Positions 1 through 64,000 of a stretch of DNA of 64,000 nucleotides are shown here, in pieces (positions within the stretch are counted from its first letter, which is position 1; the number at the start of each line of letters is the position of its first letter). The position numbers and the translations under genes were made by a program. Origin of the DNA: Hungatella sp. (GTDB lineage: Bacteria; Bacillota; Clostridia; Lachnospirales; Lachnospiraceae); the NCBI GenBank assembly GCA_009712635.1, contig WASS01000029.1, positions 417,276 to 481,275 on the forward strand, read 5' to 3'. The notes beneath the pieces were generated by a model that was not told where the DNA came from, searched no databases, and saw nothing but the letters and a program-made list of their open reading frames with translations.

Positions 1-1029
1 TTGGGAATGTAAATCTCCTTCCTCCAGCATTTCAATTCTTTTTACAAGGCTGATAATGGGATTAACAATTGGTCTGGCGATCTGGAATGAAATAATAATT
101 GAAATAAGTATGAAAAAGATCACTGAACCGATGGTGACTACTATAGATGTATAAAAGCTTGACATCAGCTCAGATTTATCAGCCACAATTGCGATAGACC
201 AGCCATCCGTATCAGGGATGGGCGTGTAAGCAGTCACCATCTTTTTCCCATCAAAAGTAACGGTTGTTATTCCAGATTTTCCTGCCATCATGTCTTTGTT
301 TTGCTCTGCGACTGAAGTGTAGCTGGAATCGGTTTTAGCCATTTCTATATAGTTGACTTCCCCGTTTACCCGATCTCTGTTTTTGTGTGCAATCATTTTT
401 CCATTCTTATCCAGAATAAAACCATATCCGGATTTTCCTACAGATACTCCGTCAATCATCTCACTGAACGTATTGGCGTCAAGTGCTGCAGAAACGGTTC
501 CATTATATTGACCATTATTTATTTTTGTTGCGATAACCAATACCGGTATCTTTAATACGTCGCTCATAACAGTGGAAGAGATGTAAGTATTACCGCTTAT
601 GGCCTGTTTGAAATATTCTCTATCTGACATATTTGAACCGTTTATGGCTTTGCCGTTGGCATTTGCTGTAGTAAGGGAGACAAAACCATAATTGCTTGCC
701 AGTTTTTCCATGGCTTTATTCTTTTCTTCATCTGACTTAGCTGGATCTGTTATTGAGGTGTTTTGGGCAATGGATTCGATTCTGATCTTGTAATTTTTAA
801 TTGCGTTATCCACTGCCTGACTGTATGCGGTGGCATTCTCTTCCAGGCGGGTATTCATGTTTTTAACAGTATCATTGTATAATATTGCGGCATTAATAAT
901 ACCGATAAAAATAGACACTGTCATGGTCAGGCCGATCATGCTGAATAATAGTGATTTTTTAATTGACTGGTTTCTTAAGTTCTTTCTTACATAATGAAGT
1001 TTATTCATTTTTTGCTTCTCTTTTTCCAT
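1..1029 (-). CDS. methyl-accepting chemotaxis protein, N-terminal part (runs off the window)
   Basis: The reading frame is open from the ATG at 1029 to base 1 (343 codons), so the cytoplasmic signalling half lies outside the window. A first membrane helix lies at about residues 27-50. It is followed by an extracellular region of about 245 residues that reads like a dCache sensor, with blocks such as FVSLTTANANGK, SDREYFKQA and GFILDKNGKMIAHK. A second helix lies near 295-317, and the start of a HAMP linker (RPIVNPIISLVKRIEMLEEGDL) follows. AGGGAG sits about 10 nt before the ATG; an in-frame ATG at 1038 lies too close to that site. As a family, such receptors bind small ligands outside the cell and pass the signal to CheA. 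The ligand cannot be told. Its own promoter (1191-1218) separates it from the protease-like genes upstream. Confidence 0.88.
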   Translation of the reverse strand, partial: MEKEKQKMNKLHYVRKNLRNQSIKKSLLFSMIGLTMTVSIFIGIINAAILYNDTVKNMNTRLEENATAYSQAVDNAIKNYKIRIESIAQNTSITDPAKSDEEKNKAMEKLASNYGFVSLTTANANGKAINGSNMSDREYFKQAISGNTYISSTVMSDVLKIPVLVIATKINNGQYNGTVSAALDANTFSEMIDGVSVGKSGYGFILDKNGKMIAHKNRDRVNGEVNYIEMAKTDSSYTSVAEQNKDMMAGKSGITTVTFDGKKMVTAYTPIPDTDGWSIAIVADKSELMSSFYTSIVVTIGSVIFFILISIIISFQIARPIVNPIISLVKRIEMLEEGDLHSQ

Positions 1030-1111
1030 ACATATCATTCTCCCTATTTTCTGTTGGTATTTCATATTCTGTTTTCTTTGACATAAATGCCTTTGTATAT
1101 CTGACAAATAT

Positions 1112-1150
1112 TCATGGTCTGCTATATTCCGGCATGTGATTGAAACTCAT
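1112..1150 (-). CDS. possible 12-codon leader peptide before the chemoreceptor gene
   Basis: Between the candidate promoter and the chemoreceptor start, an AAAGGAGAAAGG ribosome site precedes ATG at 1150 and a 12-codon frame (MSFNHMPEYSRP) ending in TGA. The good ribosome site is visible; translation and any regulatory role are guesses. It could equally be a fortuitous frame in a roughly 155-nt leader. Confidence 0.3.
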   Translation of the reverse strand: MSFNHMPEYSRP

Positions 1151-1190
1151 CCTTTCTCCTTTATTTTTAGTTATAAATAATGGTGGGTAC

Positions 1191-1218
1191 ATTATATAAA
1201 TCGGATTGTTATTGTAAA
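1191..1218 (-). promoter_or_regulatory. candidate promoter of the chemoreceptor gene
   Basis: On the minus strand TTTACA (1213-1218) and TATAAT (1191-1196) are separated by 16 bp. This predicts a leader of about 155 nt before the ATG at 1029. Confidence 0.55.
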
Positions 1219-1286
1219 ATAATAATAGTATTTGTACAGAATAAACCATAATTCTAACACATTTGTATAAAAAGGAAAACGAAAAA

Positions 1287-2960
1287 CTAAATATTTGTCA
1301 GCCGTTCAAATAAATTGTTTACATTGATCCGGCCGTATCCCCAGACATTATTCGGATAAACTTCTGAGGGGCTTCTTACGGCACCTCTTATAATTAACCG
1401 GTTGACGTCGTATCCGGTCAGGGAAGTATAGTTGCCTCTTGGTATTCCCCATTCAAGTACCATGGCAATAATTCCTGCTGCATGGGCGCAGGCGGCGCCG
1501 GTGCCGGTTGCAGTCCCGTACTGGTTGCCGGGAGCAGCACAGGGGATCTGGTAGCCGGGTGCTGCAATATCCGGCTTAACCAGACCGCTTCTGGTATAAC
1601 CCCTGCTGGATTCAGGCAGAATGCCATCGGTAAACTGATTATAAGCTGTTACGGTCAGCTGGTTGGCACCATTGCCCGGAGATGTGATGGTAGTATCCGG
1701 ATTAGGCGCTAAAAAATAGGTGCTGTCAGATAAGATTGAACCGCTAGGGAGCCAGCAATGAAACGAAAATGATTCATTTTCAAGACTCTGAGCCCGTAAA
1801 GACCATACACCAGGCTGAGGGTTTAAAAAACGGATTAAAATAAGCTGATCTCCGGTTTCCTCTTCAAAAATAATATTATTTACCCAGACAACACTCTGGG
1901 TGAAGATGAAATTGAATTTTCGACAGTCTGAGATGGAAGGATAAATACGCTGGGTCGATTCCCTGTTTGGCGTAGAGATATCAATGGAGATTCGTTCTGG
2001 TGCGTATGGCCAGATTTCCATCCAGAATTCTTTGTCATTTTCTCCAATTCTTAATTCGAAATCATTATAAAATGGCACAGTAGATGTACTGTTAAAATAA
2101 TGCCTTTGTGTATTTCCTTCATTTCCGGCGGAAGTAGACACACCAATTCCCGGAAGCTGTACCAGATAGGTTAAATAGCTGCTTAATGTACCTTTGCCAT
2201 CATGACTGCCCTGGCTTGTGCCAAGTGCAATACAAATAACAAGGGGAAGACTCAGTTTCTGTGCAGTCAAAAAGAGATATCTGATCCCCAGCAAAATGTC
2301 TGATTCCTGGAAGCAGTATGTATCTTTTGGTATGGTAAATAAATTTTTTAAGTTTTCTTTTGCATCTTTCAGCTTTACTATTACAATCTGGGAATTGGGA
2401 ACTACTCCGGCAAAGACCTGATCAGCACTGACGCTGCCGGCTGCAATGCTTGCCATAGCAGTTCCATGTCCGTTGGTATCAGTAGATGGAACAATGGAAA
2501 GTGGGTCTTCTGAGGTTAAGGCCAGATTGATGGACTCTCTGTTATATTCACTGCCAAAGGTAAATCCTTCCGGAATAGTTCCGGTCTGCACTGTCTGATC
2601 CCATATAGAAACGATGCGTGTGGTTCCGTCGTTATTGCGGAATGCGTTATGCTGGTAGTCAATGCCGGTATCCACAAAGCCCATTAAAATGCCCTGACCG
2701 GTCAGATTTAAAAAAGGATTTCTCTGAACCGTTCCAATCCCCGATTTTTCTATACTGATGGTGGATTCAAGAGTATAAAGTGAGGGGAAGGCGTTGTAGG
2801 GGTGTGTTCCTAAATCACAGGGATCCGTTCCAGTTGTGGGAATATGAAGCAGTGAGCTTCGTTCTGTAAGTGGAGTGATATTGTCTCCCGTATCATAGGA
2901 GGGGACCGAGATATTATTAATGATTAAGTCGTAATAATTATTATCTAGTATTTTATTCAA
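1287..2960 (-). CDS. Csp-like S8 family protein, copy 1 (predicted pseudoprotease)
   Basis: 557 residues with a subtilisin fold. Asp97 sits in VDTGID and His165 in NGHGTA, and the oxyanion-type loop reads SAGNEGN. At the nucleophile position the expected G-T-S-x-A reads G-T-G-A-A, so the catalytic Ser is Gly near residue 488 (codon GGC). About 200 residues between the oxyanion loop and this site form a beta-rich insert ending in SSRGYT..G.VKPDIAAPG, as in the jelly-roll-bearing Csp proteases of Clostridia. There is no signal peptide. The start is TTG behind AGGAGG with 7-nt spacing. It is the last of four tandem paralogues, 60 nt after copy 2. In C. difficile CspC the Ser is likewise Gly and the protein acts as a pseudoprotease in germinant signalling. 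A similar role here is inference. Confidence 0.85.
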   Translation of the reverse strand: MNKILDNNYYDLIINNISVPSYDTGDNITPLTERSSLLHIPTTGTDPCDLGTHPYNAFPSLYTLESTISIEKSGIGTVQRNPFLNLTGQGILMGFVDTGIDYQHNAFRNNDGTTRIVSIWDQTVQTGTIPEGFTFGSEYNRESINLALTSEDPLSIVPSTDTNGHGTAMASIAAGSVSADQVFAGVVPNSQIVIVKLKDAKENLKNLFTIPKDTYCFQESDILLGIRYLFLTAQKLSLPLVICIALGTSQGSHDGKGTLSSYLTYLVQLPGIGVSTSAGNEGNTQRHYFNSTSTVPFYNDFELRIGENDKEFWMEIWPYAPERISIDISTPNRESTQRIYPSISDCRKFNFIFTQSVVWVNNIIFEEETGDQLILIRFLNPQPGVWSLRAQSLENESFSFHCWLPSGSILSDSTYFLAPNPDTTITSPGNGANQLTVTAYNQFTDGILPESSRGYTRSGLVKPDIAAPGYQIPCAAPGNQYGTATGTGAACAHAAGIIAMVLEWGIPRGNYTSLTGYDVNRLIIRGAVRSPSEVYPNNVWGYGRINVNNLFERLTNI

Positions 2961-3020
2961 AATCAGGCCTCCTCACTGCACCAATATTAAGAATTAAAAC
3001 ACCCTTTCAAGACAACCGGA

Positions 3021-4691
3021 TCAGATATTGGTCAGCCTTCGAAACAGGTTATTTACATCAAGCCGGCCATATCCCCAGATGTTGTTTGGGTAAATGATAG
3101 AGCTGTCACGTACAGCTCCCCGGATCAACAGCCGGTTCACGTCATTTCCGGTCATGGATGTGTAATTCCCCCTTGGTATTCCCCATTCCAGTATCATGGC
3201 GATGGCTCCCGCTGTATGAGCAGCGGCGGCACCAGTTCCAGTCATGGTTCCGTATTGGTTTCTGGGTACCGCACAGGGAATCTGATATCCCGGAGCAGCA
3301 ATATCTGGCTTTATCAGTCCGTTTCTTGTATAACCTCTGCTGGATTCAATGAGAATACTGTCATTAAACTGATTATAGGCAGTAACGGTCAGCTGACTGA
3401 TTCCATCTCCGGGAGAGGTAATGGTAGTATCCGGATTTGGATTTAAAAAAAATGTATCATTTGTAATAATATCACCGGAAGGGAGCCAGGAATGAAATGA
3501 AATGGGCTCATTTTCCATGCTTTGTACCCGGATATTCCAGACTCCCGCAAGGGGATTTTGAAAACGAAGGAGAATCAGCTGATCGCCGGATTCTTCTTCA
3601 AATATAAAGTTATTTACCCACACGGTACTTCCTGTAAAAATAAAATCAAACTTTCTGCAGGAACCAATGGTAGGGTAAATGGGCTGAGTGGATTCTCTGT
3701 TTGGGGTGGAAACATCTATGGATACACGGCCCAGTGCATAAGGCCAGATTTCCATAAAAAACAAGGAATCATTTTCTCCTATTCTTAATTCAAAGTTATT
3801 ATAATAAGGCGGCGCTGTGGTACTGTTAAAATAATGACGTCTGTCATTGCCTTCATTTCCAGCTGAAACAGATATCCCGATACCCGGCAGCCTGGATAGA
3901 TAATTTAAATAGTTGCTAAGTGCATCTGTGCCGTCATGACCTCCCTGGCTGCTGCCAAGGGCAATGCAGATAACTAACGGACGGCTGGCATTCTGGGCAT
4001 ATGTTTCCAGATACCGGACACCCAGCATAATGTCAGATTCCTGGTAGCACAATACGTCCGGCTTTACAAAGTTCATACTCCTTAAATTCTGTTTGGGATC
4101 CTTTAGTTTTACAACAACCAATTCCGCTTCCGGCACAACACCGGTAAAGGAATTTTCCGGATTGTATCTTCCGGCAATGATGCTTGCAACCGAGGTTCCG
4201 TGTCCTACGGTGTCGACAGAAGGTACAATCGATAAGGGATCATCTGATCTCAGAGCAATATTAATGGATTCTCTGTTGTATTCTGTTCCATATGTAAATC
4301 CCACCGGCGGATTGTTACTTTGAATGGATTGATCCCAGATAGAAAGAATTCTGGAAGTATTATCATTGTATAGAAACGCTTCATGACTGTAATCGATCCC
4401 TGTATCAATCACTCCTACAATAATTCCCCGCCCGGTCAGATTTAAAAAAGGATTTCTCTGTACAGGACCAATCCCCGATTTTTCAATGCTGATGGTAGAG
4501 TTAAGTGTATAAAGAGTGGGAAATGTATGATATGGATATTCTCCAAGCAGGCATGGAGTTGAACCGGCTGCCGGAATATGAAGCAGGGAATGTCTGAAAT
4601 TAATCATGGTTATATTGTCTGAGTTATAGCTGGGAATTGAGACATTATTAATGATCAGATCATAATAATCGTTATCCAGAATCTTTTCCAA
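3021..4691 (-). CDS. Csp-like S8 family protein, copy 2 (predicted pseudoprotease)
   Basis: 556 residues, clearly paralogous to its three neighbours along the whole length. Asp96 (IDTGID) and His164 (VGHGTS) of the triad are present, as is SAGNEGN. The nucleophile motif reads TGTGAAAAH, placing Gly at about residue 487 instead of Ser. The same N-terminal block (KILDNDYYDLIINN) and C-terminal block (GYGRLDVNNLF) occur in all copies, and the beta-rich insert is retained. TTG start behind GGAGGA. Only 36 nt separate it from copy 3, so the two are almost certainly on one transcript. It may be a germination pseudoprotease or an inactive relative of intracellular S8 enzymes; proteolytic activity by the usual mechanism is unlikely. 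Confidence 0.85.
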   Translation of the reverse strand: MEKILDNDYYDLIINNVSIPSYNSDNITMINFRHSLLHIPAAGSTPCLLGEYPYHTFPTLYTLNSTISIEKSGIGPVQRNPFLNLTGRGIIVGVIDTGIDYSHEAFLYNDNTSRILSIWDQSIQSNNPPVGFTYGTEYNRESINIALRSDDPLSIVPSVDTVGHGTSVASIIAGRYNPENSFTGVVPEAELVVVKLKDPKQNLRSMNFVKPDVLCYQESDIMLGVRYLETYAQNASRPLVICIALGSSQGGHDGTDALSNYLNYLSRLPGIGISVSAGNEGNDRRHYFNSTTAPPYYNNFELRIGENDSLFFMEIWPYALGRVSIDVSTPNRESTQPIYPTIGSCRKFDFIFTGSTVWVNNFIFEEESGDQLILLRFQNPLAGVWNIRVQSMENEPISFHSWLPSGDIITNDTFFLNPNPDTTITSPGDGISQLTVTAYNQFNDSILIESSRGYTRNGLIKPDIAAPGYQIPCAVPRNQYGTMTGTGAAAAHTAGAIAMILEWGIPRGNYTSMTGNDVNRLLIRGAVRDSSIIYPNNIWGYGRLDVNNLFRRLTNI

Positions 4692-4727
4692 AAGACAGTC
4701 CTCCGGTCCATTTTTCCATATTTGCCG

Positions 4728-6401
4728 TTACAGATTTGTAAGCTGCTGAAAAACTTTATTTACGTCAAGCTGACCGTACCCCCAAAGGTTATTTGGATAT
4801 GTGTTAGCTGCACCGTGCCTGGCGGCTCTCAAAAACATTCGGTTAATATCATATCCGGTTAAAGTTGGGAGATTTTTTCTTACGATTCCCCATTCCAAAA
4901 TCATGGCTGCAGCACCGGCAGCATGTGCAGCAGCAGTACCAGTCCCCGTTGCGCTGCCGTATGAATTCCCTGAAACAGCACAGGGAAGCAAAAAACCGGG
5001 AGCGGCAATGTCTGGTTTGATCATACCTGTCGTTGTATAACCCCTGCTGGCATCTGCAAGAACACTGTCATTATATTGATTGTAAGCAGTAACTGTTAAC
5101 TGATGAGTCCCGTTTCCGGGAGAGGTTATGGTGACAGAGGAATCTGGATTTAAAAAGTAAGTATCATCGGACAGAAAATCCCCGTTGGGAAGCCAGCAGT
5201 GGAAGGTAAAAGGTTCTTCCTTCATTGACTGCACCCGCAGATACCACACTCCAGGCATGGGATCTTTAAACCGCATTACGATTACCTGATTACCTGTTTC
5301 ATCATCAAAAAGAATATTATTCACCCAAATGATGCTTTGGGCAAAAATAAAATTAAATTTTCTGCATTCATTCAGGATGGGATAAACTCTCTGCGTGGAT
5401 TCTCTGCTGGGAGTTGAAATATCAATGGATATCCGGCTTGTTGCATAAGGCCAGAGAACCATACAAAATTCTTTATCCTTTTCGCTGATCTTCAGCTCGA
5501 AATCATGATACCAGGGAATCTGGCTGGTATTATTAAAATAATGTCTGGCTTTGTTCCCCTCATTGCCAGCAGAAGTAACAAAACAGATTCCCGGATCTTG
5601 TGTTTTAGCTGTCATGAAACTGCTGATTGCCCCGTTGCCGTCATGACCACCCAGGCTGCTTCCCAGGCAGATACATATTACTATGGGTCTTGCCGCTTTC
5701 TGGGAAACTGACAGCAGATAACGGAGCCCCAGATAAATATCTGATTCCTGAAAACAGTAGGTATCTTCAGGAACAAAGAAAATTTTTTTCAGATTATTTT
5801 TTGCATCCTTTAGTTTTACTATAACAAGTTCTGATAATGGAACAACTCCTGAGAAAGAAAGGTCTGCGGAGGGTGATCCGGCAGCTATGCTGGCAATGGC
5901 AGTTCCATGCCCGTTGTTATCTGTGGTAGGAACCACAGACAGCGGATGGGAGGATAATAAAGCTTCATTTATCTGCTCATTTCTGTATTCAGTTCCAAAG
6001 GTAAAACTATCTGGAGGAGTTCCTTCCTGTATTGTCTGATCCCAGATGGAATAGATCCGGCTGGTACCGTCCGGATTTTGAAATGCCGGGTGTATGTACT
6101 CAATTCCGGTATCAACTACTCCGATCAGTACGCCTTTTCCCATGAGACCCAGATAAGAGTTTTGCTGAACGAGACCGATTCCTGATTTATCCAGGCTTAC
6201 CTCAGATTCCAATGCATATAAGGAAGGAAAGCTGTCATAGGGGTAAGTTCCCAGATCGCAGGGATCCGGGGACGCAATGGGTATATGGAGCAGAGAGTAG
6301 CGATCACTCAGCGGGGTTATATTATCGCCAGTGTCGTAACCCGATATTATTGTATTGCCCATAATCAGGTCGTAATAGTTATTGTCCAGAATTTTATTCA
6401 A
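4728..6401 (-). CDS. Csp-like S8 family protein, copy 3 (predicted pseudoprotease)
   Basis: 557 residues. Asp97 (VDTGIE), His165 (NGHGTA) and SAGNEGN are intact, while the nucleophile motif reads TGTGTAAAH, again Gly at about 488. It is the most divergent copy by eye: N-terminal MGNTIISGY replaces INNxSxPxY, WGIVRKNLP replaces WGIPRGNYT, and it ends in LTNL instead of LTNI. TTG start behind AGGAGGACTTTTA. A sigma-E-like promoter lies in the 101-bp gap upstream (6441-6468), so copies 3, 2 and 1 can be expressed without reading through from copy 4. Divergence among copies suggests selection for different partners or ligands, which is inference. Confidence 0.85.
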   Translation of the reverse strand: MNKILDNNYYDLIMGNTIISGYDTGDNITPLSDRYSLLHIPIASPDPCDLGTYPYDSFPSLYALESEVSLDKSGIGLVQQNSYLGLMGKGVLIGVVDTGIEYIHPAFQNPDGTSRIYSIWDQTIQEGTPPDSFTFGTEYRNEQINEALLSSHPLSVVPTTDNNGHGTAIASIAAGSPSADLSFSGVVPLSELVIVKLKDAKNNLKKIFFVPEDTYCFQESDIYLGLRYLLSVSQKAARPIVICICLGSSLGGHDGNGAISSFMTAKTQDPGICFVTSAGNEGNKARHYFNNTSQIPWYHDFELKISEKDKEFCMVLWPYATSRISIDISTPSRESTQRVYPILNECRKFNFIFAQSIIWVNNILFDDETGNQVIVMRFKDPMPGVWYLRVQSMKEEPFTFHCWLPNGDFLSDDTYFLNPDSSVTITSPGNGTHQLTVTAYNQYNDSVLADASRGYTTTGMIKPDIAAPGFLLPCAVSGNSYGSATGTGTAAAHAAGAAAMILEWGIVRKNLPTLTGYDINRMFLRAARHGAANTYPNNLWGYGQLDVNKVFQQLTNL

Positions 6402-6440
6402 TAAAAGTCCTCCTGTCTTATACTGAGGGCATATATGATA

Positions 6441-6468
6441 AGTTTATGCAGCAGGAATTCTAATATGA
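6441..6468 (-). promoter_or_regulatory. sigma-E-like sporulation promoter before copy 3
   Basis: Minus strand: TCATATT (6462-6468), 13 bp, CATAAACT (6441-6448). This matches the Bacillus sigma-E pattern (xATATT, about 13-15 bp, CATACAxT). The -35 heptamer and the spacing equal those before copy 4. Confidence 0.55.
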
Positions 6469-6502
6469 AAGGAGGGGGGAGAATGGAAAAATGTTACATC
6501 CT

Positions 6503-8176
6503 CTAAATATTGGTAAGTCGTTGAAACAATTCATTCACATCTAACATTCCATAACCCCAGGTATTATTAGGATATATAACAGAAGATTGCCGTCGTGCCC
6601 CGCGGGTAATCAGACTGTTGATTACATTACCTGACAGGGTGGTATAGTTGCCTCTGGGAATACCCCACTCTAAAATCATTGCAATAGCACCGGTGGCATG
6701 GGCGGTTGCAGCGCCTGTTCCGGTTAAGGTTCCAAATTGGTTTCCAGGAAGTGCACAGGGGAGCTGGTACCCTGGTGCGCTGATATCCGGCTTCACGAAA
6801 TTATTTCTGGAATAACCTCTGCTGGCCTCTGGTAAAATGCTGTCACTAAACTGATTATAAGCGGTGACTGTCAGCTGATGAGATCCATTACCAGGGGAGT
6901 TAATAGTTGTGTTGGGATTGGAATTTAAAAAGAACGTTTCATCGCTGATCAGGCTGCCCGCTGGAAGCCAGGAATGAAAAGCAAGCGGCTCTTTTTCCAT
7001 GCTTTGCACGTTAAAGCTCCAGATGCCCGGCATGGCATTTTGAAAGCGCAGCAGAATCAGCTGATCCCCGCTTTCTTCCTCAAAGCTCATATTATTAACC
7101 CATAAGACAGATGGGGTGAAAACAAACTTGAATCTTCTGCATTCCCCCAGTCCCGGACGTATGAGCTTAGTCGATTCCCGGTTGGGCGTGGAAATATCAA
7201 TGGAAAGCCTGCCAAGAGCAGATGGCCATATTTCCATGGAAAACATGCTGTCTTTTTCCCCGATTCGCAATTCAAACTGATTGGTAAATGGTTCCTGCTG
7301 TGTAAAATTATAATAATGTCTGCGGGTATTTCCCTGGTTTCCCGCTGAAACAGCGATTCCATAACCGGGAAGACGCACCAGATAATTCAAATAATTGCTG
7401 AAAGCACTATTGCCATCATGGGCTCCCTGGCTGCTTCCCATGGCAATGCAGATGGCAAGAGGGCGGTTTGCTTTCTGCGCAATGGAAAGAAGATAAGTTA
7501 TGCCAAGCATCAGGTCGGTCTCCTGATAGCAGGAAATATTATCTGGAACAAAAAACAAATCCTTTAGATTTTTCTTTGCCTCCTTCAGCTTAACAACTGC
7601 CAGTTCGGCGAAAGGAACAATTCCGGAAAAATTCTGTTCTTCATCCGTTGCTCCGGCAATGATACTGGCAATTGCGGTTCCATGGCCATCTTGGTCATTG
7701 GAAGGAACTATGGATAACGGATTGCCAGAGGCCAGAGCCAAATTGATCATGTCCCTTGAATATTCAGTTCCATATGTAAAATGTTCCGGTGGTGTTCCAT
7801 CCTGAACAGACTGATCCCATAAAGTCAGGATTCTTGAAGTGCCATCATGAAAGAGAAATGTATGGTGCTGATAATCAATGCCTGTGTCAATAATGCCCAC
7901 AATAATTCCCCGCCCGTTGAGATTTAAATATGGGTTGCGCTGTACGGCTCCGATTCCGGATTTTTCATGACTTACGGTGGAGGTAGGAGTATAAAGGGAG
8001 GGAAAGTTGTAATAAGGATATTTACCAAGATTACATGGATCAGCGTTTCCTACAGGAATATTCAGCAGAGAATGTCTGATATTTATAGGTGTGATATTAT
8101 CTCCTTCTTCATACAGAGGCACAGAGACGTTATTAATAATGAGATCATAGTAATTATTGTCCAGTATTTTTTCCAA
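6503..8176 (-). CDS. Csp-like S8 family protein, copy 4 (predicted pseudoprotease), first of the cluster
   Basis: 557 residues. Triad Asp97 (IDTGID) and His (DGHGTA) are present; the nucleophile motif reads TGTGAATAH, so Gly replaces Ser at about 488. The oxyanion-type loop is SAGNQGN here rather than SAGNEGN. TTG start behind AGGAGGCACCTTT. It is the promoter-proximal gene, with a sigma-E-like promoter about 40 nt upstream. In C. difficile the cspBA-cspC operon is sigma-E dependent and its products control activation of the cortex lytic enzyme pro-SleC. The same logic would make this cluster a mother-cell or spore-coat germination module. No SleC or active CspB gene is present in the window. 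Confidence 0.85.
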   Translation of the reverse strand: MEKILDNNYYDLIINNVSVPLYEEGDNITPINIRHSLLNIPVGNADPCNLGKYPYYNFPSLYTPTSTVSHEKSGIGAVQRNPYLNLNGRGIIVGIIDTGIDYQHHTFLFHDGTSRILTLWDQSVQDGTPPEHFTYGTEYSRDMINLALASGNPLSIVPSNDQDGHGTAIASIIAGATDEEQNFSGIVPFAELAVVKLKEAKKNLKDLFFVPDNISCYQETDLMLGITYLLSIAQKANRPLAICIAMGSSQGAHDGNSAFSNYLNYLVRLPGYGIAVSAGNQGNTRRHYYNFTQQEPFTNQFELRIGEKDSMFSMEIWPSALGRLSIDISTPNRESTKLIRPGLGECRRFKFVFTPSVLWVNNMSFEEESGDQLILLRFQNAMPGIWSFNVQSMEKEPLAFHSWLPAGSLISDETFFLNSNPNTTINSPGNGSHQLTVTAYNQFSDSILPEASRGYSRNNFVKPDISAPGYQLPCALPGNQFGTLTGTGAATAHATGAIAMILEWGIPRGNYTTLSGNVINSLITRGARRQSSVIYPNNTWGYGMLDVNELFQRLTNI

Positions 8177-8213
8177 AAGGTGCCTCCTATAGAAAAGGTA
8201 GGAGCATTTGTTC

Positions 8214-8242
8214 TATATTATGCTGAAAAAAAGTGAATATGA
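8214..8242 (-). promoter_or_regulatory. sigma-E/K-like sporulation promoter before copy 4
   Basis: Minus strand: TCATATT (8236-8242), 13 bp, CATAATATA (8214-8222). The -10 also fits the sigma-K pattern CATAnnnTA. The predicted leader to the TTG start at 8176 is about 30 nt. Confidence 0.55.
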
Positions 8243-8355
8243 GAGAGTGGGTTATATGGTGGAGGTTATTTTGATGCAGTTTGAGGATTAAATATTGATT
8301 ATTCAGAACTGATATATTAATATAATAGGAAATCGTTGAGTAGGAGATAAAAAGA

Positions 8356-8883
8356 ATGGATGAAATCAGATTAATAAAGCCAACAATGGAATATGCAGAC
8401 GATATCATGAAGTATCGTCAGGAATTTTTAGATTCCGGCGACAGCCTGGATGGCTGTGGTAATTTAAAGATGTGCTCTTCGGCAGATGAATGGATTAGAA
8501 CCATTGATCTTTTGGAACATGATGAAACGTGTCCCGAAGGCAGGGTGACATCTAATACATATATTGCGGTCCGGTCAGCCGATAATAAGATTATAGGAGT
8601 CATTGACTTCAGACATCACATAAACCATCCTATTTTGAGCGTTTGGGGCGGTCATATTGGATACTCCGTTCGGCCTGATCAAAGAAGAAAAGGGTACGCA
8701 AAAGAAATGCTGCGGCAGAATTTAAAAAACTGTAAAGATTATGGATTAGATAAAGTCTTAGTTACCTGCGATTTTAATAATGTGGGAAGTGAGAAGACAA
8801 TTTTGGCAAACGGAGGGCTTTTTGAAAAGGAAGTAGTTGTGGATGGGGACAGGATTAAACGGTATTGGATTCATTTATCATAA
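8356..8883 (+). CDS. GNAT family N-acetyltransferase
   Basis: 175 residues. The acetyl-CoA site is visible as IGYSVRPDQRRKGYAKEML (about residues 107-125), followed by KVLVTCDFNNVGSEKTILANGG, the typical GNAT motif A/B region. The whole length is one GNAT domain similar in style to the COG3981 group. Substrate unknown. ATG behind GTAGGAGATA. It is divergent from the S8 cluster across 179 bp and ends 11 bp from the convergent small gene that follows. Nothing links it to the protease-like genes beyond the shared intergenic region. Confidence 0.85.
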   Translation: MDEIRLIKPTMEYADDIMKYRQEFLDSGDSLDGCGNLKMCSSADEWIRTIDLLEHDETCPEGRVTSNTYIAVRSADNKIIGVIDFRHHINHPILSVWGGHIGYSVRPDQRRKGYAKEMLRQNLKNCKDYGLDKVLVTCDFNNVGSEKTILANGGLFEKEVVVDGDRIKRYWIHLS

Positions 8884-8894
8884 AAGTAGTATTT

Positions 8895-9101
8895 TTATTC
8901 TTCGCAACAGGTTGTATTATCTGTTGTAGGACTGCTGTTTGTACAAGAATTAGTGATGGAACGTCTGACGGCAATTGCACTTAAAGCATCGCTCAGTAAG
9001 AGAGTGTCTGCTGCTAACAATGATAATTCATCGTCGTCTAAGCAATCTGCTATTTGACATGCTAATGTAGAAATTAATAATACGTCACAACAATAACTCA
9101 T
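8895..9101 (-). CDS. small Cys-containing protein, DUF6774-like
   Basis: 68 residues. Visible features are an N-terminal MSYCCDVLLISTLACQIADCL, an acidic helix (DDDELSLLAADTLLL), LSDALSAIAVRR and a Ser/Thr/Asn-rich tail ending in TCCEE. The spacing of DEL.LLA, D.L..IA matches my memory of the short clostridial DUF6774 proteins; that assignment is moderate. A GAGGTGA site 7 nt before the ATG strongly supports translation. Six cysteines may bind metal or form disulfides. No function is known. It is convergent with the GNAT gene and stands as a single gene. Confidence 0.7.
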   Translation of the reverse strand: MSYCCDVLLISTLACQIADCLDDDELSLLAADTLLLSDALSAIAVRRSITNSCTNSSPTTDNTTCCEE

Positions 9102-9281
9102 TGAATCACCTCAGTAATGTATATATAATTAATAATATTTTATGCCGTAAAGTAAGAATTATTTAGAAAAAGGAGTTGCACAGTTTGCACACCATTCCTA
9201 TTTAATATTCTCCTTACAATTAATTTTTACCTAGGTATATTAAATTATGTGTATTAATTGTACAAATATTACTATTTTATT

Positions 9282-9305
9282 ATATCTCAATATCTCAATA
9301 TCTCA
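9282..9305. repeat. three perfect copies of an 8-bp unit
   Basis: ATATCTCA is repeated three times head to tail just upstream of the M42 peptidase promoter, in an AT-rich 274-bp intergenic stretch (9102-9375) that otherwise shows no gene. Confidence 0.8.
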
Positions 9306-9337
9306 CTTGAATAATACTTTTATAATGTATCAATTCA

Positions 9338-9346
9338 TGCTATAAT
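9338..9346 (+). promoter_or_regulatory. extended -10 promoter of the M42 peptidase gene
   Basis: TGCTATAAT with no good -35 hexamer; start codon 30 nt downstream. Confidence 0.5.
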
Positions 9347-9375
9347 AGTTCAATTGCGAAAAGAGAGGAAATAAA

Positions 9376-10416
9376 ATGAATAAGTCAAAATATTTGGATT
9401 ACATATTGAATCAGACACAGAAAATTCTTTCCATAGACAGTCCTACTGGATTTACAAAAAATGTTGCAGAATATGTTATGGAAGTATATAAAAGTCTGGG
9501 GTATTCCCCCAGGCAAACTGTTAAAGGTGGAATTATTTGTGAAATAGGAGGGGACGCACAATCAAATGATGCGATATGTTTAGAAGCTCATGTTGATACT
9601 TTGGGTGGAATGATATCTCAGATTACAGACTCAGGACGTCTTATATTATCTCCTCTCGGAGGTCTTGAGCCAAACAATACGGAAGCTGAGAACTGTAGGA
9701 TATATACACGTTCGGGTAAGATATATAGTGGAACCATGCAAATGAAAAATGCTTCGGTGCATGTAAATAATAAATACCGATCAACAGCACGTGAATTTGA
9801 CACTATGGAAGTTATTATAGATGAAAAAGTGAATTCTAAAGAAGACGTTCTTTTACTTAATATACGTGTTGGTGATATTGTCTGCTTTGATCCGCGTACG
9901 ATATTAACGGAAAGTGGTTATCTAAAAAGCAGATTTTTAGATGACAAAGTTAGCGTTGGAATTTTACTTGGTTTTGCCAAATACGTAAAAGAAGAAAATA
10001 TTAAGCTTCCTCGTAAAGTATATCAGTATTTCACAGTATTTGAGGAGGTAGGGCATGGTGGATCTGGCTCCATTCCTTCAGATGTTACAGATGTAATCTC
10101 CGTAGATTTAGGCTGTGTTGGTGAGGGATTAACCTGTACAGAGTATCAGGTGTCAATATGTGCCAAGGACAGTGTCGGACCATACCATTATGATATAGTT
10201 ACCGGATTGATCGAAGCGGCTCGGAATGGTAATGTAGATTATGCCGTTGATATTTATCCTCATTATGCTTCTGATGTTGATTCCGCATTGACAGCTGGAC
10301 ATGAAGTGAGGCATGGGCTTATTGGTCCAGGTGTATATGCCACACACGGATATGAAAGAAGTCATAAAGATGCTATTCTTAATACTTTTTTGCTTTTAAC
10401 AGAATATTTATCATAA
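9376..10416 (+). CDS. M42 family metallo-aminopeptidase
   Basis: 346 residues, the usual size for the M42 (glutamyl aminopeptidase/FrvX/YsdC) family. Metal ligands and catalytic residues are in place: AHVDTLG near residue 75 (His and Asp), SRFLDDKVS near 196 (bridging Asp), FEEVGHGG near 225 (catalytic Glu and ligand Glu), ISVDLG (Asp) and THGYERSH near the C-terminus (His). The family forms large dodecameric complexes that trim peptides in the cytoplasm. The gene has AGAGGAAA before its ATG, its own extended -10 promoter and a terminator, so it is probably monocistronic. Its base composition is more AT-rich than its right-hand neighbours. Confidence 0.9.
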   Translation: MNKSKYLDYILNQTQKILSIDSPTGFTKNVAEYVMEVYKSLGYSPRQTVKGGIICEIGGDAQSNDAICLEAHVDTLGGMISQITDSGRLILSPLGGLEPNNTEAENCRIYTRSGKIYSGTMQMKNASVHVNNKYRSTAREFDTMEVIIDEKVNSKEDVLLLNIRVGDIVCFDPRTILTESGYLKSRFLDDKVSVGILLGFAKYVKEENIKLPRKVYQYFTVFEEVGHGGSGSIPSDVTDVISVDLGCVGEGLTCTEYQVSICAKDSVGPYHYDIVTGLIEAARNGNVDYAVDIYPHYASDVDSALTAGHEVRHGLIGPGVYATHGYERSHKDAILNTFLLLTEYLS

Positions 10417-10448
10417 ATTGATTAGGGTGAAAATAAGTTATTTCTAAA

Positions 10449-10494
10449 CAAAAGCACCGGAATCCCCTGTATTTACAAGTGATTCCGGTGTTTT
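10449..10494 (+). terminator. terminator after the M42 peptidase gene
   Basis: Inverted repeat CACCGGAATC/GATTCCGGTG flanked by AAAA and TTTT. It can also end the tRNA transcript that arrives from the other side. Confidence 0.7.
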
Positions 10495-10511
10495 GGCTGT
10501 TTATAGAAAAA

Positions 10512-10585
10512 TGGAAGTAATGGGGCTCGAACCCATGACCTTTCGCGTGTGAGGCGAACGCTCATCCCGGCTGAGCTATACTTCC
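10512..10585 (-). tRNA. tRNA-Val (anticodon CAC)
   Basis: The cloverleaf closes fully: acceptor GGAAGTA/TACTTCC, D stem GCTC/GAGC, anticodon stem TTCGC/GCGAA with loop CTCACAC, T stem ATGGG/CCCAT around TTCGAGC. Anticodon CAC reads GUG. CCA is not encoded. It lies 6 bp after tRNA-Ala on the same transcript. Confidence 0.95.
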
Positions 10586-10591
10586 ATTTCG

Positions 10592-10664
10592 TGGAGATAG
10601 CGAGACTCGAACTCGTGACCTATGCGTTGCGAACGCATCGCTCTCCCAGCTGAGCTATATCCCC
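10592..10664 (-). tRNA. tRNA-Ala (anticodon CGC)
   Basis: Acceptor GGGGATA/TATCTCC with one G-U pair, D stem GCTC/GAGC, anticodon stem ATGCG/CGCAT with loop TTCGCAA. Anticodon CGC reads GCG. CCA is not encoded. It is the first gene of a two-tRNA transcript. Confidence 0.95.
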
Positions 10665-10672
10665 TTGTCTAA

Positions 10673-10700
10673 ATTATAGCATGAAGATTCTGAATTACAA
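10673..10700 (-). promoter_or_regulatory. promoter of the tRNA pair
   Basis: Minus strand TTGTAA (10695-10700), 16 bp, TATAAT (10673-10678) with an upstream TG (TGCTATAAT). The tRNA begins 9 nt after the -10. Confidence 0.75.
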
Positions 10701-10784
10701 GTATTATTTGCACAAATAGAAAAATATTTTTCGCTCTTTTCTGTGGATTTTGTTGTAAAAAACTTCCAGTAATAACATAGAAAA

Positions 10785-10809
10785 GAGGCATAAAATTAGT
10801 ATATGCCTC
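10785..10809 (-). terminator. terminator of the 2-hydroxyacid dehydrogenase gene
   Basis: GAGGCATA/TATGCCTC stem followed by TTTTC on the minus strand, 13 bp after the stop codon. Confidence 0.75.
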
Positions 10810-10821
10810 ACTGCTTCCTAA

Positions 10822-11769
10822 TTATAAAATTTTATTAATCTGGTCGCCTTCCATCCATTTCTTCAGGTTTTCAAATACAATCTGGGCTCTCAACTTCATG
10901 GATTCTGCAGAGGCAAAAGCAATGTGTGGAGTAACAATGGTATTTTTACAGTTTAAAAGTGGGTGGGAGGTATCAATCGGCGGCTCATTCTCAAACACAT
11001 CGATTCCAGCACCTGCCAGATATCCGTTGTTTAAAGCTTCCGCAAGGGCTTCAGAATCCACCACCGGACCTCTTGCAGCGTTAATAATATAAGCTCCCTG
11101 TTTCATTTTAGCGATTGTATCTCTGTTTATTAAATGGCGGGAATCTTCATTTAACGGGCAGTGGAGACTCACGATATCAGAGCTGGAAAGAAGATCATCC
11201 AAAGATACAAATTCCATGAAATCCGGTTCGTTTCCAGTGATGGTACGCTTGTACCCAAGAACGCGGCAGCCAAAGGCTTTGCAAAGCTCTGCAGTTCTTG
11301 TTCCGATTGCACCGGCGCCGATAATTCCGATGGTTTTTCCTCTCAGCTCGCAGCCTACCAGACCGTCCTTTGTTTTTCCTTCCCGGCAGCGGGCATCTGT
11401 CTGCATCACATTGCGTAAAAGGGAAAGCATAAGACATAAAGACAGCTCGGCAACTGCTTCAGTTGAGTAACCGGCGGCATTGCTGACAGAAATATTATTT
11501 TTTCTTGCTGCCGCCAGATCTACATGGTCCACACCTGTAAAAGCAACATCTATAAATTTTAAGTTCTTACAGGCGTCGATGACTTCACCGTTTAGTGGCA
11601 TGTTGGCAATCATAATGACATCGGCATTTTGAGCTTGCTCAATCTGAACTTTGGTATCTGTGTTTTTTTCGAAAGCTGTAAAACTGTGACCTGCATCGAT
11701 CAATGGTTTTGCACATTCATTTAAAAGGCTGTCAGGAATTCCAAGAGATTCTAATAATACGATATTCAT
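10822..11769 (-). CDS. D-isomer-specific 2-hydroxyacid dehydrogenase
   Basis: 315 residues. An N-terminal substrate domain is followed by the NAD-binding Rossmann motif GIIGAGAIGTRTAE near residue 145. The family's catalytic residues are visible: Arg in NAARGPVVD, Glu in DVFENEPP and His in TPHIAFAS. These enzymes interconvert 2-keto acids and D-2-hydroxy acids with NAD(H); the substrate is unclear (glyoxylate, hydroxypyruvate or phosphoglycerate are possible). ATG at 11769 is chosen because GGAGTG lies 6 nt upstream; a longer frame to 11787 has no such site. An extended -10 (TGTTATAAT, 11829-11834) and an imperfect inverted repeat lie in front of it. Confidence 0.88.
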   Translation of the reverse strand: MNIVLLESLGIPDSLLNECAKPLIDAGHSFTAFEKNTDTKVQIEQAQNADVIMIANMPLNGEVIDACKNLKFIDVAFTGVDHVDLAAARKNNISVSNAAGYSTEAVAELSLCLMLSLLRNVMQTDARCREGKTKDGLVGCELRGKTIGIIGAGAIGTRTAELCKAFGCRVLGYKRTITGNEPDFMEFVSLDDLLSSSDIVSLHCPLNEDSRHLINRDTIAKMKQGAYIINAARGPVVDSEALAEALNNGYLAGAGIDVFENEPPIDTSHPLLNCKNTIVTPHIAFASAESMKLRAQIVFENLKKWMEGDQINKIL

Positions 11770-11798
11770 ATGTATCACTCCGATCAATCATAAAATTA

Positions 11799-11834
11799 CA
11801 GGGACTGATAATAAGTCCTGTAAAAACAATTATA
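11799..11834 (-). promoter_or_regulatory. extended -10 promoter and overlapping inverted repeat
   Basis: The minus-strand extended -10 TGTTATAAT ends at 11829. Downstream, 11799-11822, is an imperfect inverted repeat (ACAGGGACT ... AGTCCTGT) that could be an operator or a 5' hairpin. Confidence 0.4.
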
Positions 11835-11914
11835 ACACCATATGACAGAATAAAAAGGGATAGTTATGAATTTGTTAAAATGTATGAGAGTTTCTGGATT
11901 TTTTCGATTAAGTA

Positions 11915-11943
11915 TTTCCATTGTCCTGTTTCTATATTATAAT
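11915..11943 (+). promoter_or_regulatory. candidate promoter of the AI-2E family transporter gene
   Basis: TTTCCA (11915-11920), 17 bp, TATAAT (11938-11943). Confidence 0.4.
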
Positions 11944-12011
11944 CTCATAGACAGTCTGTCAGATGACTAACAGTGACAAAAATAATATTTGACAACAGAA
12001 AGGCACAGGCA

Positions 12012-13028
12012 ATGGATAAATTGGATCATTTTATAAACGGAGAACTGGCGAAAAAAATAATCAGTATCATTCTTTTGGCAGTTTTTCTTTATTTTTTAAG
12101 AGGAATGATAAATCAGTTTTTGCTGATATTTATGGTTACTTTCATCTTTGGTCAGCTTCAGAAATTTATATATGATAAAGTAAATAAGTATATAAAAATC
12201 AGCCGGAAGCTTATTACCATTTTAATGTATCTTATATTTTTGCTGATTTTTATCATTACCATGATTGCTTATATTCCTAAAGTCACCCAGCAGCTGATTG
12301 ATGTAATCAATCTTATTTCTACCTTTGACTTAAATCAGTTACAGAATTATGACCGGTTTAATCTGTTAAGCAGCATTCCGGAGGATCAGATCAGCGATTA
12401 CATTCGTATGGCAGAAAGCCATCTGCTGACCTTTGTTACGACTGCAGGAACTTTCAGCATTAACATTCTTCTGTCTCTGTTGATCAGCTTTCTCTTTCTT
12501 CTGGAAAAGGAAGAGATTATAGCGTTTTTTAAACATATGGAACAGAGTAAAGTGTCATTTCTCTATCAATATTTTACATTTTACGGAAAGAAATTTTTGA
12601 ATTCCTTTGGAAAAGTCATTGAATTGCAAATCGTCATTGCATTTGTTAATTCGTTCTTGTCTGTAATAGCATTAACTATTATGGGATTTCCCCAGACGCT
12701 GGGACTTGGAGCCATGATTTTCATACTTGGACTGGTTCCGGTTGCAGGAGTGATTATATCACTCATACCTCTTTCCATTATAGCATTTAACATCGGAGGT
12801 GCGTTTAAAATTATAGAGGTTATCATCATGATATTTGTGCTTCATTCGTTGGAGACCTATGTGCTCAATCCTAAATTGATGTCGGCTAAAACCAAATTGC
12901 CGGTATTTCTGGTTTTTCTTATTCTTTTAGTCAGTGAGCATTATATCGGAGTGTGGGGACTGCTTTTAGGTATTCCCATGTTTATGTTCTTATTGGATAT
13001 TTTAGATATCAGAGTGAAAAATGAATAA
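12012..13028 (+). CDS. AI-2E family transporter (UPF0118 membrane protein)
   Basis: 338 residues, membrane protein. Two hydrophobic segments lie at the N-terminus (IISIILLAVFLYFL and a following FMVTFIFG stretch), another near residues 65-85, and a cluster in the second half containing the family-typical GFPQTLGLGAMIFILGLVPVAGVI and LLLGIPMFMFLLDIL. The family includes TqsA and a range of exporters and Na+/H+ antiporters, so the name does not fix a substrate. ATG at 12012 follows AGAAAGG; a GTG at 11973 in the same frame has no ribosome site. Single gene with a terminator shared with the convergent amine oxidase gene. Confidence 0.85.
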   Translation: MDKLDHFINGELAKKIISIILLAVFLYFLRGMINQFLLIFMVTFIFGQLQKFIYDKVNKYIKISRKLITILMYLIFLLIFIITMIAYIPKVTQQLIDVINLISTFDLNQLQNYDRFNLLSSIPEDQISDYIRMAESHLLTFVTTAGTFSINILLSLLISFLFLLEKEEIIAFFKHMEQSKVSFLYQYFTFYGKKFLNSFGKVIELQIVIAFVNSFLSVIALTIMGFPQTLGLGAMIFILGLVPVAGVIISLIPLSIIAFNIGGAFKIIEVIIMIFVLHSLETYVLNPKLMSAKTKLPVFLVFLILLVSEHYIGVWGLLLGIPMFMFLLDILDIRVKNE

Positions 13029-13041
13029 ACTTTTTTCCATT

Positions 13042-13092
13042 AAAAAGGGGGCTGCATTCAATAGAAGATTCTATTAGGGCAGCCCCTTACTT
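13042..13092. terminator. bidirectional terminator
   Basis: GGGGCTGC/GCAGCCCC with an inner AATAG/CTATT stem, flanked by AAAAA on the left and a T-rich stretch on the right, between two convergent genes. Confidence 0.85.
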
Positions 13093-13102
13093 TTTAATGA
13101 TA

Positions 13103-14779
13103 CTACATAGGCTGACTGTTAATAGAATAGGCCAGCTGATTGGCAGCTTCCTTTCCTGTATACAGCGCCCCCTGCATCCACCCGTGCTTTGTGGATACGT
13201 GCTCGCCGGCAAAGAAAATCCTTTGATTATATTCAGGCTTCAGCATCTCGTAAGAAAACAATTGTTTCTGACCTGGGAGTGATTCAGCAAAAGCCCCCCG
13301 GTTGAAAGGCTCATTATCCCAGACCACGGTTTTATGGTCTGCCACAATGGGATCTAAGAATCCTCTTGGCAGCCCGTGAACTTCCTCCACGCTTTGTTTT
13401 ATATACTCAAACCGTAGGGGTTCTGACATATTCCCAACTCTTGTTGAGTTTAAATGATAATTATAGGAAGCAATCAGTACACCTGGTTCATTTGGTGAGC
13501 AGAAGGAAGGATCCGGACACAGAAGATGATCTCCGGGATAGAAAATGTACTGAATCGGCAGATCTGTCTGGGAAAATCCTCCTACAATACGTCCATAATC
13601 CGTATCCTGTTCCCAAAAACGTTCTCTGCATAAAAAAAAGGTTTTTTGAGAATTGGTATAATTATATTCTAAGATAGCCTGCATCTTTGGATTACTGAAA
13701 CTTGGTTTGATTTCCACTTCCCGCAGAGTGGAGTAGGGGATTGCACATATAACGTAATCGAACGTATCAGAAGTTATGCTTAAATCCCGTACGTTGCGAT
13801 GGGCAAGAACAATCTGATCGCTGTTTTCCTGCTGGTAAATACCTGTGACCGATTGACCGGGAATGTAAGTGACAGTGCCTAGCTGAGAAGGTGGAATAGT
13901 TTGATATTGAGGTAAATTGTCTGTGTAGAAGGATTGAATAAAGGCGTAGGGCAGGTTTACAATCCCGTTTTCAATGGTATAGGTATTACGGTAGTCAATG
14001 GTATACTCTTCCTGGACAGTTTCAGCGTAACTGGCATCAATCAAAGATCCGGTTCCCGGGTCCACCCCTGAGATCAGGCTGATTGCTCCCTGGCTGAGAC
14101 CCAGATTTTCCAGAGTCTGCCGGACAGAATAGTTCATAAGAGGCAGAATTTCCGGGGAATACCGGGGTAAGATCTGGATCAGCTCCGAGCGAATATCAGG
14201 AGGAAGCTGCATCATTGGATACGTAAAGGCGTAGTCATTTAGCTCTGCCCAGGGGGTATTCCGTTCCTGGGGAGTTAAGTCGTACAGGGGATAAAGATTC
14301 TGCTCAATGGATTCTGTTGTTCTTAAGCGGGTGTTATGTACATACAAAAAATTGTTGCGCTGCCTTACAGAGAGAGGGCGGGTATTGAGACCAAACAAAT
14401 TAATATAATGCCAGGTGGTTTCATGGGTAACCGGGATTCTGTGGGCACCGAATTCGTTATAATATTCCGTGTTAAAATAGTAGGTATAAACTCTTCCTCC
14501 CACTCTGCTGTCATTGGCCTCAAGAATGGTAATGTCAGCCCCCAGCTTTCGAAGCTCAAATGCAGCGGACAGACCGGCAAGGCCTCCTCCGATCACGCCG
14601 ATTTTTACACCCTTTAGTTCTCCTGGCTGCGCATAATTTGTAATATCGGGGGGCGGACTCAGCAAACGGACAATATTTTCATAGTCTTCCGGCCGGCCAG
14701 CCATCTCCAATGAATTCCTGATCATTTCATGCCGCTGCTCATTGGTGGGATTAAGTATTTGAGTGAATGGAGCATTCAT
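13103..14779 (-). CDS. flavin monoamine oxidase / L-amino-acid-oxidase-like FAD enzyme
   Basis: 558 residues. The FAD dinucleotide motif VIGGGLAGLSAAFELRKLGA lies near residue 65, followed by ILEANDSRVGGRV, the GGRV signature of the amine oxidase superfamily. The C-terminal FAD contact FFAGEHVSTKHGWMQGA is present. The first 55 residues precede the fold, as in bacterial L-amino acid oxidases. No signal peptide. It should oxidise an amine or amino acid with release of H2O2, although oxygen use in an anaerobe is open. ATG at 14779 follows GAGGTGA; a GTG at 14788 overlaps that site. It lies downstream of a binding-lipoprotein gene on the same strand, separated by a hairpin, which hints at use of an imported nitrogen compound. 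Confidence 0.87.
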   Translation of the reverse strand: MNAPFTQILNPTNEQRHEMIRNSLEMAGRPEDYENIVRLLSPPPDITNYAQPGELKGVKIGVIGGGLAGLSAAFELRKLGADITILEANDSRVGGRVYTYYFNTEYYNEFGAHRIPVTHETTWHYINLFGLNTRPLSVRQRNNFLYVHNTRLRTTESIEQNLYPLYDLTPQERNTPWAELNDYAFTYPMMQLPPDIRSELIQILPRYSPEILPLMNYSVRQTLENLGLSQGAISLISGVDPGTGSLIDASYAETVQEEYTIDYRNTYTIENGIVNLPYAFIQSFYTDNLPQYQTIPPSQLGTVTYIPGQSVTGIYQQENSDQIVLAHRNVRDLSITSDTFDYVICAIPYSTLREVEIKPSFSNPKMQAILEYNYTNSQKTFFLCRERFWEQDTDYGRIVGGFSQTDLPIQYIFYPGDHLLCPDPSFCSPNEPGVLIASYNYHLNSTRVGNMSEPLRFEYIKQSVEEVHGLPRGFLDPIVADHKTVVWDNEPFNRGAFAESLPGQKQLFSYEMLKPEYNQRIFFAGEHVSTKHGWMQGALYTGKEAANQLAYSINSQPM

Positions 14780-14807
14780 TAATTTCACCTCATAATGTCA
14801 CTATGAT

Positions 14808-14838
14808 AAGGGGACAATTGCCTGTGCAATGTCCCCTT
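14808..14838 (-). terminator. hairpin between the binding-protein and amine oxidase genes
   Basis: AAGGGGAC/GTCCCCTT with an inner ATTG/CAAT stem. No long T-run follows on the minus strand, so it may be a partial terminator or a processing/stability hairpin. Confidence 0.5.
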
Positions 14839-14852
14839 TGTTGTTGAGATAA

Positions 14853-15860
14853 TTATTTAGCAGCCTTGTCAGAATACTCTGTAGTCACAAGATTTTCATA
14901 AGGAACCCGGTCTTTTAACTGACCAGCCTCCTCCAGAATATTCTCTAAAAGCTCAAAGCTGTCTTTGTTAAATACAGTATCCTTTTTCCAGGTATCCTGA
15001 GCTTTATAACGGTCCACAATGGCAGCAATGGTTTTCACATCGGTTTCCTTAAACTGGGGCTGGATTACTTTTGCAATTTCTTCCGAGGAATGAGAATTTA
15101 CATATTCCAGACCTTTTTGAATGGCATTGGTAAATTTCTGTATTGTTGCCGGATTCTTTTCCAGGTAACTTTTTTTGGCACTGTAGGCGGTATATGGAAT
15201 ATAGCCTGAGTCTACGCCCAAAGAAGCAACTACGAAACCATTGCCCTCCTTTTCCAGTCCTGTTGCAAACGGTTCAAATTCAACGGTATAATTTGCATCA
15301 TTGCTGGTAAAGGCTGCTGCCGTCAGTCCAAAATTAATGCTCTGATCGATTGTCAGATCTGTGGCAGGATTAATTCCGTTCTTTTTCAGGATATATTCAA
15401 ATACCATTTCCGGCATACCACCGGCTCTGCCGCCCAGTACTTTCTTCCCTTTTAAGTCGGCCCATTTAAAATCAGGCTGTTCACTTCTTCCAACAAGAAA
15501 ATTGCCTGCACGCTGAGTCAGCTGTGCAAAATTGACTGCGTAATCCTGGGAGCCGTTTGCATAAGTATAGATTGAGGCCTCAGAGCCCATAAAACCAATA
15601 TCTGCATCACCGGATATAAGGGCGGTCATAACCTTGTCAGCGCCGGCTCCGTTTACTAAGGTTAAATCAATGCCCTCATCCTCGAAGTATCCAAGCTCTA
15701 TGGCTGCATACTGAGGGGCATAAAAGATGGAATGGGCAACTTCATTTAATTTGACCGGGGTTAAGTCCGATGACTTTGTCTTTGTACCGCAGGCAGTTAA
15801 GCTTAGTAAAGACGCTCCGGTGAGAACGGCCATTATAAATGTACGATAGGCTTTTCTCAT
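14853..15860 (-). CDS. ABC transporter substrate-binding lipoprotein (NitT/TauT, THI5/NMT1-like)
   Basis: 335 residues. The N-terminus is a lipoprotein signal peptide with lipobox LTAC and Cys near residue 24. The body is a periplasmic-binding type 2 fold typical of nitrate/sulfonate/thiamine-precursor carriers: FYAPQYAAIELGYFEDEGIDL, GADIG-like SGDADIGFMGSEA, and LKGKKVLGGRAGGMPE. It would be anchored on the outer face of the membrane and deliver ligand to a permease. No permease or ATPase gene is adjacent, so it is an orphan or uses a transporter elsewhere. ATG at 15860 is preferred because AAGGAGG lies 7 nt upstream; a longer frame to 15878 exists. A perfect inverted repeat at 15894-15910 overlaps the likely promoter. 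Confidence 0.9.
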   Translation of the reverse strand: MRKAYRTFIMAVLTGASLLSLTACGTKTKSSDLTPVKLNEVAHSIFYAPQYAAIELGYFEDEGIDLTLVNGAGADKVMTALISGDADIGFMGSEASIYTYANGSQDYAVNFAQLTQRAGNFLVGRSEQPDFKWADLKGKKVLGGRAGGMPEMVFEYILKKNGINPATDLTIDQSINFGLTAAAFTSNDANYTVEFEPFATGLEKEGNGFVVASLGVDSGYIPYTAYSAKKSYLEKNPATIQKFTNAIQKGLEYVNSHSSEEIAKVIQPQFKETDVKTIAAIVDRYKAQDTWKKDTVFNKDSFELLENILEEAGQLKDRVPYENLVTTEYSDKAAK

Positions 15861-15893
15861 AAAATCCTCCTTTTTCATATCTTAATACTACAT

Positions 15894-15910
15894 TGTATTG
15901 TTGTAATACA
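15894..15910. promoter_or_regulatory. candidate operator upstream of the binding-protein gene
   Basis: Perfect inverted repeat TGTATT-5-AATACA, 34 bp before the start codon, next to a weak -10 (TACAAT on the minus strand). Confidence 0.4.
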
Positions 15911-15935
15911 GGAAAGTACCTTGTCTTAAAAAATT

Positions 15936-16067
15936 TTAAATAATAAAGATCTGGGCGGATACGTGGGAAAAAAGGGGTTTGATGTGTTTTCTGGATGTTG
16001 TTCTGCAGCTGGTCAGTAAGCCGGCGACCACAATTACAGCCAGAAAGATTGCAATTGCTTTCTTCAT
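15936..16067 (-). CDS. 43-residue small lipoprotein or remnant of a lipoprotein gene
   Basis: An excellent ribosome site (GGAGGAGAACCAA then ATG) opens a frame with a textbook lipoprotein signal: MKKAIAIFLAVIVVAG, then lipobox LLTSC with Cys at residue 21. Only 22 residues follow before TAA. The mature part (CRTTSRKHIKP...) is short, basic and hydrophobic at the end. It lies upstream of the binding-protein gene on the same strand, with 75 bp between. It may be a genuine small lipoprotein, or the 5' stump of a second binding-protein gene whose remainder was deleted. The absence of recognisable binding-protein sequence after the signal does not settle this. Confidence 0.5.
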   Translation of the reverse strand: MKKAIAIFLAVIVVAGLLTSCRTTSRKHIKPLFSHVSAQIFII

Positions 16068-16221
16068 TTGGTTCTCCTCCATTCATCCTCCTGTTAAAAT
16101 TCTATGTAGTCTGACAAGCAGAGTTTACGAACTATTCCATATTTTATTATTTAAAGATGGTATATAGGTTAAAACTGTGCTATACTGCTATAGTAAAATT
16201 TACAAAAGCAGGTGAAGTACA

Positions 16222-17031
16222 ATGAAATATCGTATAATAGTGCTTGATTTGGATGGGACGCTGACGAACCGGGATAAAGAAATCACGCCCAGAACAAAAG
16301 AAGCACTTTTTGATTTACAGCGCCAGGGCGGAGTGATTGTGCTGGCTTCCGGCCGCCCGACTTATGGAATCATGCCCATTGCAAAAGAATTAAAGCTTCA
16401 TGAAAACGGCGGTTATATTTTATCCTTTAACGGAGGACGTATTATAGACTGCAAATCAGGAGAAACCATCTTTGCAAAGGAGCTGCCGGTATCTTCAAAC
16501 CAGAAGATTATCCGAATGGCCAAGGAGCACGGGGTTAATATTTTAACTTATGAAGATGACTTAATCATAACCGGGAATGCCAAAGATGAATATGTAGGCA
16601 AGGAATCTGCCGTTAATAAACTGGAAGTCAGAGAAGTGGAAGATATGGAAGGCTATGTACAGTTTCCCGTAGTCAAATATCTGATGCTGGAAGAGGGGGA
16701 CTATCTTGCCATGGTAGAGCCCAGGGTCAAGGCTGCACTGGGACGTGATTACAGCGTGTACCGCTCAGAACCTTACTTTCTGGAGATTCTTCCTAAGGGA
16801 ATTGATAAAGCGGCAAGCCTGGAACGGCTTCTTACTCATCTTAACATGAGCCGGGAGGAGATGATTGCCTGCGGTGACGGTTACAATGATTTGTCTATGA
16901 TTGAGTACGCCGGGCTTGGAGTGGCCATGGAAAATGCAGTTCTTCCAGTCAGAAAGGCAGCTGATTATGTGACTGCTTCCAACAATGATGACGGAATTGC
17001 TCTGGTAGTAGAAAAATTTATGCTTTCCTGA
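16222..17031 (+). CDS. Cof-type HAD-IIB family hydrolase
   Basis: 269 residues. HAD motif I is VLDLDGTLT at residues 7-15 (nucleophile Asp9, acid/base Asp11), motif II is VLASGRPT, motif III the Lys in KGIDKA, and motif IV is CGDGYNDLSMIEYAG. An alpha/beta cap lies between motifs II and III, as in the Cof/YidA group. These act on sugar phosphates, FMN or PLP in the cytoplasm. ATG behind AGGTGA. It probably shares a transcription unit with the YerC-type regulator 81 bp downstream, although that gene has its own weak extended -10. Confidence 0.9.
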   Translation: MKYRIIVLDLDGTLTNRDKEITPRTKEALFDLQRQGGVIVLASGRPTYGIMPIAKELKLHENGGYILSFNGGRIIDCKSGETIFAKELPVSSNQKIIRMAKEHGVNILTYEDDLIITGNAKDEYVGKESAVNKLEVREVEDMEGYVQFPVVKYLMLEEGDYLAMVEPRVKAALGRDYSVYRSEPYFLEILPKGIDKAASLERLLTHLNMSREEMIACGDGYNDLSMIEYAGLGVAMENAVLPVRKAADYVTASNNDDGIALVVEKFMLS

Positions 17032-17112
17032 TGCCACAGGGGGTGGATTTTATAACGTTAATATGTTAAAATACAGATAGACCATAAGGAATAAAAAGGG
17101 GATAGATCTCAT

Positions 17113-17412
17113 ATGAATAAAAAAATTAAGACAGATGCAGTTGATCATCTGTTTGAAGCAATTCTGACCTTAAAAACACCGGAGGAGTGCTATACGTTTT
17201 TTGAGGATGTATGTACGGTGAATGAGCTATTAAGCTTATCCCAGAGATACGAGGTAGCAAAGATGCTGCGGGAAGGCAGAACTTATCTGGAGATTGCAGA
17301 GAAGACCGGTGCATCCACAGCTACCATCAGCCGTGTGAACCGTTCCTTAAATTACGGGAATGACGGTTATGATATGGTATTTAAGCGTTTGGAAGAGAAG
17401 AACGAGATATAG
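17113..17412 (+). CDS. yerC: YerC/YecD family TrpR-related DNA-binding protein
   Basis: 99 residues. The TrpR-like helical fold is evident from LKTPEECYTFFEDVCTVNELLSLSQRYEVAKML, and the helix-turn-helix from TYLEIAEKTGASTATISRVNRSLNYG. The family is small and widespread in Firmicutes. It resembles the Trp repressor in the DNA-binding part, but its ligand and targets are largely unknown. GGGGAT lies upstream of the ATG. A strong hairpin terminator follows directly. Confidence 0.92.
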   Translation: MNKKIKTDAVDHLFEAILTLKTPEECYTFFEDVCTVNELLSLSQRYEVAKMLREGRTYLEIAEKTGASTATISRVNRSLNYGNDGYDMVFKRLEEKNEI

Positions 17413-17414
17413 AA

Positions 17415-17452
17415 AACAGGGGACAAGTCCATAACGGTTCTTGTCCCCTGTT
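17415..17452. terminator. bidirectional terminator between yerC and the DUF1836 gene
   Basis: 13-bp stem AACAGGGGACAAG/CTTGTCCCCTGTT with a 12-nt loop and a T-rich right flank. Confidence 0.85.
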
Positions 17453-17454
17453 CG

Positions 17455-18069
17455 TTATTTCTTCTTTTTTAAAGAAGGATCTTCTCTTAAATCGTCAATA
17501 AGCTGTTCGATCACCTGTTTTTTTACGTATACATCCAGTGACAGCTCGCAGATCCAGGAAAAGAGGCGTAAGTATTCCAGGTCATCACCCTCAATCCCTT
17601 TTTCTTCAAAGGTCTTGCTGGAATGCTGGTACTTTTCCAGTATGTCGGATTTAATACGTTCTAAATCAGAATCTTCCTGGGAAAATACTTCCTTATAGAT
17701 TGCTTCCAATGGCATTCCGTCAGAAGGATTAAAGTGCTTTTCGGTAATTGGCCTGAAAAGCTGTTCGATATCATTAAAGGATAATAAATTTTTAAAATAG
17801 TAGATGAATATAAGCAGAAGAATATGTTCTTTCGTATATTTCTTTTTATTAGGAGCGGGAAGAAGATTATTCTTGGCATAATTGTTGATCATAGTCTTGG
17901 TTAATACCTTATCATCTGGATAACGCTTTGTTTCACTTAAATGCTTATCCATAAACGTAGTGACCTGATCCATATATAAATCAATGTTTGGAATGGTTTC
18001 CGGCGAGATGTAGCCAAGCCCATCCAAATGCTCTATAATTTTTTGTAATCGTTCCTCGTTGGTTTTCAT
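17455..18069 (-). CDS. DUF1836 domain-containing protein
   Basis: 204 residues, predicted soluble and mainly helical. The N-terminal half contains the DUF1836-type segment with PDDKVLTKTMINNYAKNNLLPAPNKKKYTKEHILLLIFIYYFKNLLSFNDIEQLF, which resembles a MerR-like winged-helix (NYxKxxLL followed by KKYTxxHI). This suggests DNA binding, but no function is established that I know of. The C-terminus is strongly basic (KKKK). ATG at 18069 is chosen because GGAGGACAT precedes it. Convergent with yerC. Confidence 0.8.
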   Translation of the reverse strand: MKTNEERLQKIIEHLDGLGYISPETIPNIDLYMDQVTTFMDKHLSETKRYPDDKVLTKTMINNYAKNNLLPAPNKKKYTKEHILLLIFIYYFKNLLSFNDIEQLFRPITEKHFNPSDGMPLEAIYKEVFSQEDSDLERIKSDILEKYQHSSKTFEEKGIEGDDLEYLRLFSWICELSLDVYVKKQVIEQLIDDLREDPSLKKKK

Positions 18070-18207
18070 ATGTCCTCCGTTCTGCACGGGAAAGCTCCGC
18101 ACATGTGATAATCCCCTTAGTCATATTATATAGTATTCAATACCAGATGACAAGGGGTAAAAACTCCACTTAAACTAAATATTTTTGAGCATACCAAAAT
18201 AATTTTC

Positions 18208-18236
18208 TTGACTTTTGAAGAATGTGTGTTAATCTA
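18208..18236 (+). promoter_or_regulatory. candidate promoter of the RidA gene
   Basis: TTGACT (18208-18213), 16-17 bp, TAATCT region (18230-18235). Confidence 0.4.
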
Positions 18237-18274
18237 GAAATATCATTGTAATGAACGAAAGGAGATACATAATT

Positions 18275-18661
18275 ATGAAAAATGTTTTGGCGACAGAAAA
18301 GGCTCCGGCAGCAATTGGTCCTTATTCTCAGGGTGTTCGCGGGGGCGATTATGTGTTCGTGTCCGGTCAGCTTCCCATTGATCCGGCAACCGGTGTATTT
18401 GCAGGTGAGGATATTGCATCTCAGACAAGACAGTCTTTAACCAATATAAAGGCCATACTGGAGAGCGGTGGTTTATCCATGGATCAGGTGGTTAAGACAA
18501 CGGTATTATTAAAGAATATCAATGATTTTGCAGCAATGAATGAAGTTTATGCAACCTTTTTTAAAGGAGAATGTCCAGCCAGAGCAGCATTTGGAGTGGC
18601 AGCTCTTCCAAAAGACGCATTAGTGGAAATTGAAGCCATTGCATATTGCGGAGAATCATAA
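18275..18661 (+). CDS. ridA: RidA family 2-iminobutanoate/2-iminopropanoate deaminase
   Basis: 128 residues, full length for RidA/YjgF/UK114. It starts [20 protein letters not shown], as the family does. The substrate-binding Arg lies in [24 protein letters not shown], which also carries the C-terminal Glu motif. RidA hydrolyses reactive enamine/imine intermediates released by PLP enzymes such as threonine dehydratase. ATG at 18275 has AAAGGAGA 10 nt upstream; a longer frame from 18251 would bury that site. Own promoter and terminator. Confidence 0.95.
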
Positions 18662-18679
18662 GCTGTATCAGATAAGTAG

Positions 18680-18714
18680 AAAGGGGATGCCGGTTAACTG
18701 GCATTCCCTATTTT
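18680..18714 (+). terminator. terminator after ridA
   Basis: Hairpin GGGGATGCC ... GGCATTCCC with a TTAA loop, then TATTTT. Confidence 0.75.
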
Positions 18715-18795
18715 AAATTCAGGCAATTTTTCCCTCTCCGGGTATGTATGGGGGGCAAGATGTAGAAATAAAGGACTTTTTGCGAAAGAAATGGG

Positions 18796-18823
18796 TTGCA
18801 TATTGGCAGACTTATATTATAAT
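18796..18823 (+). promoter_or_regulatory. promoter of the folC operon
   Basis: TTGCAT (18796-18801), 16 bp, TATAAT (18818-18823). Confidence 0.6.
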
Positions 18824-18910
18824 TAATTGAGGAAGTTGGATCAGTCCGTTTTTTTAACCTTAATAAAGTAATTGATCTATGAATTTAAGCAGGAAGTTGG
18901 TACTTTAAGG

Positions 18911-20236
18911 ATGAGATTTGAAGAAACGGCAGAGGAATATATAAGCCGTATCCCGATGTGGGCGAAAAAGAAGAATTCACTGGAAGTGATCAGGGCGTTT
19001 TTAAAAGAGATGGGCGAGCCTGATGAAACCATGAGAATCATTCATGTTGCAGGGACCAATGGAAAAGGTTCTGTATGTGCTTTTTTGCAGTCTGTGTTCT
19101 TAAGTGCTGGATATAAAGTGGGTACATTTACATCCCCTCATCTGATTGATATAAGAGAACGTTTTTGTGTAAATGGAGAGATGGCAACAGAATCAGCTTT
19201 TACAGACAGCTACCGGACAGTGAGATCGCTTTCTGAACGGATGATAGAACAAGGATACTGCCATCCATCTTATTTTGAATTTTTATTTTATATGGCTATG
19301 GATTTATTTCAGAAGTCGGGGGTTGATCTTGTTATTCTGGAGGTTGGCTTAGGCGGAAGGCTTGACACAACCAATGTTATCCGTAAACCGCTGGTATCTG
19401 TTATCACTTCAGTCAGTCTGGATCATACGGAATACTTAGGTGATACAATAGAAAAGATCGCTTCTGAAAAAGCAGGTATTATTAAGAAGAATATTCCAGT
19501 GGTGTTTGATGCAAATGAGGAGATTGTTTCGGATGTGATCCGAAAAAGAGCATTGGAACAGGACGCACCATATTTTGACACGGACAGGCATTGTTACCGG
19601 ATCACAGGATCAGAAAACAACGGATTCCAGGCAGAAATGAAAGGGATAAAAGGAGATGTATATCAGGTCATGATTCCTTCTCCAGCCAGATATCAGGTCA
19701 TGAATGCCCTTCTCGCTTTGCGGGCAGTGGAAGTATCTGGATTACTGGGAGATATGAGACTTAAAAAAGCAAGGGAACAGATCCGGACAGGCTTTTTTAA
19801 AATGCGCTGGCCTGCCAGAATGGAAGAAGTACAGCCAGACGTCTTTTTGGATGGGGCTCATAATCCAGGGGGAATGGTAGAATTTGTAAAGACCGGGTCT
19901 GAACTGTGTGCAGACAGGAAAAAAAGAGCGAAGCTTTTGTTTTCTGCCGTTTCCGATAAGAATTATCACGAAATGATAAGATTGATTGCAGCCAGTCTGC
20001 CACTGGATGAAGTGGCAGTGACCCATATAGATTCCGACAGAGGTATTAAGACAGAGACAGCCTTACATGAGTTTGAAGAAGTAATTCATTGCGAAATAAC
20101 AGGATTTCAAAACACAGAGGATGCATTGCTTTCTATGCTTCATAAACAGGATGAGGATCATCTGCTGTTTTGTGTAGGTTCACTCTATTTAATGGGTGAG
20201 ATAAAAGCTGTTTTAAGGAGGATTAAACATGATTGA
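18911..20236 (+). CDS. folC: bifunctional folylpolyglutamate synthase / dihydrofolate synthase
   Basis: 441 residues from ATG 18911. Mur-ligase fold: the P-loop IHVAGTNGKGSVCAFL lies near residue 47, FTSPHLIDIRERF (folate-binding) follows, VILEVGLGGRLDTTN carries the Mg and carbamylated-region residues, and the C-terminal domain has LDGAHNPGG. It adds glutamate to folates, and dihydropteroate if bifunctional, in the cytoplasm. The start is uncertain: a TTG at 18872 also opens the frame but lacks a ribosome site, while AGGAAG lies 15 nt before the ATG. The next small gene overlaps its stop by 8 nt, so they are translationally linked. Confidence 0.92.
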   Translation: MRFEETAEEYISRIPMWAKKKNSLEVIRAFLKEMGEPDETMRIIHVAGTNGKGSVCAFLQSVFLSAGYKVGTFTSPHLIDIRERFCVNGEMATESAFTDSYRTVRSLSERMIEQGYCHPSYFEFLFYMAMDLFQKSGVDLVILEVGLGGRLDTTNVIRKPLVSVITSVSLDHTEYLGDTIEKIASEKAGIIKKNIPVVFDANEEIVSDVIRKRALEQDAPYFDTDRHCYRITGSENNGFQAEMKGIKGDVYQVMIPSPARYQVMNALLALRAVEVSGLLGDMRLKKAREQIRTGFFKMRWPARMEEVQPDVFLDGAHNPGGMVEFVKTGSELCADRKKRAKLLFSAVSDKNYHEMIRLIAASLPLDEVAVTHIDSDRGIKTETALHEFEEVIHCEITGFQNTEDALLSMLHKQDEDHLLFCVGSLYLMGEIKAVLRRIKHD

Positions 20237-20369
20237 TTTTGATTCTGAGATTAAGGACTACAGGCCAAGCCTGGAGGTCGATGCAGTTGAAGATGCCATT
20301 GTAAGAAGTGATTTAACCGATATGAATGATCTTATGATGAATCTGATTAAAGAAGTCAGCAAGGAATAG
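20229..20369 (+). CDS. 46-residue acidic small protein
   Basis: Begins inside the end of folC (8-nt overlap) with AAGGAGG 7 nt before the ATG, which is strong evidence of translation. The sequence is acidic and probably helical: DFDSEIKDYRPSLEVDAVEDAI, then SDLTDMNDLMMNLIKEV. No membrane segment or known motif. It sits between folC and a TPR membrane protein, 11 bp before the latter, so it is part of one operon. I do not recognise a named family. It may be a partner of the TPR protein, which is a guess from position only. Confidence 0.75.
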   Translation: MIDFDSEIKDYRPSLEVDAVEDAIVRSDLTDMNDLMMNLIKEVSKE

Positions 20370-20380
20370 GCGGATAAAAT

Positions 20381-21697
20381 ATGGATTATGAACGAAGAAT
20401 CCGGGTGATTGCAAACAGCTATTATAATATGGGACTGGAGAAGGCCAGGCTAAGAGATTTAACCGGATCAGCCGATTGTTTAAAAAAGTGTCTTCATTTT
20501 AATAAATATATGACAGATGCAAGGAATCTTCTTGGTCTCATCTACTATGAGGTAGGAGAGGTAGGCGATGCATTGGTTCAATGGGTTATCAGCAAGAATT
20601 TACAGTCTGAGGATAACCGCGCAGATTACTACCTGGAAGTGATTCAGAAGAAAAAGGGCACCATGGATCTGGAGCGGAGGGCAGTGCGCCGGTTTAACCA
20701 GGCACTGGCTTACGTAAAAAGCGAAAGTGAGGATCTTGCCATACTGCAGCTTAATAAAGCAGTGGAGGACAAGCCCAATTATGTAAAAGCCCAGCTTTTA
20801 TTTGCACTCCTGTATATCGTCAGGGAGGATTACCAGAAGGCGGGGAAAGCAGTAAATAAGGTGCTTCAAATTGATCATAATCATCCGAAAGCACTTTATT
20901 ATAAATCAATTATGAAAGAGACCGGTACCAGGGTTAAGCCAGAACGGGAGCCGGAAAAAAGAAAACTAAAGAACGTGGTTTCCCACAGGCAGATGCAGGA
21001 TGATGATGTGATTATCCCCCCAAGCTATAAGGAAAACACCAGGGATCAGGCGGTATTAAACATACTGGCAGGACTTTTGCTGGGAGCCGCAGTGGTGTTC
21101 TTTATGGTTATGCCGGCGAACACCAAATCCATTAACGATAACCATAACAAAGAGATGTTAAAATACAGCGAGCAATTAAGCCAGGCCAATCAAAAGGCGG
21201 ATCTTTTAACCCAGCAGCTTAATTCTCTGGAATCAGAGAAGAAGACAGCAGAGGATTCCCTGGCATCCTTAACCAATAACTCTGACAGCGTTCTGGCTCA
21301 GTATCAGTCGGTTATCGGTATTTTGCAGGCATATAAAAAGGATGATTTTCCATCTGCAGTCAAAATCTATGCAGATCTCAATCCTGGTCTGATTGCTTCA
21401 GCAGATGTTCAGGCGATTATTGTTGAGATAAAAAAGGATATGGCACAGAAGGGCTGCCCCATTTTAGAGAGTCTGGGTGATAAAGCCATGGAAGCAGGGG
21501 ACAGTCAGTCCGCCCTTAATTATTATGCAAAATGTATTGAGTTAAAACCAGACAGCTGGCAGGCAAAGTTTAAGACTGCCGTTATCTACAAGGGAATGGA
21601 TCAGAAGGATCAGGCCAACGGTCTGTTCTCTGATATCATAAATAACAGCAAAGACGAAACGTTATCTGCTAAGGCGAAAACAGAACGAGGTTTTTAA
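20381..21697 (+). CDS. tetratricopeptide-repeat membrane protein with coiled coil
   Basis: 438 residues in four parts. Residues 1-180 are TPR-like helix pairs (NSYYNMGLEKARLRDLTGSADCLKKCLHF, NYVKAQLLFALLYIVREDYQKAGKAVNKVL). A basic linker follows, then one membrane helix near 225-245 (ILAGLLLGAAVVFFMVM). A coiled coil (EMLKYSEQLSQANQKADLLTQQLNSLESEK) and a second TPR block near the C-terminus complete it. One TPR region is therefore cytoplasmic and the other outside. Function unknown; likely a scaffold. It is the last gene of the folC operon and is followed by a strong terminator. Confidence 0.8.
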   Translation: MDYERRIRVIANSYYNMGLEKARLRDLTGSADCLKKCLHFNKYMTDARNLLGLIYYEVGEVGDALVQWVISKNLQSEDNRADYYLEVIQKKKGTMDLERRAVRRFNQALAYVKSESEDLAILQLNKAVEDKPNYVKAQLLFALLYIVREDYQKAGKAVNKVLQIDHNHPKALYYKSIMKETGTRVKPEREPEKRKLKNVVSHRQMQDDDVIIPPSYKENTRDQAVLNILAGLLLGAAVVFFMVMPANTKSINDNHNKEMLKYSEQLSQANQKADLLTQQLNSLESEKKTAEDSLASLTNNSDSVLAQYQSVIGILQAYKKDDFPSAVKIYADLNPGLIASADVQAIIVEIKKDMAQKGCPILESLGDKAMEAGDSQSALNYYAKCIELKPDSWQAKFKTAVIYKGMDQKDQANGLFSDIINNSKDETLSAKAKTERGF

Positions 21698-21709
21698 TGG
21701 CAGAATTCG

Positions 21710-21753
21710 AAAAGACACTACAGAAGAAACATATTTTTGTGGTGTCTTTTTTT
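21710..21753 (+). terminator. terminator of the folC-TPR operon
   Basis: AAAAGACACTACA paired with TGTGGTGTCTTTT (one G-U) and a run of seven T. Confidence 0.85.
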
Positions 21754-21773
21754 ATTCACCCGGATTATTTTAG

Positions 21774-21804
21774 GTATAAAAAACACTCTTCTCTGGTATT
21801 ACGG
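21774..21804 (+). promoter_or_regulatory. possible sigma-F/G-type promoter of the spoIIA operon
   Basis: GTATA (21774-21778), 16 bp, GGTATTACGG (21795-21804) partly fits the sigma-F pattern. No clear sigma-H site could be found. Weak call. Confidence 0.25.
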
Positions 21805-21835
21805 ACAGACAATAAGAAATGGAGGAGTATTGCAT

Positions 21836-22177
21836 ATGAATCAACCACACTTTACGTATGAGGCAGAAGGTCATACATTAATCGTTCATCTGCCGGAGGA
21901 ACTGGATCATCATAACTGTTCCGGGTTAAAATATGAAACAGATTTAATCCTTTCCGAGAATTATATCCGCCGTATTATATTCGATTTTTCCAGAACAAGA
22001 TTTATGGATTCCTCCGGAATCGGAATCCTGCTTAACCGTTACAAGCAGATGGCATTAAGCGGAGGAAGTGTAGCCATTTACGGTGCGGGATCTCAGGCTC
22101 TCCGCATTTTGAAAATGGGAGGAATTTTAAAATTAATGAAATTATATGACTCTAAGGAAGCAGCAGTCACAGGTTGA
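21836..22177 (+). CDS. spoIIAA: anti-sigma F factor antagonist SpoIIAA
   Basis: 113 residues, one STAS domain. The phosphorylation site lies in RFMDSSGIGIL (Ser59 or Ser60), the element phosphorylated by SpoIIAB and dephosphorylated by SpoIIE. In the forespore the unphosphorylated form releases sigma-F from SpoIIAB. ATG at 21836 is chosen because GGAGGAG lies 9 nt upstream; the frame is open further upstream but that part overlaps the previous terminator. First gene of spoIIAA-spoIIAB-sigF; 10 nt to spoIIAB. Confidence 0.96.
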   Translation: MNQPHFTYEAEGHTLIVHLPEELDHHNCSGLKYETDLILSENYIRRIIFDFSRTRFMDSSGIGILLNRYKQMALSGGSVAIYGAGSQALRILKMGGILKLMKLYDSKEAAVTG

Positions 22178-22187
22178 GGAGGAACAT

Positions 22188-22622
22188 ATGTCAGAACAAA
22201 ACAAACCAGAAATTCTGAAAATGGAATTGGAAGCCCTGTCCCAAAATGAAGAATTTGCCAGAGTAGCAGTAGCCGTTTTTATGGCCAGGCTGGATCCTAC
22301 CCTGGAGGAGGTGGAAGATGTGAAAACGGCTGTCTCAGAGGCAGTCACCAACGCAGTCATCCATGGATATCAGGGGAAGGGAGGAATCATCTACATAGAA
22401 GTGACGGTTGAGGGACAGGAACTGACTGTTTCCATCAGGGATACAGGAATCGGGATCACAGATATTAAACAGGCGATGGAACCCATGTTTACCACGGATC
22501 CTGACGGAGTCCGGTCTGGTATGGGATTCTCTTTTATGGAAGCATTTATGGATCAGGTGGAAGTTAAGTCGGAGCCAGATAAGGGAACTGCGGTGATTAT
22601 GAAAAAGAAGATTAGCAGGTGA
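22188..22622 (+). CDS. spoIIAB: anti-sigma F factor / serine kinase SpoIIAB
   Basis: 144 residues with a GHKL ATPase fold: N box EAVTNAVIHGY, G1 box RDTGIGI, G2 box SGMGFSFM. It binds sigma-F with ATP and phosphorylates SpoIIAA. AGGAGGAACAT precedes ATG 22188. The start of sigF overlaps or follows its stop closely, so the three are co-translated. Confidence 0.96.
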   Translation: MSEQNKPEILKMELEALSQNEEFARVAVAVFMARLDPTLEEVEDVKTAVSEAVTNAVIHGYQGKGGIIYIEVTVEGQELTVSIRDTGIGITDIKQAMEPMFTTDPDGVRSGMGFSFMEAFMDQVEVKSEPDKGTAVIMKKKISR

Positions 22623-22627
22623 GCCCT

Positions 22628-23341
22628 ATGGATGAGACCATGAGATTGATACAAATGGCTCACGATGGAGATAAAGCGGCAAGAGACCGGCTTGTGACCG
22701 AGAATTTCGGTTTGATCTGGAGTATTGTGCGTAGATTTACAGGGCGTGGTTATGAGCCTGAGGATTTATTTCAGATTGGAAGCATTGGTTTAATGAAAGC
22801 CATCGATAAATTTGATTTATCTTATGAAGTCAGGTTTTCCACCTATGCAGTTCCAATGATAACCGGAGAGATCAAACGTTTTTTAAGAGATGACGGAATC
22901 ATAAAAGTCAGCCGGTCCATTAAGGAAATGGGAATGAAAGTAAAAAATGTGCGGGAGGAACTGGTTTACCGCTTTGGAAGAGAGCCTACGGTAGAAGAGA
23001 TTGCAGGAGAAATCGGGGCCAGTAAAGAAGAAGTGGCAGCTTCGATAGAAGCTGGAGCTGAGGTGGAATCGTTATATCGTTCTGTCAATAAAAATGACGA
23101 AAACAGTCTGCTTCTGATTGATAAAATAGAAGAAGAAAGCTCTGCACAGGAAGAATTGTTAAACCGTATGGTACTTCGGGAATTATTAACCGATTTGTCG
23201 GATAAGGACAGAGAAATTATTATACGACGGTATTATTACAATGAGACCCAGAGTCAGATTGCCGATAAGCTTGGCATTTCCCAGGTTCAGGTTTCCAGGC
23301 TGGAAAAAAAGATTTTAAAACAGATGCGCGAAAAATTATAG
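22628..23341 (+). CDS. sigF: RNA polymerase sigma-F factor
   Basis: 237 residues. Region 2 reads ARDRLVTENFGLIWSIVRRF...YEPEDLFQIGSIGLMKAIDKFD...RFSTYAVPMITGEIKRFLRDDG, region 3 follows, and the region 4 helix-turn-helix is ETQSQIADKLGISQVQVSRLEKKIL. It is the first forespore sigma factor and is held by SpoIIAB until septation. ATG at 22628 follows AGGTGAG; a GTG at 22619 would overlap the spoIIAB stop by 4 nt and is an alternative. A sigma-G-type promoter for the spoVA genes begins right at its stop codon. Confidence 0.95.
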   Translation: MDETMRLIQMAHDGDKAARDRLVTENFGLIWSIVRRFTGRGYEPEDLFQIGSIGLMKAIDKFDLSYEVRFSTYAVPMITGEIKRFLRDDGIIKVSRSIKEMGMKVKNVREELVYRFGREPTVEEIAGEIGASKEEVAASIEAGAEVESLYRSVNKNDENSLLLIDKIEEESSAQEELLNRMVLRELLTDLSDKDREIIIRRYYYNETQSQIADKLGISQVQVSRLEKKILKQMREKL

Positions 23342-23369
23342 AATAAAAAATTTGATACGGCTCATACTA
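23341..23369 (+). promoter_or_regulatory. sigma-G-type promoter of the spoVA operon
   Basis: GAATA (23341-23345), 17 bp, CATACTA (23363-23369). This fits the forespore sigma-G pattern GnATR-17/18-CATWHTA and lies at the expected place for spoVA. Confidence 0.65.
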
Positions 23370-23404
23370 ATTTTGAAAAACCAGAGAAAAGGATGTGAGC
23401 ATGT

Positions 23405-23563
23405 ATGGAATCCATGAAACATAAGTTAGTCATGACGCTACTGGTCATATGCTTAATTGCAATCGCAGCTGCAATCTGGTATATGATCGCCGTTATGCCT
23501 GATGGGACTCAAAAGGAGGGAACACTTGTTGAGGCCGCTCCCAGATGGGAGATGGTTGCATGA
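23405..23563 (+). CDS. 52-residue single-pass membrane peptide, first gene of the spoVA operon
   Basis: MESMKHKLV leads into one hydrophobic segment (TLLVICLIAIAAAIWYMIAV, about residues 11-31), then PDGTQKEGTLVEAAPRWEMVA outside. Its TGA overlaps the spoVAA ATG (ATGA), so it is translationally coupled. AAGGATG lies 8-15 nt upstream; ATG at 23405 or 23414 are both possible. It begins about 36 nt after the sigma-G -10. I do not recognise a family. Position implies a forespore inner-membrane role beside the dipicolinate channel. Confidence 0.65.
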   Translation: MESMKHKLVMTLLVICLIAIAAAIWYMIAVMPDGTQKEGTLVEAAPRWEMVA

Positions 23564-24186
23564 GTAAGACCGTTTATTTAAATATCAGTGAAATTACAGA
23601 GGTACATCATAAGGAAGTGCAGCTGAAAGATGTAGCTGATGTTTATTGTGACGATTCTGCCGTTATGAATAAATGTAATGCACTGCGGATTAAAACCATT
23701 CATTCAGATCGTAACAAACGATATATTGAGAGTACACTTGATGTGATTAAAAAGCTGGTGGAAATGGATCCGGCTATTTCTGTCAATAACGTAGGCAAGG
23801 TTGATTATATCATTGATTACCACAAACCCAAATCTCCAAACTGGGTGTGGCAATGGATGAAAACTATATTTGTCTGCGTGATCTGTTACTGCGGTGCGGC
23901 TTTTGCAATTATGACTTTTAATAACGATGTAAGCGTTACCGATGTGTTCAAGGAAATCTATAAGATTATTATGAGAGAAGAATCCAATGGTTTTACGATT
24001 CTGGAAGTCAGTTATTCGGTTGGACTGGCTGTTGGAATTGTTGGATTTTTTAATCATTTTGCAAAAATTAAGATCAATACCGATCCGACCCCACTGGAGG
24101 TGGAAATGCGTCTTTATGAAGATAATATCAGCAAAACCCTGATCCAGAATGAAGGGAGAAAGGAGTCTGATATCGATGCTTCCTAA
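23560..24186 (+). CDS. spoVAA: stage V sporulation protein AA
   Basis: 208 residues. The soluble N-terminal half has VYLNISEITEVHHKEVQLKDVADVYC, followed by two membrane helices (TIFVCVICYCGAAFAIMTF near 109-127 and a second near 150-170) and the ending KINTDPTPLEVEMRLYEDNISKTLI typical of SpoVAA. It is part of the inner-membrane machinery that imports dipicolinic acid into the forespore. ATG at 23560 overlaps the preceding stop as ATGA. Confidence 0.92.
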   Translation: MSKTVYLNISEITEVHHKEVQLKDVADVYCDDSAVMNKCNALRIKTIHSDRNKRYIESTLDVIKKLVEMDPAISVNNVGKVDYIIDYHKPKSPNWVWQWMKTIFVCVICYCGAAFAIMTFNNDVSVTDVFKEIYKIIMREESNGFTILEVSYSVGLAVGIVGFFNHFAKIKINTDPTPLEVEMRLYEDNISKTLIQNEGRKESDIDAS

Positions 24187-24601
24187 AGAGGTGTTGCTAT
24201 GTTTTGTCGGATTAAGCGCTGGCGGCATCATAGCAGCCGGCGTTTTTGCCTTTTTGGCAATCATTGGAGTGTTTCCCCGCCTGATTGGATTTACTCATAC
24301 AAAGAAACACATTATGCTGTATGAGTCATGTATCATTCTTGGAGGTGTGCTTGGAAATATCGGTGACATATATGAACTTCCCATTGGATTTGGAGGTACT
24401 ATATTTTTAGGAGTCTTTGGACTTTCTGTGGGAATATTTATCGGCTGCCTGGTGATGTCTCTTGCTGAAACGTTGAAAGCGCTTCCTGTTATCAGCAGAA
24501 GAATTAATCTGGGTGTTGGACTGCAATATATTATTTTGTCCATCGCCCTGGGAAAACTAACCGGTTCCCTGATATTTTTTGCGGAACGTATCGGACAATA
24601 A
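24176..24601 (+). CDS. spoVAB: stage V sporulation protein AB
   Basis: 141 residues with four to five hydrophobic segments, ending LQYIILSIALGKLTGSLIFF, and the internal GGVLGNIGDIYELPIGFGG typical of SpoVAB. ATG 24176 lies inside the end of spoVAA (11-nt overlap), with AAGGAG 10 nt upstream. Component of the forespore dipicolinate uptake system. Confidence 0.92.
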   Translation: MLPKEVLLCFVGLSAGGIIAAGVFAFLAIIGVFPRLIGFTHTKKHIMLYESCIILGGVLGNIGDIYELPIGFGGTIFLGVFGLSVGIFIGCLVMSLAETLKALPVISRRINLGVGLQYIILSIALGKLTGSLIFFAERIGQ

Positions 24602-24631
24602 CAGCAGATTTTTACAGAATGGAGGAAAAGA

Positions 24632-25084
24632 ATGGAAGTTAATAAAAAAGCCTATGAAGCCTACGTAAAGGAAGTAACTCCGGTAAATAAAAAATTCCCC
24701 AATATTATCAAAGCTTTTTTAGTCGGAGGAATTATCTGCACCATAGGTCAGATTTGCACCACACTGATTATGAACCAGGGAGTGGAAAAGGATACTGCGT
24801 CTGCCTGGACGACTCTCATCTTAATTGCAGCCAGTGTAATTCTTACAGGATTAAATATCTATCCCAAAATAACCAAGTTTGGCGGTGCAGGGGCTTTGGT
24901 ACCCATAACAGGTTTCGCAAACTCCGTGGTGGCGCCTGCGGTGGAATTTAAATCAGAGGGACAGGTATTTGGAATTGGCTGTAAGATATTTACCATTGCC
25001 GGTCCGGTTATTCTTTACGGCATATTAAGTTCGTGGATACTGGGAGTGATCGCCTATGTTCTGAAAGCCTTCGGCATAGTGTAG
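24632..25084 (+). CDS. spoVAC: stage V sporulation protein AC
   Basis: 150 residues. Conserved opening YVKEVTPVNKKFPNIIKAFLVGG and the GGAGALVPITGFANSVVAPAVEFKSEGQVFGIG loop that marks SpoVAC/SpoVAE. Several membrane helices. In Bacillus it has been described as a mechanosensitive channel for DPA release. ATG behind GGAGGAAA. Confidence 0.96.
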   Translation: MEVNKKAYEAYVKEVTPVNKKFPNIIKAFLVGGIICTIGQICTTLIMNQGVEKDTASAWTTLILIAASVILTGLNIYPKITKFGGAGALVPITGFANSVVAPAVEFKSEGQVFGIGCKIFTIAGPVILYGILSSWILGVIAYVLKAFGIV

Positions 25085-25115
25085 ACCAGACTGAAAGAGA
25101 AATGGAGTGAGTAAA

Positions 25116-26132
25116 ATGCAGGTTGGAAAAGCAAGCATAAAATTTGAAGAACCTCCGGTGATTGAGAGCATGGCTTCCATAGTCGGAAAAAAAGAGGGAG
25201 AAGGACCCCTTGGCAAGCTTTTTGATGTAGTGGAGCAGGATGATATGTTTGGGGCAGATACGTGGGAGAAGGCAGAGAGTGCACTGCAAAAGCAAACCGC
25301 AGACCTGGCAATTGAAAAAGGAGATGTCCGGAAAAAGGACATCCGTTATTTGTTTGCCGGGGATTTACTGGGGCAGCTGATTGCAACATCCTTTGGTACG
25401 GTAGATTTGGAAATACCTTTATTTGGACTTTTCGGCGCCTGCTCCACTATGGGTGAGGCCTTGAATCTTGGCTCTATGACAGTGGCGGCAGGTTATGCAG
25501 ACAAAGTATTGGCAATGGCATCCAGTCATTTTGCAACAGCTGAAAAACAGTTTCGATTTCCCTTGGGTTACGGAAATCAGCGCCCGTTTTCATCTGCCTG
25601 GACAGTGACCGGCTGCGGAGCTGTTATTCTCACCAAACACAGAAAAGAAGGGATCGCGGCTATTACCGGTATTACCACCGGCCGTATGGTAGATATGGGG
25701 ATCAAGGATTCCATGAATATGGGAGCAGCTATGGCACCTGCCGCATTTCATACCATACAGCAGAACTTTGACGATTTTAATATAGATGAAAATTATTATG
25801 ATAAAATCATAACTGGAGATCTTGGACGGGTTGGCCGTACCATTCTCCTGGATTTCATGAAAAATAAAGGGCATGATCTGGAGACCATTCACACAGACTG
25901 CGGGATTGAAATATTTGATCCTGATTCCCAGGATACACATTCGGGAGGAAGCGGCTGTGGCTGTGCAGCATCAACGCTCTGTTCTTATATATTACCAAAA
26001 ATCAAGGACGGAACGTGGAAGAGAGTTCTTTTTGTCCCAACTGGTGCACTGTTGTCCACAGTAAGCTTTAACGAAGGAGAAACCATTCCCGGCATTGCTC
26101 ATGGAGTTATGATCGAGCATATAGACAACTAA
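25116..26132 (+). CDS. spoVAD: stage V sporulation protein AD (DPA-binding, thiolase fold)
   Basis: 338 residues, soluble thiolase-like fold: PPVIESMASIVGKKEGEGPLGKLFD, LFGACSTMGEALNLGSM, SSHFATAEKQFRFPLGYGNQRP and SGGSGCGCAAST. SpoVAD binds dipicolinic acid on the outer face of the inner forespore membrane. ATG at 25116 follows GGAGTGA; a GTG at 25107 overlaps that site. It is placed between spoVAC and spoVAE as usual. Confidence 0.96.
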   Translation: MQVGKASIKFEEPPVIESMASIVGKKEGEGPLGKLFDVVEQDDMFGADTWEKAESALQKQTADLAIEKGDVRKKDIRYLFAGDLLGQLIATSFGTVDLEIPLFGLFGACSTMGEALNLGSMTVAAGYADKVLAMASSHFATAEKQFRFPLGYGNQRPFSSAWTVTGCGAVILTKHRKEGIAAITGITTGRMVDMGIKDSMNMGAAMAPAAFHTIQQNFDDFNIDENYYDKIITGDLGRVGRTILLDFMKNKGHDLETIHTDCGIEIFDPDSQDTHSGGSGCGCAASTLCSYILPKIKDGTWKRVLFVPTGALLSTVSFNEGETIPGIAHGVMIEHIDN

Positions 26133-26150
26133 TCTGGAAAGGAGAACGCT

Positions 26151-26507
26151 ATGGAATTTGTAAAAGCATTTTTGGTAGGCGGAGCAATCTGTGCAGTGGT
26201 TCAGGTTGTAATGGACAATACCAAGTTGATGCCTGGGCGGATTATGGTGCTTTTAGTAGTAATCGGAAGTATTCTTGGAGCCCTTGGAATCTATCAGCCC
26301 TTTAGTGACTGGGCAGGAGCAGGAGCAACGGTTCCTCTGCTGGGATTTGGGAATTCTCTATGGAAAGGCGTCTTAAAGAGCATGGGAGAGGACGGTTTTC
26401 TGGGAGTGTTTAAAGGTGGATTTACTGCAAGCGCAGTGGGGATATCCGGTGCTCTGATTTTTGGATATCTGGGATCCATTATATTCAAGCCGAAAATGAA
26501 AAGCTGA
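26151..26507 (+). CDS. spoVAE: stage V sporulation protein AE
   Basis: 118 residues, paralogous to SpoVAC: KAFLVGGAICAVVQVVMD, GAGATVPLLGFGNSLWKG. Membrane protein, last gene of the operon. ATG behind GGAAAGGAGA. A strong terminator follows, so spoVAEa and spoVAF are absent here. Confidence 0.95.
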   Translation: MEFVKAFLVGGAICAVVQVVMDNTKLMPGRIMVLLVVIGSILGALGIYQPFSDWAGAGATVPLLGFGNSLWKGVLKSMGEDGFLGVFKGGFTASAVGISGALIFGYLGSIIFKPKMKS

Positions 26508-26521
26508 TTTTTATATAAGGA

Positions 26522-26557
26522 AAGGGCATCAGACCTGTTTTAAGGTTTGATGCCCTT
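26522..26557. terminator. terminator between spoVAE and the penicillin-binding protein gene
   Basis: AAGGGCATCA/TGATGCCCTT stem with an inner ACCT/AGGT; T-rich on the right, useful to both converging transcripts. Confidence 0.85.
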
Positions 26558-26567
26558 CTTCATTTTA

Positions 26568-29219
26568 TCAATAATCTTCCCAGGGATAAATGGGTTTGTT
26601 TGTGCCGGGATTTTGTGGAATGTAACCCGGTGCATATTGCTGGGGTGATGTCTCGTCCTCGTAAGGATAGCTGCCTGGAGGTATGGTTATGGAATTTGCT
26701 GAATGTATGGTGCAATATCCAGGCATTGCGTATTTGGAATCATCTGTCTGACCTGTCTCGCCGTTTGGAAGAACCATAAATACGGCAGTTGTCCGTTCCG
26801 GACAATAAGGAGTGGGCAGCTGATGGGATACGGAACATACGGTTGCTCTTACGTGATTGTTACATACGTCTGTGGGTACCGTTCCTTTTGCAAAGTATTC
26901 CGTATAAACAGCATTGCCTCTGGGATCTTCCGTACAGACACCGGTCACTGCCAGTTTGCCGGATTTTCGGCAGATCTGAGCCGTTTCGACACTGTCAGGC
27001 ATAGGAAAACCGGGATCTGGCTTTCCTTCATGGATTCTGGTCATGATTTTGCGCCAGATTGCCTTGTGGAAGGAGGCACCTCCGTTTTGCTTTGTCAGTT
27101 TCTGATTATCGTCGCATCCAGCCCAGATACCGGCAGTATAGTAGGGGGTATAACCTACAAACCAGATATCGTTGTTGGCTGAGGTAGTACCGCTTTTTCC
27201 GGCAGCGGACATTCCCGGTATTTTAGCAGCAGGGCTGGTGGAACTGGGTCCTGAGCTGGAAAATTTCCGGCTGCTTTCCATGGAAGCTGCCATTGCATCG
27301 GTTAAGAGAAATGCAGTGGAGTCTTTTAAAACACGATGGGTCTCGGGTGTATTATCAATTAATACCTTGCCGTCGTGATCCAGGATCTTGGTGAAAAAGA
27401 CCGGTTTTGTATAGACTCCGCCATTGGCAATGGTGGCAAAAGCGCCGGTAAGCTCTAAGTTTGAAACTCCCTTGGTGATTCCTCCCAGTGCAAGAGCCGG
27501 ATTGTAATCGGTATCAGTCAGGGAAGTAATTCCAAAGTTTCTTGCATACTCCACACCCAGCTGGGGCTTCACTGTTTCAACCAGACATCGCACAGCAACG
27601 ATATTCATGGAATAAACAATACCTTCACGGATGCTTGAGTATCCCTGATATCCGGAGCTGTACCAGTTGGAAAATGTTTTATTGCCAATCGTATAAACAG
27701 AATCATAATAAACGGATCCCAGGGTAGCACCGCAGGTGTCCAGAGCCGGAGAGAATGCGGTGAGGATTTTAAAGGTAGAACCTGGCTGACGATAGGTATT
27801 GCTGGCACGGTTTAATGTCAGGCTGGCCAGTTTCTGTCCCCGTCCTCCGTTAATTGCTTTTACTTCTCCTGTTTTCTGATCCATAATGACAAAGGATGCC
27901 TGAGGCTGCAGGGTTTTATGAAGGCTTTCTCCAATTATGGTATCTCCTTCTTTCAGCTGATAGCTTTTATAGCCCTGTATATCTGCCTCCGCCGCTTCTT
28001 CGTTATTGTATAGCCCATCATAGCCGTTGTCCCCCATCTCCTTGTGATAGCGCTTGACATTTTCTTCGGAGTAGTGGGTGGTTGTTCCATCCTTGTGAGT
28101 GACGGACAGCCGGTATTCGATGGAATAGCGTGCTGCAGTATAATTTTCCGGATTATTGATTTCCTCATCTACAATGGTCTGGATACCAGGATCCTGGGTT
28201 GTGTAGATGGAGAGACCTCCGCTGTATAGCATATTATGAGCCTGAGTATCGGTATAGCCTAACTTTTCTTTCATGGAAGTGATAACTTCTTCCACCAGTT
28301 TGTCTGTAAAATAACTGTATGGAGAAGCAGTTTCCTTGGTTGCAGTGTCAACATTCTGGATTCGGGAATAAACGTCATCTGCAAGAGCCTGATCTTCCTC
28401 TTCCTTTGTAATATATCCCTGATCATGCATGTATTGAAGGATGACCTTCTGCTTGTCTGCGTTATTCTTCTGACCGGATATGGGGTTAAATTTAGAAGGG
28501 TTTTGGGTGATTCCTGCTAAAACTGCACATTCCGATAAAGTCAGTTCGGATACATCTTTGTTAAAATATCTCTTGGCAGCCACTTTGACGCCCAGGGTAT
28601 TGTTGCCTAAGTTAATGGTGTTTAAGTAGTTGGTAATGATCTGCTCCTTTGACATAACACCGTCAAGTTTAATGGCCAGAAACCATTCCTGAAATTTTCG
28701 TTCCAGACGTTCTCCAAAACTTTTTTCCATACCTCCGCCAAACACACTGTTTTTGATCAGCTGCTGTGTAATGGTGCTTCCGCCTCCGGCTGTGGAATCG
28801 CCGGTCAGTACACCTCTTACCGCTCTCATAATGGAGCGCAGATCGATTCCGTTATGTTCCCAGAATCTGGAATCTTCATAAGAAACAAAAGCATTGACCA
28901 GATTTTTAGGAAGTTCCTCGTAAGTGGCTTCCTCTCTGTTTGAACCTGCGGTTACCAGGGTCTCAGTGACATTGCCTGCACTGTCGTAAACGGTAGTGGC
29001 ATATTCGTTGGGGACAATGGTTGAGATGTCCACATCAGGAGCATTGTCTATGATTCCTTTTACCATGCCTAATAAGACGCTTGCAGCCACAATGCTTCCA
29101 AACAGGCATAGAATAAACAGACTTTTTAAAAAGGCAAGAAAAACCTTTGTAGTGTATTTCCTCGCTTTTGAATTGGCAGATTTGATCTTTCTCTCTGTCG
29201 ATTGCTTGCCGTAATTCAT
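26568..29219 (-). CDS. class A penicillin-binding protein (transglycosylase/transpeptidase)
   Basis: 883 residues. A basic cytoplasmic tail and a membrane helix at about 28-52 lead into the GT51 domain, with SYEDSRFWEHNGID (catalytic Glu115) and GGGSTITQQLIKN. The transpeptidase domain has QPGSTFK (Ser481), YSMN and GKSGTT. A low-complexity Pro/Tyr-rich tail (residues 845-883) ends the protein. It polymerises and cross-links peptidoglycan on the outer face of the membrane. AAAGGAGG lies 7 nt before the ATG. It is convergent with the spoVA operon and divergent from yigZ, with a good promoter of its own. Confidence 0.95.
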   Translation of the reverse strand: MNYGKQSTERKIKSANSKARKYTTKVFLAFLKSLFILCLFGSIVAASVLLGMVKGIIDNAPDVDISTIVPNEYATTVYDSAGNVTETLVTAGSNREEATYEELPKNLVNAFVSYEDSRFWEHNGIDLRSIMRAVRGVLTGDSTAGGGSTITQQLIKNSVFGGGMEKSFGERLERKFQEWFLAIKLDGVMSKEQIITNYLNTINLGNNTLGVKVAAKRYFNKDVSELTLSECAVLAGITQNPSKFNPISGQKNNADKQKVILQYMHDQGYITKEEEDQALADDVYSRIQNVDTATKETASPYSYFTDKLVEEVITSMKEKLGYTDTQAHNMLYSGGLSIYTTQDPGIQTIVDEEINNPENYTAARYSIEYRLSVTHKDGTTTHYSEENVKRYHKEMGDNGYDGLYNNEEAAEADIQGYKSYQLKEGDTIIGESLHKTLQPQASFVIMDQKTGEVKAINGGRGQKLASLTLNRASNTYRQPGSTFKILTAFSPALDTCGATLGSVYYDSVYTIGNKTFSNWYSSGYQGYSSIREGIVYSMNIVAVRCLVETVKPQLGVEYARNFGITSLTDTDYNPALALGGITKGVSNLELTGAFATIANGGVYTKPVFFTKILDHDGKVLIDNTPETHRVLKDSTAFLLTDAMAASMESSRKFSSSGPSSTSPAAKIPGMSAAGKSGTTSANNDIWFVGYTPYYTAGIWAGCDDNQKLTKQNGGASFHKAIWRKIMTRIHEGKPDPGFPMPDSVETAQICRKSGKLAVTGVCTEDPRGNAVYTEYFAKGTVPTDVCNNHVRATVCSVSHQLPTPYCPERTTAVFMVLPNGETGQTDDSKYAMPGYCTIHSANSITIPPGSYPYEDETSPQQYAPGYIPQNPGTNKPIYPWEDY

Positions 29220-29241
29220 GGGAAACCTCCTTTACCGGTTC

Positions 29242-29270
29242 ATTATACCAAAAATTGTCGTGCAATTCAA
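29242..29270 (-). promoter_or_regulatory. promoter of the penicillin-binding protein gene
   Basis: Minus strand TTGAAT (29265-29270), 17 bp, TATAAT (29242-29247). Confidence 0.75.
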
Positions 29271-29315
29271 CACTTACCATTTTCGGAAGAAATTTATCCA
29301 TTTATACATGGAACC

Positions 29316-29344
29316 TTGATCCTGCACCTTATTTTGGATATAAT
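29316..29344 (+). promoter_or_regulatory. promoter of yigZ
   Basis: TTGATC (29316-29321), 17 bp, TATAAT (29339-29344). Confidence 0.75.
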
Positions 29345-29382
29345 GGGAAAGGATTGTTTATATAGAAGAAATGAGGATGCGT

Positions 29383-30045
29383 ATGAGAAAAGCCTATAAA
29401 ATATTATACAAAGAAGGTACGGGAGAAATTATCGAAAAGAAATCCCGTTTTATCGCCAGCTTTCGGCCTGTTAAAACAGAAGAAGAGGCTCAGGCGTTTA
29501 TAGAGGAAATAAGAAAAAAATACTGGGATGCCAGACATAACTGTTATGCCTGGATTCTGGGTGAGAATGGGGAAGGAAAGCGCTGCAGTGACGATGGAGA
29601 ACCCAGTCAGACAGCAGGAAAGCCTATGCTTGATGTTCTGGAAGGGGAGGAAATCGTGAATCTCTGTGTGGTAGTTACCCGTTATTTCGGCGGAACCCTT
29701 CTTGGCACAGGAGGTCTTGTAAGAGCTTATTCCGGGGCGGTGAAGGAAGGCCTTAAGTCATGTACGGTTCTGACACTGGTACCGGCAAAAAAACTTATTA
29801 TCGATACAGATTATAATGGAGTGGGGAAAATACAGTATCTCTTGGGCCAGTCAGATATTACTACGCTAAACAGTGAATATACGGATCGTGTCATGCTCAC
29901 CGTGCTGGTGCCTGATGAGGAAGTTCTAAAGCTTCAGGCGGATATTACCGAGGTTACAGGAGGAAAAGCAAATCTTGAGACAGGCGATTCTGTATTTTTT
30001 GGCATACACGAAAAAGAAGTCTTATTGTTTCCGCAAGGATCATAG
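29383..30045 (+). CDS. yigZ: YigZ/IMPACT family protein
   Basis: 220 residues. The N-terminal UPF0029/IMPACT domain has KKSRFIASFRPVKTEEEA, DARHNCYAWILG, CSDDGEPSQTAGKPML and VVVTRYFGGTLLGTGGLVRAYSGAV, followed by a ferredoxin-like C-terminal domain. The family binds nucleic acid or ribosomes and its role is poorly defined. ATG at 29383 follows GAGG by 7 nt; an earlier in-frame ATG at 29371 has no site. Confidence 0.9.
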   Translation: MRKAYKILYKEGTGEIIEKKSRFIASFRPVKTEEEAQAFIEEIRKKYWDARHNCYAWILGENGEGKRCSDDGEPSQTAGKPMLDVLEGEEIVNLCVVVTRYFGGTLLGTGGLVRAYSGAVKEGLKSCTVLTLVPAKKLIIDTDYNGVGKIQYLLGQSDITTLNSEYTDRVMLTVLVPDEEVLKLQADITEVTGGKANLETGDSVFFGIHEKEVLLFPQGS

Positions 30046-30068
30046 ATTTGCAGAAAATAAAAAAAATC

Positions 30069-30097
30069 TTGCAATATTATATTTCAGGTGTTATACT
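30069..30097 (+). promoter_or_regulatory. promoter of typA
   Basis: TTGCAA (30069-30074), 17 bp, TATACT (30092-30097). Confidence 0.7.
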
Positions 30098-30120
30098 AAT
30101 AAATCGTGATAATGTAGATG

Positions 30121-30152
30121 AAACTAAGGGCATAGCAGGTCCTTAGTTTTTT
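30121..30152 (+). terminator. terminator-like hairpin in the typA leader
   Basis: AAACTAAGG/CCTTAGTTT with an 11-nt loop and six T, about 20 nt after the expected transcription start and 60 nt before typA. It may attenuate typA or simply end yigZ transcripts. Confidence 0.7.
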
Positions 30153-30210
30153 ATGATATGGGAGTGAATTACCTGTATTATGCTTGAATAACAGAAAGAA
30201 GAGTACATTT

Positions 30211-32052
30211 ATGAAGATGAAAAGAGAAGACGTCAGGAATGTGGCAATCATTGCCCACGTCGATCATGGTAAAACTACGCTTGTGGATGCCCTGTTAAAG
30301 CAGAGCGGTGTATTCCGTGAGAATCAGGAAGTGGTAGAACGCGTTATGGATTCCAATGATATTGAAAGAGAGCGCGGAATCACCATCTTATCCAAGAATA
30401 CGGCAGTTCATTTCAGAGATACAAAGATTAATATTATTGATACACCTGGACATGCGGATTTCGGCGGAGAAGTAGAGCGTGTATTAAAGATGGTTAACGG
30501 AGTTATTCTGGTAGTTGACGCTTATGAAGGTGTTATGCCCCAGACCAAGTTCGTATTAAGAAAAGCACTGGAATTAGGACTTTCTGTCGTAGCCTGTATC
30601 AATAAGATTGACAGACCGGAAGCAAGACCGGAAGAAGTAGAAGAAGAAGTGTTAGAACTTCTTATGGATCTTGATGCAAGTGAAGAGCAGCTGGATTGTC
30701 CGTTCCTTTATGCTTCTGCAAAAGCAGGATTTGCAAAAAAAGAGCTGGGTGATGAAGGCGTTGACATGGCTCCTTTATTCCAGACAGTCATTGACCACAT
30801 TCCTGCACCAGAAGGAGATCCGGAAGCTTCTACCCAGCTTTTAATCAGTACCATCGATTATAATGAGTATGTGGGTCGAATCGGAGTTGGTAAAGTAGAT
30901 AACGGCAAAATCAGAGTTAACCAGGAATGTGTCATAGTCAATCATCATGATCCTGACAAATTCCGCAAGGTTAAGGTTGGTAAGCTGTATGAATACGAAG
31001 GTCTTAATAAGGTAGAAGTACAGGAAGCAGGAATTGGTGCCATTGTAGCGATCTCAGGTATTGCAGATATCCATATCGGTGATACTCTCTGTTCTGTGGA
31101 AAACCCGGAAGCCATTCCGTTCCAGAAGATTTCTGAACCAACAATCGCCATGAATTTCATGGTAAATGACAGCCCTCTCGCAGGACAGGAAGGTAAATTT
31201 ATCACTTCCCGTCATTTAAGAGAACGTTTATTCCGCGAATTAAATACAGATGTCAGCCTTCGTGTGGAGGAGACAGAATCTCCCGACTGCTTTAAGGTTT
31301 CCGGTAGAGGAGAGCTTCATTTATCTGTACTGATTGAGAATATGAGACGGGAAGGCTTTGAATTTGCAGTAAGTAAAGCAGAAGTTTTGTATCATTATGA
31401 CGAAAGAAACAGAAAACTGGAACCAATGGAAATCGCTTATATCGATGTGCCGGAAGAGTTTACCGGGGCTGTTATTCAGAAGCTTACAGGCCGTAAGGGT
31501 GAACTTCAGGGTATGAGTCCGGCTAACGGCGGATATACAAGACTGGAATTTTCCATTCCATCCAGAGGATTAATCGGCTACCGCGGTGAATTTATGACAG
31601 ACACCAAGGGAAACGGAATCATGAATACTACATTTGATGATTATGCACCGTTTAAGGGTGAATTGTCTTATAGAAAGTCCGGATCCTTAATTGCTTATGA
31701 ATCAGGAGAATCCATAACCTATGGTCTTTACAATGCCCAGGAGAGAGGAATCCTGTTTATTGGAGCTGGAGTTAAGGTATATTCCGGTATGGTAATCGGA
31801 CAGAATCCCAAGGCAGAAGATATTGAAATTAATATCTGTAAGGCTAAGAAACTGACCAATACCCGTTCTTCCGGTGCAGATGACGCTTTGAAACTCAGTC
31901 CTCCAAAGGAGATGAGCTTAGAGCAGTCTCTTGACTTTATTGATGTTGATGAGCTGTTGGAGATCACTCCTGTCAGCCTTCGAATCAGAAAGAAAATTCT
32001 GGATCCGACAATCAGAAAACGTACTTCTCAGAATAAAAAATCTTTAGTATAA
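30211..32052 (+). CDS. typA: ribosome-binding GTPase TypA/BipA
   Basis: 613 residues, the usual length. G1 [10 protein letters not shown], switch [13 protein letters not shown]3 [17 protein letters not shown]4 [13 protein letters not shown], then the EF-G-like domains II, III and V and a BipA-specific C-terminus. It binds the ribosome and aids 50S assembly and stress adaptation. ATG at 30211 is preferred (GAAAGAAGAG upstream), giving the normal N-terminus; a TTG at 30184 opens the same frame. Single gene between a leader hairpin and a strong terminator. Confidence 0.96.
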
Positions 32053-32065
32053 ATTGTTATAAACA

Positions 32066-32125
32066 GGAGAATGCTGACGCAGATCGCCGAAATATCGCCG
32101 ATCAGTCAGCATTCTCCGTTATTTT
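32066..32125 (+). terminator. terminator of typA
   Basis: 13-bp stem GGAGAATGCTGAC/GTCAGCATTCTCC followed by GTTATTTTTTG. Confidence 0.9.
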
Positions 32126-32254
32126 TTGTGCATTCTGCCTCCTTCTGTCGATATTTTTGGTATGCTTTTTATCATTTTCATGTAATCTGCCACATAAATT
32201 TAATATTAGCTGTGAAGCATATTAGCAAATTAGTGAAAGAAGAGGAGAAATACT

Positions 32255-32881
32255 ATGTCAGAAAAAATGATTGAAAACAACAAAGTAAGCGTTATCGGAG
32301 AGATTGTCTCCGGCTTCACCTTCAGCCATGAGGTATTTGGAGAAGGATTCTATATGGTGGACATTGCGGTAAACCGTCTCAGTGATCAGGCAGACGTGAT
32401 CCCGCTGATGATCTCCGAACGTCTCATCGACGTGGAAGGAAATTACGAAAGTTGTACCATAGAAGCGGTTGGTCAGTTCCGTTCCTATAATCGTCATGAG
32501 GGAACAAAGAACCGCCTTGTACTTTCCGTATTTGTTCGTGAGATCCACTTTATGGAAGAGTTTACAGATTACACAAAAACCAATCAAATTTTTCTGGATG
32601 GATATATCTGCAAAGCGCCCATTTACAGAAAAACCCCGTTAGGCAGGGAAATTGCAGATTTACTCCTTGCAGTCAACCGCCCTTATGGAAAGTCCGATTA
32701 CATACCCTGTATCGCATGGGGAAGAAATGCAAGATATGCTTCTGGTTTTACAGTAGGAACCAGAGTGAAAGTCTGGGGAAGAGTTCAGAGCAGAGAGTAT
32801 ACCAAAAAGCTAACGGATACGGAATGTGAAAAGAGAGTGGCTTACGAGGTATCGGTCAGCAAACTGGAGTGCTCTGAATAA
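32255..32881 (+). CDS. single-stranded DNA-binding protein with two OB-like halves
   Basis: 208 residues. Two consecutive OB-fold-like segments can be read: residues about 9-100 (NKVSVIGEIVSGFTFSHEVFGEGFYMVDIAVNR) and about 108-205 (NQIFLDGYICKAPIYRKTPLGREIADLLLAVNR.YGKSDYIPCIAWGRNA). The second half is the better match to primosomal/SSB proteins. This double arrangement is common for accessory SSB-like proteins of Clostridia, distinct from the short-tailed replicative Ssb; there is no acidic DDxPF tail. AGAGGAGAAA precedes the ATG. A role in DNA repair or transfer is possible but not shown. Confidence 0.8.
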   Translation: MSEKMIENNKVSVIGEIVSGFTFSHEVFGEGFYMVDIAVNRLSDQADVIPLMISERLIDVEGNYESCTIEAVGQFRSYNRHEGTKNRLVLSVFVREIHFMEEFTDYTKTNQIFLDGYICKAPIYRKTPLGREIADLLLAVNRPYGKSDYIPCIAWGRNARYASGFTVGTRVKVWGRVQSREYTKKLTDTECEKRVAYEVSVSKLECSE

Positions 32882-32917
32882 AATATTATTAATATGTTAA
32901 GGAAATAATAAGAAAAC

Positions 32918-32946
32918 TTGAAAAAATATTAATTTTATGATACGAT
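32918..32946 (+). promoter_or_regulatory. promoter of the adenosyltransferase-like gene
   Basis: TTGAAA (32918-32923), 17 bp, TACGAT (32941-32946). Confidence 0.6.
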
Positions 32947-33006
32947 AAGCAGGTTCTAACATAATAAGTAAATAATTGCTTTTTAGCTGTTATGAGGTGC
33001 TGAAAG

Positions 33007-33510
33007 ATGAATCGAGGTACGATACAGGTTATATGCGGGGAAGGAAAAGGCAAGACGTCTTCTGCACTCGGCATGGGAATCGAGGCTCTGACGAAGAACA
33101 GAACTGTCATCATGATCCAGTTTTTGAAAGGCTGTCAGGGACGTGGATCTCTGGAGATTATGAAAAGACTGGAGCCGGAGATGAAGATCTTCCGGTTTGA
33201 GAAGTGCGACGGATTATTTGAGAATCTGTCCATGGAACGGCAGGAAGAGGAACGTATGAATATCCGCAATGGTCTTAATTTTGCCAGAAAAGTAGTGTCT
33301 ACGGGAGAATGCGATATGCTGATCCTGGATGAAATTCTTGGACTTTTGGACCAGGGCATTGTAGAAGCGGGAGAACTCATAAAACTTCTTCAGTCTAAAG
33401 TGGATGAGATGGAGGTCGTATTAACCGGTAAGGTATTTTCAAAAGAGATAGAACCTTATGTAGACAGTATTCTGGAAATCAATCATGTTAAAGTTGACAA
33501 TACAAAATAA
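33007..33510 (+). CDS. cob(I)yrinic acid a,c-diamide adenosyltransferase-like P-loop protein
   Basis: 167 residues. Walker A GEGKGKTSSALGMGIEAL at residues 11-28, then VIMIQFLKG, and Walker B-like CDMLILDEILGLLDQGIV. This matches the CobA/CobO/BtuR family, which transfers adenosyl from ATP to cob(I)alamin, but it is shorter than classical CobA. No other cobalamin gene is near. GAGGTG precedes the ATG. The promoter of the downstream lysine riboswitch overlaps its last codons. Confidence 0.82.
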   Translation: MNRGTIQVICGEGKGKTSSALGMGIEALTKNRTVIMIQFLKGCQGRGSLEIMKRLEPEMKIFRFEKCDGLFENLSMERQEEERMNIRNGLNFARKVVSTGECDMLILDEILGLLDQGIVEAGELIKLLQSKVDEMEVVLTGKVFSKEIEPYVDSILEINHVKVDNTK

Positions 33511-33522
33511 TAATGTTAGTAT
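33494..33522 (+). promoter_or_regulatory. dapA: promoter of the lysine-riboswitch dapA-dapB operon
   Basis: TTGACA (33494-33499), 17 bp, TAGTAT (33517-33522) with an upstream TG. The -35 lies inside the end of the preceding gene. Confidence 0.75.
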
Positions 33523-33539
33523 GGTAACATACATAATAG

Positions 33540-33705
33540 AGTAGAGGTTGCGTTGCTTATCAGTATATTGTCCGATGTATCAGGTACAGAGGAGGACAGT
33601 GGAAAGGAAGAAACGCCGAAGAACGGTATGGCCTGAACATATCTGTTCTGGGCATATGGTTAAGAGCCATATGACTGTCATCCGTATGGATGGGGAGCTA
33701 CTTAA
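33540..33705 (+). promoter_or_regulatory. lysine riboswitch (L box)
   Basis: The conserved L-box strings occur in order: AGAGGTTGCG, GGAAAGGAAGAAACGCCGAAG, TGGGCATATGG, GACTGTCA and GGGGAGCTACTT. They lie between the promoter and the dapA terminator hairpin, the normal arrangement for lysine-responsive transcription attenuation. This riboswitch, its promoter and its expression platform fill the 340-bp gap 33511-33850; no gene is seen there. Confidence 0.92.
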
Positions 33706-33737
33706 AGAAAGATGAGATTACCAGATTCTGGACTTTA

Positions 33738-33768
33738 AGAGCTGACCCTGTTGTCAGCTCTGTTTTTT
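33738..33768 (+). terminator. expression-platform terminator of the lysine riboswitch
   Basis: AGAGCTGAC/GTCAGCTCT followed by GTTTTTTC, just after the aptamer and before dapA. Confidence 0.85.
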
Positions 33769-33850
33769 CGTTTTAACAGGAAGAACAGAGTGCCAAAGGG
33801 CCCTTAGAAGTTTACTATGTATAACGATAAAGAATCAGGAGGATAAGACC

Positions 33851-34735
33851 ATGGCAATTTTTGAAGGCGCAGGAGTAGCGCTTGTAACACCATTTCAGGA
33901 AAACGGATTAGTCAATTATGAGGTACTTGAAAAACTGGTAGAGGAGCAGATTGCAGAAGGAACCGATGCCATTGTTGCATGTGGAACCACTGGCGAAGCA
34001 TCTACCATGACTCATGAGGAGCATCTGGATGTAATCAGATACGTATGTGAGGTAACGAAGAAAAGAATTCCAGTCATAGCCGGAACAGGTTCTAATTGTA
34101 CGGATACAGCTGTTTATCTGTCTGTAGAAGCACAAAAACTGGGAGCGGATGGTCTTCTTCTGGTATCTCCGTACTACAATAAAGCGACGCAGAACGGATT
34201 AAAGGCTCATTTTAAAGCTGTTGCAGATGCTGTGAATATTCCGATTCTTCTATATAATATCCCGGGCAGAACCGGTGTAACCATAAAAGCTGAGACCATT
34301 GCAGATCTCTGCCTTACTGTTCCTAATATTTTAGGCGTGAAAGAGGCCAGCGGTGACTTTTCTGCCATAGCTGATTTAATGAGTCTGACGGATGGGAAAG
34401 CCGATGTTTATTCCGGCAATGATAATCAGATTGTTCCAATGATGTCTCTGGGCGGAAAAGGCGTTATTTCTGTCTTATCCAATGTCGCTCCTGCAAAGAC
34501 ACATGAGATCTGCCAGGCGTATTTTGACGGTGATGTGAAACGCAGTGCAAAACTTCAGCTGGAAGCAATCCCATTAATTAATGCGTTATTCTGTGAAGTC
34601 AATCCCATCCCTGTGAAAGCAGCGTTAAATCTTATGGGAAGACAGGCGGGACCAATGCGTCTTCCGTTAACTGAAATGGAAGAGAAAAATCAGGAAAAAT
34701 TAAAAATTGCCATGAAAGAGTATGGAATTTTATAA
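33851..34735 (+). CDS. dapA: 4-hydroxy-tetrahydrodipicolinate synthase
   Basis: 294 residues. GTTGEAST near residue 45, Tyr135 in LYNIPGRTG and Schiff-base Lys164 in LGVKEASGD. It condenses pyruvate with aspartate semialdehyde, the committed step to lysine, diaminopimelate and the spore's dipicolinate. CAGGAGGATAAGACC precedes the ATG. It lies under lysine-riboswitch control and is followed by dapB after 30 nt. Confidence 0.97.
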   Translation: MAIFEGAGVALVTPFQENGLVNYEVLEKLVEEQIAEGTDAIVACGTTGEASTMTHEEHLDVIRYVCEVTKKRIPVIAGTGSNCTDTAVYLSVEAQKLGADGLLLVSPYYNKATQNGLKAHFKAVADAVNIPILLYNIPGRTGVTIKAETIADLCLTVPNILGVKEASGDFSAIADLMSLTDGKADVYSGNDNQIVPMMSLGGKGVISVLSNVAPAKTHEICQAYFDGDVKRSAKLQLEAIPLINALFCEVNPIPVKAALNLMGRQAGPMRLPLTEMEEKNQEKLKIAMKEYGIL

Positions 34736-34765
34736 GAAGTATATGCTATACATATGGAGGAAATC

Positions 34766-35524
34766 ATGATTAAGATGATAATGCACGGCTGTAACGGGGC
34801 CATGGGACAGGTCATTTCCGGTATTGCAGCGGAAGAGAATAATATAGAAATTGTTGCCGGTATCGATCCCAACATGACGAAAGAAAATCCATATCCGGTA
34901 TTTTCTTCTTTAGAATCCTGTGATGTAGAAGCGGATGTAATCGTTGATTTCACTTCTGCAAGAGCTGTGGAGGGTCTCCTTCATTACAGCATTGAAAAGC
35001 AGATTCCGGTAGTTGTATGTACTACTGGACTTTCTGAGGATCAGGTAAAGCTGGTTGAAGAGGCATCCAGACAGGTAGCGGTGCTTCGGTCTGCCAATAT
35101 GTCTCTGGGTGTTAATCTGTTAATGAAGCTTATAAAGGATGCTGCGCTTGTTCTTGCCGGCGCTGGTTTTGATATTGAGATTTTAGAAAAACATCACAAT
35201 AAGAAACTGGATGCTCCCAGCGGAACTGCCCTTGCCCTTGCAGATTCCATTAATGAGGCGATGGATCAGGAATTCCATTATGTTTATGACAGAAGCCAGG
35301 TAAGAAAAGCAAGAGATAAAAAAGAAATTGGAATTTCTGCAGTCCGCGGCGGCACCATTGTAGGAGAACACGACGTGATTTTTGCCGGAACAGATGAAGT
35401 TGTTACCTTCCAGCATACCGCGTATTCCAAAGCTATTTTTGCAAGAGGAGCTGTTTCTGCTGCCAAATTTTTAGCAGGAAAAAAACCAGGACTCTATACA
35501 ATGAAAGATGTGATAGAAACCTGA
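34766..35524 (+). CDS. dapB: 4-hydroxy-tetrahydrodipicolinate reductase
   Basis: 252 residues. NAD(P)-binding MHGCNGAMGQVI at the N-terminus, the signature EKHHNKKLDAPSGTALALAD in the middle, and RGGTIVGEHDVIF. It reduces the DapA product. ATG at 34766 follows GGAGGAAATC; an ATG at 34754 would overlap that ribosome site. Co-transcribed with dapA. Confidence 0.97.
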   Translation: MIKMIMHGCNGAMGQVISGIAAEENNIEIVAGIDPNMTKENPYPVFSSLESCDVEADVIVDFTSARAVEGLLHYSIEKQIPVVVCTTGLSEDQVKLVEEASRQVAVLRSANMSLGVNLLMKLIKDAALVLAGAGFDIEILEKHHNKKLDAPSGTALALADSINEAMDQEFHYVYDRSQVRKARDKKEIGISAVRGGTIVGEHDVIFAGTDEVVTFQHTAYSKAIFARGAVSAAKFLAGKKPGLYTMKDVIET

Positions 35525-35598
35525 TTTTACAAAATTTTCCACTATAATTCATTTCTCCTTGACACATACTAAGCATAGAACATGAAAGGAGAAGTATT

Positions 35599-35913
35599 AT
35601 GAAGAAGATAAAACCATATGTATTTGCAATACTTGTTATTATGTCAGTTATGTGTCTGACAGCATGCGGTACAACCAAGGGAACTGACGGAACAACAAAA
35701 GCAGGAACAGGAACAACCACAGCAGCACAGACAACTGCAGGTGCTACAAAAGAACCGACTACAACCACAGCTGGTACGACAAAAGCTGATCAGGGCAAGG
35801 AAAGTACAGGCGTTATCAATGGTGCTGTAAAAGACGTGGAAAAAGGCGTTGATAAAATTACCGGTGAAAGTAATGGTCAGCCTACCACAGAAAGTACAAC
35901 AGCAGCAAAATAA
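35599..35913 (+). CDS. small Thr-rich lipoprotein
   Basis: 104 residues. Signal peptide KIKPYVFAILVIMSVMCLTAC with Cys near residue 24. The mature part is a low-complexity Thr/Ala/Gly stretch (GTTKGTDGTTKAGTGTTTAAQ) around a short segment GVINGAVKDVEKGVDKITGES. It would be an extended surface lipoprotein. No enzymatic motif. AAAGGAGAAG precedes the ATG and a terminator follows. TTGACA at 35560-35565 may be part of its promoter but the -10 is not clear. Confidence 0.8.
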   Translation: MKKIKPYVFAILVIMSVMCLTACGTTKGTDGTTKAGTGTTTAAQTTAGATKEPTTTTAGTTKADQGKESTGVINGAVKDVEKGVDKITGESNGQPTTESTTAAK

Positions 35914-35921
35914 TCTTTCAT

Positions 35922-35960
35922 AAAAAGCTTCGGCATAAAATTATGCTTGAAGCTTTTTTT
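35922..35960 (+). terminator. terminator of the lipoprotein gene
   Basis: AAAAAGCTTC/GAAGCTTTTTTT with an inner GCATAA/TTATGC stem. Confidence 0.88.
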
Positions 35961-36070
35961 ACTTTCGTATATAATCTAATCAGACACACATCTTAATTTC
36001 TATAGTTCTGCTTTCCCGTTTCCTTCCATTCCCCTTTATGTTATGCCTTTTAGCAGTCAGGAGCTTGTTT

Positions 36071-36433
36071 ATGAATTATATATTAAAAAATTATCACATT
36101 CTGAGATATAATAAAAGAAAGAAGCCATGGAGAAGTTTAAAATGGGCATTTAACCGCGAGAAAAGTCACAGCAGATTGCGTTATCTTTTATATTGCTGCC
36201 TGTTTATAGAAGCTGCCTTGTTCTTTCCCAGTGAAAGAGACCGAATTTTCAGAGAGCTGGTAAAAATATATACAGTGAAAGACGAAATAATGGAAGAAGC
36301 AATTACTGAGATTTCTTCTTTTGAAGAAACGGAGGGAGAAATGAGAGAACGTGGCGTTCTGCTGGATTTAAAAGAAGGTGAATTAAAATTCTGGCAGAAA
36401 GTGGAGCGGCAGATCCTAGAAGAATCACATTGA
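36071..36433 (+). CDS. hypothetical basic/helical protein
   Basis: 120 residues. A basic first third (NYHILRYNKRKKPWRSLKWAFNREKSHSRLRY), a short hydrophobic patch LLYCCLFIEAALFFP that may be a weak membrane segment, and an acidic helical tail rich in Glu. No family recognised. ATG at 36071 is chosen because CAGGAG lies 7 nt upstream. It stands alone between the lipoprotein terminator and the purC promoter. Its codon use is ordinary for the window. Confidence 0.55.
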   Translation: MNYILKNYHILRYNKRKKPWRSLKWAFNREKSHSRLRYLLYCCLFIEAALFFPSERDRIFRELVKIYTVKDEIMEEAITEISSFEETEGEMRERGVLLDLKEGELKFWQKVERQILEESH

Positions 36434-36481
36434 GAAACAGACATGTATATTGGTCATTAGTATTTATAATAATAAAACCAG

Positions 36482-36510
36482 TTGCAATCCAATTTTCACT
36501 GTATTATAAT
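36482..36510 (+). promoter_or_regulatory. purC: promoter of purC
   Basis: TTGCAA (36482-36487), 17 bp, TATAAT (36505-36510). No purine riboswitch is visible in the leader. Confidence 0.7.
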
Positions 36511-36579
36511 TTCTACTGAAACACCAGAGTTTTATTTGAAAAACTTATAAATTAATTCAGAAAAGGACAGGTGGATACC

Positions 36580-37287
36580 GTGGAGAAAAAAGAAATGCTG
36601 TATGAGGGAAAAGCAAAGAAGGTCTATACTACTGAAGATCCGGACGTGTTAATTGTTTCTTATAAAGATGATGCCACAGCTTTCAATGGACTTAAAAAAG
36701 GTACCATTGTTGGAAAAGGTGCAATCAACAACCGTATGACTAATTTCGTTTTCAAAAAATTAGAAGCCAAAGGTGTTCCGACTCATCTGGTTGAAGAGTT
36801 AAACGACCGTGAAACTGCAGTAAAAAAAGTAGAGATCGTTCCTCTTGAGGTAATCATCAGAAACTATTCAGCAGGTAGTTTTGCAAAAAAGATGGGTATG
36901 GAAGAGGGAATTAAGTTTGCCTGTCCGACACTTGAATTCAGCTATAAAAATGATGACCTGGGAGATCCGTTTATTAACGATTATTACGCTCTGGCTCTTA
37001 ATCTTGCTACACAGGAAGAAATCGATGCCATTACAAAGTATGCGTTTTTAGTAAACGAAGTTCTCATTGAGTATTTTGACACCTTAAACATTGATCTTAT
37101 TGACTTTAAGATCGAGTTTGGCCGTTACCACGGACAGATTATTCTTGCCGACGAGATTTCTCCTGATACTTGCAGACTGTGGGATAAGGACACTCACGAA
37201 AAACTGGATAAGGATCGCTTCCGCAGAGATTTAGGCGGTGTGGAAGACGCATATGAGGAGATATTCCGCCGTCTTGGAATTCAGTAA
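36580..37287 (+). CDS. purC: phosphoribosylaminoimidazole-succinocarboxamide synthase
   Basis: 235 residues. SAICAR synthase signatures: [32 protein letters not shown] and [11 protein letters not shown]. Cytoplasmic step of IMP synthesis joining aspartate to CAIR. GTG at 36580 is preferred because AGGTGG lies 5 nt upstream; a GTG at 36571 is possible. purF follows after 25 nt. Confidence 0.96.
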
Positions 37288-37312
37288 ACAGCACAGAGAG
37301 GGTAGATATTTC

Positions 37313-38755
37313 ATGAGTAACGAAATGAACTTCAATATAGAAGAAGAGTTACATGAGGAGTGCGGCGTCTTGGGCATCTATGATTTTGACGGCGGCGACG
37401 TTGCTTCCACCATTTATTACGGTCTGTTTGCATTACAGCACAGAGGACAGGAGAGCTGCGGAATAGCTGTCAGTGATACCGAAGGTCCGAAAGGAAAAGT
37501 AAGTGCGCATAAGGGGATGGGATTATGTAACGAAGTTTTTACTCCCGAGGTTTTAGAAGGTCTTCATGGTAATATCGGAGTAGGCCATGTTCGTTATTCA
37601 ACGGCAGGCAGCAGTACACGGGAAAATGCCCAGCCTCTTGTTCTTAATTATGTAAAAGGTACTCTTGCCATGGCTCATAACGGAAATCTGGTGAATGCGC
37701 CGGAGCTTCGCAGAGAGCTGGAGTACAGCGGTGCAATTTTTCAGACTACAATCGATTCAGAAGTAATCGCCTATCATGTTGCCAGAGAGCGGGTTAAGAC
37801 CCCTTCCGTAGAGGCGGCAGTTGCCAATGCCATGAAAAAAATCGTGGGAGCTTATTCCCTGGTTGTTATGAGTCCCCGTAAGCTGATCGGAGCCAGGGAT
37901 CCATATGGATTTAAGCCGTTGTGCATTGGGAAACGTGATAATTCTTACATCATTGTATCAGAAAGCTGCGCCCTTGATACGGTAGGTGCGGAATTTGTCC
38001 GTGATGTTCTGCCTGGTGAAATTGTAACTATAACAAAAGACGGAATCGCTTCAGACACAAGCCTCTGCTTTAAAGAAAGATCCAGGGAGGCCAGATGTGT
38101 ATTTGAATATATTTATTTTGCAAGGCCGGACAGCGTATTTGACGGTGTGAGTGTTTATCATTCCAGGCTTTGTGCAGGCCGGGCGCTGGCTGTGGATTCA
38201 CCGGTAGATGCAGATGTTGTCGTGGGAGTTCCGGAATCCGGTAATGCAGCTGCACTTGGATATTCTCTTCAGTCAGGAATTCCTTATGGAACTGCATTTG
38301 TAAAGAATTCCTATGTAGGCCGGACTTTCATTAAGCCAAAGCAGAGCTACCGGGAATCATCGGTTAGAATCAAGTTAAACGTACTTAAGGAAGCAGTTGT
38401 GGGGAAACGGGTAATCATGATTGATGATTCCATAGTCAGGGGAACTACCAGCGCCCTGATTGTAAACATGCTTCGGGAGGCCGGTGCCAAAGAGGTTCAT
38501 GTACGGATCAGTGCGCCGCCCTTTTTACACCCCTGTTATTTTGGAACTGATATTCCTGATGAAGATCAGCTGATCGCTCATAACAGAAGCATTGACGAGA
38601 TACGGGATCTTCTTGGAGCAGATTCCCTGTCTTATTTAAATATAGAACGTCTGAATGAGATGGCAGAAGGACTGCCCATCTGTACGGCATGCTTCAGCGG
38701 AAACTATCCCATTGAACCGCCGAAAGAAGACATACGCGGTGAATACAGCAGATAA
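37313..38755 (+). CDS. purF: amidophosphoribosyltransferase
   Basis: 480 residues. The catalytic N-terminal Cys is in HEECGVLGIYD (about residue 17), preceded by a short propeptide as in the Bacillus-type enzyme. The PRPP site is VIMIDDSIVRGTT. The C-terminal CTACFSGNYP and internal cysteines fit the [4Fe-4S] type. It commits PRPP to purine synthesis. ATG at 37313 with GAGGG 10 nt upstream. Confidence 0.96.
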   Translation: MSNEMNFNIEEELHEECGVLGIYDFDGGDVASTIYYGLFALQHRGQESCGIAVSDTEGPKGKVSAHKGMGLCNEVFTPEVLEGLHGNIGVGHVRYSTAGSSTRENAQPLVLNYVKGTLAMAHNGNLVNAPELRRELEYSGAIFQTTIDSEVIAYHVARERVKTPSVEAAVANAMKKIVGAYSLVVMSPRKLIGARDPYGFKPLCIGKRDNSYIIVSESCALDTVGAEFVRDVLPGEIVTITKDGIASDTSLCFKERSREARCVFEYIYFARPDSVFDGVSVYHSRLCAGRALAVDSPVDADVVVGVPESGNAAALGYSLQSGIPYGTAFVKNSYVGRTFIKPKQSYRESSVRIKLNVLKEAVVGKRVIMIDDSIVRGTTSALIVNMLREAGAKEVHVRISAPPFLHPCYFGTDIPDEDQLIAHNRSIDEIRDLLGADSLSYLNIERLNEMAEGLPICTACFSGNYPIEPPKEDIRGEYSR

Positions 38756-38767
38756 TAGGACTTAAAA

Positions 38768-38818
38768 TCAGGGGCTGCCAGGCCGGTTTGCGCTGCATAA
38801 CCGGAAGGCGGTCCCTGA
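38768..38818 (+). terminator. long inverted-repeat structure between purF and purB
   Basis: Outer arms TCAGGG/CCCTGA with a CCGGTT/AACCGG inner stem. There is no T-run, so it may be an mRNA-stability or attenuation element rather than a plain terminator. Confidence 0.5.
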
Positions 38819-38890
38819 CTGCTCTTCCCATAATTAAGAAACTATGATAAAATAGCTCTACAACGAAACCCAAGGAGGAATGAAAATAAC

Positions 38891-40321
38891 ATGACAGATC
38901 GTTACCAAAGCCCGCTGTCTGAGCGTTATGCCAGCAAGGAGATGCAGTACATTTTTTCTCCTGATAAGAAATTTAAGACCTGGAGAAAACTGTGGATTGC
39001 TCTGGCAGAAGTAGAAAAGGAACTTGGACTTCCCATTACGGAAGAACAGATAGAGGAACTGAAGGCGTTTCAGGATGATGTAAATTACGAGGTAGCCATA
39101 CAGCGGGAAAAAGAAGTCCGCCACGATGTAATGTCTCACGTATATGCATATGGAGTCCAGTGTCCCAAGGCAAAAGGCATTATTCATCTTGGAGCCACCT
39201 CCTGTTATGTGGGTGATAATACAGATATTATTGTTATGACAGAAGCACTTTTACTGGTGCGGAAAAAACTGATTAACGTAATTTCTGAGCTGGCAAAGTT
39301 TGCAGACAGCTATAAGGATTTACCGACCCTTGCGTTTACCCATTTTCAGCCTGCCCAGCCTACGACAGTCGGTAAGAGAGCTACGTTATGGCTCCATGAT
39401 CTTACCATGGATTTGGAGGATCTGGATTATATTCTTGATTCCATACGCCTTCTTGGTTCCAAAGGAACAACCGGAACCCAGGCAAGCTTTTTAGAACTGT
39501 TTGACGGAGACATGGACAGAGTGAGAAAAGTGGATGCCATGATTGCAGAGAAGATGGGATATAAGGGGTGTTACCCGGTATCTGGTCAGACCTACTCCCG
39601 GAAAGTGGACAGCCGTGTGGTCAACGTTCTGGCAGGAATTGCTCAGAGCGCTCATAAGTTCTCCAATGATATCCGCCTTCTCCAGCATTTAAAAGAGGTG
39701 GAAGAGCCATTTGAAAAGAGCCAGATCGGTTCTTCAGCCATGGCTTATAAGAGAAACCCCATGAGAAGTGAAAGAATCGCCTCCCTGTCCAATTACGTTA
39801 TGGCAGATGTGATGAATCCCATGCTTGTTTCTTCCACACAGTGGTTTGAACGGACCCTGGATGACTCTGCTAACAAACGTCTGAGTGTGCCGGAAGGCTT
39901 TCTTGCAATTGATGGAATTCTGGATCTCTATCTGAATGTGGTAGATGGTCTTGTGGTTTATCCAAAGGTCATTGAAAAACATATGATGGCGGAACTTCCT
40001 TTCATGGCGACAGAAAATATCATGATGGATGCGGTAAAAGCAGGCGGAGACAGACAGGAACTCCATGAGCGGATCAGGGAGCTTTCCATGGAAGCTGGTA
40101 AGAATGTGAAAGTAAACGGACTTGATAACAATCTGCTGGAACTCATTGCAGCAGACCCATCTTTTAATCTTTCATTGGAAGAACTGAAAAAAAGCATGGA
40201 TCCTAAAAAATATGTAGGCTGCGCCCCGGCTCAGGTTACCATATACCTTGATGAGGTAATTCGTCCTCTTCTTAAGGACAACCAGGAACTTCTTGGTATG
40301 ACAGCAGAAATCAATGTATAA
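38891..40321 (+). CDS. purB: adenylosuccinate lyase
   Basis: 476 residues. The fumarase/aspartase-superfamily signature IGSSAMAYKRNPMRSERI near residue 280 and the active-site blocks HLGATSCYVGDNTD and TGTQASFLELF are present. It acts twice in purine synthesis (SAICAR and adenylosuccinate cleavage). AAGGAGG lies 12 nt before the ATG. It is followed by a terminator and a LysR gene. Confidence 0.97.
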   Translation: MTDRYQSPLSERYASKEMQYIFSPDKKFKTWRKLWIALAEVEKELGLPITEEQIEELKAFQDDVNYEVAIQREKEVRHDVMSHVYAYGVQCPKAKGIIHLGATSCYVGDNTDIIVMTEALLLVRKKLINVISELAKFADSYKDLPTLAFTHFQPAQPTTVGKRATLWLHDLTMDLEDLDYILDSIRLLGSKGTTGTQASFLELFDGDMDRVRKVDAMIAEKMGYKGCYPVSGQTYSRKVDSRVVNVLAGIAQSAHKFSNDIRLLQHLKEVEEPFEKSQIGSSAMAYKRNPMRSERIASLSNYVMADVMNPMLVSSTQWFERTLDDSANKRLSVPEGFLAIDGILDLYLNVVDGLVVYPKVIEKHMMAELPFMATENIMMDAVKAGGDRQELHERIRELSMEAGKNVKVNGLDNNLLELIAADPSFNLSLEELKKSMDPKKYVGCAPAQVTIYLDEVIRPLLKDNQELLGMTAEINV

Positions 40322-40325
40322 GAAA

Positions 40326-40372
40326 GCTGCGGACAGACTGATCTTTATCAATGAGTCTGTCTGCAGTTTTTT
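40326..40372 (+). terminator. terminator of purB
   Basis: CTGCGGACAGACT/AGTCTGTCTGCAG followed by six T, only 17 bp before the lysR start. Confidence 0.88.
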
Positions 40373-40389
40373 GTGTGTCAGGAGGAACA

Positions 40390-41283
40390 ATGAGCAGTAG
40401 TCTGGAATATTATAAAGTTTTTTATTATGTGGCAACATTAGGCAGCATTACACTGGCTTCAGAAAAACTCTGCATCTCCCAGCCAGCAGTCAGTCAGGCG
40501 GTACGGCAGCTGGAACAGTCACTGGACTGCCAGCTTTTTATGCGGATGTCAAAAGGAGTAAAGCTGACCAGAGAAGGAGAATTTTTATTCGATTATGTAA
40601 AATCCGGTTTAGAGAGCATCTGGCACGGGGAAAATATGTTAAGGCGGGTGCGGGATTTAGAGACCGGTGAGGTGCGCATAGGAGCAAGTGATATGACACT
40701 TCAGTTTTATTTACTCCCTTATCTGGAAAAGTTTCATGAACTTTATCCGGGAATTAAAGTAACGGTTTCCAATGGTCCCACACCGGAAACACTTCGCTTT
40801 TTATATGAAGGGAAAATTGATTTCGGCGTGGTCAGCACTCCCTTTGAGGCAAGGAGCGAGGTAAAAAGTACTCCAGTCAAGGAAGTCCGTAATGTTTTTA
40901 TTGCAGGTGAGAAGTTTAAGCATCTGGAAGGGAAAAAACTGAGTTATGAGATCCTGAAGGAACTTCCCTGTATCTTTTTGGAAAAGAATACCAGCACCCG
41001 GACATTTATGGATCAGTTCTTAAAAGAGCGGGAAGTGGAGGTGGAGCCGGAATTCGAGCTTTCCACCAGCGATATGATCGTTCAGTTTGCCATGCGGAAT
41101 TTAGGGATTGGCTGCGTGATGTCTGGATTTGCCCAAATGGAGCTTGAGAAAGGTAACCTGATAGAACTGCAGTTTGAAGAATCCATGCCTGGACGACAAT
41201 TTGCAATTATCACAGACCGTAAGACTCCCATTTCTCCTGCTGGTAAGAAGATTCTGAAACTGATGATTGATGATATAAGTTAA
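40390..41283 (+). CDS. LysR family transcriptional regulator
   Basis: 297 residues. The winged helix at the N-terminus reads YYKVFYYVATLGSITLASEKLCISQPAVSQAVRQLEQSL. The effector domain begins near residue 90 (GEVRIGASDMTLQFYLLPYLEKFHELYPGIKV), with IDFGVVSTPF. Effector unknown. CAGGAGGAACA precedes ATG 40390. It lies between purB and purA on the same strand, but a terminator precedes it and purA has its own promoter, so a link to purine genes is only positional. Confidence 0.93.
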   Translation: MSSSLEYYKVFYYVATLGSITLASEKLCISQPAVSQAVRQLEQSLDCQLFMRMSKGVKLTREGEFLFDYVKSGLESIWHGENMLRRVRDLETGEVRIGASDMTLQFYLLPYLEKFHELYPGIKVTVSNGPTPETLRFLYEGKIDFGVVSTPFEARSEVKSTPVKEVRNVFIAGEKFKHLEGKKLSYEILKELPCIFLEKNTSTRTFMDQFLKEREVEVEPEFELSTSDMIVQFAMRNLGIGCVMSGFAQMELEKGNLIELQFEESMPGRQFAIITDRKTPISPAGKKILKLMIDDIS

Positions 41284-41311
41284 ACTTATGCCAAATATAA
41301 ATAATATTGAC

Positions 41312-41340
41312 TTTACTTATGTGAATCTTTGCGCTATCAT
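41312..41340 (+). promoter_or_regulatory. purA: promoter of purA
   Basis: TTTACT (41312-41317), 17 bp, TATCAT (41335-41340). Confidence 0.5.
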
Positions 41341-41384
41341 AGGGAAGTAAAAGGTATTTTTTCACTCATAGGAGGATTAATCGA

Positions 41385-42659
41385 ATGGTAAGAGCAATCG
41401 TAGGCGCCAACTGGGGCGATGAAGGAAAAGGTAAAATCACAGATATGCTGGCAAAGGAGTCCGATATCATTATCCGTTATCAGGGCGGAAGCAATGCCGG
41501 GCATACCATTATCAACAATTATGGCAAGTTTGCCCTTCACCTTCTGCCGTCAGGTGTTTTCTACAACCACACAACCAGCATTATCGGCAATGGCGTGGCA
41601 TTAAACATCCCTTATTTAATTAAGGAAGTGAATGATCTTGTGAGCAAAGGAGTTCCAAAGCCGGCTATTCTGGTTTCTGACCGTGCACAGATTCTGATGC
41701 CATATCACATTCTGTTTGATCAGTATGAAGAAGAGCGTCTGGGAAAACGGTCCTTTGGTTCCACAAAATCAGGGATTGCACCATTTTATTCAGATAAATA
41801 CGCTAAAATCGGTTTTCAGGTATGCGAACTTTTTGATGAAGAGTCATTAAAGGAAAAAGTGGAGCGTGTTTGTGAGATGAAGAATGTTTTAATGGAACAT
41901 TTATATCACAAACCAGCCATTAATCCGGAAGAATTATTTAAGACCTTACTTGAGTATCGCGAGATGGTAAAACCGTTTGTTTGTGATGTTTCCAATTATC
42001 TTCATAATGCAATTAAGGAAGGTAAGAATATTTTGCTGGAGGGACAGCTGGGATCTTTAAAGGATACCGATCACGGAATCTATCCAATGGTTACCTCTTC
42101 CTCCACACTGGCAGCATACGGTGCAATTGGAGCAGGTATTCCTCCATATGAAATCAAGAACATTACCACAGTTGTAAAGGCATATTCCAGTGCAGTTGGT
42201 GCCGGCGCATTTGTCAGCGAGATCTTCGGAGACGAGGCAGACGAGTTAAGACGCCGCGGCGGTGATGGCGGTGAATATGGCGCAACGACTGGAAGACCAA
42301 GACGTATGGGCTGGTTTGATGCAGTGGCTTCCAGATATGGCTGCAGAATTCAGGGAGCTACCGAAGCAGCACTTACTGTTTTGGATGTACTCGGTTATCT
42401 GGATGAACTTCCTGTTTGTATCGGATATGAGATTGACGGAAAAGTTACAAAAGATTTCCCAAATACGATTGAGCTTAATAAGGCAAAACCGGTTTATACC
42501 ACACTTCCAGGCTGGAAATGTGAGATCAGAGGAATTAAAAAATATGAGGATCTGCCAGAAAACTGCAGAAACTATATTGAATTTATTGAGAAAGAGCTCG
42601 AAACTCCCGTTACCATGGTTTCCAATGGACCGGGAAGAGATGATATTATTTATCGCTAG
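41385..42659 (+). CDS. purA: adenylosuccinate synthase
   Basis: 424 residues. The GTP-binding and catalytic N-terminus reads GANWGDEGKGKITDML (Asp and His partner in GGSNAGHTI). YSSAVGAGAFVSE, RRRGGDGGEYGATTGRPRRMGW and GPGRDDIIY match the family. It converts IMP and aspartate to adenylosuccinate with GTP. ATG behind CATAGGAGGATTAA. Confidence 0.97.
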   Translation: MVRAIVGANWGDEGKGKITDMLAKESDIIIRYQGGSNAGHTIINNYGKFALHLLPSGVFYNHTTSIIGNGVALNIPYLIKEVNDLVSKGVPKPAILVSDRAQILMPYHILFDQYEEERLGKRSFGSTKSGIAPFYSDKYAKIGFQVCELFDEESLKEKVERVCEMKNVLMEHLYHKPAINPEELFKTLLEYREMVKPFVCDVSNYLHNAIKEGKNILLEGQLGSLKDTDHGIYPMVTSSSTLAAYGAIGAGIPPYEIKNITTVVKAYSSAVGAGAFVSEIFGDEADELRRRGGDGGEYGATTGRPRRMGWFDAVASRYGCRIQGATEAALTVLDVLGYLDELPVCIGYEIDGKVTKDFPNTIELNKAKPVYTTLPGWKCEIRGIKKYEDLPENCRNYIEFIEKELETPVTMVSNGPGRDDIIYR

Positions 42660-42669
42660 GATTTAAAAA

Positions 42670-42716
42670 AATAAGCAGAGCATTAGGATTATTTCCTATT
42701 GTCTCTGCTTATTTTT
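42670..42716 (+). terminator. terminator of purA
   Basis: AATAAGCAGAG/CTCTGCTTATT followed by TTTTG. Confidence 0.88.
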
Positions 42717-42765
42717 GTCTGGTTAAATCTGCACCAGGGTCCGGTTGCAAAGATATAAAGTCTGA

Positions 42766-42794
42766 TTGCAGAACATCAGTTCTTGTGGTAAAAT
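42766..42794 (+). promoter_or_regulatory. promoter of the holin-like toxin gene
   Basis: TTGCAG (42766-42771), 17 bp, TAAAAT (42789-42794). Confidence 0.6.
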
Positions 42795-42865
42795 ATTCAT
42801 AGGGAACAATCATGTTATTACAAGGAGTTGGCCTTCCATTTTACATAAGATGGGAGGTGATGCAG

Positions 42866-42949
42866 ATGAATTTTGACTTTAAAGACCTTATGGCTTTTGG
42901 CATGTTCATTATTGCATTGCTTACCTTTATTTATAATAATCGTAAGTAA
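42866..42949 (+). CDS. 27-residue holin-like type I toxin
   Basis: The peptide MNFDFKDLMAFGMFIIALLTF then IYNNRK has one membrane helix and a basic end, the form of the short Firmicutes holin-like toxins (TxpA/BsrG-like; Hol_Tox family). GGGAGGTGATGCAG gives a very strong ribosome site; an ATG two codons upstream is also possible. An opposing promoter and terminator define an antisense RNA overlapping the 3' end of its mRNA. Such toxins depolarise the membrane when the antisense RNA is lost. Assignment rests on size, sequence style and the antisense arrangement. Confidence 0.72.
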   Translation: MNFDFKDLMAFGMFIIALLTFIYNNRK

Positions 42950-42981
42950 AGTTTTTCTATAAATCCCAGGAATGGGTACAG

Positions 42982-43076
42982 AAAAACCACCCTTGTATAC
43001 TTTGACCGGTATTGGGTGGTATTCTGTCTATTCAATAAAGGCCAACCTCTTGTGTGAGGTGGTTGTTCCTCTTTAT
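42982..43076 (-). ncRNA. candidate antisense antitoxin RNA
   Basis: A minus-strand promoter (43083-43111) predicts a start near 43076. The transcript folds into ACCTC/GAGGT and ends at ACCACCC/GGGTGGT followed by TTTTT (42982-43020). The roughly 95-nt RNA would be antisense to the 3' untranslated part of the toxin mRNA, as RatA is to txpA. Confidence 0.6.
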
Positions 43077-43082
43077 ATTTCT

Positions 43083-43111
43083 ATTATAATCAAATCTCAA
43101 TTTAATTTCAA
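43083..43111 (-). promoter_or_regulatory. promoter of the antisense RNA
   Basis: Minus strand TTGAAA (43106-43111), 17 bp, TATAAT (43083-43088). Confidence 0.7.
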
Positions 43112-43154
43112 GTGCTTTCGGAAAATACCCAATTATACCTATATAAAGCATATA

Positions 43155-43385
43155 TTATTCTTTTTTTGTGGTATCAGTATCGTTGTTATTATCATTGGGT
43201 CTAATGACCCGCACAACCAGCTGTGCAGCATATATAAATGCAGGAATAACTACTGTGGAATAGATAGCTGCCATCAGCCATTTTTTTGATTCCGCACTAT
43301 GAGAAAATGCGGATACCAGTGCAATAAGATAAAGGGAACAGATTAATACCAGACCTACAATAGCCAGGGCACGTTTCCATTTCAT
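43155..43385 (-). CDS. small two-helix membrane protein
   Basis: 76 residues. Two hydrophobic segments (ALAIVGLVLICSLYLIALVSAF and MAAIYSTVVIPAFIYAAQLVV) lead to a hydrophilic tail of Asn/Asp/Thr/Lys. No named family recognised. GAGAGGTTTCCCC before the ATG supports translation. It is convergent with the toxin locus and divergent from the choline-binding-type protein gene. Confidence 0.7.
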   Translation of the reverse strand: MKWKRALAIVGLVLICSLYLIALVSAFSHSAESKKWLMAAIYSTVVIPAFIYAAQLVVRVIRPNDNNNDTDTTKKE

Positions 43386-43566
43386 GGGGAAACCTCTCTT
43401 TCTGAAAAATTATACTGGGTTTATTATATCCCAAAACAATCCATTTGGAAAGAAATGTTTGGAAAATGTTCACAAAATCTTCAGATATTGGAAACTGTAC
43501 ATTTCTCTCAATCTATAGTACACTTTTAATAGATTACAGACAACGTGGAAGGAGTGCTTGGTAGCC

Positions 43567-44646
43567 TTGAGGAAACAATGGTTGGTAGTAATTTCAGCAG
43601 GGATCCTTCTGAGCATGGGTGGGATGATGAGTTCCCTTGCTTCAGAAGATAATGGGCAGGAACAAAGCACCCCCATTAATCTTATGGAAGCCACGAAGGA
43701 ATGGCAGTGGAAGGAAGATTCCGGTGGCTGGAGATACATAAAAAAGGATGAAACCTATAAAAAGAACTGCTGGGAGAAGATTGACGGAAACTGGTATTAT
43801 TTTGGCTTTGATGGTTATATGAGTACAGACTGGACAACGATCCGCGGTATGGATTATCTCTTTGCCGAGACCGGGGAGCTGCAGCTTGGCTGGTGCTATA
43901 ACGACGAAGAGGAAAAATGGCATTATTACAAGGAAGACGGTACTCCGCAAAAAGGCTGGTTTCAGGACCAGGATGGAAGCTGGTACTGGTTTTCTGCAAA
44001 GGGTGAGATGACTTCTTCCGGATATAAGTATGTAACCGGAGGAAAGTATTATTTCTTTGATAATGGACAGATGGCTGCTAACCAGTATGTCGGCCTCTTT
44101 TATATGGATGAAACCGGAAACAGGAACAAAAATTTTGATATCATAATTGAAAGTAAGAAAAAGAATACTACCGTCTCTGCTGAAGTAAAGGATGGATTTA
44201 CAGAAGCCTCCAAGAATCTGCCCCGAGAGTGGGTGAAGCGATTTACGGATCAGGGCTGGGAAATTCTTTATTATCCGGAAAAGCAGTATTTTTCTGCGCC
44301 CAATACCGGGAGTGGTGTTTATTATGTAGGTCATTCGCTGGATACCGCTTATAAGAAAATAAAGATATGCAATCCTTCTGAACTAACGGAAGCATTTTGC
44401 GAATATATCGGATATGAATACGGTTTATATAAGGGAACGCTTCAGGAGGCTACGGATTTATCCATGGATAAATCTTTGGTGGACGATTATATTTTCATAC
44501 CGGATTACTATGCAGATGATATGAAATTTTATTTTGGAAAGCTGGCAGCAGCATATTTGGGAAGTGCATCAACCAGGTCAGAGATGGAGGCAGAAGCCCC
44601 GGAAGTGACCAGGATATTAAAAAAGATATTATACAGGCAGAGTTGA
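43567..44646 (+). CDS. secreted cell-wall-binding-repeat protein with degenerate lethal-factor-like domain
   Basis: 359 residues. A signal peptide (RKQWLVVISAGILLSMGGMMSSLA) is followed by about six choline-binding/CW_binding_1 repeats at residues 45-175 (e.g. CWEKIDGNWYYFGFDGYMSTDW, KGWFQDQDGSWYWFSAKGEM). The C-terminal 170 residues resemble the anthrax-lethal-factor-like metallopeptidase domain that often follows such repeats, but the zinc site is missing: the expected HExxH position reads CEYIG and the later EFFAE region reads FYFGK. It would be a wall-attached, catalytically dead homologue. The start is uncertain: TTG 43567 lies 12 nt after GGAAGGAG; TTG 43558 lies only 3 nt after it. Confidence 0.7.
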   Translation: MRKQWLVVISAGILLSMGGMMSSLASEDNGQEQSTPINLMEATKEWQWKEDSGGWRYIKKDETYKKNCWEKIDGNWYYFGFDGYMSTDWTTIRGMDYLFAETGELQLGWCYNDEEEKWHYYKEDGTPQKGWFQDQDGSWYWFSAKGEMTSSGYKYVTGGKYYFFDNGQMAANQYVGLFYMDETGNRNKNFDIIIESKKKNTTVSAEVKDGFTEASKNLPREWVKRFTDQGWEILYYPEKQYFSAPNTGSGVYYVGHSLDTAYKKIKICNPSELTEAFCEYIGYEYGLYKGTLQEATDLSMDKSLVDDYIFIPDYYADDMKFYFGKLAAAYLGSASTRSEMEAEAPEVTRILKKILYRQS

Positions 44647-44664
44647 ATTACGAATAATTCTTAT

Positions 44665-44714
44665 AGCAGACATATAGTCTGATATAGATTATACGGATTC
44701 AGCGCTGCTTTTTT
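44665..44714 (+). terminator. weak terminator after the cell-wall-binding gene
   Basis: AGCAG/CTGCT short stem with an internal AGACATATAGTCT and a run of six T. Confidence 0.4.
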
Positions 44715-44728
44715 AATTTAAAATCCAG

Positions 44729-44757
44729 TTGACAAATTAATGGACATATAATATTAT
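44729..44757 (+). promoter_or_regulatory. promoter of the DUF1304-nitroreductase pair
   Basis: TTGACA (44729-44734), 17 bp, TATTAT (44752-44757). Confidence 0.65.
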
Positions 44758-44807
44758 AAAATTATATTTAATAAAATTGAATTTAGCAACATAAAAGGAG
44801 AACGGAA

Positions 44808-45170
44808 ATGGATTTAATACCCCGTATAGTTGTTCTATTGATTGCGGCAGAACATTTATACATTTTATGGATGGAAATGTTTGCCTGGAAGACAGCTGGA
44901 AAAAAGATGTTACCTGGTTTTGAACCGTCGTTTTTTGAGGAAACAAGAGTAATGGCGGCAAATCAGGGGTTGTATAATGGGTTTCTTTCCGCAGGTCTTA
45001 TATGGTCCCTGCTGGTGAAGGAGGGAATATGGGCAGACAGAATTTCCATATTTTTTCTTTCCTGTGTGATTATTGCAGGAGTATATGGAGCGCTGACTTC
45101 ATCGAAAACTATTTTTTTTAAACAGGCGTTGCCTGCAATTGCAGCACTTTTTATAGTGATAATTATTTAA
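44808..45170 (+). CDS. DUF1304 family membrane protein
   Basis: 120 residues with four hydrophobic helices. The DUF1304 signature is clear: AAEHLYILWMEMFAW, then EETRVMAANQGLYNGFLSAGLIW and a C-terminal hydrophobic stretch. Function unknown. AAAAGGAGAACG precedes the ATG. The nitroreductase gene starts 19 bp downstream in the same direction, so they form an operon. Confidence 0.88.
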   Translation: MDLIPRIVVLLIAAEHLYILWMEMFAWKTAGKKMLPGFEPSFFEETRVMAANQGLYNGFLSAGLIWSLLVKEGIWADRISIFFLSCVIIAGVYGALTSSKTIFFKQALPAIAALFIVIII

Positions 45171-45188
45171 ATCAAAGGAGTGATATTT

Positions 45189-45929
45189 ATGAATGAGACA
45201 ATAAGAACAATTCAGAATCACAGATCAATCAGAAGCTTCCTGGATAAAGAGGTTGATGACGTTATCATCGACGAGATCCTTAGGGCTGCACAGTCCATGC
45301 CCAATTCCATCAATGGCCAGCAGAGCTCGGTAATAGTAATTAAGGATAAAGAAACTAAGGCAAAAATAGCCCAGCTGGCGGGTGGTCAGAAATGGGTGGA
45401 AGATGCACCTGTATTTCTTCTGTTCGTGCTTGATTTTTATAAGACCAGTCTTGCGGCTGAAAAAAACGGGCTGACTCAGGTGATACATGAGAGTGTGGAA
45501 GGAACCATGGCAGGAACTTTTGATGCAGGACTTTCCATGGGCGCTGCGATTATAGCCGCAGAGTCACTGAAACTTGGGATTGTACCAATCGGAGGAGTGC
45601 GTAAAAATCCAGGTGAAATCATAAAGCTTTTAAATCTTCCTCCCTATACCTATCCGGCAGTTGGTCTGGCAGTGGGATATCCAAAAGACGAATCACACAA
45701 GAAACCAAGACTTCCATTTTCCACATTTCGTCACAATGAAGTTTACCATACAGAGGTAATGAAAGAAGCTATCGACCAGTACGATATGGAGATGGAAGAT
45801 TATTTAAAAGAAGTGGGTCGTCAGCAGGAAGGGAACTGGAGTAAATATACCTCAGGAATTTATCAGAATGTTTATTACCCCGATGTCTATCCGACCATGA
45901 AAGACCAGAAGTTTTTAAATGACAAATAA
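45189..45929 (+). CDS. NfrA-like nitroreductase / NAD(P)H-dependent flavin oxidoreductase
   Basis: 246 residues. FMN-binding HRSIRSFLDKEV at residues 13-24, SMPNSINGQQSSVIVI, and the ending region with GLAVGYP, PRLPFSTFRHNEVYH, as in the NfrA/YcnD group. It reduces nitro compounds, quinones or flavins with NAD(P)H in the cytoplasm. AAAGGAGTGA 5 nt before ATG 45189 decides the start. Second gene of the DUF1304 operon. Confidence 0.9.
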   Translation: MNETIRTIQNHRSIRSFLDKEVDDVIIDEILRAAQSMPNSINGQQSSVIVIKDKETKAKIAQLAGGQKWVEDAPVFLLFVLDFYKTSLAAEKNGLTQVIHESVEGTMAGTFDAGLSMGAAIIAAESLKLGIVPIGGVRKNPGEIIKLLNLPPYTYPAVGLAVGYPKDESHKKPRLPFSTFRHNEVYHTEVMKEAIDQYDMEMEDYLKEVGRQQEGNWSKYTSGIYQNVYYPDVYPTMKDQKFLNDK

Positions 45930-45933
45930 AACA

Positions 45934-45970
45934 AGGGGAAAGCTGCAAAAAACAGCTTTCCCTTTCTTTA
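45934..45970. terminator. bidirectional terminator
   Basis: GGAAAGCTG/CAGCTTTCC with AAAA and T-rich flanks, between two convergent genes. Confidence 0.75.
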
Positions 45971-47881
45971 TTCCGCCAGCTCACCCCAAAGTTCATACAG
46001 CTCTTCCAGACGTTTGCTGATCATCTCTTTTTCCTGGTTTAATTCCATAAGTTTTGGTACATCTGTGAAAATCTCTTCTTTTACAAGAAGTTCATCGATT
46101 TCCCCGTCTCTGGTTTCCAGTTTATGAATTTCTTCTTCTGTTTTTTTCAGTTCGTTCTGGCGTTTTCGGATCTTTGCCTGTTCTTCCTTCTGGGCTTTCC
46201 AATCAAGCTTTATCCCGGAAGGGTCTTCGCCGGTTACAACAGCAGCTTCGGCCGCCGGGGTCAAAAGACCTGTCATAATATCCTTCTTTTCCAGATAATA
46301 ATCGTAATTTCCGATATAGTTAACAAGGGTCTGGTTGGTCAGGTCCAGAATTCGTGTAGCAGTTTTATTAATAAAATAACGGTCATGGGATACGTAAAGC
46401 ACGGTGCCGGTGTAACCAACCAGGGCGCTTTCCAGTATCTCTTTGGAGGTGATATCCAAATGGTTGGTCGGCTCGTCAAGGATCAGAAAATTAGCTTCAG
46501 AAAGCATAAGCTTTGCCAGGGAAACACGTCCCCGTTCCCCACCGCTTAAGTCCTTAATCCGTTTATATACGTCATCGCCTGTAAAAAGAAAGGCGGCCAG
46601 GATATTGCGGATCTGGGTATTGTTCATATATGGATAGGTATCCTGAAGTTCATCGAATAAAGTTTTATCCATATGAAGAACCTGATGCTCCTGGTCATAA
46701 TATCCGATATGTACCTTGGAGCCTAAGGAAACCTCTCCCTGATCGGGCGCCAGTATGCCGTTTAATATTTTTAAAATTGTGGTTTTTCCGGTTCCGTTGC
46801 CGCCGATTATGGCAACCCGTTCTCCCCGCTTGACTTCAAACCCGATGTGTTCAAAAAGGAGATTGTCTCCAAATGATTTTTTTAAATCTTTAACAGTCAG
46901 AACGTCATTTCCACTGATTACGTTGGGCTCCAGCTGAATGCGCATCTCGTCGTTAACCTCGGTAGGTTTTTCTAACAACTCGATCTTGTCCAGCATCTTT
47001 TCTCTGCTTTCTGCCCGCCGTATGGATTTTTCTCTGTTAAACGATTTTAATTTTGTAATTACTTCTTCCTGATGCCTGATTTCCTGCTGCTGGTTTAGAT
47101 AGGCCTTCATCTTAGCTTCCCGGATCATGGCTCTTTTGCTGCTGTACTCCGTATAGTTACCCTGATATACGGACAAAATGCCATTATCAAGCTCAATAAT
47201 CTTGGTCACCACACGATTTAAAAAGTATCGGTCATGGGCAACGATGATTACGCTGCCGTCATAATTAATCAGATAACCCTCCAGCCAGGCAATAGAGTCC
47301 ATATCCAGATGGTTTGTAGGCTCATCAAGGAGAATGATGTCTGGTTTTGTAAGGAGAAGGCGTCCTAAAGCTACCCGGGTTTTCTGTCCGCCGGAAAGAG
47401 CAGCTACCGGCTTTTGAAAATCATCTTCTGTAAAACCAAGACCCTTTAATACACCGGTAACCTCACTTCGGTAAGCGTAACCGTTTTGCAGCTCAAATTC
47501 ATGGTTTAAGCGGCTGTAATTGGTAAGCATCTCATCCAGTTCCTCACCAGTGGCGTGCTTCATATCCAGCTCCAGTTTACGGATTTTTGCTTCCATATCC
47601 ATAAGGGGGCGTTTCACTTCCAGAACCTCTTCATAGACCGTCCGGTCTCCGGATAAATCCTGATGTTGTGATAAATAGCCTAAGGTTTTACCCTTGGATA
47701 TGACCACCTCTCCTTCATCGGATGCCAGTTCACCGATAATCATTTTTAACAAAGTGGATTTACCGGCTCCGTTAATTCCTACAATGGCGGCTTTCTCATG
47801 GTCTTCTATATGAAAGGAAGCGTGTTTAATCACTTCGTTGGTGCCAAATGCTTTACTGATATTGCTGCATGAGAGAATCAT
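45968..47881 (-). CDS. ABC-F family ATPase
   Basis: 637 residues, no membrane segment. Two ABC domains: Walker A GINGAGKST and GGNGTGKTT; signatures LSGGQKTRVALGRLL and LSGGERGRVSLAKLM; Walker B LLDEPTNHLD twice. The basic P-site tRNA-interaction linker lies near residues 240-310, and a C-terminal coiled coil (RKRQNELKKTEEEIHKLETR) ends it. These features place it in the translation-factor ABC-F group (YdiF/Uup-like) rather than a transporter. Antibiotic resistance cannot be inferred. AGGAGGAAAG before the ATG. Divergent from rex. Confidence 0.93.
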   Translation of the reverse strand: MILSCSNISKAFGTNEVIKHASFHIEDHEKAAIVGINGAGKSTLLKMIIGELASDEGEVVISKGKTLGYLSQHQDLSGDRTVYEEVLEVKRPLMDMEAKIRKLELDMKHATGEELDEMLTNYSRLNHEFELQNGYAYRSEVTGVLKGLGFTEDDFQKPVAALSGGQKTRVALGRLLLTKPDIILLDEPTNHLDMDSIAWLEGYLINYDGSVIIVAHDRYFLNRVVTKIIELDNGILSVYQGNYTEYSSKRAMIREAKMKAYLNQQQEIRHQEEVITKLKSFNREKSIRRAESREKMLDKIELLEKPTEVNDEMRIQLEPNVISGNDVLTVKDLKKSFGDNLLFEHIGFEVKRGERVAIIGGNGTGKTTILKILNGILAPDQGEVSLGSKVHIGYYDQEHQVLHMDKTLFDELQDTYPYMNNTQIRNILAAFLFTGDDVYKRIKDLSGGERGRVSLAKLMLSEANFLILDEPTNHLDITSKEILESALVGYTGTVLYVSHDRYFINKTATRILDLTNQTLVNYIGNYDYYLEKKDIMTGLLTPAAEAAVVTGEDPSGIKLDWKAQKEEQAKIRKRQNELKKTEEEIHKLETRDGEIDELLVKEEIFTDVPKLMELNQEKEMISKRLEELYELWGELAE

Positions 47882-47919
47882 GGTTTCTTTCCTCCTGAAT
47901 AAAATGGGACAATAGTACC

Positions 47920-47948
47920 AGTATAATATAGGTCCATTTATTTTTCAA
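47920..47948 (-). promoter_or_regulatory. promoter of the ABC-F gene
   Basis: Minus strand TTGAAA (47943-47948), 17 bp, TATACT (47920-47925). Confidence 0.7.
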
Positions 47949-47969
47949 GGATACAATCGTAAAACTCGT

Positions 47970-47998
47970 TTGACATTATTTTATCACGCAGTTATAAT
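47970..47998 (+). promoter_or_regulatory. rex: promoter of rex
   Basis: Perfect consensus: TTGACA (47970-47975), 17 bp, TATAAT (47993-47998). No clear Rex operator (TTGTTAA-type palindrome) is seen. Confidence 0.85.
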
Positions 47999-48035
47999 GG
48001 TGTTAGTTAAATTCTAAGTAAAAGAAGGTGAAGAT

Positions 48036-48710
48036 GTGGCAGATAAAGAAATTTCAAAAGCAGTGATTGCCAGGCTTCCCAGGTATTATCGTCATCTGGG
48101 AGAGCTTATGGAGGATGGAGTGGAACGGATATCTTCCAATGAGCTGAGTTTGCGTATGAAAGTGACCGCTTCTCAGATACGCCAGGATCTTAATAATTTC
48201 GGCGGATTCGGACAGCAGGGTTATGGATATAATGTGAAATACTTATATACAGAGATAGCGAAGATATTAGGGATTGACAGACAGCACAATTTAGTGATTA
48301 TTGGTGCGGGCAATTTAGGACAGGCGATTGCAAATTATGCAAATTTCGAAAAGCGTGGTTTTTTAATCAAAGGAATGTTTGATATCAATCCACGTCTGAT
48401 CGGTCTGGTTGTTCGTGGAATTGAGATCCGAAGTGTAGATGATCTGGAACAGTTTGTAAAAGATAATGATGTTCAGATTGCAGCCCTGACCATACCAAAG
48501 ACCAAGGCACCGGAAATTGCAGACCGTCTTGTAAGGGCAGGCATCAAGGCTATCTGGAATTTTGCTCATACAGACTTAACCGTGCCGGATGATGTTGTGG
48601 TAGAGAATGTACACTTATCAGAGAGTCTCATGAGACTGTCTTACCGGGTCTGCAGCATGCAGGATAACTCGGTTGATGAAAAGCAAAGACAATCAGCAAA
48701 GAACATTTAA
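48036..48710 (+). CDS. rex: redox-sensing transcriptional repressor Rex
   Basis: 224 residues. The N-terminal winged helix has ISSNELSLRMKVTASQIRQDLNNFGGFGQQGYGYNV; the NAD(H)-binding Rossmann domain has VIIGAGNLGQAIANYA near residue 88; the ending is HLSESLMRLSYRV. Rex senses the NADH/NAD ratio and represses fermentation genes. GTG start behind AAGGTG. The downstream hairpin is very strong. Confidence 0.96.
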   Translation: MADKEISKAVIARLPRYYRHLGELMEDGVERISSNELSLRMKVTASQIRQDLNNFGGFGQQGYGYNVKYLYTEIAKILGIDRQHNLVIIGAGNLGQAIANYANFEKRGFLIKGMFDINPRLIGLVVRGIEIRSVDDLEQFVKDNDVQIAALTIPKTKAPEIADRLVRAGIKAIWNFAHTDLTVPDDVVVENVHLSESLMRLSYRVCSMQDNSVDEKQRQSAKNI

Positions 48711-48715
48711 TATGC

Positions 48716-48758
48716 CTGCCGGCAGCCAAAGAGGAATTTTCCCTCTTTGCTGCCGGTA
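48716..48758 (+). terminator. terminator of rex
   Basis: Long stem CCGGCAGC-CAAAGAGG / CCTCTTTG-CTGCCGG with a short loop and a modest T-rich end. Confidence 0.75.
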
Positions 48759-48786
48759 GTTTGCTATGGAGAAAGGCGGGTGCAGT

Positions 48787-50313
48787 ATGAGATATCTGGT
48801 AACGGGAGAACAGATGAAGCAGGTTGACCAATATACCATAGAACAAATTGGTATCCCATCACTGGTACTGATGGAGCGGGCAGCCCTGGCCGTTTTTAAA
48901 GAAGCAGTAAATCATGTGAAACAGACGGAACCGGTGTGGATCCTGTGCGGGAGCGGTAACAATGGTGCTGACGGAATCGCTGCTGCCAGAATGCTTCATA
49001 TAAGCGGTTATCATGTTCTGGTTATTCTGGCTGGAAAAAAGGACAAAGGAAGCAGTGAGTATTTAACTCAGCTCTCCATTGCAGAGAAAACGGGAGTAAA
49101 AGTCATGGAAGGCATGGATGGAAATCCGGGAACATGCAGTCTGCTCATTGACGCGCTGTTTGGCGTAGGGCTTGACAGGGAGATTCTTGGTACCCATCTG
49201 GAGATTATGAAATCCATAATCAGGTGTAAACCGGAATTTACAATAGCAGTGGATATTCCTTCCGGTATTCACTCCAATACCGGACAGATTATGGGAACTG
49301 CAATCCCAGCAGATTTAACGGTTACATTCGGATATGAAAAACTTGGTACCATGCTGTACCCTGGAAAAGAATACAGCGGCAGGGTTCTAGTGGAGGATAT
49401 TGGTTTTCCTCCTGAAAGTATGAATGATGTGAAAACTGAATATTTTACATTTCAAGAAACAGACATGACCCTGATCCCCAGCCGGCCGGCCTATTCCAAT
49501 AAAGGCAGCTTTGGTAAAGTTCTTCTGGTTGCTGGTTCCAGAAACATGAGCGGGGCTGCATATTTAAGTGCACTTTCTGCCTATCGGACTGGTGCTGGGC
49601 TGGTACGGATCTTTACCGTAGAGGAAAACAGGGAGATTTTGCAGACGTTACTTCCTGAGGCAGTAATTGTTTCCTATCGGTCATCAGATGCTGAACGGAA
49701 AACCGAGAACTTTGAACAGCTTATAATTGAACAGTGTGAGTGGGCCAGTGTGATAGTTTTAGGACCGGGACTGGGGCAGGGTGTCTATGTGAAAGATCTG
49801 GTGGAATCCATTCTTGTTAATGCCTATGCTCCGGTAATTGTAGATGCTGACGGGCTTAATACAATTGCCAGTAATCCGGAGCTTACCAGTTATTACACAG
49901 AGAACATTATCATTACCCCTCATCTGGGAGAGATGGCAAGACTTACCGGAAGCTCGGTAGAACTCATAAAAAAACATCTCATTCAGACAGCCAGAGAGTA
50001 TGCGGACCGGTTTGGTATCACCTGCATATTAAAAGATGCGGTTACCATTGCTGCGCTTAATGATCAGAGAACCTATGTAAACAGCAGCGGGAACAGTTCC
50101 ATGGCAAAAGCAGGAGCAGGAGATGTACTGACCGGAATTCTGGCCGGTTTACTGGCAATGGGAATGGAAGGACCGGATGCAGCGGCACTGGGTGTATGGC
50201 TTCACGGTCTGGCGGGGGATATGAGAAAGAAGAAATATGGAGATTACAGTCTTCTTGCCAGAGAACTGGCAGATGAGACTGGTATAATATTGCAGGAGCG
50301 AACGAGGGAATAA
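48787..50313 (+). CDS. nnr: bifunctional NAD(P)H-hydrate epimerase / ADP-dependent dehydratase
   Basis: 508 residues. The N-terminal YjeF_N domain has CGSGNNGADGIAAARML and DIPSGIHSNTG. The C-terminal carbohydrate-kinase-like domain has KGSFGKVLLVAGS, GPGLGQ, DADGLN, TPHLGEMARL and AKAGAGDVLTGILAGLLA. It repairs damaged NAD(P)HX. ATG 48787 (AAAGGCGGG upstream) is chosen over an ATG at 48766 that lies within the rex terminator region. alr follows after 3 bp. Confidence 0.95.
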   Translation: MRYLVTGEQMKQVDQYTIEQIGIPSLVLMERAALAVFKEAVNHVKQTEPVWILCGSGNNGADGIAAARMLHISGYHVLVILAGKKDKGSSEYLTQLSIAEKTGVKVMEGMDGNPGTCSLLIDALFGVGLDREILGTHLEIMKSIIRCKPEFTIAVDIPSGIHSNTGQIMGTAIPADLTVTFGYEKLGTMLYPGKEYSGRVLVEDIGFPPESMNDVKTEYFTFQETDMTLIPSRPAYSNKGSFGKVLLVAGSRNMSGAAYLSALSAYRTGAGLVRIFTVEENREILQTLLPEAVIVSYRSSDAERKTENFEQLIIEQCEWASVIVLGPGLGQGVYVKDLVESILVNAYAPVIVDADGLNTIASNPELTSYYTENIIITPHLGEMARLTGSSVELIKKHLIQTAREYADRFGITCILKDAVTIAALNDQRTYVNSSGNSSMAKAGAGDVLTGILAGLLAMGMEGPDAAALGVWLHGLAGDMRKKKYGDYSLLARELADETGIILQERTRE

Positions 50314-50316
50314 ATC

Positions 50317-51504
50317 ATGAAAACATATGGAAGGGTATATGAAGCAGTAGATTTAGATGCAATCCGGTACAACATGGAAGAGATGAAAGCAAATTTAAAG
50401 CCGGAGACAAAGATGATCGGGGTTGTAAAATCCGATGGATATGGTCATGGTTCTGTTCCAGTGGCTCAGGCAATTGATCCTTATGTGTGGGGATATGCAG
50501 TTGCTACCGTGGAAGAAGGCGTAATACTCAGAAAACATGGAATCACAAAGCCCATTCTGGTTCTTGGAGTGGTTCCCTATGATGGCTATCAGCTTCTGGT
50601 GGATTATGATATCAGCTCTGCCGCATTTCAGCTGAAGAAAGCCATGCGCCTTTCTGAACTGGCGGAAAAAGCAGGAAAGAAAGCTGTGGTTCATCTGGCA
50701 CTTGATACTGGTATGAGCCGGATTGGATATCCGGTGACAAAAGAGGCAGCGGAGGAAGCGGCAAAGATCTGCAGACTGCCGGGGATTTATGCGGAAGGGC
50801 TCTTTACTCATTTCGCAAAAGCAGATGAAACGGATAAAAAAGCAACAGGATCACAGATTGAGAAATTTCAGGCATTTGTAGATATGCTGGGCGAAAGAGG
50901 AATCACCATTCCTGTCCTTCACTGTTCCAACAGTGCAGGAATTATTGATTTGCAGGAGGCTAATTTTCATCTGGTTCGTGCAGGTATTTCTATCTATGGG
51001 TTGTATCCATCCACAGAGGTAAAAAAAGAACCCGTAAAGTTAAAACCTGCCATGGAGTTAAAGAGTACCATTACCTACATAAAAAAAATCGGACCTGGAA
51101 CTTCAGTCAGCTACGGCGGAACGTTTACTGCTCAGCAGGAAATGACAGTGGCTACAATCCCCGTAGGATATGGAGATGGCTATCCCAGAAATTTATCTGG
51201 AAAAGGTGAGGTCTTAATCAGGGGACAGCGGGCTAAAATTCTTGGAAGGGTGTGTATGGATCAGTTTATGGTTGATGTCACATCGATTGAGGGAGCCGAA
51301 GAAGAGGATGAGGTTGTTTTGGTTGGCAGACAGGGAAAGGAACAGATTACAGTAGAAGAACTGGCCGAGCGGTGCGGCGGCTTTCATTACGAGATTCTCT
51401 GTGACATCAGCAAACGGGTGCCCAGGGTCTATGTGGAACACGGTGAAGTAGTGGGAACCAAAGATTATTTTAACGATTGTTACAACTCCTTTTTAAAGGT
51501 GTGA
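50317..51504 (+). CDS. alr: alanine racemase
   Basis: 395 residues. PLP Lys in VVKSDGYGHG (the common motif is KADAYGHG), the barrel segment LALDTGMSRIGY, and the C-terminal catalytic Tyr region SYGGTFTAQQ, VPVGYGDGYPR and GRVCMDQFMVDV. It makes D-alanine for peptidoglycan. GAGGGAATAAATC before the ATG. It forms nnr-alr-mazF in one direction, the order known from many Firmicutes. Confidence 0.95.
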   Translation: MKTYGRVYEAVDLDAIRYNMEEMKANLKPETKMIGVVKSDGYGHGSVPVAQAIDPYVWGYAVATVEEGVILRKHGITKPILVLGVVPYDGYQLLVDYDISSAAFQLKKAMRLSELAEKAGKKAVVHLALDTGMSRIGYPVTKEAAEEAAKICRLPGIYAEGLFTHFAKADETDKKATGSQIEKFQAFVDMLGERGITIPVLHCSNSAGIIDLQEANFHLVRAGISIYGLYPSTEVKKEPVKLKPAMELKSTITYIKKIGPGTSVSYGGTFTAQQEMTVATIPVGYGDGYPRNLSGKGEVLIRGQRAKILGRVCMDQFMVDVTSIEGAEEEDEVVLVGRQGKEQITVEELAERCGGFHYEILCDISKRVPRVYVEHGEVVGTKDYFNDCYNSFLKV

Positions 51505-51619
51505 TAACCAACTCCATGTCCATATCATATGATAAGGTATGCGGCGGAAAAACTTAAGTGAATACACGAGTCAAAGTAGGTCAATAATAGACTTAAATAA
51601 ATTGACGGAGTGTGAGAAT

Positions 51620-51967
51620 GTGATAATCAGACGTGGAGACATTTATTATGCCGATCTAAGACCGGTAGTAGGCTCTGAACAGGGCGGGATTCGCCCGGTT
51701 CTTATTATACAAAATGACATCGGTAATAAGCACAGTCCCACTGTGATCTGTGCAGCGATTACCTCAAGAATGAATAAGGCAAAGCTGCCTACCCATGTGG
51801 AACTGGATACAAAAAAGTGCGATATGATCAAGGATTCAGTTATACTTTTGGAACAGCTGCGGACCATTGACAAGCAGAGACTGAAAGAGAAAATTTGTCA
51901 TATTGATGAAAAACTGCAGCAGGAAGTGGACTGTGCATTAAGAATCAGCTTAGAACTGAATACATAG
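51620..51967 (+). CDS. mazF: MazF/PemK family endoribonuclease toxin
   Basis: 115 residues from GTG 51620 and near-collinear with B. subtilis EndoA/Ndo[55 protein letters not shown] and [18 protein letters not shown]. The catalytic Arg in GIRPV and Thr in AAITS are present. It cuts mRNA at specific short sequences. GGAGTG lies 9 nt upstream. The frame extends 27 codons further to an ATG at 51539 with a poor ribosome site, so a longer N-terminus is possible. No mazE-like gene is found in the 115 bp before it. Confidence 0.9.
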
Positions 51968-52062
51968 TTCACCATTGACGGAATGCTGATAAAATGGTAT
52001 ATTCTTAAATAGTTGTGAGAAAAAATACGAAAGAAAATCAACAAAAGGAGTAGAATTTTCAG

Positions 52063-53469
52063 ATGGACGATGGCAATCCGCTTATACGCGTGATTATTTT
52101 TATTGCTTTTATCGTATTGGATGCAATTTTTTATGGATTTGGTGCAGCAATTCAGAATGTGAATACGACAGAATTGGAACATCAGATGGAAGAAGGCAGT
52201 GAGAAAGCTGCAAAACTGCTGCATATCGTTAACAGACCAACCAGATTTGTGAACACCATTCAGATCACCACAAACTTAATTGGTATGGTGACGGGAGCGT
52301 TTGTATTAGGACAGTTTAAGATCTGGCTGGAGGCAATCTTAAGCCGTGGGAGCGATGGCCCCAACCGGTGGATTTCTCTTTTCAGTCTTTTCCTTGTAGG
52401 TGCCTGCCTGATTATTCTGCTGATCAGCTTCGGTATTATTATTCCAAAGCGCTGTGCAGCTGAGAATCCGGAAAAGTGGGGATACCGTATGCTTCCCGCA
52501 GTAACTTTTATTATGATTCCCCTGATTCCCTTTGCGTGGGTTGCAAACCTGATTGCTTTCGTAGTTCTTAAAGTCATGGGCATTGATATGGCATCAGACA
52601 ATGAGAACGTAACCGAAGAGGACATTATGTCTATGGTAAATGAAGGGCATGAGCAGGGTGTATTAGAAGCCAGGGAAGCGGAGATGATCACCAATATCTT
52701 TGAACTCAATGACAAGGAAGCTGCGGATATCATGACTCACAGAAAGAATCTGGTTTCCTTAGACGGAGAGATGATGTTAAAGGAAGCGGTGACATTTATC
52801 CTGACAGAAGGGTATAATTCCCGGTATCCGGTCTATAAAAAAGATGTGGATGACATCATTGGTATTCTTCATATGAAGGATGCACTGATTGCCGCTGAAA
52901 TAGAAGAGAATGGCAGCCGGCAGCTCTGGGAGATTGAAGGACTTTTAAGAGAGGCTCATTTCATTCCCGAAACCAGGAATCTTGATACCCTGTTTAAAGA
53001 GATGCAGTCCAGAAAGATCCACATGGTAATTGTGGTTGATGAATATGGTCAGACTTCCGGTATTGTTACCATGGAAGACATTCTGGAAGAGATTGTAGGC
53101 AATATTCTTGACGAGTATGACATGGATGAAGAATTTATCGTACCATCGGATGACGGTACTTACGTTATGAATGGTATGACTACCCTGGAAGACGTGGAAC
53201 GGGCATTAGACATTGAATTTGATGAGGAGGATTATGACTCCTATGATACAATAAATGGTCTGCTTATTTCCAGACTGGATCGGATTCCCCAGGAAGGGGA
53301 AGAATCAGAAGTTTCCATTATGGGCTATAATTTTAAGATCCTTCAGGTGGAGAACAAGATGATTCAGACAGTCCGTGTCTGGAAGGAAGAGCCAGAGGTG
53401 CTTTCTGAGGAAGAAAAAACGGTCAGAAAAACGGAATCCGAGTTAAAAGACTCAGAAAAAGAATCATAA
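52063..53469 (+). CDS. CNNM/CorC-type membrane protein with CBS pair
   Basis: 468 residues. A CNNM transmembrane domain (four hydrophobic segments within residues 8-175, with FGIIIPKRCAAENPEK) is followed by two CBS motifs (DIMTHRKNLVSLDGEMMLKEAV and AHFIPETRNLDTLFKEMQSRKIHMVIVVDEYGQTSGIVTMEDILEEIVGNI) and a CorC/HlyC domain. The family exports magnesium or related ions; the older name is hemolysin-like. AAAGGAG lies 17 nt upstream of the ATG, longer than ideal. Terminator follows. Confidence 0.9.
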   Translation: MDDGNPLIRVIIFIAFIVLDAIFYGFGAAIQNVNTTELEHQMEEGSEKAAKLLHIVNRPTRFVNTIQITTNLIGMVTGAFVLGQFKIWLEAILSRGSDGPNRWISLFSLFLVGACLIILLISFGIIIPKRCAAENPEKWGYRMLPAVTFIMIPLIPFAWVANLIAFVVLKVMGIDMASDNENVTEEDIMSMVNEGHEQGVLEAREAEMITNIFELNDKEAADIMTHRKNLVSLDGEMMLKEAVTFILTEGYNSRYPVYKKDVDDIIGILHMKDALIAAEIEENGSRQLWEIEGLLREAHFIPETRNLDTLFKEMQSRKIHMVIVVDEYGQTSGIVTMEDILEEIVGNILDEYDMDEEFIVPSDDGTYVMNGMTTLEDVERALDIEFDEEDYDSYDTINGLLISRLDRIPQEGEESEVSIMGYNFKILQVENKMIQTVRVWKEEPEVLSEEEKTVRKTESELKDSEKES

Positions 53470-53471
53470 GC

Positions 53472-53536
53472 ACACAGCTGCCAGAACTTTCCTGCATCAG
53501 ACAGGAAGGATATGGCAGCTGTGTATTGTTTTTTTC
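53472..53536 (+). terminator. terminator of the CNNM/CBS gene
   Basis: ACACAGCTGCCA/TGGCAGCTGTGT with inner TTCCTG/CAGGAA and a run of seven T. Confidence 0.9.
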
Positions 53537-53565
53537 TTGCAAGATGAAATAAATAGTGATAGAAT
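53537..53565 (+). promoter_or_regulatory. yebC: promoter of yebC
   Basis: TTGCAA (53537-53542), 17 bp, TAGAAT (53560-53565). Confidence 0.65.
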
Positions 53566-53630
53566 AGAAAAGATGTTATTTTCTGATATAATGAGGACGA
53601 AATAGAGAAAGAAAAGGAGTGTTGGAAGCG

Positions 53631-54359
53631 ATGTCAGGACATTCAAAGTTCGCTAATATTAAGCACAAAAAAGAAAGAAACGATTCCGCAAAAGGTAAAA
53701 TTTTTACTGTAATCGGAAGAGAAATTGCAGTAGCGGTTAAAGAAGGCGGATCAGACCCTGCGAACAACAGTAGGCTCCGTGATGTAATAGCGAAAGCAAA
53801 AGCCAACAACATGCCCAATGACACCATTGACAGGGGCATTAAAAAAGCTGCCGGAGATGCCAATTCTGTTAACTATGAGACAATTACATACGAAGGATAC
53901 GGCCCCAATGGAGTGGCGATCATCGTTGATACTCTGACAGACAATAAAAACCGGACTGCTGCCAACGTAAAGAACGCATTTACAAAAGGCGGTGGGAATG
54001 TGGGAACTCCAGGCTGTGTATCTTTTATGTTTGACAAAAAGGGACAGATCATTATAGATAAAGAAGAATGTGATATGGATGCAGATGAGCTTATGATGAT
54101 TGCTCTGGATGCAGGCGCAGAAGATTTCTCAGAAGAAGAGGACAGCTACGAAGTACTGATTGCGCCAGAAGAGTTCAGCGCAGTACGCGAAGCATTGGAA
54201 GCAGCAAAAATCCCCATGATTCAGGCTGAAGTTACCATGATTCCACAGACATGGGTGGAGCTGACTGATGAGGATTCTTTAAAGAAGATGAACCGGATTC
54301 TGGATCTGTTAGATGCAGAAGATGATGTACAGGCGACCTATCATAACTGGGACGAATAA
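53631..54359 (+). CDS. yebC: YebC/PmpR family translation/transcription factor
   Basis: 242 residues, full length, starting [23 protein letters not shown], with [37 protein letters not shown] and [14 protein letters not shown]. Members act on gene expression; some relieve ribosome stalling at polyproline. ATG 53631 is the family start (AAGGAG 12 nt upstream); a GTG at 53619 is in frame. Terminator follows. Confidence 0.96.
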
Positions 54360-54369
54360 AATTAAAACG

Positions 54370-54399
54370 GGCATGCACGGAATAAGTGCATGCCTTTTT
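54370..54399. terminator. terminator of yebC
   Basis: GGCATGCAC/GTGCATGCC followed by TTTTTATT. Confidence 0.88.
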
Positions 54400-54411
54400 A
54401 TTATAGACACC

Positions 54412-55191
54412 TTACACAATCTCAGTTAAGTTTCTAACCGACTTCTGAATATCTGCCACCAGTTCATGAATTCGCTCGTAGACCTCACCAGAGCTTTTGG
54501 AGATTTCCCCGAATTCTCTTGCTACTACAGCAAAGCCAACCCCTGCCTCACCGGCTCTGGCCGCTTCAATGGAGGCGTTAATGGAAAGAATATTTTCCAT
54601 GGAAGCCACCTTCTGCAGGTCATGGGTTTTTGCTGTTACTTCATTCAATGAGATTTTGATGCTGTCAATTTCTTTATCCAGTACGCTGTCTCTTTTGCCG
54701 GAGATTGCCTGTATGTATTCCATATTAACCAGCTGGTTCACTATGCTGCCAAGCATCTGTGCAGCTGCCTTGATGGTGGCTTCCGATCGTACCGGTACTT
54801 TTCTCAGTGCACGGATATATTCCTCTTCGTTAATTCCCAGCTCTCTGGCAATGGTACGAAACTTTTCTTCATCTGGCTGAGAGGGCAAAACCTGTCCTCC
54901 GATGATTGCTCCCACCTTTTCGCCTTTCACAACGATGTCAGAGGAAAAATCCATAAGCCCCGCATGGCAGAAATAAGCTCCGATTCCTTCTTTGTCACAG
55001 GCTTCACACCGTTTTAAACCTTCTTCACTGTTTCTTGTGTATTTCATGCAAAACTCAGTGAAATTGCTTCCTTTTGTAATATAATTACCCTCTGCATCCA
55101 CCGCGATTGCTGCTAACCCTGTCGCTTCCGAAAACTGGTCCTGAATCGACTGCAATGCCTTTAAATCAATAAACTTTTTAATATCGATCAT
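54412..55191 (-). CDS. soluble chemoreceptor-like protein: PocR ligand-binding domain plus truncated MCP signalling tip
   Basis: 259 residues, no membrane segment. The PocR domain (residues about 5-165) has a Cys/His set in EFCMKYTRNSEEGLKRCEACDKEGIGAYFCHAGLMDFSSDI and GEKVGAIIGGQVLPS. The C-terminal part is a shortened MCP hairpin tip with NILSINASIEAARAGEAGVGFAVVAREF. The usual long coiled coil and C-terminal bundle are missing; only about 20 residues follow IS.SSGE. It could signal to CheA/CheW from the cytoplasm. GAGGGG lies 10 nt before ATG 55191; ATG 55200 is an alternative. Confidence 0.85.
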   Translation of the reverse strand: MIDIKKFIDLKALQSIQDQFSEATGLAAIAVDAEGNYITKGSNFTEFCMKYTRNSEEGLKRCEACDKEGIGAYFCHAGLMDFSSDIVVKGEKVGAIIGGQVLPSQPDEEKFRTIARELGINEEEYIRALRKVPVRSEATIKAAAQMLGSIVNQLVNMEYIQAISGKRDSVLDKEIDSIKISLNEVTAKTHDLQKVASMENILSINASIEAARAGEAGVGFAVVAREFGEISKSSGEVYERIHELVADIQKSVRNLTEIV

Positions 55192-55240
55192 AGTATGCAT
55201 GCCCCTCTCTTGTAATTAGCGGTACCTTTTTATCATTCTT

Positions 55241-55269
55241 ATTATATAATAATGGTAGGATAAATACAA
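55241..55269 (-). promoter_or_regulatory. promoter of the PocR-chemoreceptor gene
   Basis: Minus strand TTGTAT (55264-55269), 17 bp, TATAAT (55241-55246). Confidence 0.7.
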
Positions 55270-55303
55270 GCAAGGAAGTAAGCAGTAATATCTGCGAAAT
55301 CCA

Positions 55304-55332
55304 TTGAAGCTTGATGATTATTGTGCTACAAT
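55304..55332 (+). promoter_or_regulatory. promoter of the GNAT gene at 55368
   Basis: TTGAAG (55304-55309), 17 bp, TACAAT (55327-55332). Confidence 0.65.
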
Positions 55333-55367
55333 CACCGTGAAAAAGATTAAAAAAGAGGCTCAGGATT

Positions 55368-56003
55368 ATGGAAAGTGACCGATTGTACCGGGTGCAAAAA
55401 AAGGATATTGAGAAATTAAAGCAACTGCTGACAGAGTGTTTTGAGGGGGACCCACTTTATTGCAATCTGATCCCGGACACAGATACAAGGAAACGTCTTC
55501 TCCCCGAACTGTTTGAATGTGATATGGAAGAATTTTTTGAGACTTGTGAAATTTATGCGGACAGTCCGGATATTAATGGAATTATGGTTGTGGATGATGA
55601 ATCGGAAGTTTACAATCCTGTTCATTATTATCTGGCAGAAGCAGCAGCGACTTTGAAAACGGATAGTTATCTGATCAAGGAAGACAGGTCGCTAAAGACA
55701 TTCTGGAATTTTTTTCAGGGAAGGGATTATTTGAATTCCAGATGGACTGACCAGCTTCATCAGGAAGAACGGCTTCACATCATCTATCTGGCAGTGAGAC
55801 CCAGTATGCAGCATCACGGGATTTCTGCCTGCCTTCTAAAAGAAGCCATACAATTTGCAGACAGAAATCATCTTATGATATCACTGGAAACCCACAAACA
55901 CAGCAATGTAAGCTTTTATGAACATTTTGGTTTCAGACTTTTCGGCGTGGTAGAAAAGCATTTTGAGTTAAAACAGTACTGTATGATAAGAGAAATGCAC
56001 TAG
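55368..56003 (+). CDS. GNAT family N-acetyltransferase
   Basis: 211 residues. GNAT motif A is in IIYLAVRPSMQHHGISACLLKEAIQFADRN and motif B in ISLETHKHSNVSFYEHFGFRLFGV. The usual R/Q-x-x-G-x-G/A loop reads QHHGIS. The first 140 residues are a family-specific N-terminal part. Substrate unknown. It ends 3 bp from the convergent tandem-GNAT gene, with no room for a separate terminator. Confidence 0.85.
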   Translation: MESDRLYRVQKKDIEKLKQLLTECFEGDPLYCNLIPDTDTRKRLLPELFECDMEEFFETCEIYADSPDINGIMVVDDESEVYNPVHYYLAEAAATLKTDSYLIKEDRSLKTFWNFFQGRDYLNSRWTDQLHQEERLHIIYLAVRPSMQHHGISACLLKEAIQFADRNHLMISLETHKHSNVSFYEHFGFRLFGVVEKHFELKQYCMIREMH

Positions 56004-56006
56004 AGC

Positions 56007-56771
56007 TTAGTATAAATAGTAGGACAGGCTTTCCCGGATCTTAAAGCCGGCCTTCTTATACAGAGCCACGGCTGGAAGATTGTCGCCGGAGACCTGTAAA
56101 TAGATGTTTTTCGTTCTTTGATCTGCGGGAAGAGAAGTATAAGTCTTTAGAAATAAACCCAGGCAGGCAGTTCCAAGACCCTGCCCCCGCAGTGGTCTGG
56201 ATATTTCAAACCCATATAAATAAGCGCTTTTTTCCTGAATATCAAGACTGCACATCCCGACTGTTTCTTTATCCTTAAAAAACTCATAGCAGATTTGATC
56301 ATCGGAATTTTTATGGGATGAGATGGTTAAATTATTCCTATCTTCATTTTCTTCCTCCAAACCGGATTTCGCTGAAACAGGAATGGAACGTTCCATAAAA
56401 TGTTCCGTGTAGCAGAAAGAAGCCTCCATAGCCTGTAATGTTTTTATCCCATCCCTGCAGTTTTCGTAAACTGGGAATAAAAAATCGCAGTCAGGATAAT
56501 CATTTGCCAGCTCTTTTAAAAGAACTGTAAAATGTCCTTTCTGCCTTTCACCAGGAAGGGTACAGCCGTAGCATTCCATGGTGTCAGAATCAGTAAAAAA
56601 AACGATAAGAGCGGATAAGAGGCGTTCATTTTCATATAATAAACAGCAGATGCACTCTTCCTCCAAAGGAAATGAGAAAGAGATATGATCGTATTCATTG
56701 CAGGTTTCTTGTAAAAGACGGAGGTCTTTTGTCAAACGGGCATCTGGTGCATTGGTTCGGATAAGATTCAT
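56007..56771 (-). CDS. tandem-GNAT-like acetyltransferase
   Basis: 254 residues. Two GNAT-like halves: the first (residues 1-140) is degenerate (LLYENERLLSALIVFFTDSDTMECYGCTLPGERQKGHFTVLL), while the second (150-254) has the clear loop FEISRPLRGQGLGTACLGLFLK and VSGDNLPAVALYKKAGFKIRESLSYYL. ATG 56771 is chosen (CAGGAG 8 nt upstream) over an upstream frame. Substrate unknown. Confidence 0.83.
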   Translation of the reverse strand: MNLIRTNAPDARLTKDLRLLQETCNEYDHISFSFPLEEECICCLLYENERLLSALIVFFTDSDTMECYGCTLPGERQKGHFTVLLKELANDYPDCDFLFPVYENCRDGIKTLQAMEASFCYTEHFMERSIPVSAKSGLEEENEDRNNLTISSHKNSDDQICYEFFKDKETVGMCSLDIQEKSAYLYGFEISRPLRGQGLGTACLGLFLKTYTSLPADQRTKNIYLQVSGDNLPAVALYKKAGFKIRESLSYYLY

Positions 56772-56851
56772 GGTTTTACTCCTGGTTTGTTTTCGTATAG
56801 TATAATACAATAAAATAGTAAAATTCAATCAAATATTTTCCATATTGCTGA

Positions 56852-56880
56852 TTGTCTCTTTGAAATATGGGTGATAGAAT
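56852..56880 (+). promoter_or_regulatory. pepF: promoter of pepF
   Basis: TTGTCT (56852-56857), 17 bp, TAGAAT (56875-56880). Confidence 0.55.
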
Positions 56881-56911
56881 AAACACATGTAAAGCAGTTG
56901 GAGGGATCAAA

Positions 56912-58696
56912 TTGAAAAAGAGAGAAGAAATACCAGTTTGCGACACCTGGAACCTGGCGGATATACTGCCGTCTGAGGAGGCCTGGGAGGATTTATTCCA
57001 CGAAACAGAACGCTCGCTTTCAGGTTATAAAAATTTTGAAGGACATCTGGCCCAGTCTGGCGAGATGCTTTTTTCCTGTCTCAAATTTGATGAAGAGGTG
57101 TCATTAAAGATTGAGACTTTGTTCGTATATGGAAAACAAAAATCTGACGAAGACACGGGGAATGCCAGATACCAGGGACTGTCATCAAAAGCCAGGGCAT
57201 TGTCCTATCAGGCTGCTGGTTTATCATCCTATATTGTACCCGAGATCTTAACCATATCGGAAGAGCTGTTAAAGGAATACCGGGAAGCAGTTCCTGAGCT
57301 GAACCGCTATAACCGCACGTTTGAAGTTATATTAAAAAAGAAAGCACACACACTTCCGGCAGCCATGGAAGCGCTGCTTGCCGGTTCTTTGGAAGCAACC
57401 TCCGGTTCCGCGGAAATTTTCAATATGTTTAATAATGCAGATGTAAAATTCCCTGAAATTAAGGACGAGAACGGAAACACTGTAAAAATCAGTCATGGCA
57501 ATTACGTTGCCCTTATGGAAAAACAGGACAGAGAAGTTCGAAAATCCGCATTTTATGGTCTTTATGGAGTATACAAGCAGTTTGGAAATACTCTGGCAGC
57601 TACCTTTTCTTCTAATGTGAAAAAGTCTGCATTTTACGCAACAGCAAGAAATTACCCCTCTGCCAGAGCCCATTCCCTGGCAGAAAATGAAGTTTCAGAA
57701 GCGGTTTATGATAATCTCATCAAGGCTGTCCGGGACGGGCTTCCATACCTTCATGAGTATGTGGCATTGAGAAAAAAGGCACTGGGAGTGGACACACTTC
57801 ATATGTATGATCTCTATGTGCCCATGGTATCCAGAGAAGAACGGACCATATCCTTTGAAGAGGCAAAGAATATGGTGCTTGAAGGGTTAAAGCCTTTGGG
57901 AGATCATTATCTGTCTCTGTTAAAAGAAGGTTTCGATCACCGGTGGATCGATGTGTATGAGAACGAAGGGAAACGAAGCGGCGCTTATTCCTGGGGAGTA
58001 TATGGAGTTCACCCCTATGTACTTTTGAATTTTAATGGAACCCTTGACAGTGTCTTTACCCTGGCTCACGAGATGGGGCATGCGCTCCACAGCTGGTTTT
58101 CCGATAAAAACCAGACTTATGTAGATGCAGGTTATAAGATTTTTGTTGCTGAGGTGGCCAGTACCTGCAATGAGGCCCTCTTAATCAGACATCTTCTTGA
58201 GATTACAGAGGATAAAAAGGAACGCGCATATCTGTTAAATCATTTTATGGACAGTTTCCGCGGTACCTTATACCGGCAGGCGATGTTTGCGGAATTTGAA
58301 GACAAGGCCCACCGCCTTGCAGCACAGGGAGAGATTTTGACAGCAGAGACGCTGTGCCAGATGTATCATCAGCTAAATGCAGATTATTTTGGCCCTGAGA
58401 TGGTGATAGATCCTGAAATCGACTTCGAATGGTCCAGGATCCCCCATTTTTATACACCGTTTTACGTTTACCAGTATGCTACCGGATTTTCCGCTGCAGT
58501 GGCAATCAGCAGCCGGATTTTAGCAGGAGATGAGACCGTTATTAAGGGGTATTACGAATTTTTAAGCGGAGGAAGTTCCATGCCTCCTGTTGAGCTTTTA
58601 AAGCTGTGCGGCGTTGACATGTCCACAGCAGAGCCGGTGAAAGATGCCCTTTTGGTATTTTCAGGCCTTTTGGAAGAGATTAGAAGGCTTATATAA
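56912..58696 (+). CDS. pepF: oligoendopeptidase F
   Basis: 594 residues, M3 family. The zinc site is LAHEMGHALHSWF (His386, Glu387, His390), with the third ligand Glu in FVAEVASTCNE. The N-terminal helical domain and the ending SGGSSMPPVELLKLCGVDM are as in PepF. It degrades 7-17-residue peptides in the cytoplasm. TTG at 56912 with GGAGGGATCAAA upstream is chosen; an ATG at 56867 in the same frame lies within the promoter. Confidence 0.94.
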   Translation: MKKREEIPVCDTWNLADILPSEEAWEDLFHETERSLSGYKNFEGHLAQSGEMLFSCLKFDEEVSLKIETLFVYGKQKSDEDTGNARYQGLSSKARALSYQAAGLSSYIVPEILTISEELLKEYREAVPELNRYNRTFEVILKKKAHTLPAAMEALLAGSLEATSGSAEIFNMFNNADVKFPEIKDENGNTVKISHGNYVALMEKQDREVRKSAFYGLYGVYKQFGNTLAATFSSNVKKSAFYATARNYPSARAHSLAENEVSEAVYDNLIKAVRDGLPYLHEYVALRKKALGVDTLHMYDLYVPMVSREERTISFEEAKNMVLEGLKPLGDHYLSLLKEGFDHRWIDVYENEGKRSGAYSWGVYGVHPYVLLNFNGTLDSVFTLAHEMGHALHSWFSDKNQTYVDAGYKIFVAEVASTCNEALLIRHLLEITEDKKERAYLLNHFMDSFRGTLYRQAMFAEFEDKAHRLAAQGEILTAETLCQMYHQLNADYFGPEMVIDPEIDFEWSRIPHFYTPFYVYQYATGFSAAVAISSRILAGDETVIKGYYEFLSGGSSMPPVELLKLCGVDMSTAEPVKDALLVFSGLLEEIRRLI

Positions 58697-58731
58697 AACT
58701 GATTTCCAGATAGAGGAGAGGGGGAGCAGGT

Positions 58732-59505
58732 ATGAATCTGTATCAGATGATATTTAAGAGAAGATCCATTAAAAAATATAAGAAAGAACCGGTTCCGGAG
58801 CAATTAAAAAGGGATATTCTTTATTTTGGGGATTGTGTTTCAAGGTTATACGGCGATATTCAGGTGAAGATGGAGATATGCGACAGTACGGAGGATGAAC
58901 TTCCGTCGAAAGGTTTATGGAAGGTAGATGCTCCTTATTATCTGATCCTTTATTCGGAGGAGAAGGAAGGATATCTTGTCAATGCCGGCTACGTGGCAGA
59001 ACCTGTTTTATTATATATGACTGGAAAAGGTCTTGGTACCTGTTATCTTGCCAATGCAAAGAGCTCAAAACCGGCACCGGCTGGTTTTAAACAGGTCATA
59101 ACCATTGCCTTCGGATATCCAAGGACACTACTTTACCGTGATCCGGCAACTGCCAGGCGCATGCCTCTTAAGGAGCTGTGTGTGTTTAAGGAAGAAGCAG
59201 GAGAGTCCGTAAAAAATATATTAAAAGCAGTACGGCTTTCTCCATCAATTATGAATACCCAGCCATGGAGGTTTATTGTTTATCACGATAAAATATATGT
59301 ATTTTCCTGCAGGGAGTTTTTACCCTACCCGTATCTGATCTCACTTCGGGAGATCAGTGTGGGGATCATGCTTTCCCATCTGACCATTGCAGCGGAAGAG
59401 ATGTGGATCAATGTCAGCCTGGAAGCGGATAAGGCCATGGAAAAGAAATCATACAAAAGCGGCGCGTACGTAGCCACTGCATATTTGAAGGAATACAAAC
59501 TATAA
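58732..59505 (+). CDS. nitroreductase family protein (TM nitroreductase-like)
   Basis: 257 residues. The N-terminus MNLYQMIFKRRSIKKYKKEPV carries the RRSxRxY-type FMN site. A second nitroreductase-like half follows (AVRLSPSIMNTQPWRFIVYHDKIYVF ... EISVGIMLSHLTIAAEEM), as in the two-lobed TM1586-type proteins. FMN oxidoreductase of unknown substrate. GAGGAGAGGGGGAG before the ATG; 35 bp after pepF, possibly co-transcribed. Confidence 0.85.
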   Translation: MNLYQMIFKRRSIKKYKKEPVPEQLKRDILYFGDCVSRLYGDIQVKMEICDSTEDELPSKGLWKVDAPYYLILYSEEKEGYLVNAGYVAEPVLLYMTGKGLGTCYLANAKSSKPAPAGFKQVITIAFGYPRTLLYRDPATARRMPLKELCVFKEEAGESVKNILKAVRLSPSIMNTQPWRFIVYHDKIYVFSCREFLPYPYLISLREISVGIMLSHLTIAAEEMWINVSLEADKAMEKKSYKSGAYVATAYLKEYKL

Positions 59506-59524
59506 GTAAGCTTCATGACAGTGG

Positions 59525-59560
59525 AAAGAGAAGATGTGTAATAAAAATCTTCTCTTTTTT
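59525..59560 (+). terminator. terminator after the nitroreductase gene
   Basis: AAAGAGAAGAT/ATCTTCTCTTT followed by T-run. Confidence 0.85.
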
Positions 59561-59639
59561 CACATTTAGACTTTCTTCAGATGGCAGAAGATGATAGAAT
59601 GACACTGTTTGGCTACAATGGAGAAGTGAGGATAAATTC

Positions 59640-60296
59640 ATGAAGCGGGAAATTGATATAAAAGAAATTTCAGATGGAAAATTGTATGACTTAAATGATA
59701 TGGTAAAAGCGGGCTGCAAAGACTGCGAAGGCTGCTCTGCCTGCTGTAAGGGGATGGGCAATTCCATTGTGCTGGACCCTCTTGATGTATTCCGGCTGAC
59801 AAAAGGGCTTGACTGTACCTTTGAAGCGCTCCTTCAGAATCAGGCGGAGTTAAATGTTGTGGATGGAATTGTCCTTCCCAGTATCCGGATGGGAGAAGAG
59901 GGAGAGGCATGCGGATTTCTCGATCCTCAGGGCCGGTGCAGCATTCATTCGTTCCGCCCCGGGATCTGCCGTCTGTTTCCTCTTGGGAGAATTTATACAG
60001 AGGTAGGGATCCGGTATTTTCTACAGATTTATGAATGTGCAAAGAAGAACAGAACCAAGGTGAAGGTACGCAGCTTTATGGATAATCCGGATGGGAAGCG
60101 ATACGATAAATTTATTGCGGATTGGCACGATTTATTAAAGAAAGCTGAAAATGAGATGGAAAAGCGGAATGATCCAAATTTTACCAGGGAGCTGAGCATG
60201 AATGTTCTGAAAATGTTCTATTTAACCCCTTATGAGAAAGATCAGGATTTTTATGATCAGTTTGGTAAAAGGCTTGAAGCCATAACTTTCTTATGA
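59640..60296 (+). CDS. YkgJ family cysteine-cluster protein
   Basis: 218 residues. The cysteine clusters CKDCEGCSACCKGMG (residues 26-40) and CGFLDPQGRCSIHSFRPGICRLFPLG (near 91-117) match the YkgJ/CxxCxxCC zinc- or iron-sulfur-binding family. Function unknown. GTGAGGATAA precedes the ATG. It lies 53 bp before pyrF and may be co-transcribed with the pyr genes. Confidence 0.9.
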   Translation: MKREIDIKEISDGKLYDLNDMVKAGCKDCEGCSACCKGMGNSIVLDPLDVFRLTKGLDCTFEALLQNQAELNVVDGIVLPSIRMGEEGEACGFLDPQGRCSIHSFRPGICRLFPLGRIYTEVGIRYFLQIYECAKKNRTKVKVRSFMDNPDGKRYDKFIADWHDLLKKAENEMEKRNDPNFTRELSMNVLKMFYLTPYEKDQDFYDQFGKRLEAITFL

Positions 60297-60349
60297 TAGA
60301 ATTGGTAAGATAAAGAAAAAACAGGGCAAAGAGAACCGAGGAGGAAAAC

Positions 60350-61267
60350 ATGATCAGGCAATTAATTGACAGAATTCAAAAAACAAACGCACCGGTTTGT
60401 GTGGGACTTGATCCAATGCTAAGTTATATTCCCGATCACGTAACAAAGAAGGCATATCATGAATTGGGTGAGACATTAGAGGGTGCTGCAGAAGCGATCT
60501 GGCAGTTCAATAAAGAAATTGTGGATCATGTTTATGATCTGATTCCCTCCGTAAAACCCCAGCTTGCCATGTATGAGCAGTTTGGAGTGGAAGGCTTAAA
60601 GGTATACGACAGAACAGTGAAATACTGTCAGGAGAAGGGACTCATTGTCATAGCTGATGGAAAAAGAGGAGATATTGGTTCTACATCTGCAGCCTATGCT
60701 ATGGCTCATATCGGTAAAGTACAGGTTGGTTCTAAACGTATTCCGGCGTTTCACACAGAATTTCTTACAGTCAACCCCTATCTTGGAACAGACGGTATCG
60801 CTCCCTTTGTTGATGTATGCAAAGAAGAGGACAAAGGTCTGTTTGTACTGGTTAAAACCTCCAACCCTTCCAGCGGAGAATTTCAGGACCGCCTGATAGA
60901 CGGCGCACCTCTTTATGAACACGTAGCGAAGAAAGTGGTGGAATGGGGCGCAGACTGTATGGATGGAACCTACAGCAACGTGGGTGCAGTGGTAGGAGCC
61001 ACATATCCGGAGATGAGCGCTGTATTAAGAAAACTGATGCCAAACACATATTTTCTTGTACCTGGCTATGGAGCACAGGGAGGAACTGCTGAGGATTTAA
61101 AACCTTGTTTTAATGAAGATGGTCTTGGGGCAATCGTGAATTCTTCAAGGGGTATTATCGCCGCCTATAAACAGGATGCATATAAGAAATTCGGTCCTGA
61201 GCATTTTGGAGAAGCTTCCAGGCAGGCCGTGATTGATATGGTTTCTGATATTAACCGGGTGTTATAG
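60350..61267 (+). CDS. pyrF: orotidine 5'-phosphate decarboxylase
   Basis: 305 residues, the longer type-2 form. CVGLDPMLSYIP at the N-terminus, the catalytic Lys/Asp motif IADGKRGDIGSTSAAYA, and the phosphate site VPGYGAQGGTAEDL. It makes UMP. AACCGAGGAGGAAAAC precedes the ATG. First of pyrF-pyrK-pyrD-pyrE; no PyrR attenuator is visible in the short upstream gap. Confidence 0.96.
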   Translation: MIRQLIDRIQKTNAPVCVGLDPMLSYIPDHVTKKAYHELGETLEGAAEAIWQFNKEIVDHVYDLIPSVKPQLAMYEQFGVEGLKVYDRTVKYCQEKGLIVIADGKRGDIGSTSAAYAMAHIGKVQVGSKRIPAFHTEFLTVNPYLGTDGIAPFVDVCKEEDKGLFVLVKTSNPSSGEFQDRLIDGAPLYEHVAKKVVEWGADCMDGTYSNVGAVVGATYPEMSAVLRKLMPNTYFLVPGYGAQGGTAEDLKPCFNEDGLGAIVNSSRGIIAAYKQDAYKKFGPEHFGEASRQAVIDMVSDINRVL

Positions 61268-61276
61268 GGGGAAATC

Positions 61277-62053
61277 ATGGGAAAAATAAAAATCACTGCA
61301 TCAGTTGCCAGTCAGGTCATGCTTGCAGACGGTGTGTACAGCATGTGGATCGACGCGAAGGAAATTACTGACCAGTCAATGCCTGGACAGTTCATCTCCG
61401 TTTATACAGGGGACAGCTCAAAGCTGCTGCCCCGTCCCATCAGTATTTGTGAGACAGACCGGGAAAAAGGTCTTTTAAGAATTGTTTATCGCATAGCAGG
61501 TAAAGGAACCGATGAGTTCTCCCGTTATCAGACTGGTGACCCGGTTATTATTATGGGACCTTTAGGCAATGGATTTCCGCTGGAAGCAGGGATCTCCGAG
61601 AAAAAGGCACTTTTAATCGGAGGAGGTATCGGAATACCTCCCATGTTAGAACTGGCTAAGAATCTTTCCTGTACAAAACAGATGGTTTTGGGATACCGGG
61701 ACGAGTTGTTTTTAAATGAAGAGTTTCTCCCCTATGGAGATACGTTTCTTGCAACAGAAAGCGGCACTGCAGGAACCAAAGGCAATGTTATGGATGCAAT
61801 CAGAGAGCATGGCTTACAAAGCGATGTGATTTTTGCATGTGGTCCGACTCCCATGTTAAAGTCTTTAAGGGCATATGCATTGGAACATCATATTGAATGC
61901 TATCTTTCCCTGGAAGAGAAGATGGCATGCGGAATCGGAGCCTGTCTTGCCTGTGTCTGCAAAAGCAGTGAGAAAGATGACCATTCCATGGTTCATAACA
62001 AAAGAGTTTGCAAAGACGGTCCGGTATTTAAGGCTGAGGAGGTTGAATTCTAG
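61277..62053 (+). CDS. pyrK: dihydroorotate dehydrogenase B, electron transfer subunit
   Basis: 258 residues. FAD site LLPRPISI, NAD site LIGGGIGIPPMLELAK, and the [2Fe-2S] cysteines in CGIGACLACVC plus a downstream Cys (KRVCKDGPV). It passes electrons from PyrD to NAD. pyrD starts directly after its stop. Confidence 0.96.
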   Translation: MGKIKITASVASQVMLADGVYSMWIDAKEITDQSMPGQFISVYTGDSSKLLPRPISICETDREKGLLRIVYRIAGKGTDEFSRYQTGDPVIIMGPLGNGFPLEAGISEKKALLIGGGIGIPPMLELAKNLSCTKQMVLGYRDELFLNEEFLPYGDTFLATESGTAGTKGNVMDAIREHGLQSDVIFACGPTPMLKSLRAYALEHHIECYLSLEEKMACGIGACLACVCKSSEKDDHSMVHNKRVCKDGPVFKAEEVEF

Positions 62054-62956
62054 ATGAATATGAAAGTAAATCTTGCCGGTGTTACATTAAACAATCCGGT
62101 TATGACAGCCTCAGGCACTTTTGGTTCCGGTGAAGAATACAGCGAGCTTGTGGATTTAAACCGCCTGGGTGCAGTGGTGACGAAAGGAGTTGCCAATATT
62201 CCCTGGGCAGGGAATCCAACTCCCAGAATTGCAGAAACTTATGGCGGAATGATTAATGCCATCGGACTTCAAAACCCCGGTATGGATGTATTTATTAAGC
62301 GGGATATTCCATTTTTAAAGAAATATGATACGAAAATCATTGTCAATGTCTGCGGAAAGACCACGGAAGATTATATTGAAGTGGTGGAGCGGCTTTCGGA
62401 TGAACCGGTGGATATGCTGGAGATTAACATTTCCTGCCCCAATGTAAAAGAGGGCGGAATTGCATTTGGCCAGGATCCAAAAGCGGTGGAAGCCATAACA
62501 AGAGAGGTAAAGAAGTATGCAAAACAGCCTGTCATTATGAAGCTCAGCCCCAACGTAACGGATATCACTGTTATGGCAAAAGCTGCGGAAGCAGGCGGGG
62601 CAGATGTCTTATCCATGATTAATACCCTGACAGGAATGAAGATCGATGTAAACCGGCGTACATTTGCAGTGGCCAATAAGACAGGCGGGTTATCCGGTCC
62701 TGCAATCAAGCCAATTGCAGTGCGAATGGTTTATCAGGCAGCGTGTGCGGTTAAAATACCCATTATCGGAATGGGCGGAATTATGACTGCTGAGGATGCC
62801 CTTGAATTTATACTTGCAGGAGCAACTGCTGTCTCTGTAGGAACAGCCAACTTTGTTAATCCTTATGCAACTACGGAAATCATTGCAGGTATTGAAGATT
62901 ATATGTTAAAATATCAGGTAGAAAACATCAGCGAACTGATCGGTGCAGTACGATAA
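62054..62956 (+). CDS. pyrD: dihydroorotate dehydrogenase B, catalytic subunit
   Basis: 300 residues. FMN enzyme of class 1B: MTASGTFGSGEEY, INAIGLQNPG and catalytic Cys in EINISCPNVKEGG, then IIGMGGIMTAEDALEFILAGATAVSVGTANF. Its ATG abuts the pyrK stop (TAGATG), with GAGGAGG 11 nt upstream; ATG 62060 is also possible. Confidence 0.97.
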   Translation: MNMKVNLAGVTLNNPVMTASGTFGSGEEYSELVDLNRLGAVVTKGVANIPWAGNPTPRIAETYGGMINAIGLQNPGMDVFIKRDIPFLKKYDTKIIVNVCGKTTEDYIEVVERLSDEPVDMLEINISCPNVKEGGIAFGQDPKAVEAITREVKKYAKQPVIMKLSPNVTDITVMAKAAEAGGADVLSMINTLTGMKIDVNRRTFAVANKTGGLSGPAIKPIAVRMVYQAACAVKIPIIGMGGIMTAEDALEFILAGATAVSVGTANFVNPYATTEIIAGIEDYMLKYQVENISELIGAVR

Positions 62957-62988
62957 CGGAACGGTTTTTGAATAGAGAGGACAGAAAG

Positions 62989-63666
62989 ATGGAACAGTAT
63001 AAGCAGGAATTTATTGAATTTATGGTGGACAGTGATGTCCTTAAATTTGGAAGTTTTACACTGAAAAGCGGAAGAAAATCTCCATTTTTCATGAATGCCG
63101 GTTCCTATGTAACAGGAGCACAGTTAAAGAAGCTGGGTGAGTATTATGCCAAAGCGATACATGATAAGTTTGGTACTGATTTCGATGTACTGTTCGGACC
63201 AGCTTATAAAGGAATTCCCTTAAGCGTTGCAACTACAATCGCATTCCATGAACTGTATGGAAAGGAAATTAAATACTGCTCCAACAGAAAAGAAGAAAAA
63301 GACCATGGCGGCGATGCCGGAATTCTGCTTGGAAGTCCCATAAAGGATGGAGACAGAGTTGTTATTATTGAAGACGTGACCACATCCGGAAAGTCCATTG
63401 AAGAGACTTTTCCCATTATCAAAGCGCAGGGAGATGTAACGATTCTGGGTCTCATGGTTTCCTTAAACCGAATGGAGAAGGGAAAGACAGAGCAGAGTGC
63501 ACTGGATGAAATCCAGGAAAAATATGGATTTAAAGCATCTGCCATCGTATCTATGGCAGAAGTTATCGAACATCTTTATAACCGGGAATACAACGGACGA
63601 GTGCTGATTGATGATGAATTAAAGGCAGCAATTGATGATTATTATGAAGTGTATGGCGTAAAATAA
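62989..63666 (+). CDS. pyrE: orotate phosphoribosyltransferase
   Basis: 225 residues. The PRPP motif VVIIEDVTTSGKSIEE, GPAYKGIPLSVATTIAF and NRKEEKDHGG are present. ATG at 62989 follows GAGAGG by 8 nt; a TTG at 62968 opens the same frame. Last enzyme gene of the operon. Confidence 0.96.
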   Translation: MEQYKQEFIEFMVDSDVLKFGSFTLKSGRKSPFFMNAGSYVTGAQLKKLGEYYAKAIHDKFGTDFDVLFGPAYKGIPLSVATTIAFHELYGKEIKYCSNRKEEKDHGGDAGILLGSPIKDGDRVVIIEDVTTSGKSIEETFPIIKAQGDVTILGLMVSLNRMEKGKTEQSALDEIQEKYGFKASAIVSMAEVIEHLYNREYNGRVLIDDELKAAIDDYYEVYGVK

Positions 63667-63678
63667 GGAGAGCAGGAT

Positions 63679-63828
63679 ATGGAAAGAGTATATAAAACCA
63701 TGAGAAATGCAGGTGCATTAAATATTGTTGTTGGAATTATAGTGACAGCCATCGGACTTGCTGCCGGTATCATTTCAATCGTAAACGGAGCAATCTTAAT
63801 GAAAAGAAAATCTGAAATTACATTTTAA
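63679..63828 (+). CDS. 49-residue single-pass membrane peptide after pyrE
   Basis: AAGGAGAGCAGGAT gives a good ribosome site 12 nt after pyrE. The peptide has a hydrophobic helix (LNIVVGIIVTAIGLAAGIISIV, residues about 14-35) and a basic end (LMKRKSEITF). No family recognised. A hairpin follows, so it is the end of the pyr transcript. It resembles many short DUF-type integral membrane peptides. Confidence 0.65.
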   Translation: MERVYKTMRNAGALNIVVGIIVTAIGLAAGIISIVNGAILMKRKSEITF

Positions 63829-63839
63829 CCGTTATCACA

Positions 63840-63890
63840 AAAGCGGAGGCTGTCAGAATCCATAAATTCTGGCAGCTCTCTCCTTTTGGA
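63840..63890 (+). terminator. terminator of the pyr operon
   Basis: GCTGTCAGAAT/ATTCTGGCAGC (one G-U) within longer GGAG/CTCC arms, then CCTTTT. Confidence 0.75.
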
Positions 63891-63907
63891 ATAAAGATGG
63901 AGCTGTT

Positions 63908-64000
63908 ATGATTAAAAATGCGACGAAACGGCAGAAATTTGGTTGGGTGATTTTTATAATTTACCTGATCTTTTTGGCGTATTTTCTGTTTTTCTCCGAT
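63908..64000 (+). CDS. VanZ-like membrane protein, N-terminus only (runs off the window)
   Basis: 31 codons are visible: a basic start (MIKNATKRQKFG) then a hydrophobic helix ending in AYFLFFSD, the usual opening of VanZ-family proteins. GGAGCTGTT before the ATG. The rest lies outside the window, so the family call is tentative. Confidence 0.55.
   Translation, partial: MIKNATKRQKFGWVIFIIYLIFLAYFLFFSD

Follow-up and report, generated by a model that had tools for sequence, protein, structure and literature searches.

A ten-member family of sporulation-linked Csp pseudoproteases in a Lacrimispora genome

The window, a stretch of 64,000 nucleotides (C21:417276-481275) from a Lacrimispora genome of 5.63 Mb in 30 contigs, carries four tandem genes for pseudoproteases of the Csp family, each with a prodomain, a subtilase domain and a jelly roll. 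They are named pseudoproteases, not proteases, because the serine of the catalytic triad is replaced by glycine, and they belong to a real, conserved and sporulation-linked family. We assign a probability of about 0.55 to the reading that these proteins are made during sporulation and sense germination signals or relay them to CspB and SleC. To our knowledge, germination through Csp pseudoproteases has hitherto been treated as a peculiarity of the Peptostreptococcaceae. A second set of independent origin, larger than the first and in another family, the Lachnospiraceae, to which Lacrimispora belongs, would show that the use of pseudoproteases evolved more than once, would give natural comparisons for the role of the dead active site, and would supply further organisms for the open questions of Clostridioides difficile germination, such as the ligands of the pseudoproteases and how CspB is switched.

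The four open reading frames are intact, and GGAGG is found 6-8 bases upstream of each TTG start (Table 1). The products match PF00082 (Peptidase_S8) with E-values of 2e-25 to 7e-34, and no other Pfam domain was seen. Their best NCBIfam models are CspBA and CspC, at scores far under the curated cut-offs; for NF040808 (CspC, bile acid germinant receptor pseudoprotease), the window copies score 270.8-278.7 bits and the ten family members described below 245-292 bits, short of the cut-off of 675. Copy 1 is 96-98% identical to proteins of Lacrimispora xylanisolvens and L. defluvii among named relatives, a comparison from which records of the same genome or near-identical ones were possibly omitted.

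Table 1. Coordinates of the pseudoprotease genes, candidate promoters and other germination genes. Positions without a contig prefix are those of the window.
Feature	Position	Strand	Remarks
Pseudoprotease copy 1	1287..2960	-	557 aa, TTG start; Gly488 codon GGC at 1497-1499
Pseudoprotease copy 2	3021..4691	-	556 aa, TTG start; Gly487 codon GGT at 3231-3233
Pseudoprotease copy 3	4728..6401	-	557 aa, TTG start; Gly488 codon GGT at 4938-4940
Pseudoprotease copy 4	6503..8176	-	557 aa, TTG start; transcribed first; Gly488 codon GGC at 6713-6715
Sigma-E-type promoter TCATATT-N13-CATAAACT	6441..6468 (C21:423716-423743)	-	Upstream of copy 3
Sigma-E-type promoter TCATATT-N13-CATAATAT	8215..8242 (C21:425490-425517)	-	Upstream of copy 4
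CspB-type protease	C7:555622-557397 (L026/L124:5620-7398)		592 aa; GTSFATP, complete triad, Pfam CspB prodomain
SleC homologue	C14:111492-112751		420 residues; matches SleC structure 9h68, E 2e-130

A preliminary description of this DNA had proposed four Csp-like subtilisins that retain the catalytic Asp and His and carry Gly at the nucleophile position, and the reading frames, alignment and structural model bear this out, including the GGC codon that it gave for copy 1. The catalytic positions are Asp97, His165 and Gly488 in copies 1, 3 and 4 and residues 96, 164 and 487 in copy 2. The Gly of copy 4 aligns with the Ser of C. difficile CspB, and Gly488 corresponds in the alignment to Gly485 of CspC from the same species, the equivalence that had been suggested. 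In the model of copy 1 (pLDDT 89.6), strand 480-486 is followed by a helix, and Gly488 stands at its beginning. This model aligns with CspC over residues 7-557 and with CspA over residues 9-557. The Pfam CspB prodomain model gave no match to copy 1 even at E-values up to 1, and the prodomain was therefore assigned from the structure. As the nucleophile is Gly, this prodomain is presumably not removed by self-cleavage in the Gly copies. An alternative Ser was sought nearby: within six residues of the Gly there is none in copies 1, 2 and 4 and one in copy 3, five residues before the Gly, and copy 1 has a Cys three residues after the Gly that copies 2-4 lack. Since the Ser and Cys residues near the Gly differ between the four copies, no alternative nucleophile is common to them; similarly, a Ser or Cys adjoining the Gly and shared by all ten family copies was looked for and not found.

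All four paralogues of the preliminary description are real, but they are not the full set. A PF00082 profile search of the source genome returned 25 partial matches, and reading of these loci for full proteins identified ten family proteins of 556-559 residues, with an N-terminus of the form M-x-KILD. They comprise the window copies, a divergent pair in L027, and one copy each in L028, L029, L030 and L031, the other nine members being 52-71% identical to copy 1. Asp and His are retained in all ten; nine have Gly at the nucleophile position, and the tenth (L027:3259-4935) has Cys. The remaining S8 proteins from this search are three ordinary subtilases (L032-L034) and one CspB-type protein. 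The family genes are dispersed among neighbours that look unrelated, and the neighbourhoods, including a domain scan of six neighbours, were little informative; one family gene adjoins a cell-wall amidase-like gene.

Relatives were surveyed by a contig scan that listed 75 of a larger number of matching loci. In these loci and those of the source genome, an HMM built from the ten copies found 134 frames, one of which is the source genome's own CspB-type protein; near-identical strains were kept separate and a split gene counts as two frames. Among the matches listed, the site residue is Gly in 116 of the 126 family frames that cover it, Cys in six, Ser in three and Ala in one, and the Asp and His are present in all 129 family frames that cover them. 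The Cys (6) and Ser (3) residues occur in the orthologue group of the L027 copy. Conservation of Asp and His, together with this group, would suit an unusual enzyme that is still catalytic and uses another nucleophile, such as water or Cys; the predominance of Gly and the lack of a nearby Ser or Cys common to the ten copies make such an enzyme improbable. In the genus set (25 genomes, taken as Lacrimispora), all genomes have family matches, 6 to 18 per genome, which exceeds the true number of members, as the source genome itself counts 12.

Purifying selection on the window copies is strong: against the nearest orthologues, copies 1 and 2 have omega values of 0.03-0.06, copy 4 has 0.06-0.14 and copy 3 has 0.13-0.14. 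In the three window pairs of equal length, synonymous sites are near saturation (pS 0.77-0.80), and the duplications in the window are therefore old. The preliminary view that the genes are amplified rather than decaying stands for the source genome, where ten copies are present. Decaying duplicates without function would be in keeping with a few orthologues that are broken in other genomes: at least three have an internal stop, one TAA each (G009, G021 and G013), strain ASCUSBR21 (L039) has split versions of copies 3 and 4, and there is a further split copy (L065) and a truncated one (L107). The GerA gene is likewise split in the ASCUSBR21 assembly (taken as G024), so sequencing errors are possible in that assembly. 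Decay is nevertheless contradicted by the omega values (0.03-0.14), the intact frames and the presence of the family in all 25 genus genomes searched; it is ruled out for the source genome and scarcely credible as an account of the family.

In a 136-row tree from a short search, 82 rows fall in a single clade (SH-aLRT 100) that contains 78 Gly, two Ser, one Cys and one Ala, and three further Gly rows are placed elsewhere amid Ser rows. A more careful tree was computed from 78 chosen rows plus CspA, CspB and CspC, with the root set by us at the CspB branch. The source genome's own CspB-type protein (L026) groups with both CspBs (100/99), and the remainder of the rooted tree consists of two groups, CspA with CspC (100/99) and the rows from Lachnospiraceae (100/98). 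The second group, which is otherwise mostly Ser and whose earliest forks are unresolved, contains the Gly clade (20 rows, 100/99); the well-supported branches cannot be reconciled with fewer than five changes of the Gly label. The sequences thus place the Gly clade in a common lineage with CspA/CspC. Because the Gly clade is nested among mostly Ser Lachnospiraceae rows, apart from CspA and CspC, its Gly and that of C. difficile CspC most simply arose separately. The parallel with CspC drawn in the preliminary description accordingly holds for the replacement of Ser by Gly, but the likeness is most simply convergent, and the family, unlike CspC, keeps its His.

The group with Ser or Cys (the L027 copy, L052 and L064) is nested inside the Gly clade in both trees, for which we chose the rows and, in the second, the root, and this suggests that a nucleophile was regained there. 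The group uses AGY and TGY codons, a single substitution away from GGY, which is no proof of such a return. Codon use was considered as a test of regained versus retained Ser and proved uninformative: AGY, found in 42 of 51 Ser rows (one of which is the source genome's CspB-type protein), is itself one step from GGY.

The closest known structures confirm the Csp fold and differ in detail. The CspA domain of C. difficile CspBA (PDB 9pr8 and 9pr9) comes first in sequence comparisons with copies 1 and 4 and with the family profile, and in the fold comparison with copy 1, CspC being close behind; it has Gln and Ala in place of His and Ser and is fused to CspB, whereas the window copies are single proteins. 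CspC of C. difficile (PDB 6mw4) likewise has the Csp fold, prodomain, jelly roll, Asp and Gly (G485), but Thr170 replaces the His that all ten copies keep, and its gene adjoins cspBA, while the ten family genes are spread over several loci. The C. perfringens protein CspB (PDB 4i0w) shares the Csp fold and, across 448 aligned residues, 33% identity with copy 1; in contrast to the family, it is active with an intact Ser, and it groups with C. difficile CspB and the source genome's CspB-type protein.

Five Cys residues (48, 216, 243, 346 and 474) are conserved over 68 rows, four invariantly and one nearly so, and Cys48, Cys346 and Cys474 are missing from all 50 Ser-bearing rows read in other genera. 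One might guess that the conserved Cys form a disulfide staple of the prodomain. Such residues would suit a disulfide-stapled structural protein, and C. difficile CspA, according to the available text of PMC6636752, governs the incorporation or stability of CspC in spores. The family could thus consist of structural or stabilising spore proteins that scaffold the cortex or coat, or keep CspB and SleC in position or in an inactive state, and do no sensing. When the ten orthologue groups are compared by region, however, values are 0.95-0.97 within groups and 0.36-0.49 between them, a pattern of conservation within and difference between groups that we judge to exceed the need of a bulk structural protein, and a structural or stabilising role without sensing is considered rather unlikely. 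Between groups, the linker (0.49) and jelly roll (0.46) vary most and the C-terminal part of the subtilase domain (0.36) least, although the contrast is modest.

The pattern TCATA(A/T)T-N13-CATANNNT, which we take to have the shape of a sigma-E promoter, precedes six of the ten family genes. Copies 2 and 1 follow copy 3 and lack such a pattern; they are probably transcribed by read-through. Exact matches number 14 in the source genome, compared with two for a reversed-pattern control; six of the 14 are at family genes and one is at spoIIIAA (start taken as the second Met), presumably a canonical sigma-E gene. A wider form of the pattern is carried by spoIVA, and no pattern was found upstream of spoIID in the source genome. 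As the pattern was first derived from the family genes themselves, only spoIIIAA (exact) and spoIVA (wider) test it independently. Of 106 distinct stretches upstream of family genes, many of which come from near strains and are not independent, 52 contain the wider form. Controls gave it in 154 of 20000 200-mers drawn at random from the same loci and in 13 of 10600 shuffled sequences. In other genera, the pattern is present in 3 of 68 stretches (one being that of the source genome's L026), most of them cut at about 100-130 bases and measured with the HMM match as reference point in place of the true start. Since sigma-E-type promoters precede family genes, we infer that the ten-member family is probably made in the mother cell during sporulation; the C. 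difficile csp operon requires sigma-E, as stated in the accessible part of PMC3789822.

The link to sporulation extends to the family, surveyed with 250 genomes that we take to be Lachnospiraceae, one per genus. Csp-like matches (E-value threshold 1e-100) were found in 157 of these, and all 157 also have spoIIIAA above the cut-off. Ten genomes have spoIIIAA without a Csp-like match and 83 have neither, 30 of the latter with a sub-cut-off spoIIIAA match. The co-occurrence (Fisher p 1.5e-55, uncorrected for kinship) counts the whole Csp-like family, active and inactive, with few candidates scored per genome.

Both genome searches that the preliminary description had suggested, for a further S8 gene with an intact Ser and for sleC, were positive, the former yielding a protein with a CspB prodomain (Table 1). 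The CspB-type gene overlaps the end of a gene for a 758-residue SpoIID-domain protein. A CspB-type protein is present in 24 of the 25 genus genomes, the remaining genome being 67% complete; the 24 matches include one partial match and six that carry stop flags, the stops probably preceding the true start. The SleC homologue is present in all 25, in two pieces in two of them. Sigma-E-type promoters indicate the mother cell and not germination, and a mother-cell role outside germination, such as binding of peptides or peptidoglycan in spore assembly, would also accommodate the dispersed genes, their seemingly unrelated neighbours and the adjoining amidase-like gene. Against it stand the lineage common with CspA/CspC and the near-universal company of CspB-type and SleC proteins in the genus, and we regard such a role as unlikely.

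The search for Ger receptors in the genus covered GerA and GerB. Because one GerA-family gene sits in each of the 25 genomes (split in one), Ger-type sensing may still operate in the genus. In the source genome, no GerB or GerC neighbour of this gene was seen, and by our reading it appears to adjoin an IMP dehydrogenase-like gene. The Pfam GerB model has no match in the source genome; across the genus, 9 of the 25 genomes have partial matches, none scoring above 27.4 bits and four exceeding the Pfam cut-off, and we read the two best as an APC-type permease and a sodium:alanine-type symporter. A convincing GerB was not found in the genus searches.

In the germination role that we favour, by analogy with CspC/CspA of C. 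difficile, homo- or heterodimers of the family proteins would lie in the cortex/coat region and would bind signals for germination or pass them on. They would control the only CspB-type protease whose triad is complete, and this protease would then activate SleC. Which signals elicit a response would depend on the paralogue, and the set would replace GerA-GerB-GerC membrane receptors. Computation supplies the fold, the catalytic residues, the copy number, the selection, the promoter motif, the CspB-type and SleC genes and the co-occurrence of the wider family with a sporulation gene; spore location, dimerisation, signal sensing and control of CspB are steps that we infer. More tentatively, a genus of Lachnospiraceae may have replaced GerA-type receptors by soluble, dimerising Csp pseudoproteases evolved apart from CspC, in which a paralogue or pair for each germinant acts on a single CspB-type protease and a single SleC; a potential nucleophile (Ser/Cys) would have been regained by one member from its pseudoenzyme background.

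Some features sit less easily with sensing. The His is kept, unlike in CspC and CspA; residues of the central CspC:CspA salt bridge, as given in the accessible part of PMC12880746, appear non-conserved in the family alignment; and some orthologues are broken.

In Paraclostridium bifermentans, the available text of PMC6199464 describes a Csp pseudoprotease without Ger receptors, the only gerA-like gene resembling spoVAF; this spore former belongs to the Peptostreptococcaceae and has the cspBA-cspC arrangement, with no expansion mentioned in that text. Csps of the Lachnospiraceae are stated to have intact triads or to be catalytically competent in the accessible parts of PMC6636752, PMC12880746 and PMC6021603, and no earlier description of the Lachnospiraceae Gly clade was recognised in our literature search. 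From other genera, 60 places were fetched, hand-picked with top scores first and thus non-random, and 59 were used after one nested place was dropped; they hold 67 family frames, 50 with Ser and 17 with Gly. The Ser rows fit the published picture and the Gly clade is the exception. Compared with the CspC/CspA principle, its new features are the apparently separate origin of the Gly, the high copy number, the retained His, and Cys48, Cys346 and Cys474.

At the nucleophile site, Cys (six copies) or Ser (three) is found in a single orthologue group nested within the Gly clade, the well-supported group of family members with Gly at this position. The group comprises one copy each from L027 (in the genome containing the window), L052, L056, L062, L063, L064, L086, L096 and L098. 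The Asp, His and Asn are all intact in its members, and catalysis has possibly been regained. Further Gly replacements, outside the main Gly clade and amid Ser-bearing relatives, are seen in L152, L157 and L143. At the oxyanion hole, Asp replaces Asn in copies of L031, L085, L091, L094, L095 and L097, and in one of L083.

Cys48, Cys243, Cys346 and Cys474 are invariant, and Cys216 nearly so, among the window copies and in a 68-row alignment. Cys48, Cys346 and Cys474 are missing from every Ser-bearing row read in other genera (50 of 50); in the early-branching Gly rows of L140, Cys346 is also absent and Cys474 mostly so. The conserved cysteines of the pseudoproteases may form disulfides or a metal site. 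L140 itself contains four tandem Gly-clade copies in a genome of a different genus. Copy 1 also occurs, at 97–98% identity to G000 (the genome of the window), in metagenome-assembled genomes titled Paenibacillaceae (L035, L037 and L038; SVDT, SVDS and SVDU records), whose titles appear to be wrong, the genomes looking Lacrimispora-like.

In G000, what we read as a permease-like gene stands ahead of the overlapping SpoIID-domain and CspB-type genes. No GerB or GerC neighbours were seen beside the GerA-family gene, and each of the 25 genomes searched in the genus contains one such gene.

In the stretch upstream of the family genes, several copies share a second conserved box after the -10 element, approximately ATATCATATG, possibly a regulator site.

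Coordinates of the loci discussed
Feature	Genome position	Locus position
CspB-type gene (intact triad) overlapping gene for 758-residue SpoIID-domain protein	G000 C7:555619-559646	L124:5620-9647
Sole GerA-family gene, adjoining IMP dehydrogenase-like gene	G000 C5:173362-174732	L130:5363-6784
Four tandem Gly-clade copies	G133:C6:446200-453450	L140
Cys/Ser-group copy		L027:3259-4935
Upstream stretch with second box (example)		L027:3100-3258
Gly replacement		L157:76-1809
Gly replacement		L143:3271-4998
Oxyanion-hole Asp		L083:4159-5832
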